Shown in pieces: positions 1 to 64,000 of a stretch of DNA of 64,000 bases (positions within the stretch are counted from its first letter, which is position 1; each line of letters begins with the position of its first letter). Location: assembly GCF_003314975.1 (NCBI RefSeq), contig NZ_QNRF01000002.1, positions 372,001 through 436,000 on the forward strand, in the 5' to 3' direction. Origin of the DNA: Marinomonas aquiplantarum (lineage in GTDB: Bacteria > Pseudomonadota > Gammaproteobacteria > Pseudomonadales > Marinomonadaceae). The notes beneath the pieces are model-generated. The model worked only from the letters and a program-made list of their open reading frames with translations. It made no database searches and had not been told where the DNA came from. Both the position numbers and the translations under genes were made by a program.

Positions 1-339
1 TGTGATGAACAGCAACGCGCTTTGTATTTCAGTCGCGCCCCGATTCCTTGGGACCGAGATGGCTTGGCGAATGGGCAAGATCAAAGTGGCTATTTGCCTA
101 TCGATTTGCCTGTTTTGCGTCATATTGGTTTATACGTATATCGAGCGAGCTTGTTGAATAAATACGCTGAATTGCCTATGTCGCCTCTTGAGCGCTGGGA
201 AAAATTAGAACAGCTACGCTTCTTGCATCAGGGGATCAAGGTGCAAGTCGCTGTTGCGGACAGTTTGCCTTCTCATGGTGTGGATACACCGGAAGATTTG
301 GAAAAATTGCGTCACCAACTGACTCTAGAATCTCTCTAA
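1..339 (+). CDS. kdsB: 3-deoxy-manno-octulosonate cytidylyltransferase, C-terminal part
   Basis: KdsB activates the LPS sugar Kdo as CMP-Kdo in the cytoplasm, using CTP. The reading frame is open from base 1, so the 5' end lies outside the window and only about 112 residues are visible. They carry family signatures: FSRAPIPWDRDG near the start, HIGLYVYR in the middle, SPLERWEKLEQLRFL, and the GVDTPEDLEKLR tail typical of sugar nucleotidyltransferases. A hairpin follows 22 bases after the stop. Identification is firm; nothing can be said about the promoter or upstream partners. Confidence 0.93.
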   Translation, partial: CDEQQRALYFSRAPIPWDRDGLANGQDQSGYLPIDLPVLRHIGLYVYRASLLNKYAELPMSPLERWEKLEQLRFLHQGIKVQVAVADSLPSHGVDTPEDLEKLRHQLTLESL

Positions 340-361
340 ATTTCTTCTTGAAGCCTCAACA

Positions 362-384
362 TTAGGTCGAAGGAATCGACCTAA
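362..384. terminator. hairpin after kdsB, possible terminator
   Basis: A perfect 9-bp inverted repeat (TTAGGTCGA / TCGACCTAA) closes a 5-base loop 22 bases after the kdsB stop. No T-run follows, so it is either a weak terminator or an mRNA 3'-end stabiliser. The rest of the gap to position 640 is AT-rich and must hold the promoter of the next gene. I see no clear -35/-10 pair there. Confidence 0.4.
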
Positions 385-640
385 GTGCTTCTCTTGCCTA
401 TTCACTTTAATGCGCTACGCTTTGATGAGCGCGCTATGCTTTTATGAGTTCCCTCGACGTTTAAACTGTGATCCTTCAAGTTGCATAACTCATATACAAT
501 TCTTGGTGTATTTGCTCAAAATCTGCGCTTTTTGTATGGATTGTGTAAGCTATGGGTTTACTTTTCCTTCAAATGTAATATTTTCTTACTATTGTGTATC
601 TAGTTTGTATCACTTGTTTGATTTTTTGAAGGATTCGATT

Positions 641-1921
641 ATGAAAAAGCTGCTTGTTCTTTCCACGAGCTTACTAAGCACTGCTGCTATGGCAGCCATG
701 CCAGTCAACCAACCAATTGGTTCCAGTTTTACCCTGAGCAGCTCTCCTAATAAGCGTGCCTTAGCAACGGCGTTGGCGAACCCAGCCGCTCCGTTCTTGA
801 TGGTCAATGAACAAGATGATGACAATTTTCGTTTTGGTATCCTAGGCCCATTGAGTATTGGTATTGAAATGGGCGATGTCAGCGATCTGGGCGATCGTAT
901 GGAAGAAATTGAAGATATTATTGATAATTCAACTGCTGGAACGGCTGCAGGAGATGTAACAAGAGTTGAAAATATCTTAAATGAAGTAGGCGATACTGCT
1001 TATGTTAAAACATCTGTAGGTATGCAAGTGCCTTTAATGCCGGTAATTTATAAAACAGACAACAATGGCGCCTTCATGTTGGATGCCAGCATCTCTTCTG
1101 TTGCAAAAGCAAATGTATTATCTAGTGATGTGTCTGTAGATGGCGGTACTGGTAAACTAACGACTGATGCATCTTTCCAGGCTCAAACTGCTGTGGATCT
1201 TGCTCTTGGATTAGGCTACAGCCAATCTATGTGGGAAAACTCCCATGGTATGTTAGTCGGCGGTTTGAAAGCGACTATGCATAACATTTCCATGGGACGT
1301 GCACTTGTCTCCTTAGAAGATGAATCAACTGATGCAGATGACGCCATTTCAGATGCAGTTGATGAGGATGCCGTTGACTCTACTGGTGTTGGCATTGATT
1401 TAGGTATGGTTTGGGTGTCGAATAATTACCAAGTCGGTGTAACTTTTGCGAACATTAATGAGCCAGAGTTTGATGGTGTTGCAATTGATACTGCCTGTGG
1501 GTCAGAGAGTTGTGATGCAGCTCAAAGTTTGCAAAATGCTGGTAAGCTTGATGCATCTGGAAGTAAATACGTGATGGAAATGCAAACCACAGTGGATCTT
1601 GCATTATCGACATCTGGTAAGCAGTTCACTCTAGGCATGTCTTACGATACTAACCCTGTAAAAGACGCTGTGGGTGACGAATATCAGTGGGCAGCGGCTT
1701 CCTTGTCTTACTACGGCGACTCTCACTTCTTACCAGGTCTGCGAGTGGGTTACCGTCAGAATATGGCGGGTACGGAGCTAAGTTATGGTAGTTTCGGTTT
1801 GACGATCTTAAAGCGCCTAAATTTAGACGTTGCTGTGGCATTAGACACAGTGGAAGACGAAGATGGTGACGAAATGCCACGTAGTGTCTATTTTGCTTTA
1901 GGTTATGATACCGCTTTCTAA
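641..1921 (+). CDS. TraF_2-type outer-membrane beta-barrel protein, copy 1
   Basis: 426 residues. The start is the ATG at 641, preceded by GAAGGAT and followed at once by a signal peptide (MKKLLVLSTSLLSTAAMA, then AMPVNQPIGSSF). An in-frame ATG at 410 would add a long non-signal extension and is rejected. The mature N-terminus (NQPIGSS, KRALATALANPAAP) matches the PF13729 family annotated as plasmid TraF-like. There are no other conjugation genes here, so a transfer role is unlikely. Alternating hydrophobic strands and a terminal phenylalanine (YFALGYDTAF) suggest an outer-membrane barrel. A paralogue follows 100 bases downstream. Function unknown. Confidence 0.85.
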   Translation: MKKLLVLSTSLLSTAAMAAMPVNQPIGSSFTLSSSPNKRALATALANPAAPFLMVNEQDDDNFRFGILGPLSIGIEMGDVSDLGDRMEEIEDIIDNSTAGTAAGDVTRVENILNEVGDTAYVKTSVGMQVPLMPVIYKTDNNGAFMLDASISSVAKANVLSSDVSVDGGTGKLTTDASFQAQTAVDLALGLGYSQSMWENSHGMLVGGLKATMHNISMGRALVSLEDESTDADDAISDAVDEDAVDSTGVGIDLGMVWVSNNYQVGVTFANINEPEFDGVAIDTACGSESCDAAQSLQNAGKLDASGSKYVMEMQTTVDLALSTSGKQFTLGMSYDTNPVKDAVGDEYQWAAASLSYYGDSHFLPGLRVGYRQNMAGTELSYGSFGLTILKRLNLDVAVALDTVEDEDGDEMPRSVYFALGYDTAF

Positions 1922-1941
1922 ACAGTAAAGATTTTGCAAAT

Positions 1942-1975
1942 AAAGCCGATGACATAACTGTCCTCGGCTTTTTTT
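1942..1975 (+). terminator. intrinsic terminator after first TraF-like gene
   Basis: AAAGCCGA pairs with TCGGCTTT around a 14-base loop and runs into a T-tract. It lies 20 bases after the stop and separates the two paralogues transcriptionally. Confidence 0.75.
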
Positions 1976-2020
1976 GTTTGCCGGATTATTTACTGGGTTG
2001 TTTAGGGATCTTGCTCCATC

Positions 2021-3466
2021 ATGAAAAAGTATTTTGCCGTTGCTTGTTTATACCTTGCTAGTTCATCGGTTATGGCGGCCATGTATACTTACCAGCCAAT
2101 CGGTTCCAGCACTGTGTTGGGCAGTTATGGAAACCGCCACGCTTTATCGACTGCCATGGGGAACCCTGCGGCATCCTACTTAATGGCGAATTTACAAGGG
2201 TTTCGTGTTGGCTTTGCGGGGCCAATAGGCATTGGCGTTGAAGGTGGGGGCGTCGGTACCATCAATGATAAGGTCGATTCGCTGGAGGCCAGTGTCGACA
2301 CGGATTATTTGTCATCTTTGGATCTGCAAGCCATTGAGGACGGTGCGACAGACGTTTATAACAATACACCTGGTAGTAATGCCGATAAAGAGGCCGCCGC
2401 CAACGCGTATATTGTGCAAGAAATCAATGCTGCTGTGGATACTATAGAAGCCAGTTTGGCTGACGTAAGCGACGATGTGGCCACGATTGCAGACACAACC
2501 TACCTTAAGTTCGCGACTACCGTGCAAGGTCCGTTTCTCCCCATTATATATAAAACCCGTCGACGTGGCGTGTTTATGATCGATGCCAGTGCTTCCTTAG
2601 TGGGAAGGGCACAAATTTTATCAGACAGTTTTACGCTAACCGGTTTGGATGATCTACGTAATATTTCAGATGAGAATGATCTGCAAAATGTGGATTTGGA
2701 GGCCATTGAGCTTGATACTGATACCTCGCTTTACTTGAAAAGGGTCTCTAATTATAAATTCAGTATTGGCTACAGCGAAATGTATTCACGCACAACTGGC
2801 AGTGCTTTGTTGTTAGGTGGACGACTGAATTTTCATAAATTAGCCATGGATCAAAAGTTAACGGTATTGAATGACGATGGTGATTCTGATGTCTCTTATG
2901 GGGATTTCTTTATTAGCCGAGAAGATCGCTCAGATGGTATCTCGCTTGATTTAGGGGCCATCATTGCTGCGCGTTACTTGCAGTTGGGGGCCACCTTGTC
3001 CAATGTGAATGAGCCTGAATTTGATTATAAGGTAATTGGGCGCTGTACTGGCTTGTCCGGTGCTGATCTATCAGCCTGTAATGCGGCGATTGGTTTTGCT
3101 GATTCAGGTAAAATTTCTCTTAAAGAAAAATATAAAATGAAAGCCCAGCTTAATTTAAGTATGGCCTTGAAGAGTAAAGATCAAAATTTTTCCATTGCTG
3201 GTTCTTTTGATGCCAATTCGATTAAAGACCCGTTAGGTGACAAATACCAATGGGCAGCGGTTTCCATCTCTCATTACAGTGATGACTTTTTCTCTATAGG
3301 GATGAGGGCTGGTGTTCGCAAGAACATGTCTGGTAATGAGATGAGCTACTATACAGCTGGCTTGACCTTGTCACGTCGATTGGACATTGATGTGGCGTAT
3401 TCACCAGAGAACGATGATGGTGACACTGGCTTATATTTCTCCGTCGGTTACAGCTTTATGTATTAA
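2021..3466 (+). CDS. TraF_2-type outer-membrane beta-barrel protein, copy 2
   Basis: 481 residues, a tandem paralogue of the preceding gene. Both share the signal peptide and AMxxxQPIGSS start, the NRHALSTAMGNPAASYLM motif, the VNEPEFD motif, a KDPLGDKYQWAAVSISHYSDD stretch near the C-terminus and RKNMSGNEMSYY. It differs by a longer acidic, probably helical insert around residues 80-160. It ends in an aromatic residue (VGYSFMY), typical of outer-membrane barrels. A terminator upstream suggests its own promoter, and its stop overlaps the convergent fau stop by 4 bases. The substrate, if it is a channel, is unknown. Confidence 0.84.
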   Translation: MKKYFAVACLYLASSSVMAAMYTYQPIGSSTVLGSYGNRHALSTAMGNPAASYLMANLQGFRVGFAGPIGIGVEGGGVGTINDKVDSLEASVDTDYLSSLDLQAIEDGATDVYNNTPGSNADKEAAANAYIVQEINAAVDTIEASLADVSDDVATIADTTYLKFATTVQGPFLPIIYKTRRRGVFMIDASASLVGRAQILSDSFTLTGLDDLRNISDENDLQNVDLEAIELDTDTSLYLKRVSNYKFSIGYSEMYSRTTGSALLLGGRLNFHKLAMDQKLTVLNDDGDSDVSYGDFFISREDRSDGISLDLGAIIAARYLQLGATLSNVNEPEFDYKVIGRCTGLSGADLSACNAAIGFADSGKISLKEKYKMKAQLNLSMALKSKDQNFSIAGSFDANSIKDPLGDKYQWAAVSISHYSDDFFSIGMRAGVRKNMSGNEMSYYTAGLTLSRRLDIDVAYSPENDDGDTGLYFSVGYSFMY

Positions 3467-4056
3467 TCTTTTATCGTCAGATTGATGTCGATACACTGGT
3501 TTGGGCTGAGTATAGCTTGCAATGGAACATCCCAAGGTTCGATGGGCAATCGTTCAACTTGCTGGCAATCATGGGCTAAACCAATTAATAATGGTTTTTG
3601 CTCAATGCTCTTGCTGGCAAAACTCTTGTCATAGAAGCCTCCTCCCATTCCTAATCGCCCGCCATATTGGTCAAAACCAACCAGTGGCATAAAGACAATG
3701 TCGAGAGCGTCTTGTGCTTGGTATATCTCAGTCACAGGTTCGGCAATGCCAAATCGATTTTTTTGCCATTGTGTTGTTTGGTCGTAATGCGCAAAGCGTA
3801 AGGTTTCGCCTTTCACAACGGGTAAGTAGGTTTTGATGTTGCGTTGCCAGCAATATTCGCTGATGAGGTGTGGAGATATTTCACCGTCGTTCGCCAGATA
3901 CAGGGCAAGGTGTTCTACATTATTTAACCATTCAGAGTGAAGTGCTTGTTTCAGAAGCTGACTGGCGGCTTGTTGCTGTTCTTGTTCTGTTAGTAGACGT
4001 CTGGCGTGACGTAAGGTTTTGCGTAGACTATGACGATCGAGAGGAGGTTGGATCAT
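3463..4056 (-). CDS. fau: 5-formyltetrahydrofolate cyclo-ligase
   Basis: Converts 5-formyl-THF to 5,10-methenyl-THF with ATP, recovering stored folate. 197 residues when started at the ATG at 4056 (MIQPPLDRHSLRKTLRHARR), which fits the family. An in-frame ATG at 4197 exists, but the extra 47 codons lie inside the 6S RNA gene and carry no family sequence. Evidence is the basic N-terminal RKTLRHARR segment, YLPVVKGETLRF, and the C-terminal GRLGMGGGFYDKSF nucleotide-binding loop. It lies directly downstream of ssrS, the usual gammaproteobacterial order. Confidence 0.92.
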   Translation of the reverse strand: MIQPPLDRHSLRKTLRHARRLLTEQEQQQAASQLLKQALHSEWLNNVEHLALYLANDGEISPHLISEYCWQRNIKTYLPVVKGETLRFAHYDQTTQWQKNRFGIAEPVTEIYQAQDALDIVFMPLVGFDQYGGRLGMGGGFYDKSFASKSIEQKPLLIGLAHDCQQVERLPIEPWDVPLQAILSPNQCIDINLTIKD

Positions 4057-4061
4057 GAAAA

Positions 4062-4240
4062 GGGTTTCCCAAGTTGCCGTTTCGACTATTGGCCTTGAAC
4101 CCAGTGGTTCAAGGTGGAAAAAGCTGTGACTCTTTAGGCTTTCCGACGCACGGACATGCACACCAAACCAGCAGGCCTTTTCCGGGGTATTACTCATAGG
4201 CTCAAGGGCGTTAAGCCGCTACGTACAACCCAGGAAACGA
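4062..4240 (-). ncRNA. ssrS: 6S RNA
   Basis: 6S RNA binds sigma70 RNA polymerase holoenzyme and represses transcription in stationary phase. On the minus strand I read CCCTTGAGCC, then GCATGTCCGTGCGTC, AGCCTAAAGAG, and CACCTTGAACC with its partner GGGTTCAAGG, all in the order and spacing of E. coli 6S RNA. The ends form a 13-bp closing stem, GTTTCCTGGGTTG (4226-4238) against CAACTTGGGAAAC (4064-4076), with a few G-U pairs. It sits between zapA and fau as in other gammaproteobacteria. Ends are inferred from the stem and the promoter; mature termini are not visible. Confidence 0.92.
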
Positions 4241-4244
4241 GTGA

Positions 4245-4250
4245 AGTATA
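4245..4250 (-). promoter_or_regulatory. -10 element of ssrS promoter
   Basis: TATACT on the minus strand ends 6 bases before the first base of the 6S closing stem, placing transcription start near 4238. The -35 region is poor. Confidence 0.6.
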
Positions 4251-4368
4251 GAGTAACTGCAGCTAAAAATCACGGATGAAACTTTTTCATTTCCTTCCCT
4301 GTATGAAGAAAATTCGTTTTTATCCCTTGCACCTTGTTGAATCGTGTACAGATTGAACAGGTCTGTGT

Positions 4369-4668
4369 TTATTCGTTAACCAGTTTTGTTTCGTGTGTCA
4401 GTGCCGCATCTAGCTGAGAGGTCAACTCTCGCAGTTGTTGCTCGTTTGAGCGAGCAAATTTTCGCCCAGATAGCATATCGTGAGTAATGTTCAATGCCGC
4501 GAGGACGGCAATTTTTTCAAGCCCGACGATTTTACCGCTGGCTTTGATCTCACGCATTTGAGTATCCAAATATTCCGCGGATTCTTTCAATTCCGCTTCG
4601 TGCCCTTTCGGACAATGTATGTTGTAAGTTTGTCCCAGTATTGCGACTGAAACGGTTGGCTTATCCAT
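4369..4668 (-). CDS. zapA: cell division protein ZapA
   Basis: 99 residues from the ATG at 4668, which has GGAG just upstream. A longer in-frame ATG at 4788 would run into the prfB promoter and adds no family sequence. ZapA bundles FtsZ filaments at the division ring. The N-terminal beta-rich part (TVSVAILGQTYNIHCP) and the following helix (EYLDTQMREIKASG...IAVLAALNITHDML) match the family, and the C-terminus is a predicted coiled coil. It precedes ssrS-fau on the same strand and is divergent from prfB. Confidence 0.92.
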   Translation of the reverse strand: MDKPTVSVAILGQTYNIHCPKGHEAELKESAEYLDTQMREIKASGKIVGLEKIAVLAALNITHDMLSGRKFARSNEQQLRELTSQLDAALTHETKLVNE

Positions 4669-4812
4669 ATAGACTCCATTTGATAGCAAGGCCCACAAAA
4701 AATGGTCAGTTTTTCCATCATTGAGTAGCGAATGGCATTTTATGCTGCGAGTAAATTCGTTACAATTCCGAATTAATTTTATCCACACTGTTTATAGCAA
4801 ATTGACGCCAAT

Positions 4813-5908
4813 ATGGAAATAAACCCGATACTTTCGCAAATAAAAGATCTATCCGAACGCGCTCTTACCCTTCGGGGGTATCTTTGACTACGATGCAAAG
4901 AAAGAACGCTTAGAAGAAGTAAACCGAGAATTAGAAGATTCTAATGTCTGGAACGATCCAGATTACGCACAAAAACTAGGCAAAGAGCGTTCTGCGCTTG
5001 AAGCGGTTGTCGATACCTTAGATGGTATGGACAACGGTCTGGCTGATGCCAAAGAGCTACTTGATATCTCTGTTGAAGAAAGTGATGAAGACTCTGTCGA
5101 AGCGGTTCAGCTTGAACTTGATGAGTTGGAAGCCTTGTTGGCTAAACTGGAATTCCGTCGCATGTTCTCGAAAGAGATGGACGAAAACAGTGCCTTCTTA
5201 GACATTCAGTCTGGTTCTGGTGGTACTGAAGCGCAAGACTGGGCCAATATTCTATTACGCATGTATTTGCGTTGGGGTGAGGATAAGGGCTTTAAAGTCG
5301 ATTTGGTGGAAGTATCTGCCGGTGAAGTCGCTGGTATTAAATCGGCGACCATTCGTTTTGAAGGTGAGTATGCGTTTGGTTGGTTGAGAACCGAAACGGG
5401 TGTCCATCGTTTGGTGCGTAAATCGCCATTTGACTCAGGCAATCGTCGTCATACGTCATTTGCATCCGTATTTGTGTCTCCTGAAATTGACGACAACGTT
5501 GAAATTGATATTAATCCTGCGGACTTGCGTACTGATACGTATCGCTCTTCGGGAGCGGGTGGACAGCACGTTAATACAACAGACTCTGCGGTGCGTATTA
5601 CGCACATACCGAGTGGTATTGTTGTGCAATGTCAGAACCAGCGTTCACAGCACGCTAACCGTGATTTTGCGATGAAACAGCTGCGTGCCAAGTTGTATGA
5701 ATTGGAAATGATGAAGCGAACAGAAGCGGCACAAGCCGTGGAAGACAGCAAATCGGACATTGGTTGGGGGAGTCAGATTCGTTCTTACGTACTGGACTCT
5801 TCTCGTATTAAAGATTTGCGGACTGGCGTGGAAAGCTCCAATACAGGAGCGGTGTTGGATGGTAATTTAGATCAATTTATCGTCGCAAGTTTAAAACAAG
5901 GCCTGTAA
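4813..5908 (+). CDS. prfB: peptide chain release factor 2, programmed +1 frameshift
   Basis: RF2 reads UGA and UAA stop codons and triggers peptide release. The gene is in two frames: codons 4813-4884 ([17 protein letters not shown]...) end at an in-frame TGA at 4885, and the main frame resumes at GAC 4886, giving 364 residues. Evidence for RF2 is the catalytic GGQ loop ([17 protein letters not shown]) and the central [13 protein letters not shown] region. The SPF tripeptide that reads UGA is at RKSPFDS. lysS follows 48 bases downstream, the usual prfB-lysS operon. A caller that ignores frameshifting would begin the gene internally at 5027. Confidence 0.97.
4873..4889 (+). promoter_or_regulatory. 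RF2 autoregulatory frameshift site
   Basis: CGGGGGTATCTTTGACTA contains the Shine-Dalgarno-like GGGGG, the slippery CTT codon and the TGA stop followed by C, essentially as in E. coli prfB. When RF2 is scarce, ribosomes slip +1 at CTT and complete the protein; when RF2 is abundant they stop at TGA (4885-4887). Confidence 0.95.
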
Positions 5909-5956
5909 AGCGCCATTCCTTATTTTAGAAAAGATTAAAGAGTAGATACCAATATC

Positions 5957-7456
5957 ATGGCAAACGACAACACAGAAACAAGTTTACAATCAGAAGATAA
6001 CCGTCTTGTGGCGGAGCGTCGTGGCAAATTAGCGGCGATTCGTGAACAACGTAATGCTTTTCCAAATCAATTCCGTCGTGATGCTTATGCTGCGGATTTA
6101 CAAGCAGAATTTGGTGAGTTAGAAAAAGCGGAACTGGAAGAGAAAGATCATAAGGTCAGTATTGCGGGACGTATCGTACGTAACCGTGGTGCTTTCATGT
6201 TGCTACAAGACATGTCAGGCCAGATTCAAGCTTACATTAATCGTAAAGCGCTGAGCCCTGAGTTATTGGCTGAGCAAAAAACATGGGATTTGGGTGACAT
6301 CATTGGTGTGACTGGGCCAGTGCATAAATCTGGTAAAGGTGACTTGTACATTGATATGCAAGAAGCGCAATTATTGACCAAATCCTTGCGTCCTCTTCCT
6401 GATAAGCACCATGGTTTGTCTGACATGGAAATGCGTTACCGTCAGCGTTACGTGGACTTGATTGTGAATGAAGAGTCTCGTGATACTTTCCAGATTCGCT
6501 CTAAAATCATTTCTACAATTCGTCGCTTCCTAGAAGATCGTCGTTTCATGGAAGTTGAAACGCCTATGTTGCAGACCATTCCTGGTGGCGCTACAGCACG
6601 TCCATTTGTTACACATCACAATGCCATGGACATGAGCATGTATTTGCGTATCGCACCAGAGCTTTACTTGAAGCGCTTGGTTGTTGGTGGTTTTGAGCGT
6701 GTTTTCGAGATCAACCGTAACTTCCGTAATGAAGGGACATCGACTCGACACAACCCTGAATTCACTATGATCGAATTCTACCAAGCTTATGCGGATTACA
6801 AAGATCTGATGGATCTGACCGAAGCTATGTTACGTGATGTGGCTGAGAAGGTGTTGAACACTACGACGGTCACTTACCAAGGTTCTGAATATGACTTTGG
6901 CGCACCATTTGTTCGCATGACGATGTTGGAGTCCATCTTACATTACAACCCAGATTTGACGGAAGATGACCTTAGCACCCTAGAAAAAGCCACCGAAGTA
7001 GCGAAGAAGCTGAAAATCGATGTTAAGCCAATTTGGGGCTTGGGTAAGCTTTGGACTGAAATCTTTGAAGAAACGGCTGAACATAAGTTAGATCAACCGA
7101 CTTTCATCACCGAGTATCCTGCTGAAGTATCACCGTTGGCACGTCGTAATGACGAGAATGATTTTATTACTGATCGTTTTGAGTTCTTTGTTGGTGGTCG
7201 TGAAATTGCAAACGGTTTCTCGGAGTTAAATGATCCAGAAGACCAAGCGGAACGTTTTAAGCGTCAAGTAGCAGAAAAAGATGCGGGTGACGACGAAGCT
7301 ATGCATTATGACGCCGATTACATTAACGCATTGGAATACGGCTTGCCGCCAACCGCAGGTGAGGGGATTGGTATCGACCGTTTGGTTATGCTATTCACTG
7401 ATGCACCTTCGATTCGCGATGTGCTTTTGTTCCCTCATATGAAGCCTCAGGACTGA
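5957..7456 (+). CDS. lysS: lysyl-tRNA synthetase, class II
   Basis: 499 residues, the normal length. It charges tRNA-Lys. An N-terminal OB-fold anticodon-binding domain (about 60-170, [19 protein letters not shown]) is followed by the class II core: motif 1 around [17 protein letters not shown], motif 2 [18 protein letters not shown], and motif 3 [13 protein letters not shown] near the end. It lies 48 bases after prfB with no terminator between them, so they are probably co-transcribed; a hairpin terminator follows it. Confidence 0.97.
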
Positions 7457-7495
7457 TCCTAGGCCGGATATAGTCACTGATAAATCGTTTTGTGT

Positions 7496-7528
7496 ATAAG
7501 GCCTCAATTGAGGCCTTATTTTGTTTTT
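7496..7528 (+). terminator. intrinsic terminator of prfB-lysS
   Basis: ATAAGGCCTC and GAGGCCTTAT form a 10-bp perfect stem around AATT, followed by a T-rich run (TTTGTTTTT). It lies 39 bases after the lysS stop. Confidence 0.85.
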
Positions 7529-7565
7529 ACACTCTATTTTTGAATGAAGTACCACGGAGCATTCC

Positions 7566-8624
7566 ATGAGTCGTTTTTGGACCGATAAAATCGCATCACT
7601 TGATCCTTATGTACCAGGTGAACAGCCGCAAGATAAGCAATACATTAAGCTCAATACCAATGAGAGCCCTTATTCGCCTTCGCCAAAGGCATTGCAAGCA
7701 ATGGCAGCAGAGGTCTCGGAAAGTTTGCGTTTGTATCCTGATCCTTATGCTATGGTGCTAAAAACGGCTTTGGCGAATCAATATCAATTGAATACCAATC
7801 AGGTGTTTGTCGGTAATGGTTCTGATGAAGTGTTGGCGTTGGCTTTTATGGGGTATTTTACCAATGGTAAACCGTTGGCTTTTGCGGACATCACGTACAG
7901 CTTTTATAAGGTTTACGCTGGTCTTTATGGGATTACGCCTAAGCTAATTCCTTTGACCGATGAATTTGATATAGTCGCTGCGGACTATCAGCATTTAGAT
8001 GTCTCGGGTGTGGTTGTAACCAATCCTAACGCGCCAACCGGAAAAGCTCTCCCGCTTGCAGACATTGAAGCCATTTTGCAATCTAACCCAGACGTTGTGG
8101 TACTGGTGGACGAAGCGTATGTGGACTTTGGCGCACAAAGTGCGGTGACTTTGGTCAATCAATACCCGAACTTATTGGTGGTGCAAACCTTGTCTAAGTC
8201 ACGTGCGTTGGCGGGTATTCGCGTCGGTTATGCTTTTGGTCACCCAGATTTAATTGAAGGTTTGGAGCGTTTAAAGAATTCATTTAACTCCTACCCAATT
8301 GATCGCATTGCACTGGCAGGAGCGACGGCCGCGGTAAAAGATGCGACTTATTTACAGCATATCTGTGATAAAACCATTGCGACGCGTGAAACAACAGTTA
8401 AAGCGCTGACTCAATTGGGTTATGAATTATTACCTTCAGCAACTAACTTTGTTTTTGCGACTCACCCAGAAAAGTCGGCTGAAGATGTCTATTTGAAATT
8501 GAAAGAACAAGGCATATTGGTGCGTTATTTTGGAAATAAGCCTCGTATCGGAAATTATTTGCGCATTACGATTGGCACCGATGAGGAAATGCAGGCATTG
8601 GTGAGTGCGTTAAAAGCGTTATAA
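7566..8624 (+). CDS. hisC: histidinol-phosphate aminotransferase
   Basis: 352 residues, fold-type I PLP aminotransferase that makes histidinol phosphate in histidine synthesis. Evidence: N-terminal LNTNESPYSPSP, NPNAPTGKALP, the DEAYVDF motif, and the PLP-lysine segment QTLSKSRALAGIRVGYAFG. The C-terminal RIGNYLRITIGT is also typical. It is not beside other his genes; a lone hisC-type gene with its own leader is common in this group and some such enzymes also act on aromatic substrates. ATG at 7566 follows ACGGAGCATTCC. Confidence 0.9.
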   Translation: MSRFWTDKIASLDPYVPGEQPQDKQYIKLNTNESPYSPSPKALQAMAAEVSESLRLYPDPYAMVLKTALANQYQLNTNQVFVGNGSDEVLALAFMGYFTNGKPLAFADITYSFYKVYAGLYGITPKLIPLTDEFDIVAADYQHLDVSGVVVTNPNAPTGKALPLADIEAILQSNPDVVVLVDEAYVDFGAQSAVTLVNQYPNLLVVQTLSKSRALAGIRVGYAFGHPDLIEGLERLKNSFNSYPIDRIALAGATAAVKDATYLQHICDKTIATRETTVKALTQLGYELLPSATNFVFATHPEKSAEDVYLKLKEQGILVRYFGNKPRIGNYLRITIGTDEEMQALVSALKAL

Positions 8625-8973
8625 ATTCATTCTAATTTAATCGGGAGGAGAAAGTGGATGTCTCTTCCCGATAATAATGAAATAAAACAAGTCGGCTTGC
8701 CGGTTGAATAGAGGGAGGTGAGAAAGCACGAATAATATTCGTAATGAAATGTATCTAAATATTGCTTTAAAAAACTAAATGTGAATTAAAGTTGCAAATG
8801 CAAATTCATAGCAGTAGTATAAATTGTATTAATTTTGAACAGTTTTTAATTAAGGTATTTTTAAGTGTCTGGTAAACAAGTTTTACTGACAAATTGAATG
8901 ACCTAGATTAAGAATGTTAAGTACAAATATTAATATAATGAGAAGTAGAAGTAAGATATAGGGACGGATCACT
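8625..8973. other. 349-bp AT-rich intergenic region with hairpins
   Basis: No coding region is convincing here. An 11-bp stem at 8641-8671 (TCGGGAGGAGA / TCTCTTCCCGA, one G-U) lies 16 bases after the hisC stop and may end or protect that transcript. A 15-base palindrome, ACGAAT-AAT-ATTCGT, lies at 8728-8742. The remainder is very AT-rich and probably holds the promoter of the small membrane protein gene downstream; several TATAAT-like words occur but none pairs convincingly with a -35. Confidence 0.45.
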
Positions 8974-9291
8974 ATGAGTACTTTATCTATTTTGGCACTG
9001 GTTTCTGGAACACTTTCCATCTTTTTACCAATGGGTGGGATCTTCATCGCAATATTAAGTAGCTTAATGGCGATGATGGCATTTCGCTCTCACCCCACCA
9101 TATCCGCCATTACCTTTGGCATTAATATTATCAACGCCTCCTTTTTAAGCTCGAGTTTAGCCGCTACGGATACACGCTTTGGTGACGCTTATTTATTGTT
9201 AGTGGGATTTCATGCGGTATTGCTCTTGGCAGGAATTGTTTGGCGATTATCTCGACAAGGCTACCAAAAGAGTACACAGCGCATACTGTAA
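8974..9291 (+). CDS. small membrane protein of unknown function
   Basis: 105 residues with three probable membrane helices: about 4-24 (ILALVSGTLSIFLPMGGIFIA), an adjoining pair at 26-60, and 74-92 (LLLVGFHAVLLLAGIVW). The C-terminus is basic, suggesting a cytoplasmic end. GGGACGG lies 9 bases before the ATG. It stands alone between a long AT-rich leader and a terminator shared with proV. I recognise no family. Confidence 0.65.
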   Translation: MSTLSILALVSGTLSIFLPMGGIFIAILSSLMAMMAFRSHPTISAITFGINIINASFLSSSLAATDTRFGDAYLLLVGFHAVLLLAGIVWRLSRQGYQKSTQRIL

Positions 9292-9414
9292 ATATCTATT
9301 TGGTCATGCGAATGGGTCGTGTGATTAGTTTTAACTAAGCTAATCGTAATAATGGTGGACGTTTTAAGCGAATAGCTTGTGTTTTTGTTGTTTCACTTCA
9401 TTGACTCTAATAAT

Positions 9415-9443
9415 AAAAAGGCGGTAATGAATACCGCCTTTTT
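9415..9443. terminator. bidirectional terminator
   Basis: AAAAAGGCGGTA and TACCGCCTTTTT form a 12-bp stem with a 5-base loop between convergent genes. It has T-runs on both strands and probably ends both the small membrane protein gene and the proXWV operon. Confidence 0.88.
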
Positions 9444-9458
9444 CATGCAAGATTGTCG

Positions 9459-10646
9459 TTATGCAGCATCAAAGCTTGGACTTAATACCTCAGCAAGAGC
9501 GTCATTTGATAAGCTACCAATGACTTGATTATCACTGTCGAGCACAGGTAATAGATGATGGTCTGTTAACAGTGCGAGTGGTAATACGCTTTGTAAGTAG
9601 TCTTTCTTTTTGACACTCGTTTGATGCAAGAGTGGTGAGTCGATTTGACCTGCTTGGTAAGCGGCTAAACGATTCTTACTGACCACGCCTTGGAGCTGAT
9701 TGTTTTTGGTCCAAATTAAGGTGTCATGCTTATTGAATGCGTCTTGTAAGCCTTCCTCTGAGTCACAATCGACTATTTTGTCTTTGCTACGATCCATGAT
9801 GTGTTTCACTTTCAAAGCTTTAGCGCGGTTTACGTCTTTAGCAAAGTCTCTTACATAGTCATCAACTGGATTGAGGATAATGTCTTCAGGCGTGCCAACT
9901 TGAACCATCTCGCCATCTTTTAATACGGCAATTCGATCCCCTAAGCGTAATGCTTCATCTAAGTCATGGGTAATGAAAATGATGGTTTTCTGCAGCTTAC
10001 CTTGTAATTCAATAAGCTGAGTTTGCATCTCATAGCGGATTAATGGGTCCAGTGCTGAAAAAGCTTCATCCATTAAAAGTATTTCCGCGTCTGTACACAG
10101 AGCTCGTGCTAAACCGACTCGTTGTTGTTGACCGCCAGAAAGTTGGGAAGGATATTGATCTTCATAGCCTTCTAGACCGACAACTTCGAGCCACTCTTTT
10201 GCCTTGGTTTTCCAAACGTTTGGTTTCTCACCTTGAATTGATAAACCATAGCCAACATTGTCGAGGACGCAGTGGTGAGGCATCAGACCAAAATGTTGGA
10301 ACACCATGGACATCTTATGACGACGGAACTCAATTAGCTCTTTCGGACTTAGGGTAAGAATATCGTCACCTTCCACTTTGATCTTACCCGCAGTTGGATC
10401 GATTAAGCGGTTGAAATGACGAATTAAGGTGGATTTACCTGATCCTGATAGCCCCATGATGACAAAAATTTCACCGCGATTAACGGAAAGGTTAATGTCA
10501 CGCAAACCAACAGTGTGACCTGTTTCAGCGAGCACATCACTTTTGCTCATACCTTGGTCGACTTTTGCTAATACTTTTTCAGGGTTGTTACCAAAAATTT
10601 GAGTGAGGGATTCAATTTCAATAAGTGGTGCGGAATTATTGTCCAT
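9459..10646 (-). CDS. proV: glycine betaine/proline ABC transporter ATP-binding protein
   Basis: 395 residues, the ATPase of a ProU-type osmoprotectant importer. Walker A GLSGSGKST, signature LSGGQQQRVGLARAL and Walker B ILLMDEAFSALDP are intact. A pair of CBS domains forms the C-terminal third (about 280-390), which in this family senses ionic strength. Its start overlaps the proW stop by 11 bases, so the two are translationally coupled. Order on the minus strand is proX-proW-proV, unlike E. coli proVWX. Confidence 0.95.
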   Translation of the reverse strand: MDNNSAPLIEIESLTQIFGNNPEKVLAKVDQGMSKSDVLAETGHTVGLRDINLSVNRGEIFVIMGLSGSGKSTLIRHFNRLIDPTAGKIKVEGDDILTLSPKELIEFRRHKMSMVFQHFGLMPHHCVLDNVGYGLSIQGEKPNVWKTKAKEWLEVVGLEGYEDQYPSQLSGGQQQRVGLARALCTDAEILLMDEAFSALDPLIRYEMQTQLIELQGKLQKTIIFITHDLDEALRLGDRIAVLKDGEMVQVGTPEDIILNPVDDYVRDFAKDVNRAKALKVKHIMDRSKDKIVDCDSEEGLQDAFNKHDTLIWTKNNQLQGVVSKNRLAAYQAGQIDSPLLHQTSVKKKDYLQSVLPLALLTDHHLLPVLDSDNQVIGSLSNDALAEVLSPSFDAA

Positions 10647-11538
10647 TTTGATCGCCTCCTAGGTGTTTCTGTGTACGTTTTGCATAACTTTGAGAGACGC
10701 GGTCAAACATGATGGCGAGGGCCACAATGGCTAAGCCATTTAATAAACCCAGGGTGAAATATTGGTTGGTAATGGATTTTAAAACCGGTTGCCCAAGGCC
10801 TTTTACACCAATCATAGAAGCGATAACCACCATAGCGAGTGCCATCATAATGGTTTGGTTAATACCGGCCATAATGGTTGGCATGGCAAGCGGTAGCTGA
10901 ACACCAAATAATCGCTGCTTTGGTGTCGCACCATAGGCTGTGGCAGCTTCTAATGTTTCATGGGGGACTAGGCGTATGCCTAAATTGGTCAAGCGAATGA
11001 CAGGAGGAATGGCATAAATGACCACGGCGATGACGCCAGGGATTTTACCTATACCTAATAACATCACGACAGGAATCAAATAAACGAAGGCTGGCATGGT
11101 CTGCATTATGTCTAAGAAAGGCGTAATGATGGCTTGTGTCCGGTTTGACCGAGCCATCATAATCCCTACGGGGATACCTATGATTATCGCCAAGAAGGTA
11201 CACACAGTAATAATACTGAGCGTTCGCATCGTATTGTCCCACATGCCAAAGTAGCCAATGGCTAATAAAGAAAGGGAGACACCAACACAAAGTTTCCAAG
11301 AGCGGCTCATGAAATAGACTAAGCCAGCTAAAATTCCTAGCACTAACCACCAAGGTGTATTCAGTAGTAAGTTTTCAAACCACACTAGGAAACTTAGTAG
11401 AGGATCGAAGAAGGCTTCGATTTGGTCGCCATAGGCGCGTGAAAAGTCACGGTATGCACCGTCAAGTGTTTTTCGTATTCCCAGAAGTTCTCTGCGGCTC
11501 ATATCGGGAAATTCAGTGAGCCAAGATTGATCAGCCAT
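10636..11538 (-). CDS. proW: glycine betaine/proline ABC transporter permease
   Basis: 300 residues. The inner-membrane permease has about seven helices, starting around residues 55-100, and the EAA-loop region HETLEAATAYGATPKQRLFGVQLPLAMP that contacts ProV. The N-terminal hydrophilic stretch (about 1-45) resembles the long ProW tail. It sits 84 bases after proX, with a strong hairpin in that gap, and overlaps proV. Confidence 0.94.
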   Translation of the reverse strand: MADQSWLTEFPDMSRRELLGIRKTLDGAYRDFSRAYGDQIEAFFDPLLSFLVWFENLLLNTPWWLVLGILAGLVYFMSRSWKLCVGVSLSLLAIGYFGMWDNTMRTLSIITVCTFLAIIIGIPVGIMMARSNRTQAIITPFLDIMQTMPAFVYLIPVVMLLGIGKIPGVIAVVIYAIPPVIRLTNLGIRLVPHETLEAATAYGATPKQRLFGVQLPLAMPTIMAGINQTIMMALAMVVIASMIGVKGLGQPVLKSITNQYFTLGLLNGLAIVALAIMFDRVSQSYAKRTQKHLGGDQNGQ

Positions 11539-11571
11539 AGTATTTTCTTTCGGTTATATCAGGTAGGAAAA

Positions 11572-11602
11572 ATCACGAGCAAGGAGTAGGCTTGCTCGTG
11601 AT
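11572..11602 (-). terminator. hairpin with T-tract between proX and proW
   Basis: On the minus strand ATCACGAGCAAG pairs with CTTGCTCGTGAT over 12 bp with a 7-base loop, followed by TTTTTCC. It lies between co-directional proX and proW and looks like a partial terminator or 3'-end stabiliser. It would leave proX mRNA in excess over proWV, as is usual for binding-protein genes. Confidence 0.75.
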
Positions 11603-11622
11603 GTGGTTGCCATCAGGCAAAC

Positions 11623-12627
11623 TTACAAATTATCAAGCGCTTCCATCAGTTTGTCTTTAACATCCTTGCTAACCCATTTAGACCAAACGTCCTCATGTTC
11701 AAACATAAAGTTCTCTGCAGCATATTGTCCATCTGCTTGGTTTTCTTCGATCCACGCAAGTAAGCCATTCATTTGTTCATTGGTGAAAGAGCGCTTACCT
11801 AAGTAGGCATAAGCCTCAGGGGATTTTTCAGCAAATTCATCCGTAGTAATGGTATACACAGGTGAAGGTGGGTACATAGACACAGTTGGCTCTAAGCAAT
11901 CAGCTAAGGCAATACAGTTGATGAATTCGTCTTTGTTAACGCCAGAGCCAAAGTCGACTTTGACCATCTTGTATTTACCTAGTACGGCCGTTGGCGCCCA
12001 GTAATAACCAAACCAAGGGGCTTTACGCTCATAAGCTTTGGCGATGGAACCTGCTAAGCCAGCGCCAGAACCTGGATCAATTAATTCAAATCCGGCGTCG
12101 TCTAATTTCAAGGCACGGAATAAGTTCGCGCTAGAGATCTGGCAGCCCCAGCCAGCAGGGCAACCATAAAAACCGGATACACTGTCGTCTTCAGGGTGTG
12201 GGAATTCTTTTGCGTGCTTGATAACACCTTCAATGGTTGCAAGCTCTGGGTCTTCTTCGACCATGTAAGCAGGTACCCAGAAACCTTCTTCACCACCGTC
12301 AGACAAAGATTTGCCTGCCAGTTTTAAGCGACCTTCATCAACACCTTGATTCAATACGGCATTGAAGGAGTTGGTCCAAAGTTCCGGAGCAATGTCTGGC
12401 TGACCTTTTTCGATCATTGAGGTGCCAGTAGGCATGGTGTCGCCTGGTACCAATTCAGCGTCACAGTCAAAGCCATTGCTTAGAATGAATTTATCAATGT
12501 TGGCAATCAATGAAGCAGAGCTCCAGTTCATGTCTGCAATGGTGACTTTTCCACATTCATGGTGAGCAGCGAATGCACCTGACGCACCTAGGGTAAGGGC
12601 GGCAGAAAGCAGTAATTTACTTTTCAT
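11623..12627 (-). CDS. proX: glycine betaine/proline-binding periplasmic protein
   Basis: 334 residues, the substrate-binding component of the importer. A signal peptide (MKSKLLLSAALTLGASGAFA, then AHHECG) targets it to the periplasm. The body matches the OpuAC/ProX family: VTIADMNWSSASL at the mature start, MIEKGQPDIAPELWTNSF, and the aromatic APWFGYYWAPTAVLGKYKMV region. First gene of the operon, with AAAGGACAC before the ATG. Its promoter shares a distinctive core with ectA (see 12694-12716). Confidence 0.95.
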   Translation of the reverse strand: MKSKLLLSAALTLGASGAFAAHHECGKVTIADMNWSSASLIANIDKFILSNGFDCDAELVPGDTMPTGTSMIEKGQPDIAPELWTNSFNAVLNQGVDEGRLKLAGKSLSDGGEEGFWVPAYMVEEDPELATIEGVIKHAKEFPHPEDDSVSGFYGCPAGWGCQISSANLFRALKLDDAGFELIDPGSGAGLAGSIAKAYERKAPWFGYYWAPTAVLGKYKMVKVDFGSGVNKDEFINCIALADCLEPTVSMYPPSPVYTITTDEFAEKSPEAYAYLGKRSFTNEQMNGLLAWIEENQADGQYAAENFMFEHEDVWSKWVSKDVKDKLMEALDNL

Positions 12628-12693
12628 AGTTGTGTCCTTTAGTGATGATTTTTATCAAACTTTTTGGTTTGTTTTTATAGGAAACTGACTATT

Positions 12694-12716
12694 AATTTAC
12701 ATCTCTAATCATTATA
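12694..12716 (-). promoter_or_regulatory. proX promoter -10 and overlapping operator
   Basis: On the minus strand TATAAT (12716-12711) runs directly into GATTAGAGATGTAAATT (12710-12694) and AAT. The ectA promoter has TATAATG-TTTAGACATC-AAATTAAT at the same place. The element would cover the transcription start, a typical repressor position. The -35 region is weak. That this is the proX promoter is inferred; the leader would be about 75 bases. Confidence 0.6.
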
Positions 12717-12824
12717 TATCAAATGTTTAGCGCTTTTACTTGTGATTAAATGTATCTAAAACCCTTGGTTTGGTTACTCTTTGAGCGAAAAAAGAGCGTA
12801 TAGGAAGCGGCGTTTTTATGCTGA

Positions 12825-12841
12825 GATTAGAGGTGTAAATT
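12825..12841 (+). promoter_or_regulatory. second copy of proX operator element, inverted
   Basis: GATTAGAGGTGTAAATT matches the element at 12694-12710 in the opposite orientation at 16 of 17 bases, with 114 bases between them. It may be a distal operator for DNA looping, or control the sigma-factor gene that starts at 13001. The rest of the 12628-13000 gap is AT-rich, with nothing else I can identify. Confidence 0.5.
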
Positions 12842-13000
12842 GTTTTTTTATCCGTGTTTGCTAGCGCATTTTGTCGCTCACTACCCACGGCGCTTTTGTG
12901 ACCCCGGTTTGATGAGTTGGCATTCATAAAAAAAACGGTAAGATGTGTTCCAGAATAATCACTTAACAGCGGCATTTTGGCTGACAAAAATTAGTCAATT

Positions 13001-13576
13001 ATGTCCATAGAGGCGCTTTTTTTGTTGGCAAAAAATCATACTACTGAGACATTGGTTAGCTTGCTTGAGCGGGTTGCTCAAAAAGACCAGGCCGCTTTCT
13101 CTGAATTGTATCAAGCGACGCATCGGAAACTTTTTGGCATAGTTTTACGTATCTTATCTAAGCAGGCTTTAGCAGAAGACATTCTACAAGAGGTCTATCT
13201 AACTGTTTGGCAAAAAGCCCCCGCTTTTAACTCGGAAGTGGCTTCTCCAGTGACTTGGTTAGCCACTATTGCTCGTAACAGAGCCATTGATGAAATACGC
13301 AAAACACAATTACCTGAACAGGAAAGCGATGTGGATTTTGACCTTATTCTGGACGACAAGATGAGACCAGAAGAGGCAACTTCACAGCGAAAAGAGCTGC
13401 AAAAACTTGAAACTTGCTTGCAAGGGTTAGAATCTCCAAAAGCGGAGATGATAAAAGCAGCGTATTTAAATGGTGAGTCACGTGAACAGCTATCAAGGCG
13501 CTTTAATCAGCCACTTGGAACTATAAAAACTTGGCTTCACCGTAGCATTAAGCAGCTACAAGGTTGCATGAAATGA
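13001..13576 (+). CDS. ECF-family RNA polymerase sigma factor
   Basis: 191 residues. Region 2 (FSELYQATHRKLFGIVLRIL...AEDILQEVYLTVWQ, then VTWLATIARNRAIDEIRK) and region 4 (LNGESREQLSRRFNQPLGTIKTWLHRSIKQL) are clear, with no region 3, as in ECF factors. The downstream gene overlaps by 13 bases and looks like its RskA-type anti-sigma factor. No good ribosome binding site precedes the ATG at 13001, so the exact start is uncertain. The signal is unknown; the likely target is the DUF7282 gene downstream. Confidence 0.92.
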   Translation: MSIEALFLLAKNHTTETLVSLLERVAQKDQAAFSELYQATHRKLFGIVLRILSKQALAEDILQEVYLTVWQKAPAFNSEVASPVTWLATIARNRAIDEIRKTQLPEQESDVDFDLILDDKMRPEEATSQRKELQKLETCLQGLESPKAEMIKAAYLNGESREQLSRRFNQPLGTIKTWLHRSIKQLQGCMK

Positions 13577-14304
13577 AACACGATTTAGAAAACGAAAATA
13601 TCGATATATTAGCGGCGGAATACGTGCTTGGCACTTTGTCTCAAGATGACAGACAGTGGGTGGCAGACCGTGCTCAGCAAGATAATGATTTACAACAAGC
13701 CATTGATCGCTGGCAGGCACATTTTGTCGGATTAAATGAGTATGTCACGGACGAGCGCCCTAGAGCTGATTTATTAGCAGACATACTGGCAAAAATTCCT
13801 GCTCAGTCCGAGTCGGAAGTGCGAACACTTGGGCGAGATGAATTAAGCCTACTTCGTCAGCAATTGTCTCGTTGGCGACGACTGACCTTCGCCAGTGTTG
13901 CTATGGCAGCGTGTTTGCTGGTGATGTTGGTGATTAATCCATTTACCTCAACATCACCTGAGTCGCCTTTTGTTGCTGTTTTTCAGGCTGATGATCAGCA
14001 GCCGGCGTTTATTATGTCATTGAATCTGGAGACTCGAGCGTTAACCGTGCGTTCAGTAACGGCTAAAAATCCACAAGGAAAGACCTATCAACTTTGGATT
14101 AAGTCGGATGACATTGGTCCAAATCCTCGCTCATTGGGGGTATTAGGCTCTGTTGTGGAACCTATTCATAAACAGGTAGATTTTGATGCCAACATCATTC
14201 GACATGCTACTTTTGGGATCAGTGTTGAACCAGAAGGAGGTTCTCCAACTGGCTTGCCAACGGGGCCTGCTATTCATGGTTGGTTGTATCCAACAGAGAT
14301 TTAA
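13564..14304 (+). CDS. RskA-like transmembrane anti-sigma factor
   Basis: 246 residues. The N-terminal cytoplasmic domain (about 1-85; IDILAAEYVLGTLSQDDR) resembles anti-sigma factors of the RskA type, without the zinc-binding His-Cys motif of ZAS domains. One membrane helix lies at about 101-120 (LTFASVAMAACLLVMLVINPF). The C-terminal domain (about 130-246) has PQGKTYQLWIKSDD...RSLGVL and GISVEPEGGSPTGLPTGPAI, typical of the RskA C-terminal domain. Overlap with the sigma gene implies coupled synthesis. Confidence 0.87.
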   Translation: MHEMKHDLENENIDILAAEYVLGTLSQDDRQWVADRAQQDNDLQQAIDRWQAHFVGLNEYVTDERPRADLLADILAKIPAQSESEVRTLGRDELSLLRQQLSRWRRLTFASVAMAACLLVMLVINPFTSTSPESPFVAVFQADDQQPAFIMSLNLETRALTVRSVTAKNPQGKTYQLWIKSDDIGPNPRSLGVLGSVVEPIHKQVDFDANIIRHATFGISVEPEGGSPTGLPTGPAIHGWLYPTEI

Positions 14305-14379
14305 GGGAAATTATTTTCAATAAAGATATCATTAAAAATCAATGGCTTGAGATTTTTATTTTAAAAAATAAACTCAGCT

Positions 14380-14407
14380 TGAAACTTTTTTCATCGCCTC
14401 TCGTAAC
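14380..14407 (+). promoter_or_regulatory. candidate ECF-type promoter of DUF7282 gene
   Basis: TGAAAC (14380-14385) and CGTAAC (14402-14407) are 16 bases apart. This is the AAC/CGT pattern common to ECF sigma promoters. It lies about 45 bases before the downstream ATG and directly after a sigma/anti-sigma pair. No equivalent pair is obvious ahead of the sigma gene itself. Confidence 0.5.
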
Positions 14408-14451
14408 TTAATAGGAGCAAGTAATTTTTTTAATCTGATTAGAGGTTTGTT

Positions 14452-14883
14452 ATGAAAAAATCGATTTCACGTATGACATTGGCATTGGGTGCGTTGGCGA
14501 TCACTGGGGCTGTTTTTGCAGGCCACCACGCAATGGATGATAAGTTGATGGTGAAGGGGAGTAATCAAGACGTCTCTACTGGTACTGTCACGGCGGATTC
14601 TATCATGGCGGCAGAAAACGGCTGGTTGGTGGTACACCGCACCAATAAAAATATGAAACCCGGTCCAGTTGTCGGTCATGCTCCGTTGAAAAAAGGCGAG
14701 AATAGCCAAGTGACAGCGATACTGACAGAGCCTGTAAAACCAGGTCAAATGCTGATGTTGATGTTGCATGGTGAGCAAGGTGGCATGAAAACCGGTATTT
14801 TTGAGTACACTTTAGGGGCGAAAGAAGACGGTCCAATTAAAGTCGATGGGAAATTGGTGATGGATGTTATTACCGCTAAATAA
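14452..14883 (+). CDS. exported DUF7282-domain protein
   Basis: 143 residues with a signal peptide (about 1-23, ending VFAGHH). The body matches DUF7282: GWLVVHRTNKNMKPGPVVGHAPLKKGEN, LMLMLHGEQGGMKTGIFEY, and a C-terminal GPIKVDGKLVMDV. It is methionine-rich and probably periplasmic or extracellular. It follows the sigma/anti-sigma pair behind an ECF-type promoter and is likely a regulon member. A long inverted repeat (GGCCATG 14891-14897, CATGGCC 14929-14935) follows the stop. Biochemical role unknown. Confidence 0.8.
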   Translation: MKKSISRMTLALGALAITGAVFAGHHAMDDKLMVKGSNQDVSTGTVTADSIMAAENGWLVVHRTNKNMKPGPVVGHAPLKKGENSQVTAILTEPVKPGQMLMLMLHGEQGGMKTGIFEYTLGAKEDGPIKVDGKLVMDVITAK

Positions 14884-15052
14884 CCCCTCAGGCCATGGGT
14901 GTAGGCGACTTGATCTTCATGCTTCGCTCATGGCCAATCTCATCACAATTGAATAATTAGGCAGTGTATTAGTAAGACTTCCTCTGCAAATTGATCCAAG
15001 GTGTTTAGACATGCGTAAGCTTACCAGTAAGTATACTATTGGATAGCTTGTT

Positions 15053-15304
15053 ATGACCTTGTTTGAACATGAGATTTCCCGCGTGATTGAAATGGCTTGG
15101 GAAGATAGAACGCCTTTTGAAGCCATTGCCAGAGAATTTGGACTGTCAGAGTCAGAGGTCATTAAATTAATGCGTTCAGAGATGAAAGCGTCCAGTTTTA
15201 GAATGTGGCGAAAGCGTGTTTCTGGGCGTAGTACCAAGCATCTTCATCGTCGCTCTCCAGACGTGATTCGCGCCTACAGTCCAAGTCAATATAAGCCCAG
15301 ATAA
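15053..15304 (+). CDS. TIGR03643 (DUF2805) family protein
   Basis: 83 residues. The whole protein fits this small family: EISRVIEMAWEDRTPFEAIAREFGLSESEVIKLMRSEMK, a helix-turn-helix-like first half, then SFRMWRKRVSGRSTKHLHRRSP and a conserved basic tail. It may bind DNA or RNA, but no function is established. In other genomes the family often occurs near photolyase or cryptochrome genes; here a photolyase lies 8 kb away. Its end is 6 bases from the convergent transporter gene. Confidence 0.85.
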   Translation: MTLFEHEISRVIEMAWEDRTPFEAIAREFGLSESEVIKLMRSEMKASSFRMWRKRVSGRSTKHLHRRSPDVIRAYSPSQYKPR

Positions 15305-15310
15305 GTGAGC

Positions 15311-16492
15311 TTAGATCTCCACCAACCAATAATAGGCATAGCCTGTTATCAAAGCCGGTATGGTTGAATACAGTGTCGCTAACATAGCAGCTTTAGGGGC
15401 AAGTGCGATGGCAGGAAAAAGAGCATCGCCATCATTGCTGATGGCGTTTGCCAGTTGTGCTGATAGAGGAATTGCCCCTTGTAAGTAAAGGCCTGTGACC
15501 ATGATTTGGGGCCCACAGCCTGGTAGTAAGCCAATGGCGGCAGCAACGAAAATGCTGCTCGCACCCCATTGTTGCAAAGCATCTAATAAGCCATCTCCGG
15601 TTGCGTGTAAGAGCAATTCAAAGCACAGAAAGGCGACCACCACCCAGCTGGTAACAAACTGAGTATCCTGAGCTACTTTGCGAATCCAGTGCTTGGGTAG
15701 GCTGTTATCATTTTCTTTTGCCAACTCGGAAAAACGATCACTTTTGGCCGACAGTGCCCACAACAATAAACACGCAAAGCCCGCAATGGCACCCAATGAT
15801 TCGATTAATTGATCCGGCAATCCCAATAGCTTATTAACATCGTGCTGCATGGCCATTAACAAGGCGATCATAGTCACTGGCACAATTAATAAGCACCAGA
15901 AGGCAATGTTGGTACGGCTTACCCAGATATCAAATTGGTTAGGGGCCTTGAGTTGTTTTATTGCGTCAGTGGATTGTTTAGGGGGATCAAGCTGAGGGCT
16001 GGGTAAAAACCAAGTGGTAAATAGTCCCGATATAATTCCGACTAAAATACTAATCGGCAAAACAATCATAGCCTCTTCAGGTCGTTGACTAATTAACAAA
16101 AAAGCAGCGTCTCCCATGGTACTGGTCAAGACGGCGACAACGGCACCAAAACCAATTTTGCCTTGTGTATATTGAGTGATAATGACAATCGCCCCACCAC
16201 AGCCTGGTAAGACGCCCATGACACCGGCGAAAATGACTTCTCTGTAAGGTTTATGGCTCATCCATTGTTTTAGGCCTGAGGTATCAAGGTGGTGACTTAA
16301 GCCGTAATACAGAGCCAGTGTTGCAGCGACAAAGGCTGAGACTTGTAAAAAAGCATCGGACAGCACATTAGCAACCATGCTTTGTAGGCTGGGTGTGAGC
16401 CAGAGTATCAGCACAGCAATGGGTATGAATCCCCGTTTGTTGATATGGATTGCTTGTGCTGCACGATGAATCTTTATTTGGTTAGAAAGCAA
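15311..16492 (-). CDS. putative heavy-metal (manganese?) exporter, ArsP_2/DUF2899 family
   Basis: 393 residues with about ten membrane helices in two related halves. Each half carries a matching signature, GVLPGCGGAIVIITQYTQG (about residues 95-113) and GLLPGCGPQIMVTGLYLQG (about 315-333), followed by STMGDAAF or SNDGDALF. This is the PF11449 pattern of 10-helix putative metal exporters, often annotated as manganese transporters. The apparent start is TTG at 16492; no in-frame ATG precedes the first helix. A Fur-like box lies just upstream, supporting metal regulation. The substrate is inference. Confidence 0.82.
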   Translation of the reverse strand: MLSNQIKIHRAAQAIHINKRGFIPIAVLILWLTPSLQSMVANVLSDAFLQVSAFVAATLALYYGLSHHLDTSGLKQWMSHKPYREVIFAGVMGVLPGCGGAIVIITQYTQGKIGFGAVVAVLTSTMGDAAFLLISQRPEEAMIVLPISILVGIISGLFTTWFLPSPQLDPPKQSTDAIKQLKAPNQFDIWVSRTNIAFWCLLIVPVTMIALLMAMQHDVNKLLGLPDQLIESLGAIAGFACLLLWALSAKSDRFSELAKENDNSLPKHWIRKVAQDTQFVTSWVVVAFLCFELLLHATGDGLLDALQQWGASSIFVAAAIGLLPGCGPQIMVTGLYLQGAIPLSAQLANAISNDGDALFPAIALAPKAAMLATLYSTIPALITGYAYYWLVEI

Positions 16493-16518
16493 GCTTATGG
16501 CCTATTTGGTTATGCTAA

Positions 16519-16533
16519 TAAAAATAATTATCA
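16519..16533 (-). promoter_or_regulatory. Fur-like box upstream of metal exporter
   Basis: On the minus strand TGATAATTATTTTTA resembles the 7-1-7 Fur site (TGATAATnATTATCA), matching at 12 of 14 defined positions. It lies 27 bases before the start codon, where it could cover the promoter. A Mur/Fur-type regulator responding to Fe or Mn is possible. Confidence 0.5.
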
Positions 16534-16766
16534 TTTATATATGAAATAATTCAAGCTATTTATTTATGAAGATGTGTAAAGCGTTGTGATGGTAGGTAAG
16601 TCGTACTAAGTGTAAGAAAGCGTATAGGCTGGATTTCGTCATAGCGCTACTTTGAGAAGCTGTACTATTGGTTTTAAACGGTGGCGAAAGCCTTTGATCA
16701 AGACGTTTGAACGTCTCGTATGAGGTTACTTTGTACTTTGATTGCGAAAGGAATACAAAAGAGAAA

Positions 16767-16792
16767 AAAGGCGATAAATGTTTATCGCCTTT
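16767..16792 (-). terminator. terminator of xseB-ispA-dxs
   Basis: AAAGGCGATAAA and TTTATCGCCTTT form a 12-bp stem; on the minus strand it is followed by a T-run. A second hairpin with a 9-bp stem (CACACCACA / TGTGGTGTG, 16806-16828) precedes it. Both lie downstream of dxs. The rest of the 16493-16859 gap shows nothing beyond the Fur-like box. Confidence 0.8.
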
Positions 16793-16859
16793 CAATTGTT
16801 TGCAGCACACCACAATAACTGTGGTGTGTGTTGTTCTTTCTAACCTAAGGAAATAAAGG

Positions 16860-18758
16860 TTACGAAATTTTCGTCAATTTTTCTTCGATGCTGTTTAAAA
16901 TGCCTTGGGCATCAAGTCCTACACGTTTCAGCATAGTACTATGACTGGCATGTTCTTCATATTGGTCTGGAAGGCCAAGATGTAATGTGGGCACCAGAAT
17001 ATTGTTCGCTAACAGGAATTCACTAACGGCAGAGCCAGCGCCGCCCATAATGGCGTTTTCTTCCACTGTAACAATCAGTTTGGCGTGTTTGTTTGCCAGT
17101 AAGACTTGTTCGTCTAACGGTTTCACAAAGCGCATATCCAGCAAGGTGGCATCCAGTTTTTCAGCGGCATGCTGTGCATCGTAAGTCGGTCGTCCAAAGC
17201 TGCAAATAACAATGCCTGAGCGTCCTTCTCGTAGACATCTGGATTTACCTATTTCAAGGCTCGAAAGTGTGTTTTCGATGGCAACACCAGGGCCATTACC
17301 ACGGGGGTAGCGGACTGCCGCTGGCCCTTGGTACAAATAACCAGTTTGTAGCATCTTACGGCATTCGTCTTCGTCAGATGGTGCCATGACGACCATATTC
17401 GGGATGCAGCGTAAGTAACTTAAATCGTAAACACCAGCATGAGTGGGTCCATCTTCTCCGACTAGACCGGCGCGATCTATGGCAAATAAAACATCAAGGT
17501 TTTGCAATGCTACGTCGTGAATTAATTGATCATAGCCACGCTGTAAGAAGGTTGAGTAAATAGCGACGACAGGTTTGATGCCGTCACATGCCATGCCCGC
17601 AGCGAGTGTCACCGCATGTTGTTCTGCAATGGCCACATCAAAGTAACGATCAGGAAAGCGCTCAGCAAATTCAATCAGGTCTGAGCCTTCTTTCATAGCG
17701 GGTGTGATGGCCGCTAATTTGCTGTCTTGTTCTGCTGCATCGCAAACCCATTGCCCAAAAATATTACAGTACTTAGGCTGCTTACTCTGTGGTTTCGCTG
17801 GGACTGGGTCCGGCTCAATTTTATTAATGGCATGATAACCAATCGGGTCACCTTCTGCCGGTTCAAAACCTTTGCCTTTTTTTGTGATGACATGAAGAAA
17901 TTGAGGGCCTTCACGGTCTTTAAGATTGGCAATGGTGGTGAGTAAGTGCTCAATATCATGACCATCAATTGGGCCAATGTAGTTAAAACCTAACTCTTCG
18001 AACATCATGCCCGGTGAAACCATGCCTTTCATGTGTTCTTCGGCTTTACGAGCCAATTCTAATGCAGAAGGCAGCCCTGAAAAGACTTTTTGACCACCTT
18101 TGCGAATGCTGTCATAAGTTTTACTGGCCCAGATTCGGGCAAAGTAACTCGATAGGGCACCAACCGGTTTGGAGATGGACATTTCGTTGTCATTAAGAAT
18201 CACCAGCATATCGGCTTTGACATGACCGGCATGATTTAGGGCTTCAAAAGCCATGCCAGCAGACATAGCACCATCACCAATTACGGCAACTGACTTACGG
18301 CCAGTATTAAACTGTCGTGCCGCCAGAGCCATACCCAGTGCGGCACCGATTGAGGTGCTTGAGTGTCCGACGCCAAAAGTATCAAATGGGCTTTCTTCTC
18401 GTTTCGGGAAACCCGAAATGCCGTCTTCTTGACGTATCTTTAGTAAGGCTTCCCGTCGTCCTGTGAGTATTTTGTGTGGATAAGCTTGGTGACCCACATC
18501 CCAGACGATACGGTCTTCTGGTGTGTTGTAGATGTAGTGAAGGGCAACGGTTAATTCCACAACCCCCAATCCTGCGCCAAAGTGTCCGCCCGTTTGACCG
18601 ACACTGTATAGCATAAATTCTCGTAATTCGCGGACAAGGCTAGGCAGTTGCTCTTTATTAAAGGCGCGCAAGTCTTCAGGTGAATTGACTTGGTCAAGTA
18701 ACGGCGTAACAGGTCGCGCTGTAGGTATCTCTTCAAACATGGGCACAGGTTTGGTCAC
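16860..18758 (-). CDS. dxs: 1-deoxy-D-xylulose-5-phosphate synthase
   Basis: 632 residues, thiamine-diphosphate enzyme that condenses pyruvate and glyceraldehyde 3-phosphate, the first step of the MEP isoprenoid pathway. Evidence: [15 protein letters not shown], the ThDP/Mg motif [18 protein letters not shown]...NDNEMS, the catalytic-glutamate region [15 protein letters not shown], and [10 protein letters not shown]. The start is GTG at 18758; ATG at 18740 is an alternative, and neither has a strong ribosome binding site. It lies 31 bases after ispA in the common xseB-ispA-dxs operon. Confidence 0.96.
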
Positions 18759-18789
18759 ATATTGTTAATCTAAAAGGCGGATAAGTATA

Positions 18790-19671
18790 TCAGTGGTTGC
18801 GACCAATAATATAGTTAGCAAGCTCAACTAATGGTTGTGCAGGGTCACCAAATGGCTTAATTGCTTCTAATGCTTGTTGGTGAAGTGTATTGGCGAACTC
18901 TTGAGCCCCCTTGAGACCAAGCAACTTTGGGTAAGTCGGTTTGTTCGCGGCCTCGTCAGAAAACTGGTTTTTACCAAGCGTGTTGGTGTCACTGGTGATG
19001 TCAATAATGTCATCTTGTACTTGGAAGGCGAGTCCAATGGCACTGGCATAGCGATCGAGTTGTGCCAATTTATCACTGTCGAGCATGCCCACACTGATGG
19101 CTCCCATTCGCACACTGGCCCGAATTAACGCACCAGTTTTATGTTGATGCATTTGTTGGAGGGCCTGTTGGTCAATGTCATGACCGACATTGGCTAAATC
19201 AATCATTTGTCCTGTCACCATGCCGTGACGACCAGATGCATGAATAAGTTCTTGAATTAATTGAAGTTGCAAGCTAGCGTTGGTATGTTGTGACTGACTT
19301 AGTAGCTCGAAGGCAAATGTTTGTAGTGCGTCGCCAGCCAAAATCGCTGTGGCTTCATCGTATTGAATGTGGCAGGTTGGTTTACCGCGACGCAAATTAT
19401 CGTCGTCCATCGCTGGCAAGTCATCGTGAATCAGTGAATAGGCGTGAATGGATTCGATAGCCGCTGCGCAAGCATCGGTGAGTTCGCTAATGTCACTAAA
19501 TAAGCTGGCTGTTGCATAGGTCAACATAGGACGGACACGTTTGCCGCCATTAAAAAGACTGTATGCCATGGCCTCTTGAAGATGATTGGCTGGAACATAC
19601 TGGTCTAAATTTTGCGTGAGGTAATGATCAACTCGACGGCGGGCAAATTGTGAAAAATCGTCTAGGGTCAC
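18790..19671 (-). CDS. ispA: farnesyl diphosphate synthase (geranyltranstransferase)
   Basis: 293 residues. It builds farnesyl diphosphate from IPP and DMAPP for ubiquinone and undecaprenyl carriers. The two aspartate-rich motifs are DDLPAMDDDNLRRGKPT (about residues 85-101) and QVQDDIIDIT (about 220), with GGKRVRPML near the start. It begins with GTG overlapping the xseB stop by 4 bases (GTGA), showing translational coupling. Confidence 0.95.
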   Translation of the reverse strand: MTLDDFSQFARRRVDHYLTQNLDQYVPANHLQEAMAYSLFNGGKRVRPMLTYATASLFSDISELTDACAAAIESIHAYSLIHDDLPAMDDDNLRRGKPTCHIQYDEATAILAGDALQTFAFELLSQSQHTNASLQLQLIQELIHASGRHGMVTGQMIDLANVGHDIDQQALQQMHQHKTGALIRASVRMGAISVGMLDSDKLAQLDRYASAIGLAFQVQDDIIDITSDTNTLGKNQFSDEAANKPTYPKLLGLKGAQEFANTLHQQALEAIKPFGDPAQPLVELANYIIGRNH

Positions 19672-19910
19672 GAATTAGATTCCGGGTCAAAAGTTTCTAA
19701 ATGCTCACCATCTTGCTTTTCAAGCAGAATCTGAACTTTTTGTTCAGCTTGGGTGAGAACGGATTGACATTCTTGACTTAGTTTAACACCTTTCTCGAAG
19801 GCTTTTAGCGCTTCTTCAAGAGAAAGTTGATTCGATTCAAGTTGAGCGACTAGGGTATCTAATTCGCCAAGGTTTTCTTCGAAGTGACGGACACTGTTTT
19901 TACGTGACAT
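19668..19910 (-). CDS. xseB: exodeoxyribonuclease VII small subunit
   Basis: 80 residues, helical and acidic, with family motifs FEENLGELDTLVAQLESNQLSLEEALKAFEKGVKLS and CQSVLTQAEQKVQ. It forms the small subunit of the single-strand-specific exonuclease VII with XseA, which is not in this window. It is first in the xseB-ispA-dxs operon and is divergent from pomA. Confidence 0.94.
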   Translation of the reverse strand: MSRKNSVRHFEENLGELDTLVAQLESNQLSLEEALKAFEKGVKLSQECQSVLTQAEQKVQILLEKQDGEHLETFDPESNS

Positions 19911-20081
19911 GTTAGTTACTCTTGATAAAACCTACGTTTTTTAACAGAAAAAAGCTTACTGTTCGAGTCAGAATTGATGAAAATTACAAAAATCATGCAA
20001 GAAGTTGCGATGATGGGTCAGTCTTTCGTATAGAATCACCAGATGTTTCAGTGAGAAAAACGCTTTTGTTAGGAGACGTAT

Positions 20082-20837
20082 GTGGATATCGCAACGTTAA
20101 TAGGACTAGTTGGTTCTTTTTTAGTTGTTATTGCCGCCATCTTTGTTGGCGGCTCAGCAGGAATGTTCATCGATGTAGCATCCACCCTGATAGTATTGGT
20201 TGGCTCAACCTTTGTGGTGCTCATGCAATATCCACTTGCACAATTTCTCGGTGCGGGCAAGGTGGCGGCTAAGGCCTTCATGTTCAAAAGCGTACCGTTA
20301 GATACCTTGATCGACGAAGTATATGGTTTAGCGGATGAAGCCCGAAAGGGAGGATTGCTATCCTTAGAAGGCAAAGAGGTGAGTCACCCTTTTCTGTCTA
20401 AAGGCATACAAATGCTGGTGGATGGTCATGATGGCAATGTGGTCAAAAGTCAGCTCAGTAAAGAAATGAATCAGTCCTATTACCGACACACCAAAGGAGC
20501 CAAAGTATTTAAGGCGTTTGGTGATGTGGGACCCGCTATGGGAATGATTGGTACTCTGGTTGGTCTGGTTCAGATGTTGGCCAACATGGATGACCCAAAG
20601 GCCATTGGTCCTGCCATGGCGGTTGCACTCTTAACCACTCTTTATGGCGCTATGTTAGCCAACATGGTGTGCTTACCGATTCAAGCTAAATTGATGACTC
20701 GTGCTGATGAAGAGTTACTTTGTCAAAAAATGATTATGGATGCGCTGTTGGCGATTCAATCAGGGCAAAATCCACGTATTCTGGATGGCGCACTGAAAAC
20801 CTACATTGCCGAAAGTAAGCGTGCAGAGCGCGAGTAA
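20082..20837 (+). CDS. pomA: sodium-driven flagellar motor stator protein PomA (MotA family)
   Basis: 251 residues with four membrane helices, two near the start (about 5-25 and 27-50) and two after residue 145 (GDVGPAMGMIGTLVGLVQML and AMAVALLTTLYGAMLANMVC). The loop between helices 2 and 3 holds the charged residues that contact FliG. The start is GTG with TAGGAGACGTAT upstream; the nearby ATG at 20080 is out of frame. PomB follows 27 bases later. Na+ rather than H+ coupling is inferred from similarity to PomA and the marine setting. Confidence 0.93.
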   Translation: MDIATLIGLVGSFLVVIAAIFVGGSAGMFIDVASTLIVLVGSTFVVLMQYPLAQFLGAGKVAAKAFMFKSVPLDTLIDEVYGLADEARKGGLLSLEGKEVSHPFLSKGIQMLVDGHDGNVVKSQLSKEMNQSYYRHTKGAKVFKAFGDVGPAMGMIGTLVGLVQMLANMDDPKAIGPAMAVALLTTLYGAMLANMVCLPIQAKLMTRADEELLCQKMIMDALLAIQSGQNPRILDGALKTYIAESKRAERE

Positions 20838-20864
20838 AATTAAAGTTGTTAGCGGATTATCCAC

Positions 20865-21854
20865 ATGAGTGATCAAGAAGAACAAGATTGCCCTGAATGC
20901 GAAGAAGGCCTGCCCGCCTACATGGGGACCTTTGCGGACTTAATGTCCTTGTTGATGTGTTTCTTCGTGCTCCTGCTTTCGTTTGCTGAAATGGATGTCA
21001 TTAAGTTCAAGCAAATTGCAGGTTCATTAAAAGTGGCATTTGGTGTTCAGCGTGAAATTAAAGCCGATGCGATTCCGATGGGAACCTCGGTCATTGCACA
21101 AGAGTTTAGTCCCGCGAAACCTGAGCCAACTCCAATCAATGAGGTTCGCCAAAAGGTCGATAGCACTCCAGAAAACACCTTAGAAGTGCTCTGTAAGCCA
21201 GATACGGCTGAATTAAAAGAGCGTCAGGAGTCTGGTTCACCATCCCCCGTCACCTTCGTTGATAAATCTCAAGCAGATATCGAACGAGAAAAGAAAATTC
21301 AAGAGACAGAAGGCGACGCGCAACAGATTGCTTCCGTGTTGAGAGAAGAGATTTCTAAGGGAACCGTTGAAATCGAAACCAAAGAAGAAACCATCACCAT
21401 ACGTATCAAAGACCAGGGGTCATTTGAGTCAGGTTCAGCAGAACTTAATTACGACTTTATTCCAGTCATTGATTTGATTCGTGATGTGTTAGTGGGGATT
21501 CAAGGCACTATTTCAGTAGAAGGTCACACCGACAACTTACCCATTCAAAGTCGCCAATTCCGCTCTAACTGGCAGTTGTCGGCGGCACGGGCGATTTCAG
21601 TAGCGGAAGAACTTTTTGCGACTGGACAGCTTAGCCAGAATCGTTTTTCTGTTACAGGTTTTGCTGATACGCGTCCTTTGGTACCGAATGATTCAGCTTT
21701 CCATCGAGCAACTAACCGCCGTGTTGAAATTGTCATTAAACAAAATGATGTTCGCCCACAAATGCGCGACACCATAGATGATATTCCAACGGATGGGGTC
21801 ATTGAATTTGATCAGACCACTTTGGATGATCTGGCACCGGACGAAATATTTTAA
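20865..21854 (+). CDS. pomB: flagellar motor stator protein PomB (MotB family)
   Basis: 329 residues. A short N-terminal tail (ECEEGLPAYMGTFADLMSLL) leads into one helix with the ion-carrying aspartate at about residue 25 in TFADLM. The C-terminal OmpA/MotB peptidoglycan-binding domain (about 180-300) has VEGHTDNLPIQSRQF, NWQLSAARA and NRRVEIVI. The linker (about 65-170) is charged and longer than average. With PomA it forms the stator that couples ion flow to flagellar rotation. A terminator follows. Confidence 0.94.
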   Translation: MSDQEEQDCPECEEGLPAYMGTFADLMSLLMCFFVLLLSFAEMDVIKFKQIAGSLKVAFGVQREIKADAIPMGTSVIAQEFSPAKPEPTPINEVRQKVDSTPENTLEVLCKPDTAELKERQESGSPSPVTFVDKSQADIEREKKIQETEGDAQQIASVLREEISKGTVEIETKEETITIRIKDQGSFESGSAELNYDFIPVIDLIRDVLVGIQGTISVEGHTDNLPIQSRQFRSNWQLSAARAISVAEELFATGQLSQNRFSVTGFADTRPLVPNDSAFHRATNRRVEIVIKQNDVRPQMRDTIDDIPTDGVIEFDQTTLDDLAPDEIF

Positions 21855-21867
21855 TTAGGGCGTTTCT

Positions 21868-21892
21868 AAAGGGAGCTTAAGCTCCCTTTTTA
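21868..21892 (+). terminator. terminator of pomAB
   Basis: AAAGGGAG and CTCCCTTT enclose CTTAAG, followed by a short T-run, 14 bases after the pomB stop. Confidence 0.85.
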
Positions 21893-21971
21893 TTGTTTAA
21901 TCGTTTGATAGTGCTGAGATAATGCTGAGATTTTTGTGTTTTTTTGCTATGGTTTGCGCAAAGAAATTTGA

Positions 21972-22784
<813 letters not shown>

Positions 22785-22804
22785 TCCAGCTCTGTATTTA
22801 GCGT

Positions 22805-22838
22805 AAAAAAGCCACCTTGCTTGCAAGGTGGCTTTTTT
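22805..22838. terminator. bidirectional terminator
   Basis: AAAAAAGCCACCTTGC and its partner GCAAGGTGGCTTTTTT form a long perfect stem between convergent dapB and the MarR gene, with T-runs on both strands. Confidence 0.92.
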
Positions 22839-22873
22839 ATTATTGGTTTGTGTTGAAATAATTCGACAGCTTA

Positions 22874-23356
22874 CTATTGAGCGTCTGGAGAGTTGATCAC
22901 TAACAATGGCGCAGCATCAAGAGATTCTGCATCCATCATCATGGCAATACGTTGCAATGAAGACAGTACTTGAGTCTGTTCCCAGCCTTCCAAAGCATCA
23001 AATTCATTGATGAACTTTTCGTGTAATAAAGGTGGCGTTGTTTCAAGGATTTGCATGCCTAAATCGGTCAAGCGTGCATTGACTATGCGCTTGTCTTTTT
23101 GACCTCTAACACGTTCTACATATTTACGGTCTTCTAAGCGGTTCAGAATGGTTGTCACTGTTGCTTGGCTAAGAGACACGCTGTCTGAAATACGTCGAAC
23201 GGTAACGTCGCCCAATTCTTCGATAGAGCGTAAGACCATAATTTGAGGGATCGTTAGTCCACATGCCTTTACGACACGCTTAGATTGTAAATCCGTCGCG
23301 CGGATAATGCGTCTTAGGTGAACGAGAACATCGTGAAGGTGTTGTGGTGTTGACAT
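22874..23356 (-). CDS. MarR-family regulator resembling EctR/CosR
   Basis: 160 residues. A MarR winged helix is clear: the recognition-helix region is SDSVSLSQATVTTILNRLE, and the wing is RKYVERVRGQKDKRIVNARLT. The N-terminal LVHLRRIIRATDLQSKRVVKACGLT and the C-terminal EGWEQTQVLSSLQRIAMMMDAESLDAAPLL resemble regulators of compatible-solute genes (EctR of methylotrophs, CosR of Vibrio) as I remember them. That assignment is an inference. It stands alone, between dapB and the photolyase operon, but lies between proXWV and ectABC, whose promoters share an operator-like element. Confidence 0.75.
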   Translation of the reverse strand: MSTPQHLHDVLVHLRRIIRATDLQSKRVVKACGLTIPQIMVLRSIEELGDVTVRRISDSVSLSQATVTTILNRLEDRKYVERVRGQKDKRIVNARLTDLGMQILETTPPLLHEKFINEFDALEGWEQTQVLSSLQRIAMMMDAESLDAAPLLVINSPDAQ

Positions 23357-23510
23357 AACAATTTCGGGCCCAGAAAAATTAGCGGATTATAGAGGGTTGG
23401 CAGTCCCTGCGAAAGCCAAGTTTAAATTTATTACAGCTCAAAGTATAGAAGTTGAGTTGGAATTGCGAAAGAAAAGAATTGTAATGGCAATGAGGGGCGA
23501 ATTAAAAGGG

Positions 23511-24911
23511 CTATTTAAGCCCTTTTAGTGCATCAAATGCGGCAATGGCTGCCAATCTGGCTGGTTTATAATCAAGTACCGGCATTGGGTACTGACATTC
23601 CTGTCTTTGCTGGGGAGTCGGGTTATGAATCGACTTATTGTCTAGCCTTGCTAATTCAGGCACAAAGCGACGGATGAAATCACCATGCTTGTCGTAAGTT
23701 TCGGACTGCCTTGTGGGGTTGAATACTCGAAAATAGGGGGCAGCATCACAGCCGGTTGAGGCGCTCCATTGCCAGCCGCCATTGTTGGCTGCAAATTCAC
23801 CGTCGATCAACTTGCTCATAAAATAGGCTTCCCCATGGCGCCAATCAGCAAACATTAGTTTGCTGAAAAAGCTGGCCGTAATCATTCGCAAGCGATTGTG
23901 CATCCAGCCTGTTTGATTGAGTTGTCGCATGGCGGCATCAACAATGGGAAAGCCGGTTAGGCCTTGTTGCCAAGCATCGATTTCGGTTTGATTGTGCCGC
24001 CAAATAAGAGCATTGGTTTCAGGCTTGAAAGGAAAACCTTTTGATAGTGCGGGAAAATGCACCATCAACTGACGATAAAAATCACGCCATGCGAGTTCTT
24101 TTAACCAGATACTGTCTTGCCAGGATTTGTCTTCCTGACTGCAAGTGTAATGAATGGCTTCTAGGCATTGCCTTGGTCCCAAAGCACCAAGCGCCAAATA
24201 TGGCGATAAAGTACTGGTTGCAGGTTGGGCTGGATAATCTCGATCTTCGTTATAATGCCTTTCTTTATGATGGCAGAATTGCCATAACTTTTGTCGAGCG
24301 ATAGTTTGGTCGGCAGGCCACAGATCCTCTCTATATGAGACGTTTAGATGTGCTGGTAAGGCAACATCTGACAATGGAGTGGACTGAGCTGATGGCGCTG
24401 GTAATGGTGTTGGGTCTTGTTGTGATAACAAGGTGAGCCAACGTTTAAAGTAGGGGGTAAAAACTTTAAAAGGGGTTTGCTGTTGGCTCAATACGGGGTT
24501 GGCCACGATGAGATCCGAATCCTCAATGTGACAAGCGATATTATTCTGGGTCAAGAGAGAGTGCACAGCTTGATCCCGTTTTTGTTCATCAATTGGCAGT
24601 TCTTCATTGAACCAGAGGTGTTGAATCTGGTGTTGTTCGCAGAAATTATGAATCGCAGTTGGTAAAGAAGAGAACTTGTCTTCTTTGATAAAATGAACGG
24701 GAATGCCAAGCTCTGCAAGAGACTTGCAGAGTGTTTGCATTAAGCCGAATCTCAGTGCCGTTTTAGCATCTGATTCATTGTGTTCTTGCCATTGCGCCTC
24801 GGTCACGGTTAATAACACAGCAATAGGACCTTGTTGAGACGCATGGTAAAGAGCAGGGTTATCTTCCCATCTTAAATCATTTCGAAGCCATACTAGGTGT
24901 TCAATTTTCAT
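23511..24911 (-). CDS. phrB: deoxyribodipyrimidine photolyase (class I CPD)
   Basis: 466 residues. It repairs cyclobutane pyrimidine dimers using blue light and FADH-. The N-terminal antenna-binding domain begins LVWLRNDLRWEDNPAL. The FAD domain has TGFPIVDAAMRQLNQTGWMHNRLRM, and NNGGWQWSASTGCDAAPYFRVFNP with the conserved Trp and Asp residues. Last gene of a three-gene operon with a DUF523 protein and an FAD oxidoreductase, 18 bases after the former, opposite a LitR-like regulator. Light induction is likely. Confidence 0.95.
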   Translation of the reverse strand: MKIEHLVWLRNDLRWEDNPALYHASQQGPIAVLLTVTEAQWQEHNESDAKTALRFGLMQTLCKSLAELGIPVHFIKEDKFSSLPTAIHNFCEQHQIQHLWFNEELPIDEQKRDQAVHSLLTQNNIACHIEDSDLIVANPVLSQQQTPFKVFTPYFKRWLTLLSQQDPTPLPAPSAQSTPLSDVALPAHLNVSYREDLWPADQTIARQKLWQFCHHKERHYNEDRDYPAQPATSTLSPYLALGALGPRQCLEAIHYTCSQEDKSWQDSIWLKELAWRDFYRQLMVHFPALSKGFPFKPETNALIWRHNQTEIDAWQQGLTGFPIVDAAMRQLNQTGWMHNRLRMITASFFSKLMFADWRHGEAYFMSKLIDGEFAANNGGWQWSASTGCDAAPYFRVFNPTRQSETYDKHGDFIRRFVPELARLDNKSIHNPTPQQRQECQYPMPVLDYKPARLAAIAAFDALKGLK

Positions 24912-24929
24912 GTTTTGTGTGGCTCTCTT

Positions 24930-25910
24930 TTATACGGTGTTACGAATCCCAAGCGGGCTTGGATAAGGTGTAAAGTAGCTTTGCTGATTGATGTATTCAC
25001 TACCGTGATGTTTTAAGTAGTGATGCAGTAAAGTCATTGGTGTCACTAAGTTCACCTCACCTCGTCGATATTGCTCTACAACGTCTAGAATGTCTTTACG
25101 TACGGAAACGTCGACGGCATTCTTCAAGTATCCCACTAAGTGCATTAGGACATTGCAATGATTCTTACGCTTTGCAGGCTTGGATAGGCAAGTCATAAGA
25201 ATTTTGAAATACGCTTCTTTTAAGGCTTTGATTGGTCTTGGGTCGTTACCTGACAGCAGTCTTCCTAGCTCACGATAGATAGGCTGTGAATGCGCCATAA
25301 CAAGATATTTATAACGACTGTGAAACTCAATTAAGTCTTTCATCTTAGGTTCTTCAGGAACGCTATGACGGAAATCATGGTGTGTGAATACACGTAGTAA
25401 GAAGTTTTCTCTTAAATTCGGATCGTTCAAGCGACCATCTTCTTCTACTGGCAGTAATGGGTAACGCTCCATTAATGCCTTGGTGAACAGACCAGCAGTA
25501 CGTTGCATGTGTGGGTGACCGTTTTCCTGATACACCTTAATTCGCTCCATGCCACAGCTAGGTGAGTTTTTCATTACAATGTAGCCATCTAAATGGGACA
25601 AGGTATCAAGATAGTCGGCACTTCCTGAGCGGAATCGGTCTGTTAAATCCTCCCCAGTTTTTTTACTAAAGGTCATAATCGGGTCGTTTGGATCCCCTTC
25701 TAAGCGCAAGGTTGGTCTTGGTGTGCCAAACCCAGCAGCAACTTCTGGACAGAACTTTTGATAATCGAAGTAATCACTCAACACATTATCACAGTAATTT
25801 GAGTGGCTATGGCCGCCATTAAAGCGCACATTGTCACCTAATAGACAAGCACTGATACCAACTGGAATTTTTCGCTCTAACTGATCTGGAGTGTATTTTG
25901 AATGAGGCAT
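24930..25910 (-). CDS. DUF523 (TudS-like) plus DUF1722 fusion protein
   Basis: 326 residues in two domains. The DUF523 part (about 12-160) has three conserved cysteines at about 22 (GISACLLG), 54 (KFCPEV) and 119 (NSPSCG). In the TudS thiouracil desulfidase of this family such cysteines hold a [4Fe-4S] cluster. The DUF1722 part (about 195-310; LIEFHSRYKYLVMAHSQPIYRELGR) is YbgA-like. This fusion often travels with photolyase genes. It may act on sulfur-modified bases or photoproducts, but that is inference. It starts 10 bases after the FAD oxidoreductase. Confidence 0.88.
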   Translation of the reverse strand: MPHSKYTPDQLERKIPVGISACLLGDNVRFNGGHSHSNYCDNVLSDYFDYQKFCPEVAAGFGTPRPTLRLEGDPNDPIMTFSKKTGEDLTDRFRSGSADYLDTLSHLDGYIVMKNSPSCGMERIKVYQENGHPHMQRTAGLFTKALMERYPLLPVEEDGRLNDPNLRENFLLRVFTHHDFRHSVPEEPKMKDLIEFHSRYKYLVMAHSQPIYRELGRLLSGNDPRPIKALKEAYFKILMTCLSKPAKRKNHCNVLMHLVGYLKNAVDVSVRKDILDVVEQYRRGEVNLVTPMTLLHHYLKHHGSEYINQQSYFTPYPSPLGIRNTV

Positions 25911-25920
25911 GTCTATCTCC

Positions 25921-26952
25921 TTAAAGCTCTGTTTGAAGGCTTGCTGGGTTATTTATGATCCAATCCGTTAGTGTTAATGCACTGATAAGGGCACCTTCTG
26001 CGTCTCCTTGACACAACCAATCTGCGGCTAGTCCCACTTGGTGTTCGGGGGTCCAAGCGTAAGTTTTATTGCCACGGTTTTCTGTATAACGACTAAAAAA
26101 CCAGCGATGGGGATCACCGTGTTGTCTTACTCTTTGTTCTGTATGTTCAGCAAACGCCTGTTGGAGTGCTTGCGCTACCCATTGCTTATCTTGATCAAGG
26201 TGTTCAGCAGTCCACTCGGGAGAAGCTTGAATGACCCAACGGTCGACCTCTGCTCCTTCTCTAGCGGGTTTGTAGTTGTCTTTTATCATGCGTTGGATAG
26301 GCGAATCTTTAAGCTCAATGATGGCGTTTAAGTCGCTTGGTTGGGTTTCTAACCACATCGCCCATTGGGACTGATATTGTTTGCAGGCTTGATTTGCTCT
26401 CAGCAATAGAACGGCCAGATCAGAATGGGTTGCTAATAGCATGGCCGCTTGATGAGCTGGCGTGGCTATGATGACCTTAGTTGCTTTGGCGCAGGCTTGA
26501 TATTGATCATTTCGTAATAACCAGACCAATTGGCCGTCAGCCTCGAGGAAACGGTCCATTTGCTGTACTTTGGTTGACGTGATGAATGGGACTTGATCCA
26601 GCCAGTGGCGAGTAAGGCTGCTCATTTTTGGTGTCCCCACGAAGCCAGGTATTTGTTTGCTGCTAATTTGTTTCCACTGTGCCGCTACACCCGTTTTAAC
26701 TAAGTTTTTAAACAAGGCTTTTGTTTCTGGCTGACTGGCAAAAATGTACGGCGCACCCAGTTCACAACTGATCGTTTCACTAATCCGTTTGCTGCCTGCA
26801 CGACCGCCAGAACCACGACTTTTATCAATCACACAAACGGAGAATCCAGCTGAAGACAACTGTTTTGCACACAAGCTACCAGCCAGACCTGCACCAATAA
26901 TGGCTACATCAAAGGTTGGAATGTCTTGTTGTTTTGTGATGGTAGTGGTCAT
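25921..26952 (-). CDS. FAD-dependent oxidoreductase, renalase-like
   Basis: 343 residues from the ATG at 26952, preceded by AGAGGCAAAAAATC; an upstream TTG adds only six residues. The N-terminal dinucleotide motif is VAIIGAGLAGSLCAKQL, followed by VIDKSRGSGGRAGSKR, which is the renalase-type amine oxidase signature. The C-terminus has a second FAD contact, QVGLAADWLCQGDAEGALISA. First gene of the photolyase operon, reading away from the nested palindrome. It may supply reduced flavin or act in photoprotection; the substrate is unknown. Confidence 0.85.
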   Translation of the reverse strand: MTTTITKQQDIPTFDVAIIGAGLAGSLCAKQLSSAGFSVCVIDKSRGSGGRAGSKRISETISCELGAPYIFASQPETKALFKNLVKTGVAAQWKQISSKQIPGFVGTPKMSSLTRHWLDQVPFITSTKVQQMDRFLEADGQLVWLLRNDQYQACAKATKVIIATPAHQAAMLLATHSDLAVLLLRANQACKQYQSQWAMWLETQPSDLNAIIELKDSPIQRMIKDNYKPAREGAEVDRWVIQASPEWTAEHLDQDKQWVAQALQQAFAEHTEQRVRQHGDPHRWFFSRYTENRGNKTYAWTPEHQVGLAADWLCQGDAEGALISALTLTDWIINNPASLQTEL

Positions 26953-26980
26953 GATTTTTTGCCTCTGCAAATTGCTTTCT

Positions 26981-27041
26981 TATACAATATATAATTTTGT
27001 ACAAGAAAATCAATAAACTTGTACAAAAAAATATTTGTATA
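26981..27041. promoter_or_regulatory. nested palindromic operator between photolyase operon and MerR gene
   Basis: An inner inverted repeat TTGTACAAG (26997-27005) / CTTGTACAA (27018-27026) is perfect, and each arm contains the palindrome TTGTACAA. An outer pair, TATACAA (26981-26987) / TTGTATA (27035-27041), is centred within one base of the same axis, near 27011. Four TTGTA-type sites in phase fill the divergent promoter. The arrangement fits a dimeric or tetrameric MerR/LitR regulator controlling both directions. Confidence 0.75.
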
Positions 27042-27142
27042 GTTTTTGTGGGTGTTTTAAGTTTAGACCACTGTGGGTAGATTGCCTCAGGTAAGTGTTA
27101 GGAAATGGGAATAAAGACGGTAATGAATGATTGGAAAAAGAT

Positions 27143-28081
27143 ATGAAAGACGCAGAGCAAGGCTTTTCTGAAAAAAATCAACAAGACAATGAGTTGGCAG
27201 ATGTGTCTGCCACTAACTTATTCCCAATTCGAGAGTTGTCCCTAAAAACTGGCGTGAACTCTGTGACTTTAAGAGCTTGGGAAAGACGATATGGTTTATT
27301 AAAGCCAAAACGAACAGGAAAAGGTCATCGACTTTATGATCAAGCAGACGTTGTGCGAGTCGAAGCCATTATGAAATGGATTCAGCAAGGCGTTGCGGTG
27401 AGTAAAGTAAGAGCATTATTGGATCAGACTAATGAGCAAGAGGGCGTGGCTGTAAGTGTCCAGTCAGACAATGAATGGCAACAATGGCGTGAGAGCTTAG
27501 TTGCGGTGGCAAATCAATATCAAGAAAGTAAGATAGAGCAACTTTATCAACAGATTTTCTCTCAATATCCCGCTGAGATTGCGGTGCGAGACTGGTTAAT
27601 ACCGAGTTTAGAGATGATTCCTAAAGGGGCTGAATTGGCTTTTACAGAGTCTGTCCTATTGGCTTGCTTGAGTAATCGAATAAGCAGTATGAAAGTACAG
27701 CAGAAGTCTGCAGACAAAGAGGTGTTGATTACCGGCTTGTCTTGCCAACGGCTATTATCCGCTTATGTAGCAGCCGCCATGTTGTTAGATAAAGGTGTTC
27801 GCTGTCAGTTGATTATGACGCCACAGCATTATGAAGATTGGCGCGCATTAGTTCGCCAACTAAAAGTGGATGCCGTATTGGTGTTTTGTGAAAATGACTT
27901 GGTTAATCGAGTAGAAGATGTATTAGACAATATGGCTGAATGGGAGACCACAACCGTGGCTGTTGGCGCAAGTTTTTGGCTGGCAGCGAATGACCTGTCA
28001 AAAACCAAAGTGGGCCAGGTTAGTGTCATGTCAGATAGCATAGAAGGTATCAAGGCTTGTATTTATGAGTTAGAGAGATAG
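27143..28081 (+). CDS. MerR-family regulator, LitR/CarH-like without cobalamin ligands
   Basis: 312 residues from ATG 27143 (GGAAAAAGAT upstream; an in-frame TTG at 27131 is less likely). The MerR helix-turn-helix is at about residues 25-95: FPIRELSLKTGVNSVTLRAWERRYGLLKPKRTGKGHRLY. The rest has the four-helix plus Rossmann-like layout of LitR/CarH. However, the EH pair of light-sensing homologues reads TES here, and the ExHxxG loop reads SCQRLLS, so adenosylcobalamin binding is doubtful. This resembles the B12-independent class III LitR type. It is divergent from the photolyase operon and probably its regulator. Confidence 0.85.
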   Translation: MKDAEQGFSEKNQQDNELADVSATNLFPIRELSLKTGVNSVTLRAWERRYGLLKPKRTGKGHRLYDQADVVRVEAIMKWIQQGVAVSKVRALLDQTNEQEGVAVSVQSDNEWQQWRESLVAVANQYQESKIEQLYQQIFSQYPAEIAVRDWLIPSLEMIPKGAELAFTESVLLACLSNRISSMKVQQKSADKEVLITGLSCQRLLSAYVAAAMLLDKGVRCQLIMTPQHYEDWRALVRQLKVDAVLVFCENDLVNRVEDVLDNMAEWETTTVAVGASFWLAANDLSKTKVGQVSVMSDSIEGIKACIYELER

Positions 28082-28188
28082 TGAGTACATAAGAAATCAA
28101 AAAAACTATTAGCCTTATCTATATTATAAACTTTAACAATTCACTGTTCCCCTCTAATATAAATATTAAATAAAGAGGGGGATATGAC

Positions 28189-28428
28189 ATGGCTAAAACT
28201 ATCACATTTGCTGTAATGCACTTTTCTATTGCGTTCACTGTGGCGTACTTAATTACCGGAAGCTTTTTAGTGGGAGGCTTGGTTGCAGTTGTCGAGCCTG
28301 CAATTAATACCGTTGCTTTTTACTTTCATGAAAAAATTTGGACTAAATTGTCAAAATCGAATGCCACAATGGAAATTAAGCAATCTTTCCGAAATGCCGG
28401 TGAAAGTTATGCACTACGTTCTATTTAG
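28189..28428 (+). CDS. DUF2061 membrane protein
   Basis: 79 residues. Matches the small DUF2061 family: KTITFAVMHFSIAFTVAYLITGSFLVGGLVAVVEP with two helices, then NTVAFYFHEKIWTKL. A strong ribosome binding site (AGAGGGGGAT) lies ahead of the ATG. Inner-membrane location is predicted. Function unknown. It is not obviously linked to the MerR gene 107 bases upstream, and a terminator follows it. Confidence 0.85.
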   Translation: MAKTITFAVMHFSIAFTVAYLITGSFLVGGLVAVVEPAINTVAFYFHEKIWTKLSKSNATMEIKQSFRNAGESYALRSI

Positions 28429-28449
28429 CAGCCATTTTAAAAACATAAA

Positions 28450-28487
28450 AAATGCCGCTGTCTTTTCAGATCAGCGGCATTTTTTTG
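28450..28487. terminator. bidirectional terminator
   Basis: AAATGCCGCTG and CAGCGGCATTT pair over 11 bp around an 11-base loop, followed by a T-run. It lies between the convergent DUF2061 and transporter genes. Confidence 0.88.
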
Positions 28488-28504
28488 ATCAAGCGACTTG
28501 CTTA

Positions 28505-29863
28505 TTAGCTAAGCGGGTTGATCAAGAAGTATAGAACGATAGCAACAGCAATAGGTGCTGTGTACTTCATTGAGATGTTCCATAGCTTGAAGATGCCATC
28601 TGAAAGTTGCAACTCATCCTGTGCAAATTTGTCTTTCACTACCCAACCAGCAAACAATGAAATCAAGATACCACCAAGCGGTAGCATGATGTTCGCTGTG
28701 ATGTAATCTAGGAAGTCAAAAGTATTTTTGCCGAAGAAAGTCACATCAGACATGAAGTTGAATGAACCTAGGCAAGCAATACCCAAGCCCCAAACGATGA
28801 TACCTAGGCCGATAGAGGCAGTTAGGCGCTTCAGTTTGAATTTCTCTACCAAGAATGCCACGGTTGGCTCTAGTAATGAGATAGCGGATGTCCAAGCAGC
28901 CACACCAACCAATACAAAGAATAATGTACCGAACAACTGACCAAACGGCATTTGACCAAAAGCAACAGGCAAAGAAATAAACATCAAGCCTGGGCCAGCA
29001 CCTGGGTCCATGTTGTTAGAGAAGATGATTGGGAAGATTGCAAGACCAGCGACCAAGGCTACTAGAGTGTCTAGCGCACCAATAGTTAGTACAGTTTTAC
29101 CAATTGACGCTTTTTGTGTCATGTAAGAACCGTAAGCCATGATGGTACCCATACCCAAGGATAGGGTGAAGAATGAGTGACCTAGTGCGATCAGAGCTGA
29201 GTTCCAAGTTAAGGCACTGAAATCGAAGTGGAACATGAAGTTCCAGCCGTCACCGAAGCTGCCAGTTGTCATTGCGTAACCAAGAAGGATAAGCAGTAGC
29301 ACAAACAGAGCAGGCATCATTACGCGGGTTACGGTTTCGATACCTTTGTTTACACCTGCAGCAACTACTACCACAGTCATGATGCTGAACAGAGTGTGCC
29401 ACAACAACAAGGTTGTCGGATCTTCAAGCAAGCCACCAAACGCTGCACCAGCTTGTTCAGATGTCACACCCAGCATTTCGCCTGTTAGCATGATTTTGAT
29501 GTAATGCAGTACCCAGCCACCCACGACAGAGTAGAAAGAGAAGATCAAAACGCCAGACAACATGCCCATTAGACCGATGATGCTCCAAGACTTAGAGCCA
29601 GCAGACTCTGCTGCCAAATCGGTTATTGCGTTGATTGGGTTTTTGCGTGCACGGCGACCGATAAATACTTCCGCCATCATGATTGGAATACCAACTAGCA
29701 AGATACAAGCTAGGTAAACTAATACAAATGCCCCACCACCATTTTCACCTGTGATGTAAGGGAATTTCCAAATGTTACCCAGACCTACAGCTGAGCCTGT
29801 TGCCGCTAGAATGAAAATCCATCGGCTAGCCCAAGAGCCTTGGATTGATGTTTTATTATTCAT
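28505..29863 (-). CDS. sodium-dependent transporter, NSS/SNF family
   Basis: 452 residues with about 11-12 helices. Family signatures are WASRWIFILAATGSAVGLGNIWKFPYITGENGGGAFVLVYL in helix 1, with the unwound GSAVGLGNIWKFP that binds Na+ and substrate, and MMAEVFIGRRARKNP. It imports amino acids or related solutes with Na+. It is divergent from ectABC across a 423-bp gap. A role in solute uptake during osmotic stress is possible but unproven; I see no copy of the ectA operator near its start. Confidence 0.9.
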   Translation of the reverse strand: MNNKTSIQGSWASRWIFILAATGSAVGLGNIWKFPYITGENGGGAFVLVYLACILLVGIPIMMAEVFIGRRARKNPINAITDLAAESAGSKSWSIIGLMGMLSGVLIFSFYSVVGGWVLHYIKIMLTGEMLGVTSEQAGAAFGGLLEDPTTLLLWHTLFSIMTVVVVAAGVNKGIETVTRVMMPALFVLLLILLGYAMTTGSFGDGWNFMFHFDFSALTWNSALIALGHSFFTLSLGMGTIMAYGSYMTQKASIGKTVLTIGALDTLVALVAGLAIFPIIFSNNMDPGAGPGLMFISLPVAFGQMPFGQLFGTLFFVLVGVAAWTSAISLLEPTVAFLVEKFKLKRLTASIGLGIIVWGLGIACLGSFNFMSDVTFFGKNTFDFLDYITANIMLPLGGILISLFAGWVVKDKFAQDELQLSDGIFKLWNISMKYTAPIAVAIVLYFLINPLS

Positions 29864-30103
29864 ATTTATCTCTATTTGTTGAAACCGTAAAACGAGATCG
29901 AAGATGTTAAGAGCCTAGGTAAGTGCGTATTTTGACTTAGTGAGCATCTTATTAATTATGCTTATCTTCGATTAGGGGGCGGATTTTCCGAATTTTAGGG
30001 CCTATTTGCAACAAAAAATGCGCTTTTCTTGTCACTTTGTTTATTTTTTGTCCCTTTATTGTGCGCTATTTGGTTTTATCTTTGAGCGTTGAAAACGCAC
30101 AAA

Positions 30104-30121
30104 TAATTAGACATCTAATTA
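30104..30121. promoter_or_regulatory. 8-2-8 palindrome upstream of ectA promoter
   Basis: TAATTAGA-CA-TCTAATTA is a perfect inverted repeat with 8-base arms and a 2-base spacer, five bases upstream of the -35 element. I recall the same 8-2-8 architecture for the EctR1 operator of Methylomicrobium ectABC. Probable MarR-type binding site. Confidence 0.7.
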
Positions 30122-30125
30122 TTTA

Positions 30126-30153
30126 TAGACTATAAAATCATTCTATGTATAAT
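30126..30153 (+). promoter_or_regulatory. ectA promoter
   Basis: TAGACT (-35, 30126-30131) and TATAAT (-10, 30148-30153) are 16 bases apart, placing the start near 30160 and a leader of about 127 bases. The leader holds a weak 7-bp hairpin (AAAAACC / GGTTTTT, about 30189-30211). The remaining 29864-30125 stretch, upstream of both divergent genes, is AT-rich, with nothing else I can support. Confidence 0.65.
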
Positions 30154-30170
30154 GTTTAGACATCAAATTA
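30153..30170 (+). promoter_or_regulatory. second ectA operator over the transcription start
   Basis: TGTTTAGA-CA-TCAAATTA repeats the upstream palindrome with 15 of 18 bases identical and the same 8-2-8 form. It begins at the last base of the -10 box and covers the transcription start, as expected for a repressor site. The proX promoter has a near-identical element in the same place. Confidence 0.65.
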
Positions 30171-30286
30171 ATTTCCTTTGTAACCCAATAAAAACCACTT
30201 TACAGGGTTTTTAAGAATTTTTACGTCATATTTTCGGAGATTGGTTTTGATAATTGGTTTGAGATCAAATTAAATGGAGAAGGGAT

Positions 30287-30787
30287 ATGTCAGTCAATAA
30301 GCTTGTGTTCAAAAAGCCTGTGCCAGAAGATGGTGCAAACGTATATGAGCTGGTTAAAAAATGCCCGCCTTTGGACGGTAATTCAGTTTATTGCAACCTT
30401 CTACAAACATCGCATTTTGCAGATACCTGTGTGGCAGCAAAGCGCAACGATACTCAAGAGTTGGTTGGCTTTGTATCAGGGTATGTCTTACCCAATGACT
30501 CGAGTACGTTATTTATTTGGCAGGTGGCTGTCAGTGAATCGGCTCGTGGGGAAGGTCTAGCGAAAAAAATGATAGTGAACTTATTAACGCGAGAGTCCTG
30601 CTCCGACGTCAAATTTATTCACACGACCATTACTAAATCGAATCAAGCTTCTTGGGCACTATTTAGAAGCTTATCCAAAGAGCTGGAAGCCGATTTAACC
30701 GAGTCTATCCAGTTTGATCAAGAGTTGCATTTTAACGGTCAACATGACACCGAATTTTTGGTTGAGATTGGTCCAATAAGTCGCTGA
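30287..30787 (+). CDS. ectA: L-2,4-diaminobutyrate acetyltransferase
   Basis: 166 residues, GNAT acetyltransferase making N-gamma-acetyl-diaminobutyrate, the second step of ectoine synthesis. Evidence: FKKPVPEDGANVYELVKKCPPLDGNSVYCNLL at the N-terminus, GFVSGYVLPNDSSTLFIWQVAV, and the acetyl-CoA loop VSESARGEGLAKKMI. Strong ribosome binding site GGAGAAGGG. It heads ectABC-ask and is preceded by a promoter with two operator-like repeats. Confidence 0.97.
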   Translation: MSVNKLVFKKPVPEDGANVYELVKKCPPLDGNSVYCNLLQTSHFADTCVAAKRNDTQELVGFVSGYVLPNDSSTLFIWQVAVSESARGEGLAKKMIVNLLTRESCSDVKFIHTTITKSNQASWALFRSLSKELEADLTESIQFDQELHFNGQHDTEFLVEIGPISR

Positions 30788-30818
30788 TTTAGCGATTTAC
30801 CACATTGTTTATATTTAA

Positions 30819-32150
<1,332 letters not shown>

Positions 32151-32208
32151 GCGGTGATGTTACTTATTGCATTGATATTGGATTAATAACAGATTTTAAG
32201 AGGATTTT

Positions 32209-32598
32209 ATGTTTGCACGTGATTTAGCACAATGTGAAAAAACCGAGCGTCGAGTCGTATCTCCTGATGGTAATTGGGAAAGTACACGTTTGATCCTGAA
32301 GGAAGACAACATGGGGTTTTCTTTCCACATTACCACTATTTATGAAGGCAAAGACTTCGATATGCATTATCAGAACCATTTGGAATCTGTGTACTGCATT
32401 TCTGGTGAAGGCGAAGTTGAGAGCCGAGAAACAGGCCAAAAACACGCGATTAAACCTGGCGTTGTGTATGTGTTAGATAAGCATGATCCACATACATTAC
32501 GTGCTTTTAAAGAGTTGAAGCTGGCTTGTGTTTTCAATCCCCCTATCACAGGTAACGAAGTGCATAACTCAGAAGGTGCCTACGAACTATTGGATTAG
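32209..32598 (+). CDS. ectC: L-ectoine synthase
   Basis: 129 residues, cupin-fold enzyme that cyclises N-gamma-acetyl-diaminobutyrate to ectoine. Evidence: [19 protein letters not shown], the metal-site region [18 protein letters not shown], and the C-terminal cupin motif [18 protein letters not shown]. It lies 58 bases after ectB. No hydroxylase gene (ectD) follows, so this locus makes ectoine only. Confidence 0.97.
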
Positions 32599-32734
32599 GC
32601 GGAAAAAGTAGGGCGGCAGCTAAAATTGATATCAAAAAGTGCTTAAAATTTTTACAGCCTTGTGACAATATAGCGACAATTTTTCACTTTGATCATTTTG
32701 GGTGCTTTTGCCCCAACAAAATATTGGATTTGTA

Positions 32735-34177
32735 ATGGGACAACATACAGTTGAGAAAATCGGCGGTACGTCCATGAGTGACTACTGTTCGGTTAGAGAT
32801 AATATTATTTTCAAACCGGCACAAACGGGTAATTTTTACAATCGTATTTTTGTGGTATCCGCTTACGGTGGCATGACAGATAAGCTGTTAGAGCATAAAA
32901 AAACAGGTGATGCTGGTGTGTATGCCTTGTTTGCACAAGAGCGCAAACAAAATCATTGGTTTCCTGCTTTGCAAGAAGTTCGTCAAGCTATGATGGCGAT
33001 TAACCATGAGCTGTTTGATGCAGGAGATCTACGAGATCAAGCTGATGCGTTTCTTGGCAGTCGTTTGCAGGAAGCGCAAGAGTGCTTAGAAGACTTACAC
33101 CGTCTTTGTCAGCATGGTCACTTCTCAATCAGTGAGCATTTGGCAACCGTGCGTGAAATGTTGGCCAGTATTGGCGAAGCGCACAGTGCTTGGAACACAG
33201 CTCACTTGTTGCAACGTGATGGCGTAAATGCGGTTTTTGTTGATTTAACGGGTTGGAACAGTCCTGCTCATATGTCCTTGGATGAGCGTATTTTAGATGC
33301 CTTCAAAGACATAGACCTAAGCAAAGAGCTTCCCATTACAACCGGTTATGCTCACAGTGAAACGGGTTTAATGTCGACGTTTGATCGCGGTTACAGTGAA
33401 ATGACGTTCAGTCGTATTGCGGTGTTAACCAAGGCGCATGAAGCGGTGATTCATAAAGAGTTCCATTTGAGTAGTGCGGATCCTCGTTTGGTGGGTGAAA
33501 CCAATGCGGTTCCAATCGGTCGTACAAACTACGATGTGGCCGATCAGTTGGCCAACTTAGGAATGGAAGCCATTCACCCGAAAGCAGCGAAAGGTTTGCG
33601 TCAAAGTGGTATTTCATTGCGTGTGAAAAACACCTTTGAGCCAGAGCATACTGGTACATTAATAACCGGTGACTACGTCAGTGATGCACCTTGTGTCGAG
33701 ATTATTGCGGGTTGTCGCGGTGTGTTTGCAGTTGAATTATTTGATCAAGACATGGCCGGTGACATTGACCAGTTCGATGGCGCTATCCTGAAAGTCTTGA
33801 AGCAATTTAATGCGCATATTATTGCTAAAGACATCAATGCAAATACCATCACGCATTATTTGGCGATTAACCTAAAAACGCTAAAACGTGTTATGAAGGT
33901 GTTGAGTGAGCGCTTTTCTGAGGCTGAAATCACTCAGCGTAAAGTGGCTATCGTATCGGCCATTGGCAGTGATATGAAAACCACAGGTATGCTAGCGAAA
34001 GCAGTAAAAGCCATCGCCGAGCAAGAAGTGAACGTGTTAGCGATGCACCAATCTATGCGTCAGGTCGATATGCAGTTTGTGATTGATGAAGAAGATTATG
34101 AAAAGGCCATTTGTAGCCTTCATAAAGAACTGGTTGAAGTGCACAACCACGGTCGAGCAATTTGCTTAGCTTCTTAA
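32735..34177 (+). CDS. ask_ect: ectoine-type aspartate kinase
   Basis: 480 residues from the ATG at 32735 (GGATTTG upstream); an in-frame TTG at 32702 adds an unsupported 11 residues. It phosphorylates aspartate, supplying precursor for ectoine. The kinase domain begins VEKIGGTSMSDY and has TTGYAHSETGLMSTFDRGYSEMTFSRIA; two ACT domains form the C-terminus (about 325-480). This class is typically feedback-insensitive and found with ectABC. It is 136 bases after ectC and may have an additional promoter. Confidence 0.93.
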   Translation: MGQHTVEKIGGTSMSDYCSVRDNIIFKPAQTGNFYNRIFVVSAYGGMTDKLLEHKKTGDAGVYALFAQERKQNHWFPALQEVRQAMMAINHELFDAGDLRDQADAFLGSRLQEAQECLEDLHRLCQHGHFSISEHLATVREMLASIGEAHSAWNTAHLLQRDGVNAVFVDLTGWNSPAHMSLDERILDAFKDIDLSKELPITTGYAHSETGLMSTFDRGYSEMTFSRIAVLTKAHEAVIHKEFHLSSADPRLVGETNAVPIGRTNYDVADQLANLGMEAIHPKAAKGLRQSGISLRVKNTFEPEHTGTLITGDYVSDAPCVEIIAGCRGVFAVELFDQDMAGDIDQFDGAILKVLKQFNAHIIAKDINANTITHYLAINLKTLKRVMKVLSERFSEAEITQRKVAIVSAIGSDMKTTGMLAKAVKAIAEQEVNVLAMHQSMRQVDMQFVIDEEDYEKAICSLHKELVEVHNHGRAICLAS

Positions 34178-34224
34178 TAGGCTGAGGCTCTTTTAAGGCC
34201 AGGCTAAATTCAACAACATCAAAG

Positions 34225-34253
34225 CCCAAATGCTTAGGCATTTGGGTTTTTTT
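34225..34253. terminator. terminator of ectABC-ask
   Basis: CCCAAATGC and GCATTTGGG pair around a 4-base loop, followed by seven Ts. It lies between convergent ask and the GGDEF-EAL gene. Confidence 0.9.
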
Positions 34254-34265
34254 ATTGCTTAAAAG

Positions 34266-36470
34266 TTATGTTTCTTGATCATGATGAACAATAGGTGGTG
34301 CTTTGTTAAAGTCTTCTGCAGAAACAGCTCGGCTCACATAGAAACCTTGACCAAAATCACATTGGAAGTCAGCTAGCATTTGCCATTGTTGTCTGGTCTC
34401 AATGCCTTCGGCCAATACCTTGATATTCAACTTGTGCGCCATTGCTATAATCGCTTCGACAATATTTCGGTCATTTTCGTCTTCGGTAATGTCTCGGACA
34501 AAATGACGATCAATTTTCAATAAATCCACGGGCAGGTTTTTCAGTTGAGCAAGCGATGAATAGCCTGTTCCGAAATCATCAATGGCGATGCAGATCCCCA
34601 TTTGCTTAAGCGTTTGAAGTAAGCTTTTCGCTAATTTTATGTCTTCAAGAATGTCTGTTTCAGTGATCTCAAAACCGAGCTGTCGAGCCGGAACTTGATA
34701 TTGAATTAAGAGTTTTTCAACGTGACTGACAAAACGAGGGTCGGCTAATTGTTGAGAGGCTAGGTTTATGTGCAATAAGATGTCAGACAATCCCGCTTTT
34801 TTACGTTCGGCTAAATAAGCAATACCTGTCTCAATCACCCAATGGCCAAGTTCAACGATTTGTCCGGTTTTTTCCGCCACAGGAATGAACTCATTCGGGA
34901 AAATTAGGCCTTTATCAGGGTGATTCCAGCGTACTAATGCTTCGGCACCAATGACCCTGTTGGTTTGCAAATCAAATTGAGGTTGGTAATACAGTACGAA
35001 CTCTTGATTTCTTAGGGCCTGGGAAAGGTCATCTTCGGCTTTAATGGTGTTGTAGGTGTTGACCTTCATACTTTCTGTGTACAGCGAATACTGGTTTTTT
35101 CCCAATTGTTTAGCATGATAAAGTGCCATATCTGCGTTTTGCATTATGGTAACCAAGTCATAGCCATGTTCTGGAATCATGGCAATACCAAGGCTGGTAC
35201 TGAGAGTGAATTCTCGTTGATTAAACTTAATTGGGTTGTGTACGCTTTTTAGTATCTTAGTCGCAAAGGCCTCGGCTTCTTCTGTGCTTTTAATGTCCCC
35301 TAATAGAATGCCAAACTCATCGCCCCCTAAACGCACTACTTGATCTGATATACCTTTGAGAGCATTAAGGCGCTCAGCAATAATCACCAGAACCTGATCT
35401 CCTATATCGTGACCAACGGTGTCGTTAATGCGCTTAAAGTTATCTAGGTCAAAATAAATAAAAGCCGAAATGCGACTGCGTAATTGGTTCTTATACAGTG
35501 TATTGGGCAAGTTATCCTGTAAATAGCGGCGGTTAGGAAGACTGGTTAATGGGTCTCGATAAGCTAAATCTTCTAGAGCTGCGGTTTTTTCTTTTACCAG
35601 CTTGCTTAATCTTAAAGGTTGTATAAGTAGGGCATAGAGAGCAATTGAAAGTAAAAAGCCGATAATAACGCTAACGCTATAGCCTTTAAATTGATTGGAC
35701 GCTAGTTCATCAGCGATGTTTTGACTTATGGTCAGGGTCCAAGTGCCGACGGGCAATACCAGTTGGCTTGACGATCTCAGCTCGCCAAGGGATTCAGCAG
35801 AAGAAGAAAGTGTGACGCGTTCAACTTTATCATTGTGTGGACGCCATAATTCGTACTGATAGCCGTCTTGTTCTAATTCTTTTAGTTGCGTTGCGTCGAT
35901 TAAATCGTCTAAATAGACGAGGGTCGATGCGAGGCCCCAAAAGGATTCATTATCTTGGCCTTGATTCAAGTAAATTGGTGCCCGGGTGATAACGGCGACG
36001 CCGCCTTGAACCAGTGGTACGGGACCAATGGCAATCATCTTTTTAGTGATGATGGCTTGTTGAGTGGTTTCATGGTAAGGAGTGGAGTTGATTATGTCTA
36101 AACCAATGGCTGTTTCGTTACCTGCGAGCGGGTAGATTTTTTCAATAATACCATTTGGAGCCAATTGAATGTTTTCAATACCGCCAATGGATTCAATCAG
36201 TCGGTTAGCATAGCTATCAAACCAAGGTGAGTCACCATTATGCAATTCCACTTCATAAGACATGATTTTGGCGGAAGTAAAGGCGGAAGCTAGACGTCGT
36301 TCTAAGGCTGAAGCCTGTGAACGAGATAAACCATTGAGAATGGATGATTTTTGATGAACGATTGAGTTACTGGCAGACTGAGTCCAATAGCCACCAAGTA
36401 AAACAATGAAGCAAAATGCAATGGATACAATCACCAAGGCTAAGGGCTGCTTAAGTCGAGCTTGTTTCAA
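34266..36470 (-). CDS. CHASE-GGDEF-EAL cyclic-di-GMP enzyme
   Basis: 734 residues. One helix at about 12-30 and another at about 265-287 (VSVIIGFLLSIALYALLIQPL) flank a periplasmic CHASE-like sensor domain. The GGDEF domain (about 305-460) has an intact RLGGDEF, but position 1 of the inhibitory RxxD site is Gly. The EAL domain (about 480-725) has GAEALVRWNHP, HINLASQQL, FEITETDI, AIDDFGTGYSSL, LLKIDRHFVRD and VLAEGIET, all expected of an active phosphodiesterase. Net activity cannot be told from sequence. The external signal is unknown. Confidence 0.93.
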   Translation of the reverse strand: MKQARLKQPLALVIVSIAFCFIVLLGGYWTQSASNSIVHQKSSILNGLSRSQASALERRLASAFTSAKIMSYEVELHNGDSPWFDSYANRLIESIGGIENIQLAPNGIIEKIYPLAGNETAIGLDIINSTPYHETTQQAIITKKMIAIGPVPLVQGGVAVITRAPIYLNQGQDNESFWGLASTLVYLDDLIDATQLKELEQDGYQYELWRPHNDKVERVTLSSSAESLGELRSSSQLVLPVGTWTLTISQNIADELASNQFKGYSVSVIIGFLLSIALYALLIQPLRLSKLVKEKTAALEDLAYRDPLTSLPNRRYLQDNLPNTLYKNQLRSRISAFIYFDLDNFKRINDTVGHDIGDQVLVIIAERLNALKGISDQVVRLGGDEFGILLGDIKSTEEAEAFATKILKSVHNPIKFNQREFTLSTSLGIAMIPEHGYDLVTIMQNADMALYHAKQLGKNQYSLYTESMKVNTYNTIKAEDDLSQALRNQEFVLYYQPQFDLQTNRVIGAEALVRWNHPDKGLIFPNEFIPVAEKTGQIVELGHWVIETGIAYLAERKKAGLSDILLHINLASQQLADPRFVSHVEKLLIQYQVPARQLGFEITETDILEDIKLAKSLLQTLKQMGICIAIDDFGTGYSSLAQLKNLPVDLLKIDRHFVRDITEDENDRNIVEAIIAMAHKLNIKVLAEGIETRQQWQMLADFQCDFGQGFYVSRAVSAEDFNKAPPIVHHDQET

Positions 36471-36584
36471 AAAAATGTCCTGTTTCCTTAAGGATTACTA
36501 GAAAATCATATTATGTCTAGTATGACGCGTCCGCTTCTTTTTGTTAATAAATGTATGCTCTAGCGGAGGATTTAGGGGGAAAAA

Positions 36585-36624
36585 TAAAAAAGCCAAACAT
36601 ATCAACAATATGCCTGGCCTTTTG
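36585..36624 (-). terminator. terminator of hupE
   Basis: On the minus strand an imperfect stem (AAAAGGCCA...GCATAT with ATATG...TGGCTTTT) is followed by a T-rich run, TTTTTTATTTTT. It lies 17 bases after the hupE stop. Confidence 0.7.
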
Positions 36625-36641
36625 ACATTACAAATAAAGCA

Positions 36642-37223
36642 TTAAGCGAAAGCGAGAACCATGCCTGCGACGGCAATAACGCTACCCGTAATGCGATTGA
36701 TAATAGGGGCCTGAATACTGGCTACAACGGCACCAAATGCCATACCAACGCTATGCAGCAAAATAGTCGCTGTTGCGAATCCTAAAGTATAAACGGCGCC
36801 GTTAGCCGTTAGGGGCATTTCTAAACCGTGAGCAGCACCATGGAATAGAGCAAAGAATCCCGCAACTAATGCGCAACTAAGCAATGAAAACTTGGCGCTG
36901 GCTAACAGTAGAGCCCCCATAAACAATACGGATAAGACTATGCCCTGTTCAATGAAAGGGACTTGAATGCCCACTACGGCCAGACCTCCACCAACAAGCA
37001 TAGTGGTAACAAACGCAGCAGGAACGGCCCAAATAGCGCGACCACCTAAGGTTGTAGCCCAGATGCCAACAGCCACCATGGCCAATAAATGATCCAACCC
37101 ACCTAGTGGATGAAGAAAGCCTGTCATAAAGCTATTAGTGTGTTCGTGCCCTGGGTGAGCAAGAGCAAGAGCGGGTAAAGTGGCCATCACAGCCAATACG
37201 ATTTTAAGCGTGATTTGACGCAT
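36642..37223 (-). CDS. hupE: HupE/UreJ family metal (nickel/cobalt?) permease
   Basis: 193 residues from ATG 37223, with AGGAGATGAG upstream; the longer in-frame ATG at 37346 is rejected. A signal-like first helix ends LALAHPGHEH, giving the His-rich HPGHEH start of mature HupE. The family motif HPLGGLDHLLAMVAVG follows, then LFHGAAHGLEMP. Six helices are predicted. HupE proteins are thought to move Ni2+ or Co2+, but no hydrogenase or urease genes are near, so the substrate is uncertain. Confidence 0.9.
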   Translation of the reverse strand: MRQITLKIVLAVMATLPALALAHPGHEHTNSFMTGFLHPLGGLDHLLAMVAVGIWATTLGGRAIWAVPAAFVTTMLVGGGLAVVGIQVPFIEQGIVLSVLFMGALLLASAKFSLLSCALVAGFFALFHGAAHGLEMPLTANGAVYTLGFATATILLHSVGMAFGAVVASIQAPIINRITGSVIAVAGMVLAFA

Positions 37224-37388
37224 AATCTCATCTCCTAAAAAAACATCGAATACCATATTAAATGGCAAAGTAAGGCCACCGCTCTTGCGGCTGGAACTGA
37301 GAATGATTCTAACACAGCTATAGAAAAGATGGATTGAATGAAACAAAAGAAGACTTGGGTTTTATTCAGTTTGATGGGCATTTATTAG

Positions 37389-37418
37389 AAAAGGCTTGTC
37401 CGGGGACAAGCCTTTTTG
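37389..37418. terminator. terminator of ttdAB
   Basis: AAAAGGCTTGTCC and GGACAAGCCTTTT form a long GC-rich stem with T-runs both ways, 22 bases after the ttdB stop. Confidence 0.85.
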
Positions 37419-37439
37419 TTTAGTAAAGGAATTGGTTGC

Positions 37440-38051
37440 CTATTTGATGAATTTCACTTGCTCGTGAATATTCTTCAAAATGTTACCTTTACGTTCATTA
37501 AAGGTTTTTTTGTTTTCTTCAAAGATGTTGCGACCTTTCGTATCAATGGAAATAATCAGTGGGCCAAACTCGCGCACACGGCTAACCCAAAGGGTTTCTG
37601 GCATTCCCAGATCTTTCCATTCAGCTTGTTCAATCTCTTCTACTTTGGTGGCCGCGACCACAGCGCAACCCCCAGGGAAAACAGCATGAACTGCTTTGTT
37701 TTCTAAACAGCCTTTGGCGGTTTCTTCACCCATACCGCCTTTGCCGATAATCAATTTCACCCCAGTTTCTTCGATGAACTGGCGCTCAAATTTTTCCATA
37801 CGCATACTGGTCGTTGGGCCAATGGAAACCATTTCATAGGAACCATCTTCTTTCTCACGAACAATTGGGCCTGCGTGGAAAATAGCGCCATCTTTAATAT
37901 CGACAGGCAATTTTTGTTTTAGCTCAATCAGACGTCGATGGGCAACGTCACGACAAGTGACAAGATGGCCTGTAAGATACACAATGTCGCCGACGTTTAG
38001 ATCTTCTAATGCTTCGTCAGAAATAGGGGTGGTTAGTATTTTTTTACTCAT
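37440..38051 (-). CDS. ttdB: L(+)-tartrate dehydratase subunit beta
   Basis: 203 residues; E. coli TtdB is about 201. The sequence follows TtdB closely from the start ([35 protein letters not shown]) through [35 protein letters not shown] and [13 protein letters not shown]. With TtdA it converts L-tartrate to oxaloacetate. Its ATG overlaps the ttdA stop by 4 bases. Two-subunit class I fumarases are related; the closer match to TtdB and the organic-acid transporter nearby favour tartrate. Confidence 0.88.
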
Positions 38052-38950
38052 AGAGTGACTCCATCGTGAGACAGTACTTCATAGCTTAAATCTGGGTTAA
38101 ATTTGATGGTGCCACGACGGTGAGCCCAACAACCTGTAGAGACAGCTACCCCGATAGTAGAAGGGTGACGAGCGGAAGACTCAATGTTTACGCCCATGAC
38201 AGTATTATCGCCTGTCAAACCTTGAGGTCCGATTCCTACTTCGTTTAGACCGCTTTCCAACAAATCTTCCATTAAGGCTGCTTTGGCATTTGGATTACGA
38301 GTATCTACCGGTCTTAGAATGGCCTTTTTAGATAAACGTGCGGCCGTTTCAACTGAGGTGGATACACCCACACCGACTAATAACGGTGGGCAAGCGTTGA
38401 TACCACGAGAAGTAATAACATCGAATACAAAGTCAGCAACGCCCTCGTAACCTTCACCAGGCATCAGTACTTTGGCTGAACCTGGTAAAGTACAACCACC
38501 ACCGGCCATGTAGACTTCAATCGTTGCGGTATCTTCACCAGGTACAATGTCCCAGTCTAACCATGGGATTTTAGAACCAGCGTTAGTACCTGTGTTTTTC
38601 TCGTCAAATGTTTCAACCGCATTATGGCGAAGTGGACCTTGACGAGTCGCTTCCAAAGTCGCGTTGCGAAGGATATCTTCCAGTTCACCTAACAAAGGGA
38701 ATTTTGCGCCCGCTTGGATAAAATATTGAATTACCCCAGTATCCTGGCAGCTAGGACGATTCAATTTATCCGCGGCATCCTGGTTTTCCGCCATGGTGTC
38801 ATAAATTTCGATGGCCATGGGGTTTTTTTCTTTTTGACGCAATTCAGCTTGTTTGTTTTTCACATCGCGTGGAAGGCGCTTACCAATATAGCTTGTGAAC
38901 TTTGTCATGACGTCAGACATATACTCAACCGAGTTTTCGTGACTCATCAA
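38048..38950 (-). CDS. ttdA: L(+)-tartrate dehydratase subunit alpha
   Basis: 300 residues; E. coli TtdA is about 303. Three cysteines for the [4Fe-4S] cluster are visible in [18 protein letters not shown] and [11 protein letters not shown]. Long stretches such as [51 protein letters not shown] and [18 protein letters not shown] match TtdA. First gene of ttdAB, divergent from a LysR gene across 110 bases. Confidence 0.88.
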
Positions 38951-38980
38951 AGCCTCCTTATTTACTTCTGTCTTTTTATA

Positions 38981-39020
38981 GAAATGATGGATTTATTTTA
39001 GTATTTATTTGAAATGAAGG
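38981..39020. promoter_or_regulatory. divergent ttdA/lysR control region with direct repeats
   Basis: GAAATGATGG (38981-38990) and GAAATGAAGG (39011-39020) are direct repeats 30 bases apart, about three helical turns, in the 110-base region between ttdA and the LysR gene. They may be part of the LysR binding site; no classic symmetrical T-N11-A box stands out. Confidence 0.35.
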
Positions 39021-39060
39021 TTAGAATATAAGGAAATTCAGTCTTTCCTAGGAGGAATAA

Positions 39061-39972
39061 ATGGATACATTATCTGAGTTTACTTTTTTTATTGCTTTAT
39101 CTCGTAATGGTAGTTTGTCCTCGACAGCAAGAGAATTAAATCTAACACCGTCAGCTGTCACAAAAAGATTGTCTAATTTAGAGTCAAGGCTAGGTGTTCG
39201 TCTTATTAACCGAACAACCCGACGTTTAAGTTTGACGAATGAAGGAGAGATATATTTAAAGTATGTAAAAAATATTGTGAGTCAAATAGACGAGATGGAG
39301 TCGGTGGTTTCGAAAAGAAGAGATTCACCGAAAGGTTTATTAAGAGTGAATGCGCCATTAGGGTTTGGGCGAAATTATATCTCTCCTATTATTTCTGAGT
39401 TTATTAATGAATATCCAGATATTGAAGTTCAGTTGATCTTAACAGACCGTCCCATTAGTTTGCCTGACGAATCGATCGACGTCTGTATCCGTTTTGGCAC
39501 TGTGCCGGACTCTCGTGTGTTTGCTCGAAAAATTGCCCCTAATCGACGTCTTATCTGTGCTGCGCCAAAGTATTTTAAAGCCCGTGGGAAGCCTGTTGTA
39601 CCAACCGATTTACTGTCTCATAACTGCATTATTATTAAGCAAAGTCAGCAGGTAGCAACGGCTTGGCGGTTTATTTTGGATAATACTGAAGAGGTGATCA
39701 AAGTTCACGGCAATTTGGTGACCAATGATGGTGAAATCGCATTGCGCTGGGCGTTAGATGGTCATGGTATTGTGATGAGAGCTGAATGGGATTTAGCGAA
39801 ATATATTCGTCAAGGAAAGCTTGAAGTGGTGTTAGATAATTATGAAACACCTAATGCTGATATTTATGCGGTTTATATGGAGAAATTGAATTTGTCAGCG
39901 AGAGTGACTTGTTTTTTAGATTATTTAAAAGACAGTTTTATCGGTGAAGATAATACACGATCTTTTTGGTAA
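39061..39972 (+). CDS. LysR-family regulator of tartrate genes
   Basis: 303 residues. An N-terminal helix-turn-helix (about 5-63; GSLSSTARELNLTPSAVTKRLSNLESRLGVRLINRTTRRLSLT) precedes the effector domain (about 90-295), which has the DVCIRFGTVPDSRVFARKIAPNRRLICAAPKYF pattern of the DmlR/TtdR-like branch. It has a very strong ribosome binding site (AGGAGGAATAA). Divergent from ttdAB and convergent with the transporter genes, it probably activates them in response to tartrate or a related acid. Confidence 0.9.
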   Translation: MDTLSEFTFFIALSRNGSLSSTARELNLTPSAVTKRLSNLESRLGVRLINRTTRRLSLTNEGEIYLKYVKNIVSQIDEMESVVSKRRDSPKGLLRVNAPLGFGRNYISPIISEFINEYPDIEVQLILTDRPISLPDESIDVCIRFGTVPDSRVFARKIAPNRRLICAAPKYFKARGKPVVPTDLLSHNCIIIKQSQQVATAWRFILDNTEEVIKVHGNLVTNDGEIALRWALDGHGIVMRAEWDLAKYIRQGKLEVVLDNYETPNADIYAVYMEKLNLSARVTCFLDYLKDSFIGEDNTRSFW

Positions 39973-40025
39973 ACAAGTCACTCTTAATGCTGTAAGCGAT
40001 ATTTTCTTAGGTGTTTTTATTTTCC

Positions 40026-41978
40026 TTAGAAAAGTATTCCGCTTGGTAATCTTAATAATAAGATTTCTTTCATGCAGAAGTAGAATAATAAAACAATCAG
40101 TATTGAGATTATGATATTAATAACCACTCGCATTGGTTTTGGTTTTTCAAATGTGGAAATGAACATGATGGAAATAAAGGCGATAATGGCGGCTAAGCCA
40201 AAACCTATTTTTGCCATGAAGATAGTCCACAATAAAATAACCAAAGAGACACCAGCTTGTCTTTTATTTGGTAGAAGTTTGGCGTTCTGATTAAATCCAC
40301 CTTTTTTAATCGCTAGCTTAATAAATAATACAGCGGATAAGAAAATCATGGCGCCTGCGATGTAAGACGGGAAAACCGCCCCTAGGATCGACATGTTTTT
40401 CGTGTCATTAAATAACACTATGCCGACACCAACTAAGGCAAGAACAAAGACTAATACACTGGGTTTGCTGCTTGGCTCTTCAATAACCTCACGCTTCTTC
40501 TGTTTACGTGCTGCTAAAATTGGGAATAACAGCGCAATCACACAGCATACTATGATGCCGATCGAGATTGGTCGACCAAAAAACATTTCTAATGTGCGAC
40601 CTTGAGCAGAACCAATCAAGTAAGTTTGCACAAAGCCTTGCTCGGCAATTTTACCCAATACTAAGCCCAGTACGATCGGTGAGGCGCTAAAGCCGAGTTT
40701 GGCTAAGAACCAAGCGGCAACACCCAATACAAACATAACGAAAGTATCGTGCGGGTTGCTGTGGATAGCATAACTACCAATGACGGTTAGGAAGGCGACA
40801 CAGGGAACCAAAAGCTCTTTTGGTGTTTTAGAGATGGATTTGTAGGCATATTTACCCAAAATCAATCCAACTGGCAGCATCAGCAAGGTCGCAATAATTA
40901 GGCCATAGATAAAGGTATAAACAATGCTACCTTGATCTGTGAACAAAGAAGGCCCAGTTTTGATACCTTGAACCAACAAAGCCCCTAAGATAATGGCGTC
41001 TGGAGGCGTTCCAGGAATACCCAAAACCAAGGTAGGAATAAAACCACCACCAACCGTGGCATTGTTTGCAGATTCAGTTGCCACTATGCCTTCAGGTGCA
41101 CCTTTACCAAATGTTTCAGACTCTTTCGAGCTTCGACGCGCTTCAGTGTATGCCACTAAACCGGCAATCGAGCCGCCAGCACCAGGCAAGATGCCAACAA
41201 CGGTTCCTATGATGGAACTGCGCAACAAGTTAAATTTACGCTTTAGGATTAAACCAAAGGCTTCAGATAAAGACGACTTTCCCTTGATGGATTCAAATTT
41301 TAAGTGTGGTGCTTTGTTTGCTACCAAATCAATGATGACTGGAATACAGTACAAACCAATGATAGCAGACGTCAGATCAATACCACCCAGCAGGGAAACT
41401 TGATCAAAAGTAAAGCGTACATCACCGCCAACAACGGCCACCCCAACAGCAGAAAGCAATAAGCCAATACAAGCGCCTATTAACCCCTTAAGAGTATTGC
41501 CGACGGATAATGCGGAAATCAGTGTAAGGCCAAATACAGCCATCCAGAAATATTCAGATGGACCAAATGCCAACGCGACTTCGGCAAGAGGAGGAGCAAG
41601 GAATAGCAAAGCTAACCCACCGACTAGACCACCACCAACAGACGCTAACGTTGCCAAAGAGATGGCCAACGCCCCTTTACCTTGTTTTGCCAAAGGGTAA
41701 CCGTCAAAGGTAGTCGCAATGGCAGAGGGAGTTCCTGGTGTGTTGACCAAAATGGCTGCGAAAGCGCCACCATAAATTGCCCCAGTGTATATGGCCCCTA
41801 GTACGATGAGGCCAGAAGCTGGCCCCATCACATAGGTAAATGGCACTAAGACAGCAACAGCCATTGTTGCAGAAAGCCCCGGCATGGCACCAATAATGGT
41901 ACCGGCAATTACACCCACTAATGCCAACAACAGATTTAGTGGTGTAAGGGCTTCAATTAAATAGCTTACTAGTTCCAT
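40026..41978 (-). CDS. tripartite tricarboxylate transporter, fused TctA-TctB membrane subunits
   Basis: 650 residues, about 150 longer than ordinary TctA. Residues about 1-500 are TctA: GAIYGGAFAAILVNTPGTPSAIATTFDGYPLAKQGKGALA, and the second-half repeat LPGAGGSIAGLVAY with LVLGIPGTPPDAIILGAL. Residues about 505-650 carry four more helices with the TctB layout (SVLVFVLALVGVGIVLF...QAGVSLVILLWTIFMAKIGFGLAAIIAF). No separate tctB is present. It lies 16 bases after the binding-protein gene. Likely substrate is tartrate or another di/tricarboxylate. Confidence 0.88.
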   Translation of the reverse strand: MELVSYLIEALTPLNLLLALVGVIAGTIIGAMPGLSATMAVAVLVPFTYVMGPASGLIVLGAIYTGAIYGGAFAAILVNTPGTPSAIATTFDGYPLAKQGKGALAISLATLASVGGGLVGGLALLFLAPPLAEVALAFGPSEYFWMAVFGLTLISALSVGNTLKGLIGACIGLLLSAVGVAVVGGDVRFTFDQVSLLGGIDLTSAIIGLYCIPVIIDLVANKAPHLKFESIKGKSSLSEAFGLILKRKFNLLRSSIIGTVVGILPGAGGSIAGLVAYTEARRSSKESETFGKGAPEGIVATESANNATVGGGFIPTLVLGIPGTPPDAIILGALLVQGIKTGPSLFTDQGSIVYTFIYGLIIATLLMLPVGLILGKYAYKSISKTPKELLVPCVAFLTVIGSYAIHSNPHDTFVMFVLGVAAWFLAKLGFSASPIVLGLVLGKIAEQGFVQTYLIGSAQGRTLEMFFGRPISIGIIVCCVIALLFPILAARKQKKREVIEEPSSKPSVLVFVLALVGVGIVLFNDTKNMSILGAVFPSYIAGAMIFLSAVLFIKLAIKKGGFNQNAKLLPNKRQAGVSLVILLWTIFMAKIGFGLAAIIAFISIMFISTFEKPKPMRVVINIIISILIVLLFYFCMKEILLLRLPSGILF

Positions 41979-41994
41979 TTAAATTACCTATCAG

Positions 41995-42963
41995 TTACTT
42001 GATTAAACCCAAAAGTTGAGCGACACCTTGGTATTCTGCTTTATTTGCCTCGATGAATGCGTCCATGTTTTCGTAAGCGATATCAGTCAGTACAAAGCCA
42101 TTGTCTTCCATTTTCTTAACGAACTCTGGGTCTTTGTTGATGTTACCAATGATATCAGACAGTTTTTGACGTACGTCTTCAGGTGTGGATTTAGGGACAG
42201 CAATACCACGGTATGCGCCACCGACTAGGTCAATGCCTAATTCCTTGAAGGTTGGTACATCAGGGAAAGCAGACAGTCTCTTTTCAGAAGACACTGCAAG
42301 CATACGCAGTTTGTCACCCGCACTTGCACCAGACGTTGCATAAGCAAAGCCAGCCATTACCTGACTCCCCATAAGAGAGGTCATAGCAGGCCCAATACCA
42401 CTGAATGGTACATAGGTAGAGGTTACGCCGGTTAACTTGTCAAAGGTTGCTTGACCAATGTGGTTAGCTGAGTTTGAGCCAGAACCTGCGAACGTTACCA
42501 TACCTGGATTTTTCTTCGCATAGTCAATCAGTTGACCTAGGTCTTTAAACTGACTATTAGCAGGTACAAAGATAGCGTTTGGTGTGTAGTGGAAGTAGTA
42601 AAGAGGGGTCAACTCGTCCGTTGTGTAACCCGAATCTTTTACGATAGGTTGCATAATACTATGCGGGATGTTGATCCCCATGATGGTGTGGCCATCACTT
42701 TCCATACCGTTTAACTGTGACCAAGCTACAGCACCACCGGCTCCAGGCATATACTGGATAACGGCTTTTTCACCAGCGTATTTTTCAAATACGGATTGCT
42801 GAAAGCGAGCAGACAAGTCTGATTCACCACCAGCATTAAATGGAATGATGTAGTTGATCGGTTTGCTAGGGAAGTCGTTCGCCACCGCACTTGTTGCTGT
42901 TACGCTAAGTGAGAGGGCAGTTAGCAAAGGTACGAAAAGAGATTTTAAGTTCTTATTTTTCAT
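41995..42963 (-). CDS. tripartite tricarboxylate transporter periplasmic binding protein (TctC/BUG family)
   Basis: 322 residues with a signal peptide (about 1-28, ending TSAVAND). Family features are FPSKPINYIIPFNAGGESDLSARF, QYMPGAGGAVAW, GSGSNSANHIGQATFDKLTGV and YVPFSGIGPAMTSLMG. It delivers a carboxylate to the TctA-TctB protein encoded next. BUG proteins are too variable to name the ligand; ttdAB beside it suggests tartrate. Confidence 0.92.
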   Translation of the reverse strand: MKNKNLKSLFVPLLTALSLSVTATSAVANDFPSKPINYIIPFNAGGESDLSARFQQSVFEKYAGEKAVIQYMPGAGGAVAWSQLNGMESDGHTIMGINIPHSIMQPIVKDSGYTTDELTPLYYFHYTPNAIFVPANSQFKDLGQLIDYAKKNPGMVTFAGSGSNSANHIGQATFDKLTGVTSTYVPFSGIGPAMTSLMGSQVMAGFAYATSGASAGDKLRMLAVSSEKRLSAFPDVPTFKELGIDLVGGAYRGIAVPKSTPEDVRQKLSDIIGNINKDPEFVKKMEDNGFVLTDIAYENMDAFIEANKAEYQGVAQLLGLIK

Positions 42964-43149
42964 GATGTTCGCCTTTTTTAATTATTGTCAGCGATAAAAA
43001 CTATAACGGATATAAAAGCCCTTACAACCAGCGTGGGTTAATACATTTTTGAAAATAATTCAATAATGAGTTATTTGTTTTGTTTTTATCAAATTGCATT
43101 AATATTACCCATTATCATATCTTTTACCGCCATTGAGGTCACTCGATCC

Positions 43150-44025
43150 TTACAATGCTTGCCATAGGGCTGAGGCCACTGGTCCTAATGGTTTATTGGC
43201 AATTTTGATTAGGCAGTAATGCATCTCAATGCGACAGTCGTAATCCCTAAGCTTGAGCTCTTTTAATTGTTCTTTAGCAAGGGCTTCCCGTACAAAATAT
43301 TCAGGCAACCGTCCCCAACCCATGCCGGATTGAATCAGCGATAATTTGGTCGCAAAGTTATTCACATACCAATATCGCTGAGCATCTTGCACACCAACTT
43401 TTATGCCTCTGGTTAGCATCCCTGAGTCCTTCACAACTACTTGATAGGTATCGACTAATTGTCGAACACTGGTTAGAGAGTCAAATTTCTGAATTAACTT
43501 TTCGGTGGCCACATTGAGTAAATAACCCTGTCCTATCACCTTGTATTCCAATTGATTATTGCGCATTAGTTGGTCCGGTAGCGGAGAGATGGCGAGGTCG
43601 ACTTTGTCTTCTTGCAGTTGCTCAAGTGGCCCAGAGAGATACTCTTGGCTAAGCACGATTTGAGTCGAAGCGAATGCTTGCTGGACTTGTTCCAAGGCTG
43701 GCAAGATTTGCTCTATTTCAAAAGAAGCTTCAATCGCCAAGCTGATGGCGCTTTCTTCTCCTTTTGCAAAGCAAGTAGCGGTATCCAATAAGTGGCGGTG
43801 TTCAGCAATCACTTGTTTGGCTTTCTGATAAATCACCTGGCCTTGTGCATTGAGTTGCATGCGGTACTGTTCGCGATTAAACAAAGGCAAGTTTAACTGT
43901 GATTCTAATTGTTTAATGGCGGCAGTTAACGCGGGTTGTGTTTTGTGTACTCGTTCTGCCGCTTGGCTCAATGAACGGCTTTCTGCGACCGCGATTAATA
44001 CCTTGAGTTGATCAATCGAAACCAT
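43150..44025 (-). CDS. LysR-family regulator
   Basis: 291 residues. The HTH domain is at about 1-60 (IDQLKVLIAVAESRSLSQAAERVHKTQPALTAAIKQLESQLNLPLF). The effector domain is less typical in its middle part. Divergent from the DoxX-like gene across 100 bases and so probably its regulator, with no other target evident. The ligand is unknown. The region between 42964 and 43149 is AT-rich, without recognisable features. Confidence 0.88.
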   Translation of the reverse strand: MVSIDQLKVLIAVAESRSLSQAAERVHKTQPALTAAIKQLESQLNLPLFNREQYRMQLNAQGQVIYQKAKQVIAEHRHLLDTATCFAKGEESAISLAIEASFEIEQILPALEQVQQAFASTQIVLSQEYLSGPLEQLQEDKVDLAISPLPDQLMRNNQLEYKVIGQGYLLNVATEKLIQKFDSLTSVRQLVDTYQVVVKDSGMLTRGIKVGVQDAQRYWYVNNFATKLSLIQSGMGWGRLPEYFVREALAKEQLKELKLRDYDCRIEMHYCLIKIANKPLGPVASALWQAL

Positions 44026-44125
44026 AATAAAACCTGATGAAGTTTATAATAATAAATAAATATATTTTATATTAATGCATGATGGATAATTTCGCTATTA
44101 AACAGATCTCAATGAGGAAAATATT

Positions 44126-44482
44126 ATGAAAGCGACATTAAAAATCTGGGCCCCAACTCTTTTATTGGCCTTGCCTTTGATTCTAGCTGGCGTGGCCAAA
44201 TTGTCTGGAGTGCCAGCCATGCATCAAAGTTTTAATATGATGGGCTTGCCTGAATGGTTTGGTTACTTTATCGGCGCTTTAGAGCTATTGGCGGGTGTCG
44301 GTTTATTGGTACCTAAATGGGCGGCTTTGGCGGCAACTGGCATGGTGCCAATTTTGTTAGGCGCGGCATACTTTCATTTGGCTTACGCTGTGCCATCCGC
44401 GGTGCCTGCTTTGATCCTTTTATTATTAGCTCTTGTCATTGTTACGCTGCGTCGTAAACAGGCTATCTGGTATCCCGTTTAA
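44126..44482 (+). CDS. DoxX-like membrane protein
   Basis: 118 residues with four helices. It matches DoxX-like proteins: ILAGVAKLSGVPAMHQSFNMMGLPEWFGYFIGALELLAGVGLLVP, then AALAATGMVPILLGAAYFHLAYA. Good ribosome binding site (TGAGGAAAATATT). Inner membrane. DoxX relatives are linked to oxidative stress or thiol handling, but no role can be assigned here. The neighbouring LysR gene is the likely regulator. Confidence 0.85.
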   Translation: MKATLKIWAPTLLLALPLILAGVAKLSGVPAMHQSFNMMGLPEWFGYFIGALELLAGVGLLVPKWAALAATGMVPILLGAAYFHLAYAVPSAVPALILLLLALVIVTLRRKQAIWYPV

Positions 44483-44623
44483 TCTTGACTTGTCTCATTA
44501 TTCGCTGAAAGTCTGGGAATTTCCTCTGACCCATTGAGCGCCATGTGATAAAGTGGCGCCTATTATGAATCCACACAAAGCAGAGTTACTCTGCTTTGTT
44601 GTTTCTCAAGATAGGATAAGCTC

Positions 44624-45202
44624 GTGTCAGATACCCAAACTATTCAGATCAAACAGTTAGAAAAACTTCGTACAGCTTGGCAACCCGCGGTTGAGTTTCT
44701 TTTTGGGGAAGCGGTACCAGAAGCGCGCTTTTCAGGCTTTGAAATTGGTGAAGAAGTGGCGAAACCCGTTGCTGTCTTTGATGAGAATACGCCTTATCAA
44801 TACAAAATATTGATTCCAGCGCGCAGTTTTACCAATCAGGTCATTTTATTGGCTGATGTTTTACAGGAAATGGTCAAAGGGCTTTGGCCAATGGAAAAAG
44901 ATGCCAGCCGTACCAATTTATGTGAAGGTGTTGCCGTATTTGGTGCCATTACTGGCATTAAACAAGTGTTCGGAGAGGAAAGTGTTGATTCTTATCTGAA
45001 TGCTCTAAAAGAGCAGGCTTTCACCTATTACGATGCTTTTTCCTATGTGGCTATTTTGTTGGCCGATGATCCTCAAGCGATTAAAAAACTGCGTGCTGTT
45101 CAGCCATTATTGTACAAGGTTGAAAAAGCGGATTTTGATCAAGCGGGACTCAAAGTCGAGCGTAAAATGAGAGACATCTTGTTGTTAACATTTCGTGGCT
45201 AA
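44624..45202 (+). CDS. conserved-looking soluble protein of unknown function
   Basis: 192 residues, starting with GTG at 44624 after GATAGGATAAGCTC. No signal peptide or membrane helix is seen. It has QLEKLRTAWQPAVEFLFGE, LWPMEKDASRTNLCEGVAVFGAITG and a helical C-terminal half. Codon use and composition resemble the neighbours. A terminator follows. I do not recognise a family; context gives no clue. Confidence 0.7.
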   Translation: MSDTQTIQIKQLEKLRTAWQPAVEFLFGEAVPEARFSGFEIGEEVAKPVAVFDENTPYQYKILIPARSFTNQVILLADVLQEMVKGLWPMEKDASRTNLCEGVAVFGAITGIKQVFGEESVDSYLNALKEQAFTYYDAFSYVAILLADDPQAIKKLRAVQPLLYKVEKADFDQAGLKVERKMRDILLLTFRG

Positions 45203-45219
45203 CCATCTACATGAAACAT

Positions 45220-45247
45220 TAAAAAAGGCCGCTATTGCGGCCTTTTT
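45220..45247. terminator. bidirectional terminator
   Basis: AAAAAAGGCCGC and GCGGCCTTTTTT form a 12-bp stem with a TATT loop between convergent genes. Confidence 0.92.
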
Positions 45248-45260
45248 TAATGTATTGCTG

Positions 45261-46481
45261 TTACTTGGCTTTTGCCTGCAGTTCTTGTAACTCTTCGCTA
45301 AACCAAATTTTACGCTTGAAGCGAGGGTTTTTCGAAGACATGTCGATCTTATAAGGATTGGCTTCTTGGTGATCAGGTAGACCAAGAATGTTGCATAATT
45401 CTTGAGCCAACCACTTTTCAACTTTAAGGACCACCATCTTCTTACGCAGACGACCTTGCTCATCACGATTCAAAATCGTTGGCAGCGTGTTTAATGTCAG
45501 AATCTCTCCCAAAGCAGGGTGTGCCATACGTTCACGACCTTCATCGCTGGCATAGAAGTGAGATACAGCAAAGACCATGCGTTGCGGATTAATCTGTTGC
45601 AAGAATTGGCAGGATTTCACAACGGTAGAACCGGTACGAACCATGTCGTCAAACAGAATGATGCTGGCACCGTCTAGGCCGTCAAAAGTGTGTTCACTTT
45701 CTTTATGTAGGGTAATTTCAACCTTACGCTCGGCGGTACGTTCTTTATCCAACATGATGAATTTGGCTTTGCTCAGACCAAGGCGATTAAACATCTCTTT
45801 GACGAAATCACGAGCGCCTTTGTCTGGTGCACAAAGTACCAGACCTTCACCGTCTTTACCGTAATGTAGAATGTCTGAGTTTAGTAAGTAGTGAGCGTAG
45901 ATTTCGTAAGGGATTAGATTGTGGAAGTCGCCAGCAAAGACTTCATTGAAGATTTTCTGCACAGAATCGGAGTGATTGTGAATCGTCATCACTGTATCAA
46001 CGCCAGAAAGCTTTAGTAGCTGAGCATATAATTTGGCAGTGAAGGGTTGGCCGTCGAATTTTTTAATGTCTTGGATGTCGCGTTCGAAACTGGTCTCCCC
46101 TAAGTCTTTGCTCGGACCACGATCTTGGGCACTGTAGAATAAGTCGGGCTCCACTAGAATGACGCGTTCCGCTCCGTTTTCTTTCGCTGCTCTGGCTATG
46201 ATCATATTGGCCATGGCCAGTTCTTGGCGGCTTTTTATATGACTGCCTGTACTGACAATCACCACGGATTTACCGTTTAACTTTTGGCCAATGTTTTGAA
46301 AGTCTTGCTCGTCTGAAATGAAGCGAGGACAGAACTCTGAGTTCATGAACTGTTTCATACTGATGAGGTCAGCAATGTCATCAAATTGGCCCATGGCATA
46401 GGCAATATCAATAGCAAACGGATTGTCAGATGAGTTACTAACAATTACGACATTAGTTGACTGACTGGTCGACAAAGTCAT
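45261..46481 (-). CDS. PRPP-synthetase-like protein, divergent and long
   Basis: 406 residues against about 315 for ordinary Prs. It has two phosphoribosyltransferase-like halves. The PRPP loop is recognisable as IILFDDMVRTGSTVVKSC (usual DDMIDTGGT), and other Prs-like pieces are LCAPDKGARDFVKEM and VFAVSHFYA. The first half has SRQELAMANMIIARAAKENGAERVILVEPDLFYSAQDR, in place of the usual HDLHA-type motif region. About 60 extra C-terminal residues (WLAQELCNILGLP...RFKRKIWFSEELQELQ) have no Prs counterpart. It may be a real PRPP synthase or a relative with another diphosphoryl acceptor. Confidence 0.8.
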   Translation of the reverse strand: MTLSTSQSTNVVIVSNSSDNPFAIDIAYAMGQFDDIADLISMKQFMNSEFCPRFISDEQDFQNIGQKLNGKSVVIVSTGSHIKSRQELAMANMIIARAAKENGAERVILVEPDLFYSAQDRGPSKDLGETSFERDIQDIKKFDGQPFTAKLYAQLLKLSGVDTVMTIHNHSDSVQKIFNEVFAGDFHNLIPYEIYAHYLLNSDILHYGKDGEGLVLCAPDKGARDFVKEMFNRLGLSKAKFIMLDKERTAERKVEITLHKESEHTFDGLDGASIILFDDMVRTGSTVVKSCQFLQQINPQRMVFAVSHFYASDEGRERMAHPALGEILTLNTLPTILNRDEQGRLRKKMVVLKVEKWLAQELCNILGLPDHQEANPYKIDMSSKNPRFKRKIWFSEELQELQAKAK

Positions 46482-46607
46482 GAAAGATCCTTAACTAAGG
46501 GGTAGGGGAAATTTGCGCCAATTTTAATACTTGTTGGCGCGTTTCGATAGGGCAAATGATGGATAAATTCCATTTTTCACAAAGATGTGTGTTTGCTTAT
46601 CGTATTG

Positions 46608-46644
46608 CTTCTCATCTAGCGAAATGAATAGGCCAGATGAGAAG
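46608..46644. terminator. long hairpin after DUF3612 regulator gene
   Basis: CTTCTCATCT and AGATGAGAAG pair perfectly over 10 bp, 21 bases after the regulator stop. No T-run follows on the minus strand, so it may stabilise the mRNA end or terminate weakly. A further inverted repeat, GCGCCAA / TTGGCGC, lies at 46515-46540, upstream of the Prs-like gene. Confidence 0.45.
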
Positions 46645-46664
46645 AGGGTTGAGCGGTTAAACAA

Positions 46665-48191
46665 TTAACCTTGTTGACAGTGCTGGTAACAGCTTGGTGA
46701 CCTTGGGCACACGGAACCGCGTGAGCAGATCAACCTAGCATCATTATCGATACCCCGTTCAACCCAATTAATATTGAGAATACGAGCGACACTCAACAAG
46801 TCTTTTTTGATGCTCTTGGGGATTTGTGACGAGCCACTGTTGGCAACACAGGCTTGTTTGAGATCATTGGCAATGCTCAGTGCATCTTTTCCTTGAGCGG
46901 CGATGGCTGGATTAAGGTCAATACCAGAACAAAGAACATGGCTTTTACCTGCCAGATCTTCCACCTTGACGGATTCACAAGCATAGATCCGCGCTTCATC
47001 GCCAACGTTTAGAATGGATATCTGTGCTGAGGTGCCGGTAAAGGATTCATTTATCATGCGAAATACCGCCCAATGTTGGCAGGGATCTTCCACTAAACTC
47101 ATATTGCCCCAGGGCAAAGGAATACCATTACCACGATAGACGGCTTTGAGTTTTCCGGGGGCATAAGCATCAAAATAATGCCAGTGAGGATAGGGGGAAG
47201 CGGCGGTCATACGGCGCATAGCAACAGACTCTGAAACACCGGCCAATTTCGCCGTATTGATTTCATAACCATTGCGATCTAATAACTGTCTAAAGGGTAC
47301 TTTTGGACACAATAAAGCGCCTGCAAAAAAACTGCACTCAAAGTCACGCCAGGCTAATAGAATGTCTTGTGCATCCATGCCAGAGGTTTGTATCTTGGCA
47401 TTTTTATCTTGTAAGGGCGTAATTTCATTCCGGCCAGTCACTAAGACATTTTTCATACCGTCTTTATCGTGTAAAACCGCATGACCTATGTGTACCGCCA
47501 AATTGTATTTCAGACGTTGGGTCTGATTTTTCATGATTTGGTTGATGTAAATGGTGCTTGGTGGATCAAAAAACGAGGTCACTACATGGTTTTCATCAAT
47601 GCCCATACTCTCCAGTACGGAAAGTGGCGTTTTACGAAACCATTTAATTTGCATGCCCATCTGTTTCGTAATGGCAATCAATTCATCAATGCTTATTGGC
47701 AAGCGTTTTAACCCAACTTCTTCTGCGGCTCTCTCTAAATCGGGAAAGTGATTTTGATGGTGTTCTTGGTGCGCACGAATCAGTAGGTGTGCGAATTGGC
47801 GACCGCTGGTACCGGTTTGTGACAACATTTCCGGTATGGCAATTTGCAAAATTTCATTTGAGAACAAGAAATTGGGTTCCAGTGCCATACCACTAATGCC
47901 TCCGCCCGAACCTTTTGAGGGGGTAATGGCATCTTCTTCTGGAATGTCGTCCAGAAACCAACTGACGGTTTTTTGAAAAACCTCCGCAATGACTTCTAAA
48001 ACCTCTTCACTCGGTACTCGTTTGCCTCTTTCAATCATCGACAAATACGAAACCGATGGTGCGGATTCAGGGTCAAGTTTGATGCAACGTGAAGACAAGT
48101 CTTCCATGGTCAAACGGTTACGTTTCCTGAGGTTACGGATTTTTGTGCCAAGAAAATGGGCTTTGCGATTTAAGCTATTTTTATTTTTCAT
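46665..48191 (-). CDS. XRE/DUF3612 regulator of the glyoxylate shunt
   Basis: 508 residues. An XRE helix-turn-helix is at about 12-80 (LGTKIRNLRKRNRLTMEDLSSRC, VSYLSMIERGKRVPSEEVLEVIAEVF). The middle resembles the IrrE peptidase-like domain of RamB/PrpR-type regulators, but the HExxH site reads HIGHAVLH, so protease activity is doubtful. The C-terminal half is DUF3612-like, ending in a Cys-rich RGSVCPRSPSCYQHCQQG. It is divergent from glcB-aceA, the position of this family in Vibrio, and probably controls it, perhaps sensing an acyl-CoA or acetate signal. Confidence 0.87.
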   Translation of the reverse strand: MKNKNSLNRKAHFLGTKIRNLRKRNRLTMEDLSSRCIKLDPESAPSVSYLSMIERGKRVPSEEVLEVIAEVFQKTVSWFLDDIPEEDAITPSKGSGGGISGMALEPNFLFSNEILQIAIPEMLSQTGTSGRQFAHLLIRAHQEHHQNHFPDLERAAEEVGLKRLPISIDELIAITKQMGMQIKWFRKTPLSVLESMGIDENHVVTSFFDPPSTIYINQIMKNQTQRLKYNLAVHIGHAVLHDKDGMKNVLVTGRNEITPLQDKNAKIQTSGMDAQDILLAWRDFECSFFAGALLCPKVPFRQLLDRNGYEINTAKLAGVSESVAMRRMTAASPYPHWHYFDAYAPGKLKAVYRGNGIPLPWGNMSLVEDPCQHWAVFRMINESFTGTSAQISILNVGDEARIYACESVKVEDLAGKSHVLCSGIDLNPAIAAQGKDALSIANDLKQACVANSGSSQIPKSIKKDLLSVARILNINWVERGIDNDARLICSRGSVCPRSPSCYQHCQQG

Positions 48192-48194
48192 TTT

Positions 48195-48207
48195 TGTAAA
48201 ATTTACA
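48195..48207. promoter_or_regulatory. palindrome in DUF3612 regulator/glcB divergent region
   Basis: TGTAAA-A-TTTACA is a perfect 6-1-6 palindrome four bases upstream of the regulator's ATG. TGTGTAA (48209-48215) and two TTGTGAAA words (around 48223 and 48280) also occur in the 145-base divergent gap. A site this close to the start codon would suit autoregulation. Confidence 0.5.
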
Positions 48208-48336
48208 CTGTGTAATTCTTATTGTGAAATTTTAGGTTAGTCCGACATAGACTATAAATCAAGCAAGTGATTAGACATTTGTGAAACCACATTGATTGAA
48301 TGTGGCTTGATGAAGATAAGAATAAAGGTAACCAAC

Positions 48337-50508
48337 ATGACTATGCCGCAACCCAAAAATAATAGTGTGATACAGCCCGACTTTAGTCGCTTCATCAACG
48401 AAGAAGTATTGCCATTGCACAAGATGGATGCCAATCAATTTTGGCAAGACTTTTCGCAATTGATTGAAGATCTTTCTCCTATCAATCGCCAACTTTTGGC
48501 AAAACGTGACAGCTTACAACAACAAATTGATGACTGGCATTTGGCTCGCAAAGGCCAACCAATGGACATCAATGAATACGAAGCGTTCCTACGGGAAATT
48601 GGTTATTTGGTAGAAGAGGGTGAGGATTTCACCATCACGACCACGAATGTAGACGATGAAATTGCCAAGCTAGCAGGGCCGCAATTGGTTGTGCCTGTTA
48701 AAAATGCACGTTTTGCTTTGAACGCCGCCAATGCTCGTTGGGGCAGTTTATACGATGCTTTTTATGGCACAGATGTGATTGCCAAAAACAATGGTCTCGA
48801 GACAAATAAAGGCTATAACCCAGCTCGCGGCGAAGCGGTTATTAAAAAAGCGAAAGCATTTTTGGACGAGGTTTTCCCATTAGAAAATGGCTCTCACCAA
48901 GATGTGTCCAGTTATGTCGTTTACTACCATCATTTGTTGGCATTTTTTGAAGATGGCAGTCAATCCGGCTTGAAACAAGCTTGTCAGCTGGTGGCGGTAA
49001 ATGGCCAGCGCAGTGAGCCAGAAGCCATTTTATTGCGCAATCATGGCCTACATGTGGAAATCCAGTTTGATCGTAATGGTGTTAATGGTGCGAAAGATAA
49101 GGCCAATATCAACGACATTCTGGTTGAGTCGGCTCTGAGTACCATCATTGACTGCGAAGACTCCGTCGCTGCGGTGGACACAGAAGACAAAATTGAGGTG
49201 TACCGTAATTGGCTTGGCTTAATGCAAGGCACGTTAGAAGCCAGCTTCAAAAAAGACGGTGAGATACAAACGCGCCGTATGAATCCAGATAAATTCTTTA
49301 CCGATCTGGATGGGCAAGCTTATCCATTACACGGTCGCTCATTGCTGTTAATACGCAACGTTGGCCACCTAATGGAATGCGATCTTATGCAGGATGGTTT
49401 GGGTAACTTCGTACCAGAAGGCATTGTCGATGCAGTAGTCACCTCCTTGATAGCAGCTTTGGATTTGAAGAAAACCGAAGGTTTACGTAACAGTCGTACT
49501 GGCAGTATCTACATTGTTAAACCAAAAATGCACGGCCCAGAAGAAGTGGCGTTTAGCTGTGAGTTGTTTTCCCGAGTTGAAGACATGCTGGGCTTAGCCA
49601 GAAACACGCTAAAAATCGGCATTATGGATGAAGAGCGTCGTACTACCTTGAATCTGAAAGAATGCATTCGTGCAGCTAAAGAAAGAGTGGTGTTTATCAA
49701 CACTGGCTTCTTGGACAGAACCGGTGACGAGATTCATACCAGCATGCAAGCGGGGGCTTTTTTACCGAAAGAACAAATCAAATCTCAGGCTTGGATTCAA
49801 GCTTACGAGAATCGCAATGTGGAAATCGGTTTGGCATGCGGTTTACCCGGTCGAGCACAAATTGGTAAGGGCATGTGGGCCATGCCGGATGAAATGGCAG
49901 CCATGATGGAAGCCAAAGTGACGCACCCTAAATCCGGTGCGAATACGGCTTGGGTGCCGTCACCAACAGCGGCGACTTTGCACGCTTTGCATTATCACCA
50001 AATCGATGTGTTTGCGCGTCACGAAAGAGTGAAACAGCGCACGCCAGCCAGTCTGAAAGATTTGCTGACAGTGCCCTTAATTCCCGACAACTTAACTTTG
50101 TCTGAGAAAGTAATCGAGCGAGAAGTGGATAACAACATTCAAGGTTTGTTGGGCTACGTTGTGCGCTGGGTTGAAGACGGTGTGGGCTGTTCCAAAGTGC
50201 CAGACATTAACAATGTTGGATTGATGGAAGACAGAGCAACCTTACGTATTTCCAGCCAGCACCTAGCGAATTGGTTGCTGCACGGTATTTGTAGCAGAGC
50301 GCAAATCGAAGAGTCTATGCAGCGTATGGCTAAGGTTGTGGATGAACAAAACCAAGCCACACCAGGATACCGTCCTATGTCTGAGCAAGGGGCAAACAGC
50401 CAGGCCTTTAAGGCTGCGCAAGATTTGATATTCAAAGGAGTGATTCAAGCTAATGGTTACACAGAGCCTTTGCTTCACGCCTACCGAATAAAAGTAAAAC
50501 AAGCGTGA
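48337..50508 (+). CDS. glcB: malate synthase G
   Basis: 723 residues from the ATG at 48337 (AAAGGTAACC upstream), the same length as E. coli GlcB; in-frame ATGs further up are rejected. It condenses acetyl-CoA and glyoxylate to malate. Evidence: [63 protein letters not shown], and [18 protein letters not shown]. aceA follows 50 bases later, so both glyoxylate-shunt steps are together, probably controlled by the divergent DUF3612 regulator. Confidence 0.97.
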
Positions 50509-50558
50509 ATTTCACGAATACATAACCCAATTTAACACCATAAAGAGCGAGAAATACT

Positions 50559-52163
50559 ATGCAAACTTATAAAAATAAAATGCAACAAGCGAGTCAACTC
50601 ATTGGTCAGCAAGGTACGACTTGGGCGGGAATGAACCCAGAGTATGTCGCTCGTATGCAGTTACAAAACCGTTTTAATACGGGCTTGGATATTGCGAAAT
50701 ACACTGCAAAGATCATGCGTGAAGACATGGCAAGTTACGATCAAGATCAAGCTAACTACACCCAGTCTTTGGGTTGCTGGCATGGTTTTATCGGCCAACA
50801 AAAAATGATTTCCATTAAGAAACATTTTGGCACCACTCGTAGTCGCTACTTGTACCTTTCAGGCTGGATGGTCGCTGCAATGCGCTCCGAGTTTGGTCCT
50901 CTGCCAGATCAGTCTATGCATGAGAAAACTTCCGTTCCTGCTTTGATTGAAGAACTGTATACCTTTTTAAAACAAGCCGATGCTCGTGAGATGCAACATT
51001 TGTTTAAAGAGTTGGATGAAGCTCAAGCATCCGGTGATCAAGTGCGTGAACAAGCGGCACAAGAAAGCATCGATAATTTTGAAACCCACGTCGTGCCAAT
51101 CATTGCTGACATTGATGCAGGCTTTGGTAATGAAGAAGCGACGTATCTGTTAGCCAAAAAAATGATTGAAGCCGGCGCTTGCTGCATCCAAATTGAAAAC
51201 CAGGTATCAGATGCGAAACAATGTGGTCACCAAGACGGTAAAGTAACCGTGCCACATGAAGACTTTCTTGCCAAGATCAATGCCGTGCGTTATGCCTTCC
51301 TTGAGTTGGGCGTAGATGACGGTGTGATTGTAGCGCGTACCGACTCTTTAGGTGCCGGTCTTACTCAGAAAATTCCTGTATCTCAATCGGCTGGTGATTT
51401 GGCTGAGCAATATAGTGCCTTTATTGATGGCGAAGAAGTGACTTCTTTAGAGCAAATGCAATCTGGCGATATGTTGTTAAAGCAAGGAGATACTTGCATT
51501 AAACCAACTCGTTTGGCGAATGGTCTAGTGCGCTTCAAGCCGAACACTGGAGCGGATCGTGTGGTATTGGATTGTATTACATCCTTGCAGCACGGTGCTG
51601 ATCTACTATGGATCGAAACGGAGAAGCCACACATTGGTCAGATTGCTGAGCTGGTAAACCGTATTCGTGAGGTGGTACCAAATGCCAAGTTGGTATACAA
51701 CAACAGCCCATCGTTTAACTGGACGTTAAATTTCCGTCAGCAAGTGTTTGATGCTTGGCAAGAAGCTGGTAAAGACACCAGTGCCTATGACCGTGACCGT
51801 CTGATGTCACAAGAGTTCGATGGTACGACCTTGTCAGATGAAGCTGACGAACGCATTCGTAACTTCCAGCGTGATGCTGCGGCTCAAGCAGGGATTTTCC
51901 ATCATTTGATTACTTTACCTACTTACCACACTGCAGCATTGTCTACTGATAATCTGGCAAAAGATTACTTTGGTGAGCAGGGTATGTTGGGCTACGTAAA
52001 AGAAGTACAACGTAAAGAAATTCGTGAGGGTCTAGCTTGTGTGAAACACCAAGACATGTCGGGTTCCAATATTGGTGATGACCACAAAGAGTACTTCTCA
52101 GGCGACAATGCGCTGAAAGCCTCTGGTAAAGACAACACCATGAATCAATTCGCGGCGATTTAA
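50559..52163 (+). CDS. aceA: isocitrate lyase
   Basis: 534 residues, the longer Pseudomonas-type enzyme rather than the 434-residue E. coli type. It cleaves isocitrate to succinate and glyoxylate, feeding GlcB. The catalytic-cysteine loop is AKQCGHQDGKVTVPHEDFLAK; PIIADIDAGFGNEEATYLL and VYNNSPSFNWT are also family features. It lies directly after glcB and is followed by a terminator. Confidence 0.97.
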   Translation: MQTYKNKMQQASQLIGQQGTTWAGMNPEYVARMQLQNRFNTGLDIAKYTAKIMREDMASYDQDQANYTQSLGCWHGFIGQQKMISIKKHFGTTRSRYLYLSGWMVAAMRSEFGPLPDQSMHEKTSVPALIEELYTFLKQADAREMQHLFKELDEAQASGDQVREQAAQESIDNFETHVVPIIADIDAGFGNEEATYLLAKKMIEAGACCIQIENQVSDAKQCGHQDGKVTVPHEDFLAKINAVRYAFLELGVDDGVIVARTDSLGAGLTQKIPVSQSAGDLAEQYSAFIDGEEVTSLEQMQSGDMLLKQGDTCIKPTRLANGLVRFKPNTGADRVVLDCITSLQHGADLLWIETEKPHIGQIAELVNRIREVVPNAKLVYNNSPSFNWTLNFRQQVFDAWQEAGKDTSAYDRDRLMSQEFDGTTLSDEADERIRNFQRDAAAQAGIFHHLITLPTYHTAALSTDNLAKDYFGEQGMLGYVKEVQRKEIREGLACVKHQDMSGSNIGDDHKEYFSGDNALKASGKDNTMNQFAAI

Positions 52164-52190
52164 TTCCCCAAGAAACATAGTGTCAATCCA

Positions 52191-52224
52191 AAGGGCCTAG
52201 CCGTTCCCCGCTAGGCCCTTTTTT
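52191..52224 (+). terminator. terminator of glcB-aceA
   Basis: AAGGGCCTAG and CTAGGCCCTT pair over 10 bp around a 10-base loop, followed by a T-run, 27 bases after the aceA stop. Confidence 0.92.
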
Positions 52225-52328
52225 ATGATGACGAGTTCCAGTTTTTTTCGATTAAGCCATGTCATGAAAGCGTCATCACGCTCTCTTATGCTGTTTTGAC
52301 GATTAAAAAATACACAATGGGGCGAGCG

Positions 52329-53744
52329 ATGATAAGTAAAGTGTGGTTGATTGGTTTGATTTCTACTCTTGTTTTAAGCGGTTGTATGAGCCATTCCAGT
52401 TCATCAACTTCTGGGTCTACTGAGTTCGCGGAAGATTTTCCCAAACAAGGTGCGTCTTTGCCTTATGAGGTGTTAAGAGGCGATCTGTTGGATGGGAAAA
52501 CCAACCAGCCCTTTGAGGTTCGTAATGGTGGTTTTGGTTCGGCTATGACAGCTCATCCAAGTGTTCGTCATCAGTTTTATGCGCTGACAGATCGTGGCCC
52601 GAATGCCAATTACACGGGGGATTATGGCAAAGGGAAAACTTTCCCTGTGGCCGATTATACGCCACGTATTGGCTTATTTGAGGTATCTGAAGGCGGTCAA
52701 ATTACTCAGCTAAAAAGTATTTTATTAAAACGTCCTGATGGTCAATTGATTTCAGGTTTACCAAATACTTCAGCGCTTGGTGGTACAGGTGAAACGCCTT
52801 ACCACGCGAATGGGCAGCCAGTCTTAATGGACGATTCAAAACCCTATGACGCCCAAACGAATCCAATTAAATTAGACGATTATGGGTTAGATGGAGAAGG
52901 TTTAGTCGCATTAAATGATGGTTCTTTCTGGGTTAGCGACGAGTATGGACCACATATGGTTCATTATAATGCTGATGGTGTTGAAATTGGCCGTATTAAT
53001 GCATTCAAGATGGATTCCCGTAATACCTTTAATCTTCCTAGCGTCTTTCAGCATCGCCGCGCCAATCGAGGCATGGAAGGGCTCGCCATTACACCAGATG
53101 AACAAACTTTGGTTGGCATTATGCAATCGACTATGCAGAACCCTAACAAAGCAGCCCAAAAGGGCAACCTGACTCGCATTGTGACGGTGGATCTACAAAC
53201 AGGTAAGACAGAGCAATACTTGTATCGTCAGGAAAAAAATGAAAACTCTAACTCAGAAATTGCCGCTTTGACTCAGACTCAATTTTTAGTCATTGAACGA
53301 GATGGTAGTTTCTTGCTAGGCGGCCCGAAAAAAGCCAACCCTAAGGCGCAAAAACAGGTATATCGTATTGATTTAAGTTCCGCAACGCCGTTATCCAGTG
53401 TGGCTTTGTCAAATTCAATCTCGCGAGATGAAAGTCATGGTTTGTTGATCGATGGTTTGACCTTAGAGCAATTTGCTCAGCAAAGAGGTTGGGCGGCTCT
53501 GGCGGAAAAGGGCATTAAGCCTGTGGCTAAAACCCTGGTGGTCGACATGGTGAAAGAAGTGGCGTATCCACATGATAAAATGGAAGGCTTGTGGATCATT
53601 GATGATCATCATCTTGGTGTACTAAATGATGATGATTTTGCAACTTGGTCAACGAAAGGTAAGCTTGAGCAAAAATACTTGAATGGCACCACCATTGATT
53701 CGAATCAACTCTACATTATCAAAGCTGAGTTACTGGCAAAGTAA
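52329..53744 (+). CDS. lipoprotein with phytase-esterase-like domain (PF13449)
   Basis: 471 residues from the ATG at 52329. A lipoprotein signal (MISKVWLIGLISTLVLSGC) gives Cys as the lipidated residue. Two ATGs further up (52296, 52317) are in frame but would bury the signal. The body matches the esterase-like phytase domain: VRNGGFGSAMTAHPSVRHQFYALTDRGPNANY, DDYGLDGEGLVALNDGSFWVSDEYGPHMVHY, NRGMEGLAITPDEQTLVG, and MEGLWIIDDHHLGVLNDDDF near the end. Probably membrane-anchored in the periplasm or on the cell surface; the substrate is unknown. Confidence 0.87.
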   Translation: MISKVWLIGLISTLVLSGCMSHSSSSTSGSTEFAEDFPKQGASLPYEVLRGDLLDGKTNQPFEVRNGGFGSAMTAHPSVRHQFYALTDRGPNANYTGDYGKGKTFPVADYTPRIGLFEVSEGGQITQLKSILLKRPDGQLISGLPNTSALGGTGETPYHANGQPVLMDDSKPYDAQTNPIKLDDYGLDGEGLVALNDGSFWVSDEYGPHMVHYNADGVEIGRINAFKMDSRNTFNLPSVFQHRRANRGMEGLAITPDEQTLVGIMQSTMQNPNKAAQKGNLTRIVTVDLQTGKTEQYLYRQEKNENSNSEIAALTQTQFLVIERDGSFLLGGPKKANPKAQKQVYRIDLSSATPLSSVALSNSISRDESHGLLIDGLTLEQFAQQRGWAALAEKGIKPVAKTLVVDMVKEVAYPHDKMEGLWIIDDHHLGVLNDDDFATWSTKGKLEQKYLNGTTIDSNQLYIIKAELLAK

Positions 53745-53770
53745 ATCGAGTAGAAACAGAAAGCAGTTTG

Positions 53771-53799
53771 AAAGAGCGCATTGGCGCTCTTTTTTTTTG
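53771..53799 (+). terminator. terminator after the phytase-esterase lipoprotein gene
   Basis: AAAGAGCGC and GCGCTCTTT pair around ATTG, followed by a long T-run, 26 bases after the stop. Confidence 0.92.
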
Positions 53800-53864
53800 C
53801 TTTTATATAATGGCTTGGGGGTGATTGTTAGTTCAGTGGGCGTGACACTGTTTAGTTTCTGATA

Positions 53865-53936
53865 CTAAGGAAGGTGAGAATAAGTCCTCTTGCCTCAGCA
53901 TGAGAATAAAAGCTTGTTATTCGTTTCTTCCCTAAG
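53865..53936 (+). repeat. structured intergenic element, copy A
   Basis: A 72-base element begins CTAAGGAAGGTG and ends TTCTTCCCTAAG, so its ends can pair imperfectly. Its 26-base core (53869-53894) matches copy B (61655-61680) at 23 positions, and both share a later ATTCGT (53919-53924). An inner hairpin is GAATAA / TTATTC (53904-53909, 53917-53922). It lies beyond a terminator and about 155 bases before a kinase gene. The rest of the 53745-54091 gap is AT-rich. Confidence 0.65.
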
Positions 53937-54091
53937 CACTAAATGTTAATAATTAGAGGGACGCGGTTGAGGAGTGTTATATATTGTTTAGATTATGTAC
54001 TCTAGTCTTTTTTCGATGTTATGGTTACAACATTCACTTAAACGCATTAAATACCAGTATTGACCCTCGATCTATTTGAGAAAAGGCCTTG

Positions 54092-55897
54092 ATGAATTCA
54101 CGCTACACCCTTGGTGATAAACAAGTCAGTGAGATTAGTTTAAAGGATTTAGCGCGCCGCTCCCGCTTCGGCGGTTTATTTTATTTATTGGCATTCTGGG
54201 CCGCTGTATTCAGTTCTGCAACGGCCCGTGAGCATTTAGCGGTAATAGGCGCTTTTTCGGTTTGTTTTGTGCTGCTGCAGCTAAACCGTCTTTACCTTTA
54301 CCATAAGGTCTTTTCCAGTAACGCACTGTCTGTTCCGCGGTACTTTGCACGTTACTCCTTCGTTTATAATGCTTCTGCGCTTGTTTGGACCAGTGGTTCT
54401 GCATGGTTTTTTTACGTTAACCCATCGATTGATATCTCGGTCACTGTGAATGTGATGTCGGCTGCGGGGATCAGTATTGGTGGTGTGACCATATTGGCTT
54501 TATCTTATAAGATGCTCCGTAACTATTGTTTGCTGATAGGCTTACCTTTTGCGTTTGCTGCGGCGGCTTTTTTGGAGGGACCTGGTAATTGGATTGTCAT
54601 GGGGTTAATCATTGGATATGGCTTCTTTATTTACCTGACAGGGAAGCAGCTTAACGTCACTTACTGGCAAGCATTGAATGATAATTTGAAGTTGTCTGAG
54701 CAGGCAGAAGAGCTGGCCGCTGCGAAAGAAGCGGCCGAAGTTGCCGGTCAAGCTAAAGCCGATTTCTTAGCCGCCATGACCCATGAAATACGCACTCCTT
54801 TGAACGGCGTATTAGGAATGGCACAGCTACTTTCTATGGGAGATTTGAGTGACCAGCAACGTCAGCAAGTGACTGTTATAAATAATGCTGGAAGCACGTT
54901 AATGCATATCATTAATAATATTTTGGATTACTCCAAAATTCACGCACAACAACTGACCTTAGAAAAAACACCCTTTAGTCCACAAAATGTAGTGAATGAC
55001 GTGGTGCAACTGCTTTCAACACAGTCTGAAAAGAAGGGAATTAAGCTTTATTGTGATGTTCAAAATGTTCCTGAGTGTGTACTAGGGGACCCTCATCGGC
55101 TTCATCAAATTCTTTATAACTTGGTCGGTAATGCGTTTAAATTCACCCATGAAGGAGAGGTGGCCATTCAAGTGTCTGGCGAAAAACTAGCTGAGGACTC
55201 GAATGAGTACAGGGTGTCTTTTGCGGTTAAAGACACAGGGATTGGTATTGCGCCAAAGGATCAACAGCAAATTTTTGAGCAGTTCTATCAGGTTAATCAA
55301 TTTAATCCAGACATCCGAGGAACCGGTCTAGGTTTGAGTATCACTCAGCGTATAGTGGAACTTCTTGGTGGGACAATATCTTTGCAGAGTGAGCTTGGAG
55401 TTGGCACTGTGTTCACGGTCACTTTACCCTTTGATAAGGTAGAAAAAACGCCTGTGAAAAAAGTGGAATTGGCTCCTCAAAGCTTGGCAAGCGCGCCTGA
55501 GCTCTCGCCATCATTACGTGTATTGTTGGTTGAAGACAATAAAGTGAATCAAATCGTCTGTGAGCAATTTCTACTGAAATTAGGATGTCGTGTTGAGGTG
55601 GCGGAAAATGGGTTGATTGCCAAAGAGCGGTTTCAGCAGTCGCAAGTTTATGATGTGATTTTCATGGATTGCAATATGCCTGAAATGGATGGCTTTTCCG
55701 CTACTCGAGCCATTCGCCAGATAGAAGCAGAGCAGCAATTATCAGAAACACCAATAGTCGCTTTGACGGCGCACATCGAAGAAGACATCAAACGTAAATG
55801 TTTGCAGTCAGGAATGAACGCTTTTTTAAGTAAACCGTTTTTATTCGAAGACCTTGAGCGTGTGATTAATAGTGTACGTGTGGAACGAACAGACTAA
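54092..55897 (+). CDS. hybrid sensor histidine kinase
   Basis: 601 residues from ATG 54092, preceded by AAAAGGCC. About six membrane helices (28-190) form the input region with no obvious periplasmic domain. A short coiled coil (about 200-228; AEELAAAKEAAEVAGQAKADF) leads to HisKA with AAMTHEIRTPLNGVLGMA, then HATPase with LVGNAFKFTHEGEV, KDTGIGIAPKD and RGTGLGLSITQR. The C-terminal receiver domain (about 475-595) has VEDNKVNQ, the phospho-acceptor FMDCNMPEMDG, ALTAH and FLSKPF. No HPt domain or response regulator is adjacent. The signal is unknown. Confidence 0.93.
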   Translation: MNSRYTLGDKQVSEISLKDLARRSRFGGLFYLLAFWAAVFSSATAREHLAVIGAFSVCFVLLQLNRLYLYHKVFSSNALSVPRYFARYSFVYNASALVWTSGSAWFFYVNPSIDISVTVNVMSAAGISIGGVTILALSYKMLRNYCLLIGLPFAFAAAAFLEGPGNWIVMGLIIGYGFFIYLTGKQLNVTYWQALNDNLKLSEQAEELAAAKEAAEVAGQAKADFLAAMTHEIRTPLNGVLGMAQLLSMGDLSDQQRQQVTVINNAGSTLMHIINNILDYSKIHAQQLTLEKTPFSPQNVVNDVVQLLSTQSEKKGIKLYCDVQNVPECVLGDPHRLHQILYNLVGNAFKFTHEGEVAIQVSGEKLAEDSNEYRVSFAVKDTGIGIAPKDQQQIFEQFYQVNQFNPDIRGTGLGLSITQRIVELLGGTISLQSELGVGTVFTVTLPFDKVEKTPVKKVELAPQSLASAPELSPSLRVLLVEDNKVNQIVCEQFLLKLGCRVEVAENGLIAKERFQQSQVYDVIFMDCNMPEMDGFSATRAIRQIEAEQQLSETPIVALTAHIEEDIKRKCLQSGMNAFLSKPFLFEDLERVINSVRVERTD

Positions 55898-55948
55898 GCC
55901 TGTTTGAGGTATTTTATTTGCCTCCGCTATGTTTTCTTGATGCACTGC

Positions 55949-56986
55949 TTAGGATTCTAGTTCAACGCGATTACGACCTTTTTCCTTGCCTCGATAAAGT
56001 GCTTTATCGGCCCGTTTAATAATTTTTAAGGCGTTGTCTCTTTCCCCATGCAGTGTGGCGATGCCTAGGGTAATGGTTAAAGGGATTTGAAAAGAGCTAA
56101 AGCGGCCTTTAGCAATGATGTGTCTTAATTGCTCAGCAATCTTCTCTGCTGCTGATAGATCCGTGTTAGGCAAAACGATGATAAATTCTTCACCACCAAA
56201 ACGCGCTAAATAATGATGTACTTGAATACTTTCATTTAGTCGGTCCGCGACCTCGATAAGGCAAGTGTCACCTACATCGTGTCCATATTGGTCATTAATT
56301 TTTTTGAAGTAATCAATGTCAATCAGCATCAAGCAAAAGGGTGAGTTTATTTCCTTTGCCTGTTCTAATTCTTGCGCAAAGTGTAAGTTCAAGCCTCGTC
56401 TATTAAGCAGCTCTGTTAACGGATCCTGTAAATTTTCGGCTTTTAGTTTCTTTGTTAATTCTGTGTAGCGGTTGAGAAAAAACTGTCCAAACATGGCACT
56501 GAACATAATGGAGAGGATTAACCAAAACCCTCTTAGATAAGAGGTATGAGCGTCATAGTATTCGCCTGAAACATTGATTATGGTGTGGCTAAAAATCGTT
56601 GCGAATAGAATGGTCACGATTAAAAACAGACTCATTAAGAGTGATTCGACTCGTCCCCCGATCAAAGCGCCCACTATGGGGTATAACGGCAAAAAGAAGG
56701 CGACTTGACTGTTCACGCCCCCAGATATGAATAGCATGGGCAACATAATGATTAGAGCAGAAATAAGTGCTAGGGAAATGTGCCATTTAGGCCATTTATT
56801 CGAGCGCACCAAAACATATAAGCTGCCGGTAATGATGAGATCGAAGATGCCCAACCAGAAATAATATGGGTGTAATTCTGCAATGATCGGACGGGCAATC
56901 AAGGAAAACAGCAGGGTGACGAAAGCCACTTCGATGATTCTCAGGGTAAGTTTGTGATTTAACTGTGTTTGGCTTACGTCTGACAT
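55949..56986 (-). CDS. membrane-bound diguanylate cyclase
   Basis: 345 residues. Six predicted helices (about 12-172) are followed by a GGDEF domain (about 185-345) with DPLTELLNRRGLNLHFAQELE, LMLIDIDYFKKINDQYGHDVGD and the active site ARFGGEEFIIVLPN. The residue where the inhibitory RxxD aspartate would be is His, so product inhibition through that site is unlikely. It makes cyclic di-GMP. It is convergent with the hybrid kinase gene, with no clear terminator between them. Confidence 0.93.
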   Translation of the reverse strand: MSDVSQTQLNHKLTLRIIEVAFVTLLFSLIARPIIAELHPYYFWLGIFDLIITGSLYVLVRSNKWPKWHISLALISALIIMLPMLFISGGVNSQVAFFLPLYPIVGALIGGRVESLLMSLFLIVTILFATIFSHTIINVSGEYYDAHTSYLRGFWLILSIMFSAMFGQFFLNRYTELTKKLKAENLQDPLTELLNRRGLNLHFAQELEQAKEINSPFCLMLIDIDYFKKINDQYGHDVGDTCLIEVADRLNESIQVHHYLARFGGEEFIIVLPNTDLSAAEKIAEQLRHIIAKGRFSSFQIPLTITLGIATLHGERDNALKIIKRADKALYRGKEKGRNRVELES

Positions 56987-57234
56987 AGGGCACTTAAGTC
57001 TGCGTTGCTAAAATGATTTCCTCATCATACCTAACTGAAAATGTGTGTCTTTAGGTGATTTGTTAACGCGTTTTTATGCTACTCAGTACTAGCATAAAAA
57101 GAGGCGTTTGATAGGCATCATGGTGCATGAAATTAGGCTAAAAATCGAATTTTCAGAGATTTTATTTAGTCAAACTGAGTCTTGTTGCTAGATTGTGGTA
57201 GCGTTATGGCAAATGAAAGCGCTAAGGAATGAAA

Positions 57235-57954
57235 ATGCTGAAGAATAAATGGTTAACCTGCTTTAGTCTTGTCTTGTCGACCTTTACTAGCTTGTCGGTA
57301 TACGGTGAAACGTTAGAAGTGCCAAGATGGTTTGAAATCATGTACGTGGATCAACAAGCGGCCAAACAATTTGGTAATGATTTTGAAGTGTCGTTAACGC
57401 CAGGACAGCATCAAATTGTGTTGCGCTTTAATAAAATTTTGCGCACTGGTGGCGATTCAGAAGTGTTTCAATCTGAGCCTATTGTGATGGATGTAGACGT
57501 CACTCAAGGGGCTTACTTACAGCTTAAAGCGCCTTACATATCATCTTCTCGACAAGCCGAAGAGTACGCTGCGGCTCCAACATTTACACTGCATGATGAG
57601 GCCAGTGGTCGAGAGGTTAGTTATCAAAAGCGGGTGTTGAAAGAAAAAGCGGGGTTGCAAAATTTGCGAGATTATCTGGCTGAAGTAAAGCAACTCAATA
57701 ACCGTACTGTTGAGGATTCTAATGGTCCGAGCGCGGCCCCTTCGCGTATGGAGACGGATCCAGCTCTAGAGATGATGAAGTTTTGGTACAACAAATCCGA
57801 TCCGGCAACACGAAAAGCCATGCGTATTTGGATTGCAGATGCTCAATACCAAGCGAAGGTTTCAAATATACAGCTAGATATGATGATGTTGTGGTACAAC
57901 AAGGCGGATGATGACGCTAAGAAAGCGTTTCAGATTTGGTTGGTGAACGAATAG
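57235..57954 (+). CDS. DUF2057 (YccT-like) exported protein
   Basis: 239 residues from the ATG at 57235, six bases after AAGGA; an in-frame ATG at 57229 sits on the ribosome binding site. A signal peptide ends near SVYGETL. The N-terminal two thirds match DUF2057: LEVPRWFEIMYVDQQAA, LTPGQHQIVLRFNKIL, YLQLKAPYISSSRQAEEYA. The C-terminus carries two copies of a 25-residue unit (EMMKFWYNKSDPATRKAMRIW and DMMMLWYNKADDDAKKAFQIW). E. coli YccT affects curli assembly; the role here is unknown. Confidence 0.83.
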   Translation: MLKNKWLTCFSLVLSTFTSLSVYGETLEVPRWFEIMYVDQQAAKQFGNDFEVSLTPGQHQIVLRFNKILRTGGDSEVFQSEPIVMDVDVTQGAYLQLKAPYISSSRQAEEYAAAPTFTLHDEASGREVSYQKRVLKEKAGLQNLRDYLAEVKQLNNRTVEDSNGPSAAPSRMETDPALEMMKFWYNKSDPATRKAMRIWIADAQYQAKVSNIQLDMMMLWYNKADDDAKKAFQIWLVNE

Positions 57955-57973
57955 CAGAAGAAGCATTAAAGCG

Positions 57974-58009
57974 TGCCAATACCAATGACGTCGTCATGCT
58001 GTATTGGCA
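57974..58009. terminator. cruciform-like hairpin between convergent genes
   Basis: TGCCAATAC and GTATTGGCA pair over 9 bp and enclose a second palindrome, ATGACG-T-CGTCAT. It lies 19 bases after the DUF2057 stop and 12 before the EamA stop. No T-run follows, so it is a likely but atypical bidirectional terminator. Confidence 0.55.
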
Positions 58010-58021
58010 CTCTTCTATTAT

Positions 58022-58909
58022 CTAGTTGGTCTCGTTAACGAGATTGGCTCGAGCGGCAATTTTTTGATTAAACTTATCATTCACCCAGAGTGCCATGAGT
58101 ATGATGCCGCCACCAATGGTTAGGCGCATAATATCGGCATCACGATTCCAGAATAGGACATTGACTATGATGCCAGCTGGGATCAATAAGTTGTTGGCGA
58201 CGGCCAGCGTCCCAATGTTGACTAACGTTGCCCCTTTGTTCCAAGCAAAGTACCCAAGCCCAGAAGCGACAATACCAAGATACGTCAAAATGGCCCATTG
58301 TAGGGCAGTGGTTGGCAGTTTATCTGGGTTACCCATGGTCAAATAACATGGAATGACCACGGCCAGCGCTCCAATGAAAAACCAGCCAAAAACGGTTCTT
58401 TGAGGCAAATCAGGGCGCTGTTTCTCAATCACACGTTTGTAGCCAACTTGCCCTGCGGCAAAGCAAAGGTTAGCCCCTTGTACAATTAACAGTCCTTTAA
58501 TGAAGCCATCGTCGACCCCTTGATAACGAATGGCAACCGCTCCCAAAATCGCCAATAAGGCACTTACCGCAAATCCTACATTAAGTCGACGATCTAGAAT
58601 GTCATTCAATAGTGTGACATACAACGGCGTCATGACAGTAAAGAGCAGAACTTCAGGCACGGATAAGTAGAGAAAGGATTGGTAGTAAAAACCGTACATG
58701 ATACCAAGTTGTAATGCCCCACAAACCATCAGGAGTAAGGCTATTTTGGCTTCAATCTGGCGCAGTTTCAAAAATGGCAAAAATACCAATGTGGCTAATG
58801 AAACCCGCATCAGCACTGAAAACCAAGCATCGACTTGTCCGGCAAGATAAACACCAATCAAGCTAAAGGAAAAGGCCCATAATAGGGTCACGGCGAGAAG
58901 TATAGGCAT
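58022..58909 (-). CDS. EamA/DMT family transporter (RhaT-like)
   Basis: 295 residues with ten helices in two EamA repeats. Typical features are LLWAFSFSLIGVYLAGQVDAWFSVLMRV at the start, FTVMTPLYVTLLNDILDRRLN at the end of the first repeat, and GYFAWNKGATLVNIGTLAVANNLLIPAGI in the second. Metabolite or amino acid efflux is typical but the substrate cannot be inferred. It is divergent from ompW across 338 bases. Confidence 0.88.
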   Translation of the reverse strand: MPILLAVTLLWAFSFSLIGVYLAGQVDAWFSVLMRVSLATLVFLPFLKLRQIEAKIALLLMVCGALQLGIMYGFYYQSFLYLSVPEVLLFTVMTPLYVTLLNDILDRRLNVGFAVSALLAILGAVAIRYQGVDDGFIKGLLIVQGANLCFAAGQVGYKRVIEKQRPDLPQRTVFGWFFIGALAVVIPCYLTMGNPDKLPTTALQWAILTYLGIVASGLGYFAWNKGATLVNIGTLAVANNLLIPAGIIVNVLFWNRDADIMRLTIGGGIILMALWVNDKFNQKIAARANLVNETN

Positions 58910-59150
58910 GACTTAGATTCCGTTAATAAATTTGTCGCTAAGTTTACTGGCTTCTACTTAGGAGGGAAAGCAGTTTACTTTTCCAATTTTAAAAGTTTAC
59001 TAATGTTTTTTTTGCACATTATCTATGCTGCGAGTCAGTGTTTGGTTGCTTTAGTGAATATTGTCTTATTGTGAATTCTTTGTGGTAACACAGCTTTGTT
59101 TGACGTAAAGGCTTATTGCTTATCATGATCTTCTTTTGCAGGTGAGAACC

Positions 59151-59164
59151 TTGATCTAGATTAA
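59151..59164. promoter_or_regulatory. FNR/Anr-like box upstream of ompW
   Basis: TTGATCTAGATTAA matches the FNR consensus TTGATnnnnATCAA at 9 of 10 defined positions. It is 83 bases before the ompW ATG, compatible with a class II site if transcription starts near 59199. The rest of the 58910-59247 gap is AT-rich without other clear signals. Confidence 0.55.
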
Positions 59165-59247
59165 TTTTTTCTTTTTTTGAGCGAGTAGTTTAGTGGCTAA
59201 CACTTTGTTCTACAAAAAACACTATGTTCAATAAAAAGGAGTTGATT

Positions 59248-59859
59248 ATGAAAGCGATCTATCCATTGGTTTTAGCCTCTGCTTTGTGTTCATCGTTTGC
59301 TTTAGCGCACGATGCCGGTGACTGGTTTGTTCGTGGCGGTCTGGCGACAGTGATGCCAAATGAAAGCAGTGATGACGTGGCGGGCAACGGTGAATTAGAG
59401 TTGAATAATGATACCCAAGTGGGGGTGACGTTGACGTACATGCTGTCGGATAAATTAGGTTTGGAAGTGCTAGCAGCAACCCCTTTTACACATGATGTAT
59501 CGACTCGTGATCTTGGTAAAGTGGCTGAAGTCTCTCATTTACCGCCTTCTTTTATGGCGCAATATTACTTTGGTGAAGCAAACAGTCAGGTTCGTTCTTA
59601 TGTAGGTGCTGGCTTGAATTACACGATTTTCTTTGACGAAGAAGGTAAAGGGGCTCTAGCTGGTACAGATGTGAGTCTAGATAACTCTTTCGGTTTGGCT
59701 GCTCAAGTTGGCGTTGACGTAACCTTCGCTGACAATTGGTTCGCTAACGCGTCGCTCTGGTATATGGACATTAATACGGATGTAGAGACGACAGTTGGCA
59801 CCATCGATGCTGACATTGATCCGATCACGTTTATGGCCAGTGTCGGTTACACTTTTTAG
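59248..59859 (+). CDS. ompW: OmpW-family outer-membrane protein
   Basis: 203 residues from ATG 59248 with AAAAAGGAG upstream; the ATG at 59224 is rejected because it precedes the signal peptide. A signal peptide ends SSFALAHDAG. OmpW features: GDWFVRGGLATVMPNESS, NNDTQVGVTLTYMLSDKLGLEVLAATPFTHDV, HLPPSFMAQYYFG, and the C-terminal strand FMASVGYTF. It is an eight-stranded barrel for small hydrophobic molecules in homologues. E. coli ompW is controlled by FNR, in line with the box upstream. Confidence 0.94.
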   Translation: MKAIYPLVLASALCSSFALAHDAGDWFVRGGLATVMPNESSDDVAGNGELELNNDTQVGVTLTYMLSDKLGLEVLAATPFTHDVSTRDLGKVAEVSHLPPSFMAQYYFGEANSQVRSYVGAGLNYTIFFDEEGKGALAGTDVSLDNSFGLAAQVGVDVTFADNWFANASLWYMDINTDVETTVGTIDADIDPITFMASVGYTF

Positions 59860-59918
59860 TGATTGAAGCGTCTCTATCAACTTAAGTTTTTAGATTGATC
59901 CAGACATTGTCCACTAAA

Positions 59919-59952
59919 AAAGCTCTTAGCGAGACGGCTAAGGGCTTTTATT
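59919..59952 (+). terminator. terminator of ompW
   Basis: AAAGCTCTTAGC and GCTAAGGGCTTT form a 12-bp stem with one G-U pair and a 6-base loop, then a T-run, 59 bases after the stop. Confidence 0.85.
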
Positions 59953-60005
59953 TTCGCTTTATACTAATCCATAATGTGCGCCAGTTTATGGTTTGAGTGA
60001 TCAAT

Positions 60006-60644
60006 ATGGTAGTGGAAGCGTTGGTGTCGTTTGAGCAAAGGTTTAGGTTTTTTTTACAGGCGCAGGAAACAGCGGATGTTGCTCATGACCTTAACCACAT
60101 TTTTCGAGTGGTAAAAGTGGCTAAGCAGTTAGCCGTTGAAGAAGGTGCAGAGCTTGATGTCGTGGTGCCTGCAGCTTGGTTGCACGATTGTGTGTCATTG
60201 CCTAAAAATCACCCTCAGCGTGCTTTCGCATCTCGTATGGCGGCAGATAAAGCTGTGGCCTTTTTGCGTTCAATTGATTACCCAGAATGCTTTTTAGAGG
60301 CGATTCATCACTGTATTTGTGCCCACAGTTTTAGTGCGCAAATAACGCCGAAAACCATTGAAGCAGAGATTGTTCAGGACGCTGATCGTTTGGATGCTCT
60401 GGGCGCGATTGGAGTCGCTCGTTGTATGCAGGTCAGTGGCGCACTCAATCGCGCCTTGTATCATACCGATGACCCTTTTTGTGAGTCTCGACCTTTAGAC
60501 GACAAACACTATTCGATTGATCATTTCTTTGTGAAACTTTTCAATATTTCCGATTCATTAAAGACCGCAGCTGCGCGTCGTGAAGGAAAACGACGTGAGA
60601 GCTTTATGCGGCAATTCTTAACTCAGCTGGAAGAGGAAATCTAG
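60006..60644 (+). CDS. HD-domain hydrolase (YedJ-like)
   Basis: 212 residues from ATG 60006; an in-frame GTG at 59997 is an alternative start. HD motifs are complete: HDLNHIFRVVKVA, then AWLHDCVSLPKNH with the HD pair, and QDADRLDALGAIGVARCMQV. These match the YedJ type of metal-dependent phosphohydrolase. Cytoplasmic, nucleotide-type substrate likely but unknown. Its stop overlaps the convergent MarR stop by 4 bases. Confidence 0.9.
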   Translation: MVVEALVSFEQRFRFFLQAQETADVAHDLNHIFRVVKVAKQLAVEEGAELDVVVPAAWLHDCVSLPKNHPQRAFASRMAADKAVAFLRSIDYPECFLEAIHHCICAHSFSAQITPKTIEAEIVQDADRLDALGAIGVARCMQVSGALNRALYHTDDPFCESRPLDDKHYSIDHFFVKLFNISDSLKTAAARREGKRRESFMRQFLTQLEEEI

Positions 60645-61093
60645 TCTCCTCTTTCGGCATTAAATTCATTCATATTCTGAATCATTTTTTGACCTATGGT
60701 TAAAAACTGACTCAATTCCTCATCGGTTAAACCCGTTTTTAAGGCATTTAATGTAGCATAATCTGCTTGCTGAAGTGCTTCAAAGATAGATTCACCTTGT
60801 TCCGTAAGGGTCAATATTTGACTGCGTTTATCTTTCGGGTTGGGGTGCTTTTCAATCAGTCCCTGATCAATCAATTCTTTTAATAATCGAGTAATTTGTC
60901 CTTTATCTTTGTAGGTCATTTCTGCAATTGAATGAGCGGTACATTCCGCTGTGTCATGGATGCTTTTCAGCATCAGGAAAGACAAGGGCGTTAGTGAAAG
61001 TTGTTGGCGTTTCATTGTTTGCTTCATAGACCTTTGTAGGCCAATTATGGTTTGCACAAAGATCTGTTGTAACTGAGATTCGAAATGAGGCAT
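60641..61093 (-). CDS. MarR-family regulator
   Basis: 150 residues from the ATG at 61093; a TTG at 61129 is in frame but lies inside the operator-like repeat, so the shorter form is preferred. The winged helix is clear: LTPLSFLMLKSIHD, AHSIAEMTYKDKGQITRLLKELIDQGLIEKHPNPKDKRSQILTLT. It is divergent from a DUF2798 membrane protein gene and very likely represses it and itself through the repeats at 61116-61159. Confidence 0.88.
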   Translation of the reverse strand: MPHFESQLQQIFVQTIIGLQRSMKQTMKRQQLSLTPLSFLMLKSIHDTAECTAHSIAEMTYKDKGQITRLLKELIDQGLIEKHPNPKDKRSQILTLTEQGESIFEALQQADYATLNALKTGLTDEELSQFLTIGQKMIQNMNEFNAERGD

Positions 61094-61115
61094 AGAGACT
61101 AAGGATTCCAATTTG

Positions 61116-61159
61116 GTTGACAAGGTCAACTTGTTGATGCAATAATTGACATTATCAAC
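61116..61159. promoter_or_regulatory. MarR operator-like repeats
   Basis: GTTGACAAGGTCAAC (61116-61130) is a perfect 6-3-6 palindrome. GTTGAT (61133-61138) and ATCAAC (61154-61159) form a second inverted pair with 15 bases between them; TTGACA inside it (61146-61151) could be the -35 of the DUF2798 gene. Together they fill the divergent promoter. Confidence 0.6.
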
Positions 61160-61204
61160 TACTTCTTCTGAGTAGACAACTAAAATCCCCCTGAGAGAAT
61201 ACTT

Positions 61205-61654
61205 ATGTCAAAAATGCTTCAAAAAATTGCCATCATTGCCAGTTTAGTTACGGTTATGGGGGGCACACTGACTTTTGTCATGACCTGGCGTAATCTGGGG
61301 TTTGGTGATGACTTTATGATGTCTTGGCTATCAACTTTTGCGTTGTGCGTATTGTGTATTGCGCCAATTGGAGGTGTGATTTCCTATTTAGTGCATCGTT
61401 TGGTGGATGGCACTTTGCCTAACGTCTCTAAGCTGAAACAAGACCTAGTATTCGGTTTGATTATGGCGTTGATAATGGAATCCATTATGGCGGTTGTCAC
61501 TACCATCAACTTACATGGCTGGTTGGCGATAGAGGCTTTCATTAAACAATGGGGGGTGACCTTCCTAGCCGCGCTGCCTATGGGCATTGTTTTTTCTATG
61601 TTGATGTCTTTAGTCATTAAGCGTCGCCTGACGGCTTATTTGGTTAAAGCCTAG
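61205..61654 (+). CDS. DUF2798 membrane protein
   Basis: 149 residues with four helices in two DUF2798 repeats: about 8-65 (TFVMTWRNLGFGDDFMMSWLSTFALCVLCIAPIGGVISYLVHRLVD) and about 80-140 (VVTTINLHGWLAIEAFIKQWGVTFLAALPMGIVFSMLMSLVIKRR). Function unknown; the family is often beside a MarR or TetR gene, as here. The stop codon lies within the first bases of the structured element B. Confidence 0.87.
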   Translation: MSKMLQKIAIIASLVTVMGGTLTFVMTWRNLGFGDDFMMSWLSTFALCVLCIAPIGGVISYLVHRLVDGTLPNVSKLKQDLVFGLIMALIMESIMAVVTTINLHGWLAIEAFIKQWGVTFLAALPMGIVFSMLMSLVIKRRLTAYLVKA

Positions 61655-61718
61655 GGAAGGTGGGAGTAAGCCCTCTTGCCCTGCGAGTCTTAGTAGACTA
61701 ATTCGTACCTTACCTAGG
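61650..61718 (+). repeat. structured intergenic element, copy B
   Basis: The ends CCTAGGGAAGGT (61650-61661) and ACCTTACCTAGG (61707-61718) pair at 11 of 12 positions. The 26-base core matches copy A at 23 positions, and ATTCGT at 61701-61706 is also shared. The inner hairpin AGTCT-TAGT-AGACT (61686-61699) differs in sequence from that in copy A. It fills the gap between the DUF2798 gene and convergent modC and may also act as a terminator. Confidence 0.65.
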
Positions 61719-61723
61719 TCAAT

Positions 61724-62818
61724 CTATCGACAAAGGGCAACGGATTTAATTTGAGCAATGACCGACATGCCGATAGACAGTCCTAATTGTTGAGCTGAAA
61801 AGCTGGTAATTCTAGACACAATAGGAATGTCGTCAATCAACAGCCTTACTTGGGTCATACTAGGGTTGTTGATTTCTTGTTGCAGGTCATCAATGACGGC
61901 TGAGAGGCGGTTCAGGATGCTGGATTGATCCGCATGGGTTAAGCTCAAACTGACGTCTCTGGCTTGAATTCTCAATCTAACCGTTTCTCCCAGTACCTCG
62001 TCTCCTTGTGCAAATACTATCGATTGGTGACCAAGACGAATCGTCGATAGCTGCCAGTCAGCATTTTGCTCGATGACCTTTCCAGAGATCAACACACTGG
62101 CATCTTGGTGATTGGCAAAGGAGGAGTCTAATTGACTAAGTAGGTCGGATGCTTTACCTGATTCCACCAATTTCCCTTGCTCTATTACTAAAATATGATT
62201 CGCTAATCGACTAACCTCATCTAGAGAATGGCTAACGTATAAAATTGGGATATCTGTCGCTAGGCAGACTTTTTCAAGGTAAGGCAAGATGCCTTGCTTT
62301 AGACAATTGTCTAACGCCGATAAAGGCTCATCCATCAACAGCATACTAGGTTGTGACAACATGGCCCGAGCAATGGCGACACGTTGTGCTTCGCCACCGG
62401 ATATTTGATTTGGATAACGCGCTAGTAAAGGGGCTAAGTTCATTAGAGACAACACATCTTGATAGTCAAAGCGTTGTCTTTTTTGTTTCGCTCGTCTAAT
62501 AGCAAAGTTGAGATTTTGCTGCACCGTTAGATGGGGGAATAGGCTTGTATCTTGAAATACGAAACCAATTGGTCTTTGGTGAGTTGGTAAAAAAGTCTGA
62601 TCATCTTGCCAAGTTTCCCCCGCAAACTCTAAATGACCTTGGATATTAGGTTGGAGGCCTGCAATACAGCGTAATAATGTTGTTTTCCCTGAGCCAGAAG
62701 GCCCGAACAACGCAGTCACACCTGAAGGTTCGAGCTGAACATTCAACTCTAAGGCAAAGTCTGAGGAGGAGTGTTTTGCTTGATTAAACTGAACCTTCAA
62801 GCCCGACTGAGTCATCAC
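61724..62818 (-). CDS. modC: molybdate ABC transporter ATP-binding protein
   Basis: 364 residues. Walker A GPSGSGKTTLLRCIAG, signature ISGGEAQRVAIARAM and Walker B LLMDEPLSALD are intact. A C-terminal TOBE domain (about 290-360; SVIAQIKSVAL at the end) is present, as in ModC, where it can bind molybdate. Its ATG overlaps the modB stop by 4 bases. It drives import of molybdate for molybdenum-cofactor enzymes. Confidence 0.95.
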   Translation of the reverse strand: MMTQSGLKVQFNQAKHSSSDFALELNVQLEPSGVTALFGPSGSGKTTLLRCIAGLQPNIQGHLEFAGETWQDDQTFLPTHQRPIGFVFQDTSLFPHLTVQQNLNFAIRRAKQKRQRFDYQDVLSLMNLAPLLARYPNQISGGEAQRVAIARAMLSQPSMLLMDEPLSALDNCLKQGILPYLEKVCLATDIPILYVSHSLDEVSRLANHILVIEQGKLVESGKASDLLSQLDSSFANHQDASVLISGKVIEQNADWQLSTIRLGHQSIVFAQGDEVLGETVRLRIQARDVSLSLTHADQSSILNRLSAVIDDLQQEINNPSMTQVRLLIDDIPIVSRITSFSAQQLGLSIGMSVIAQIKSVALCR

Positions 62819-63513
62819 CAGATTCCTTTTTTATGTTGCTCATGTGTGTTTCTCTGAGCAAAGTAGAGCAGGCATAAAACGACAAACGCAAAAGCCATCA
62901 TTATTAGAGATAAGGTGTGTGCCTGTGGGTATTCTAATGCTTCGACATGATCGTAAATTTGCACGGAAATGACCTTGGTTTCACCTGGGATATTACCGCC
63001 AATCATCAAGACAACACCGAACTCACCAACGGTGTGGGCAAACCCCAATACCGCCGCACTAATAAACCCCGATTTCGACAATGGCATGACAACGGAGAAG
63101 AATCGGTCCATTGGCGAAGCGCCGAGGGTCGCCGCGGCATCCAAATGCTTTTCTGAGAGACTGGTAAAGGTATTTTGCAGTGGCTGCATGACAAAAGGTA
63201 GAGAGTACAACATAGACGCGACCACAAGGCCTGCAAAGCTAAAGGGTAAGGACGCAATGCCTAAATCAGACAACATTTTGCCTAGGGTGCTGTTTGGACT
63301 TAGCAAGATGAGTAAATAAAAGCCCAATACGGTTGGTGGCAGTACTAGGGGCATGGTGATCAAAGCGTTGATAGGGGCTTTGAGAATAGAGCGTGTTCGT
63401 GCCAGCCACCAAGCGATAGGAGTACAGAGTATCAGCAAGAGTAAGGTGACGACACTGGCCAATTTTAAGGTGAGCCAGATGGCCGTTAGGTCGGCTGGGC
63501 TAAGGTTCATCAT
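62815..63513 (-). CDS. modB: molybdate ABC transporter permease
   Basis: 232 residues, five to six helices. Features: LCTPIAWWLARTRSILKAPINALITMPLVLPPTVLGFYLL and the EAA loop LDAAATLGASPMDRFFSVVMPLSKSG, which contacts ModC. GFAHTVGEFGVVLMIGGNIPGETKV is the ModB signature. It starts 6 bases after modA and overlaps modC, so the three genes are one operon. Confidence 0.95.
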   Translation of the reverse strand: MMNLSPADLTAIWLTLKLASVVTLLLLILCTPIAWWLARTRSILKAPINALITMPLVLPPTVLGFYLLILLSPNSTLGKMLSDLGIASLPFSFAGLVVASMLYSLPFVMQPLQNTFTSLSEKHLDAAATLGASPMDRFFSVVMPLSKSGFISAAVLGFAHTVGEFGVVLMIGGNIPGETKVISVQIYDHVEALEYPQAHTLSLIMMAFAFVVLCLLYFAQRNTHEQHKKGIW

Positions 63514-63519
63514 AAGCGG

Positions 63520-64000
63520 TTAGTCAGCACTGTCATAGCCAAATGACCGTAGCTTTGCTTGTGTATCTGGCCTCAGTAAAAATGCCATAAAATCGCGTGC
63601 TAAGGAAAGCTTGTCTGAGTGAGATAGGATAACACCCGCTTGAAGAATCGGTTCATGAAAGTTGTCTGGAATGGTCACTGTGTGACCTTCTGAGTTGTCT
63701 TTCAAGGTTTGAGATAAAGCGACAAAACCGTATGCCACATTTCCCGAACGGACAAATTGATAAGTCTGACCAATGTTCTCACCTGTGATGAGTTTGTGTT
63801 CGACCAATGACCAGATGCCTATGTGCTGCAGAGCTTGTTGCGCAGCCTTACCGTATGGTGCCAATTTAGGGTTCGCAATGGCAATCTTGTTTGCCACTTT
63901 CAATGTCTTAGTCATGTCGTCTGAGATGGAGGAAGAAGGAGCCCATAAAGCCAGTTTGCCTTTGGCATAAACCGCAAAGCTGTCCGCTTGTGCTAATCCT
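63520..64000 (-). CDS. modA: molybdate-binding periplasmic protein, C-terminal part
   Basis: About 159 residues are visible; the frame is open to the window edge, so the signal peptide and first part are missing. An internal ATG at 63915 is not the start. Features: FAVYAKGKLALWAP, KVANKIAIANPKLAPYGKAAQQAL, GENIGQTYQFVRSGNVAYGFVALSQ, and the C-terminal AGVILSHSDKLSLARDFMAFLLRPDTQAKLRSFGY. It captures molybdate or tungstate for ModBC. Confidence 0.94.
   Translation of the reverse strand, partial: GLAQADSFAVYAKGKLALWAPSSSISDDMTKTLKVANKIAIANPKLAPYGKAAQQALQHIGIWSLVEHKLITGENIGQTYQFVRSGNVAYGFVALSQTLKDNSEGHTVTIPDNFHEPILQAGVILSHSDKLSLARDFMAFLLRPDTQAKLRSFGYDSAD

Follow-up and report, generated by a model that had tools for sequence, protein, structure and literature searches.

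Two short intergenic repeats of Marinomonas aquiplantarum are, with high probability, internally deleted copies of an IS5-type MITE family

Introduction

A 64,000-nucleotide stretch of Marinomonas aquiplantarum DNA (hereafter the window; C2:372001-436000 in a 3.77-Mb genome of 30 contigs) contains two short intergenic sequences, copies A and B, that resemble each other at their ends and in a core sequence. What kind of element are they, and what is the basis for the different sequences found in their interior? The original prediction left three options side by side, a REP-like palindrome, a MITE-like mobile element and an RNA motif. The YTAR duplications of 4 bp, the IS5-type ends, the dispersal of the copies and the existence of empty sites make us highly confident that A and B belong to a family of non-autonomous MITEs in Marinomonas whose ends are of the IS5 type; the MITE-like option is thereby upheld, while neither a REP nor an RNA motif is supported. 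This gives a name and an origin to a repeat that might have passed for an unknown RNA motif.

Two similar copies in the window

The two look-alike copies described in the original prediction are real, since the core GGAAGGTGNGANTAAGNCCTCTTGCC and the terminal inverted repeats were confirmed in the sequence of the window, as was the ATTCGT further along (Table 1). When the 16-base core was searched for with up to two mismatches, two matches were obtained in the window against a chance expectation of 0.36, a number that was reached in five out of 100 shuffles. The inverted repeat that had been delimited by CTARGGAAGG on one side and by CCCTAAG or ACCTAGG on the other is genuine, but its outer bases belong to the flanking 4-bp target duplication; both copies are bordered by a perfect duplication of the YTAR type.

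Table 1. Positions of the two MITE copies and of their target-site duplications in the window.
Feature	Position	Strand	Remarks
Copy A, left target-site duplication	53865..53868	.	CTAA (YTAR)
MITE copy A	53869..53931	+	63 bp; form with an internal deletion, its junction at the TTATTCG direct repeat
Copy A, right target-site duplication	53932..53935	.	CTAA
Copy B, left target-site duplication	61651..61654	.	CTAG; includes the TAG (61652-61654) that terminates the upstream DUF2798 gene
MITE copy B	61655..61713	+	59 bp; combines the left end of the 262-bp form with its right subterminal region (GCGAGTCTTAGTAGAC)
Copy B, right target-site duplication	61714..61717	.	CTAG

Copy A follows a phytase-like gene, has a hybrid histidine kinase gene as its other neighbour and lies, as had been claimed, beyond a strong terminator that can be read directly in the sequence (AAGAGCGCATTGGCGCTCTTTTTTTTT). 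Two convergent genes flank copy B, a DUF2798 gene and an ABC-transporter (TOBE-domain) gene; the insertion point of B coincides with the DUF2798 stop codon, and the TAG is preserved by the duplicated CTAG. The gene neighbours of A and B are thus unrelated and have no context in common. A regulatory job for the two copies is unlikely, and as the gene upstream of copy B retains its stop codon, the insertions probably sit at places where they do little harm. Far from both copies, the window also carries a 6S RNA gene on the minus strand (4062-4239; RF00013, 106.9 bits).

IS5-like ends, target duplications and empty sites

IS5 inserts at the target YTAR, which is duplicated in the process (PMC10359306). 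The annotated ends of the Escherichia coli K-12 element IS5A are GGAAGGTGCGAACAAGTCC... and GGAAGGTGCGAATAAGC..., so that the element starts with GGAAGGTGCGAACAAGTCCCTGAT and, when read from the opposite end, with GGAAGGTGCGAATAAGCGGGG. The terminal inverted repeats of the Marinomonas family are GGAAGGTGYGAA... on the left and ...TTCGTACCTTCC on the right; its left consensus GGAAGGTGYGAACAAGTCC equals the first IS5A end over 19 bases, from which A and B deviate by a few substitutions. IS5A (transposase gene insH) and the MITE hence share the terminal 16-19 bp and the YTAR target, whereas IS5A is 1195 bp in size and codes for a transposase; only the ends are common to both.

The flanks of the wider family were assessed in 108 distinct copies, 90 of which possess a recognisable right end. 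YTAR is present at the left flank of 90 of the 108 copies and at the right flank of 74 of the 90. The same 4-mer occurs on both sides in 55 of these 90 copies with a right end, far more than when the right flanks were shuffled among copies (2000 trials; mean 20.2, maximum 32); an identical duplication is absent from the other 35, as expected of decayed copies.

Related genomes provide empty sites. In the near relative G036, the joined flanks of the B site match over their full length (86%), what is lacking there being exactly the element and a single target copy, and the B site is likewise empty in genome G027. At the A site of G036 the element is also missing, and the junction is off by a few bases, which makes this a nearly clean empty site. 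At the G027 locus orthologous to A (L155), another insert occupies this intergenic region and directly follows the terminator; it is independent of copy A, has an IS5-like end and terminates like a family member facing in the opposite direction. The intergenic spot of copy A may be a tolerant target.

The family accordingly displays the traits of a MITE (short length, no transposase gene, terminal inverted repeats, target-site duplication, dispersal, empty sites) together with those of the IS5 type (an end matching the IS5 terminal repeat, YTAR target). As we envision its movement, the full form of about 262 bp, a gene-less unit with IS5-like terminal inverted repeats, would be bound at these ends by an IS5-family DDE transposase encoded elsewhere; the transposase would then transfer the element to a YTAR tetranucleotide, and this target would become duplicated.

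Size and distribution of the family

Copies were counted by pattern search. The extended core GGAAGGTGNGANNAAGNNCNNTTGNC yielded 21 matches in the genome of the window when up to three mismatches were allowed, far above chance as judged from the single match of the reversed control, and searches with the right end added a few further places. By inspection, about 17 true family members are present in this genome, nearly all of them with YTAR just before the element. Among 48 Marinomonas genomes, the family core (up to one mismatch) was found in 16-17, with a maximum of 31 copies per genome; in the Marinomonas isolate G042, several copies are located at the ends of contigs. The further copies on which the original prediction depended therefore exist, both in the genome itself and in its relatives. 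Beyond the genus, an exact-match scan of a genome collection representing 84,980 species by one genome each returned matches in Marinomonas only, and plasmid and phage collections searched with the 262-bp form gave no match.

No description of Marinomonas MITEs was found in the open literature that was searched. The repeats hence apparently constitute an IS5-type MITE family, distributed over part of the genus Marinomonas, that is undescribed in this literature. No new mechanism is invoked by this assignment; the element is of a known and ordinary kind, and it is the family itself that is new.

Internal deletions of a 262-bp form

The most frequent length is 262 bp (26 of the 90 copies with a right end), and 24 distinct copies of this length are 90-99% identical to their own consensus. 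Copy A consists of the left 55 bases of this consensus and its right end, fused at the direct repeat TTATTCG (57 of 63 positions identical), while copy B is composed of the left 22 bases, eight bases from the middle (TGCCCTGC) and the right 29 bases (51 of 59 identical). Scores for colinear segments exceeded those of 100 nulls with a shuffled middle for both copies (A, 45 versus at most 33; B, 37 versus at most 29). The interiors of A and B differ because each copy arose from the 262-bp parent form by its own internal deletion. The "variable inner hairpin" of the original prediction is correct with respect to the differing inner sequence; it is not a variable structural part, but simply what remained after different deletions of the 262-bp element.

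Forms of 140, 163 and 167 bp look like intermediate deletions, and derivatives of the main form reach down to 50 bp. This clear series of deletion derivatives should be of use for annotation and for studying the minimum size at which an element can be mobilised by IS5. About 11 distinct sites carry the 63-bp form, and some of them have perfect duplications of their own, a hint that the 63-bp and the 50-59-bp forms could themselves be mobile rather than dead relics. We put this forward tentatively and with somewhat more doubt than conviction; the alternative is repeated in-place deletion at the TTATTCG direct repeat. If the short forms do move, they would be among the smallest elements movable by an IS5 transposase.

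Alternative explanations

REP or REPIN-type palindromes, which are moved by a RAYT (IS200/IS605-like) transposase, are also short, intergenic, palindromic and dispersed, and copies A and B might on this ground be assigned to them. REP/REPIN movement, however, is not known to generate a target duplication, and the presence of such duplications strongly opposes this reading: the 4-bp YTAR duplications occur far above the level seen after shuffling and are combined with IS5 ends, so that we attach practically no probability to it. A structured regulatory RNA or attenuator retained before or behind certain genes would account for the inverted repeats through which both copies can fold as a hairpin, yet it is very improbable in view of several properties of the copies. 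Their folds are only modestly better than those of shuffled sequences (z between -0.3 and -2.4), and neither copy is matched by an Rfam covariance model at the gathering score, the 6S RNA being the only match in the window. The conserved position before one gene type that had been proposed as a mark of such an RNA is not seen in these two copies, given the unrelated settings of A, behind a phytase-like gene, and B, between convergent genes. Moreover, close relatives have empty sites, and the inner differences arose by deletion, without compensatory change.

A MITE might also have been co-opted later, at some of its sites, as a transcription terminator or as a hairpin that stabilises mRNA. Both copies are intergenic and capable of forming a stem-loop, and the place of copy B between convergent genes would suit such a function. 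We nevertheless regard co-option as improbable, because the position of the element is not conserved among the related genomes compared at the A and B sites, and because copy A is already preceded by a strong terminator. A non-autonomous MITE with IS5-type ends thus remains our preferred reading of both copies.

Relation to MITEPsy1

The closest known system is MITEPsy1 of Pseudomonas syringae pv. phaseolicola, a gene-less element of 100 nt for which one size is reported in strain 1448A; it generates a 4-bp duplication (CTAG or YTAA), is regarded as a derivative of the IS5-family element ISPsy2, and its transposition has been demonstrated in the laboratory (PMC3189936). Its end GGAAGGTCTGAAAAAGCC is similar to GGAAGGTGYGAACAAGTCC of the Marinomonas MITE, and both elements are short, devoid of genes and flanked by a 4-bp duplication. 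The Marinomonas family, in contrast, has a main form of 262 bp with many derivatives down to 50 bp, and it is known from sequence alone.

Source of the transposase

None of the copies read carries an InsH-like sequence beside or between its ends. In the genome of the window, a PF01609 search gave no match, and a comparison with InsH detected a single 33-aa remnant of an IS5 transposase (L065; G000:C19:10383-10481) as the sole IS5-like coding trace found. From the lack of a transposase in the copies read and the presence of a mere remnant in their own genome, we infer that movement depends on a transposase supplied in trans. Because an intact IS5 transposase is lacking from this genome, the family may currently be unable to move in this strain.

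Elsewhere in the genus, IS5 transposase matches, at least partial ones, are present in 37 of the 48 Marinomonas genomes, with up to 74% identity to InsH over its full length. The Marinomonas IS5-family elements (e.g., L086-L103) resemble the MITE in their related ends, which for these elements follow the pattern GGAANNTGCGANNAAG, and in the YTAR that borders most of their copies; unlike the MITE, they possess an IS5 transposase and are about 1.15-1.2 kb in size. The intact elements encountered have ends such as GGAAGATGCGAATAAGTCC, and their right ends differ from that of the MITE. Since the ends deviate at several positions, none of these elements is a proven parent of the MITE, and among the Marinomonas elements read, which cover part of the transposase loci, none was an autonomous IS5 element with exactly the MITE ends on both sides. 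Which IS5 element supplies the transposase can accordingly only be inferred.

One copy of the family appears to be associated with a transposase gene of another kind. In genome G042 (L067; G042:C2), the MITE runs, from about position 1750, into sequence that by eye resembles an IS30-type transposase gene; a larger insertion sequence is apparently nested within the MITE at this locus.
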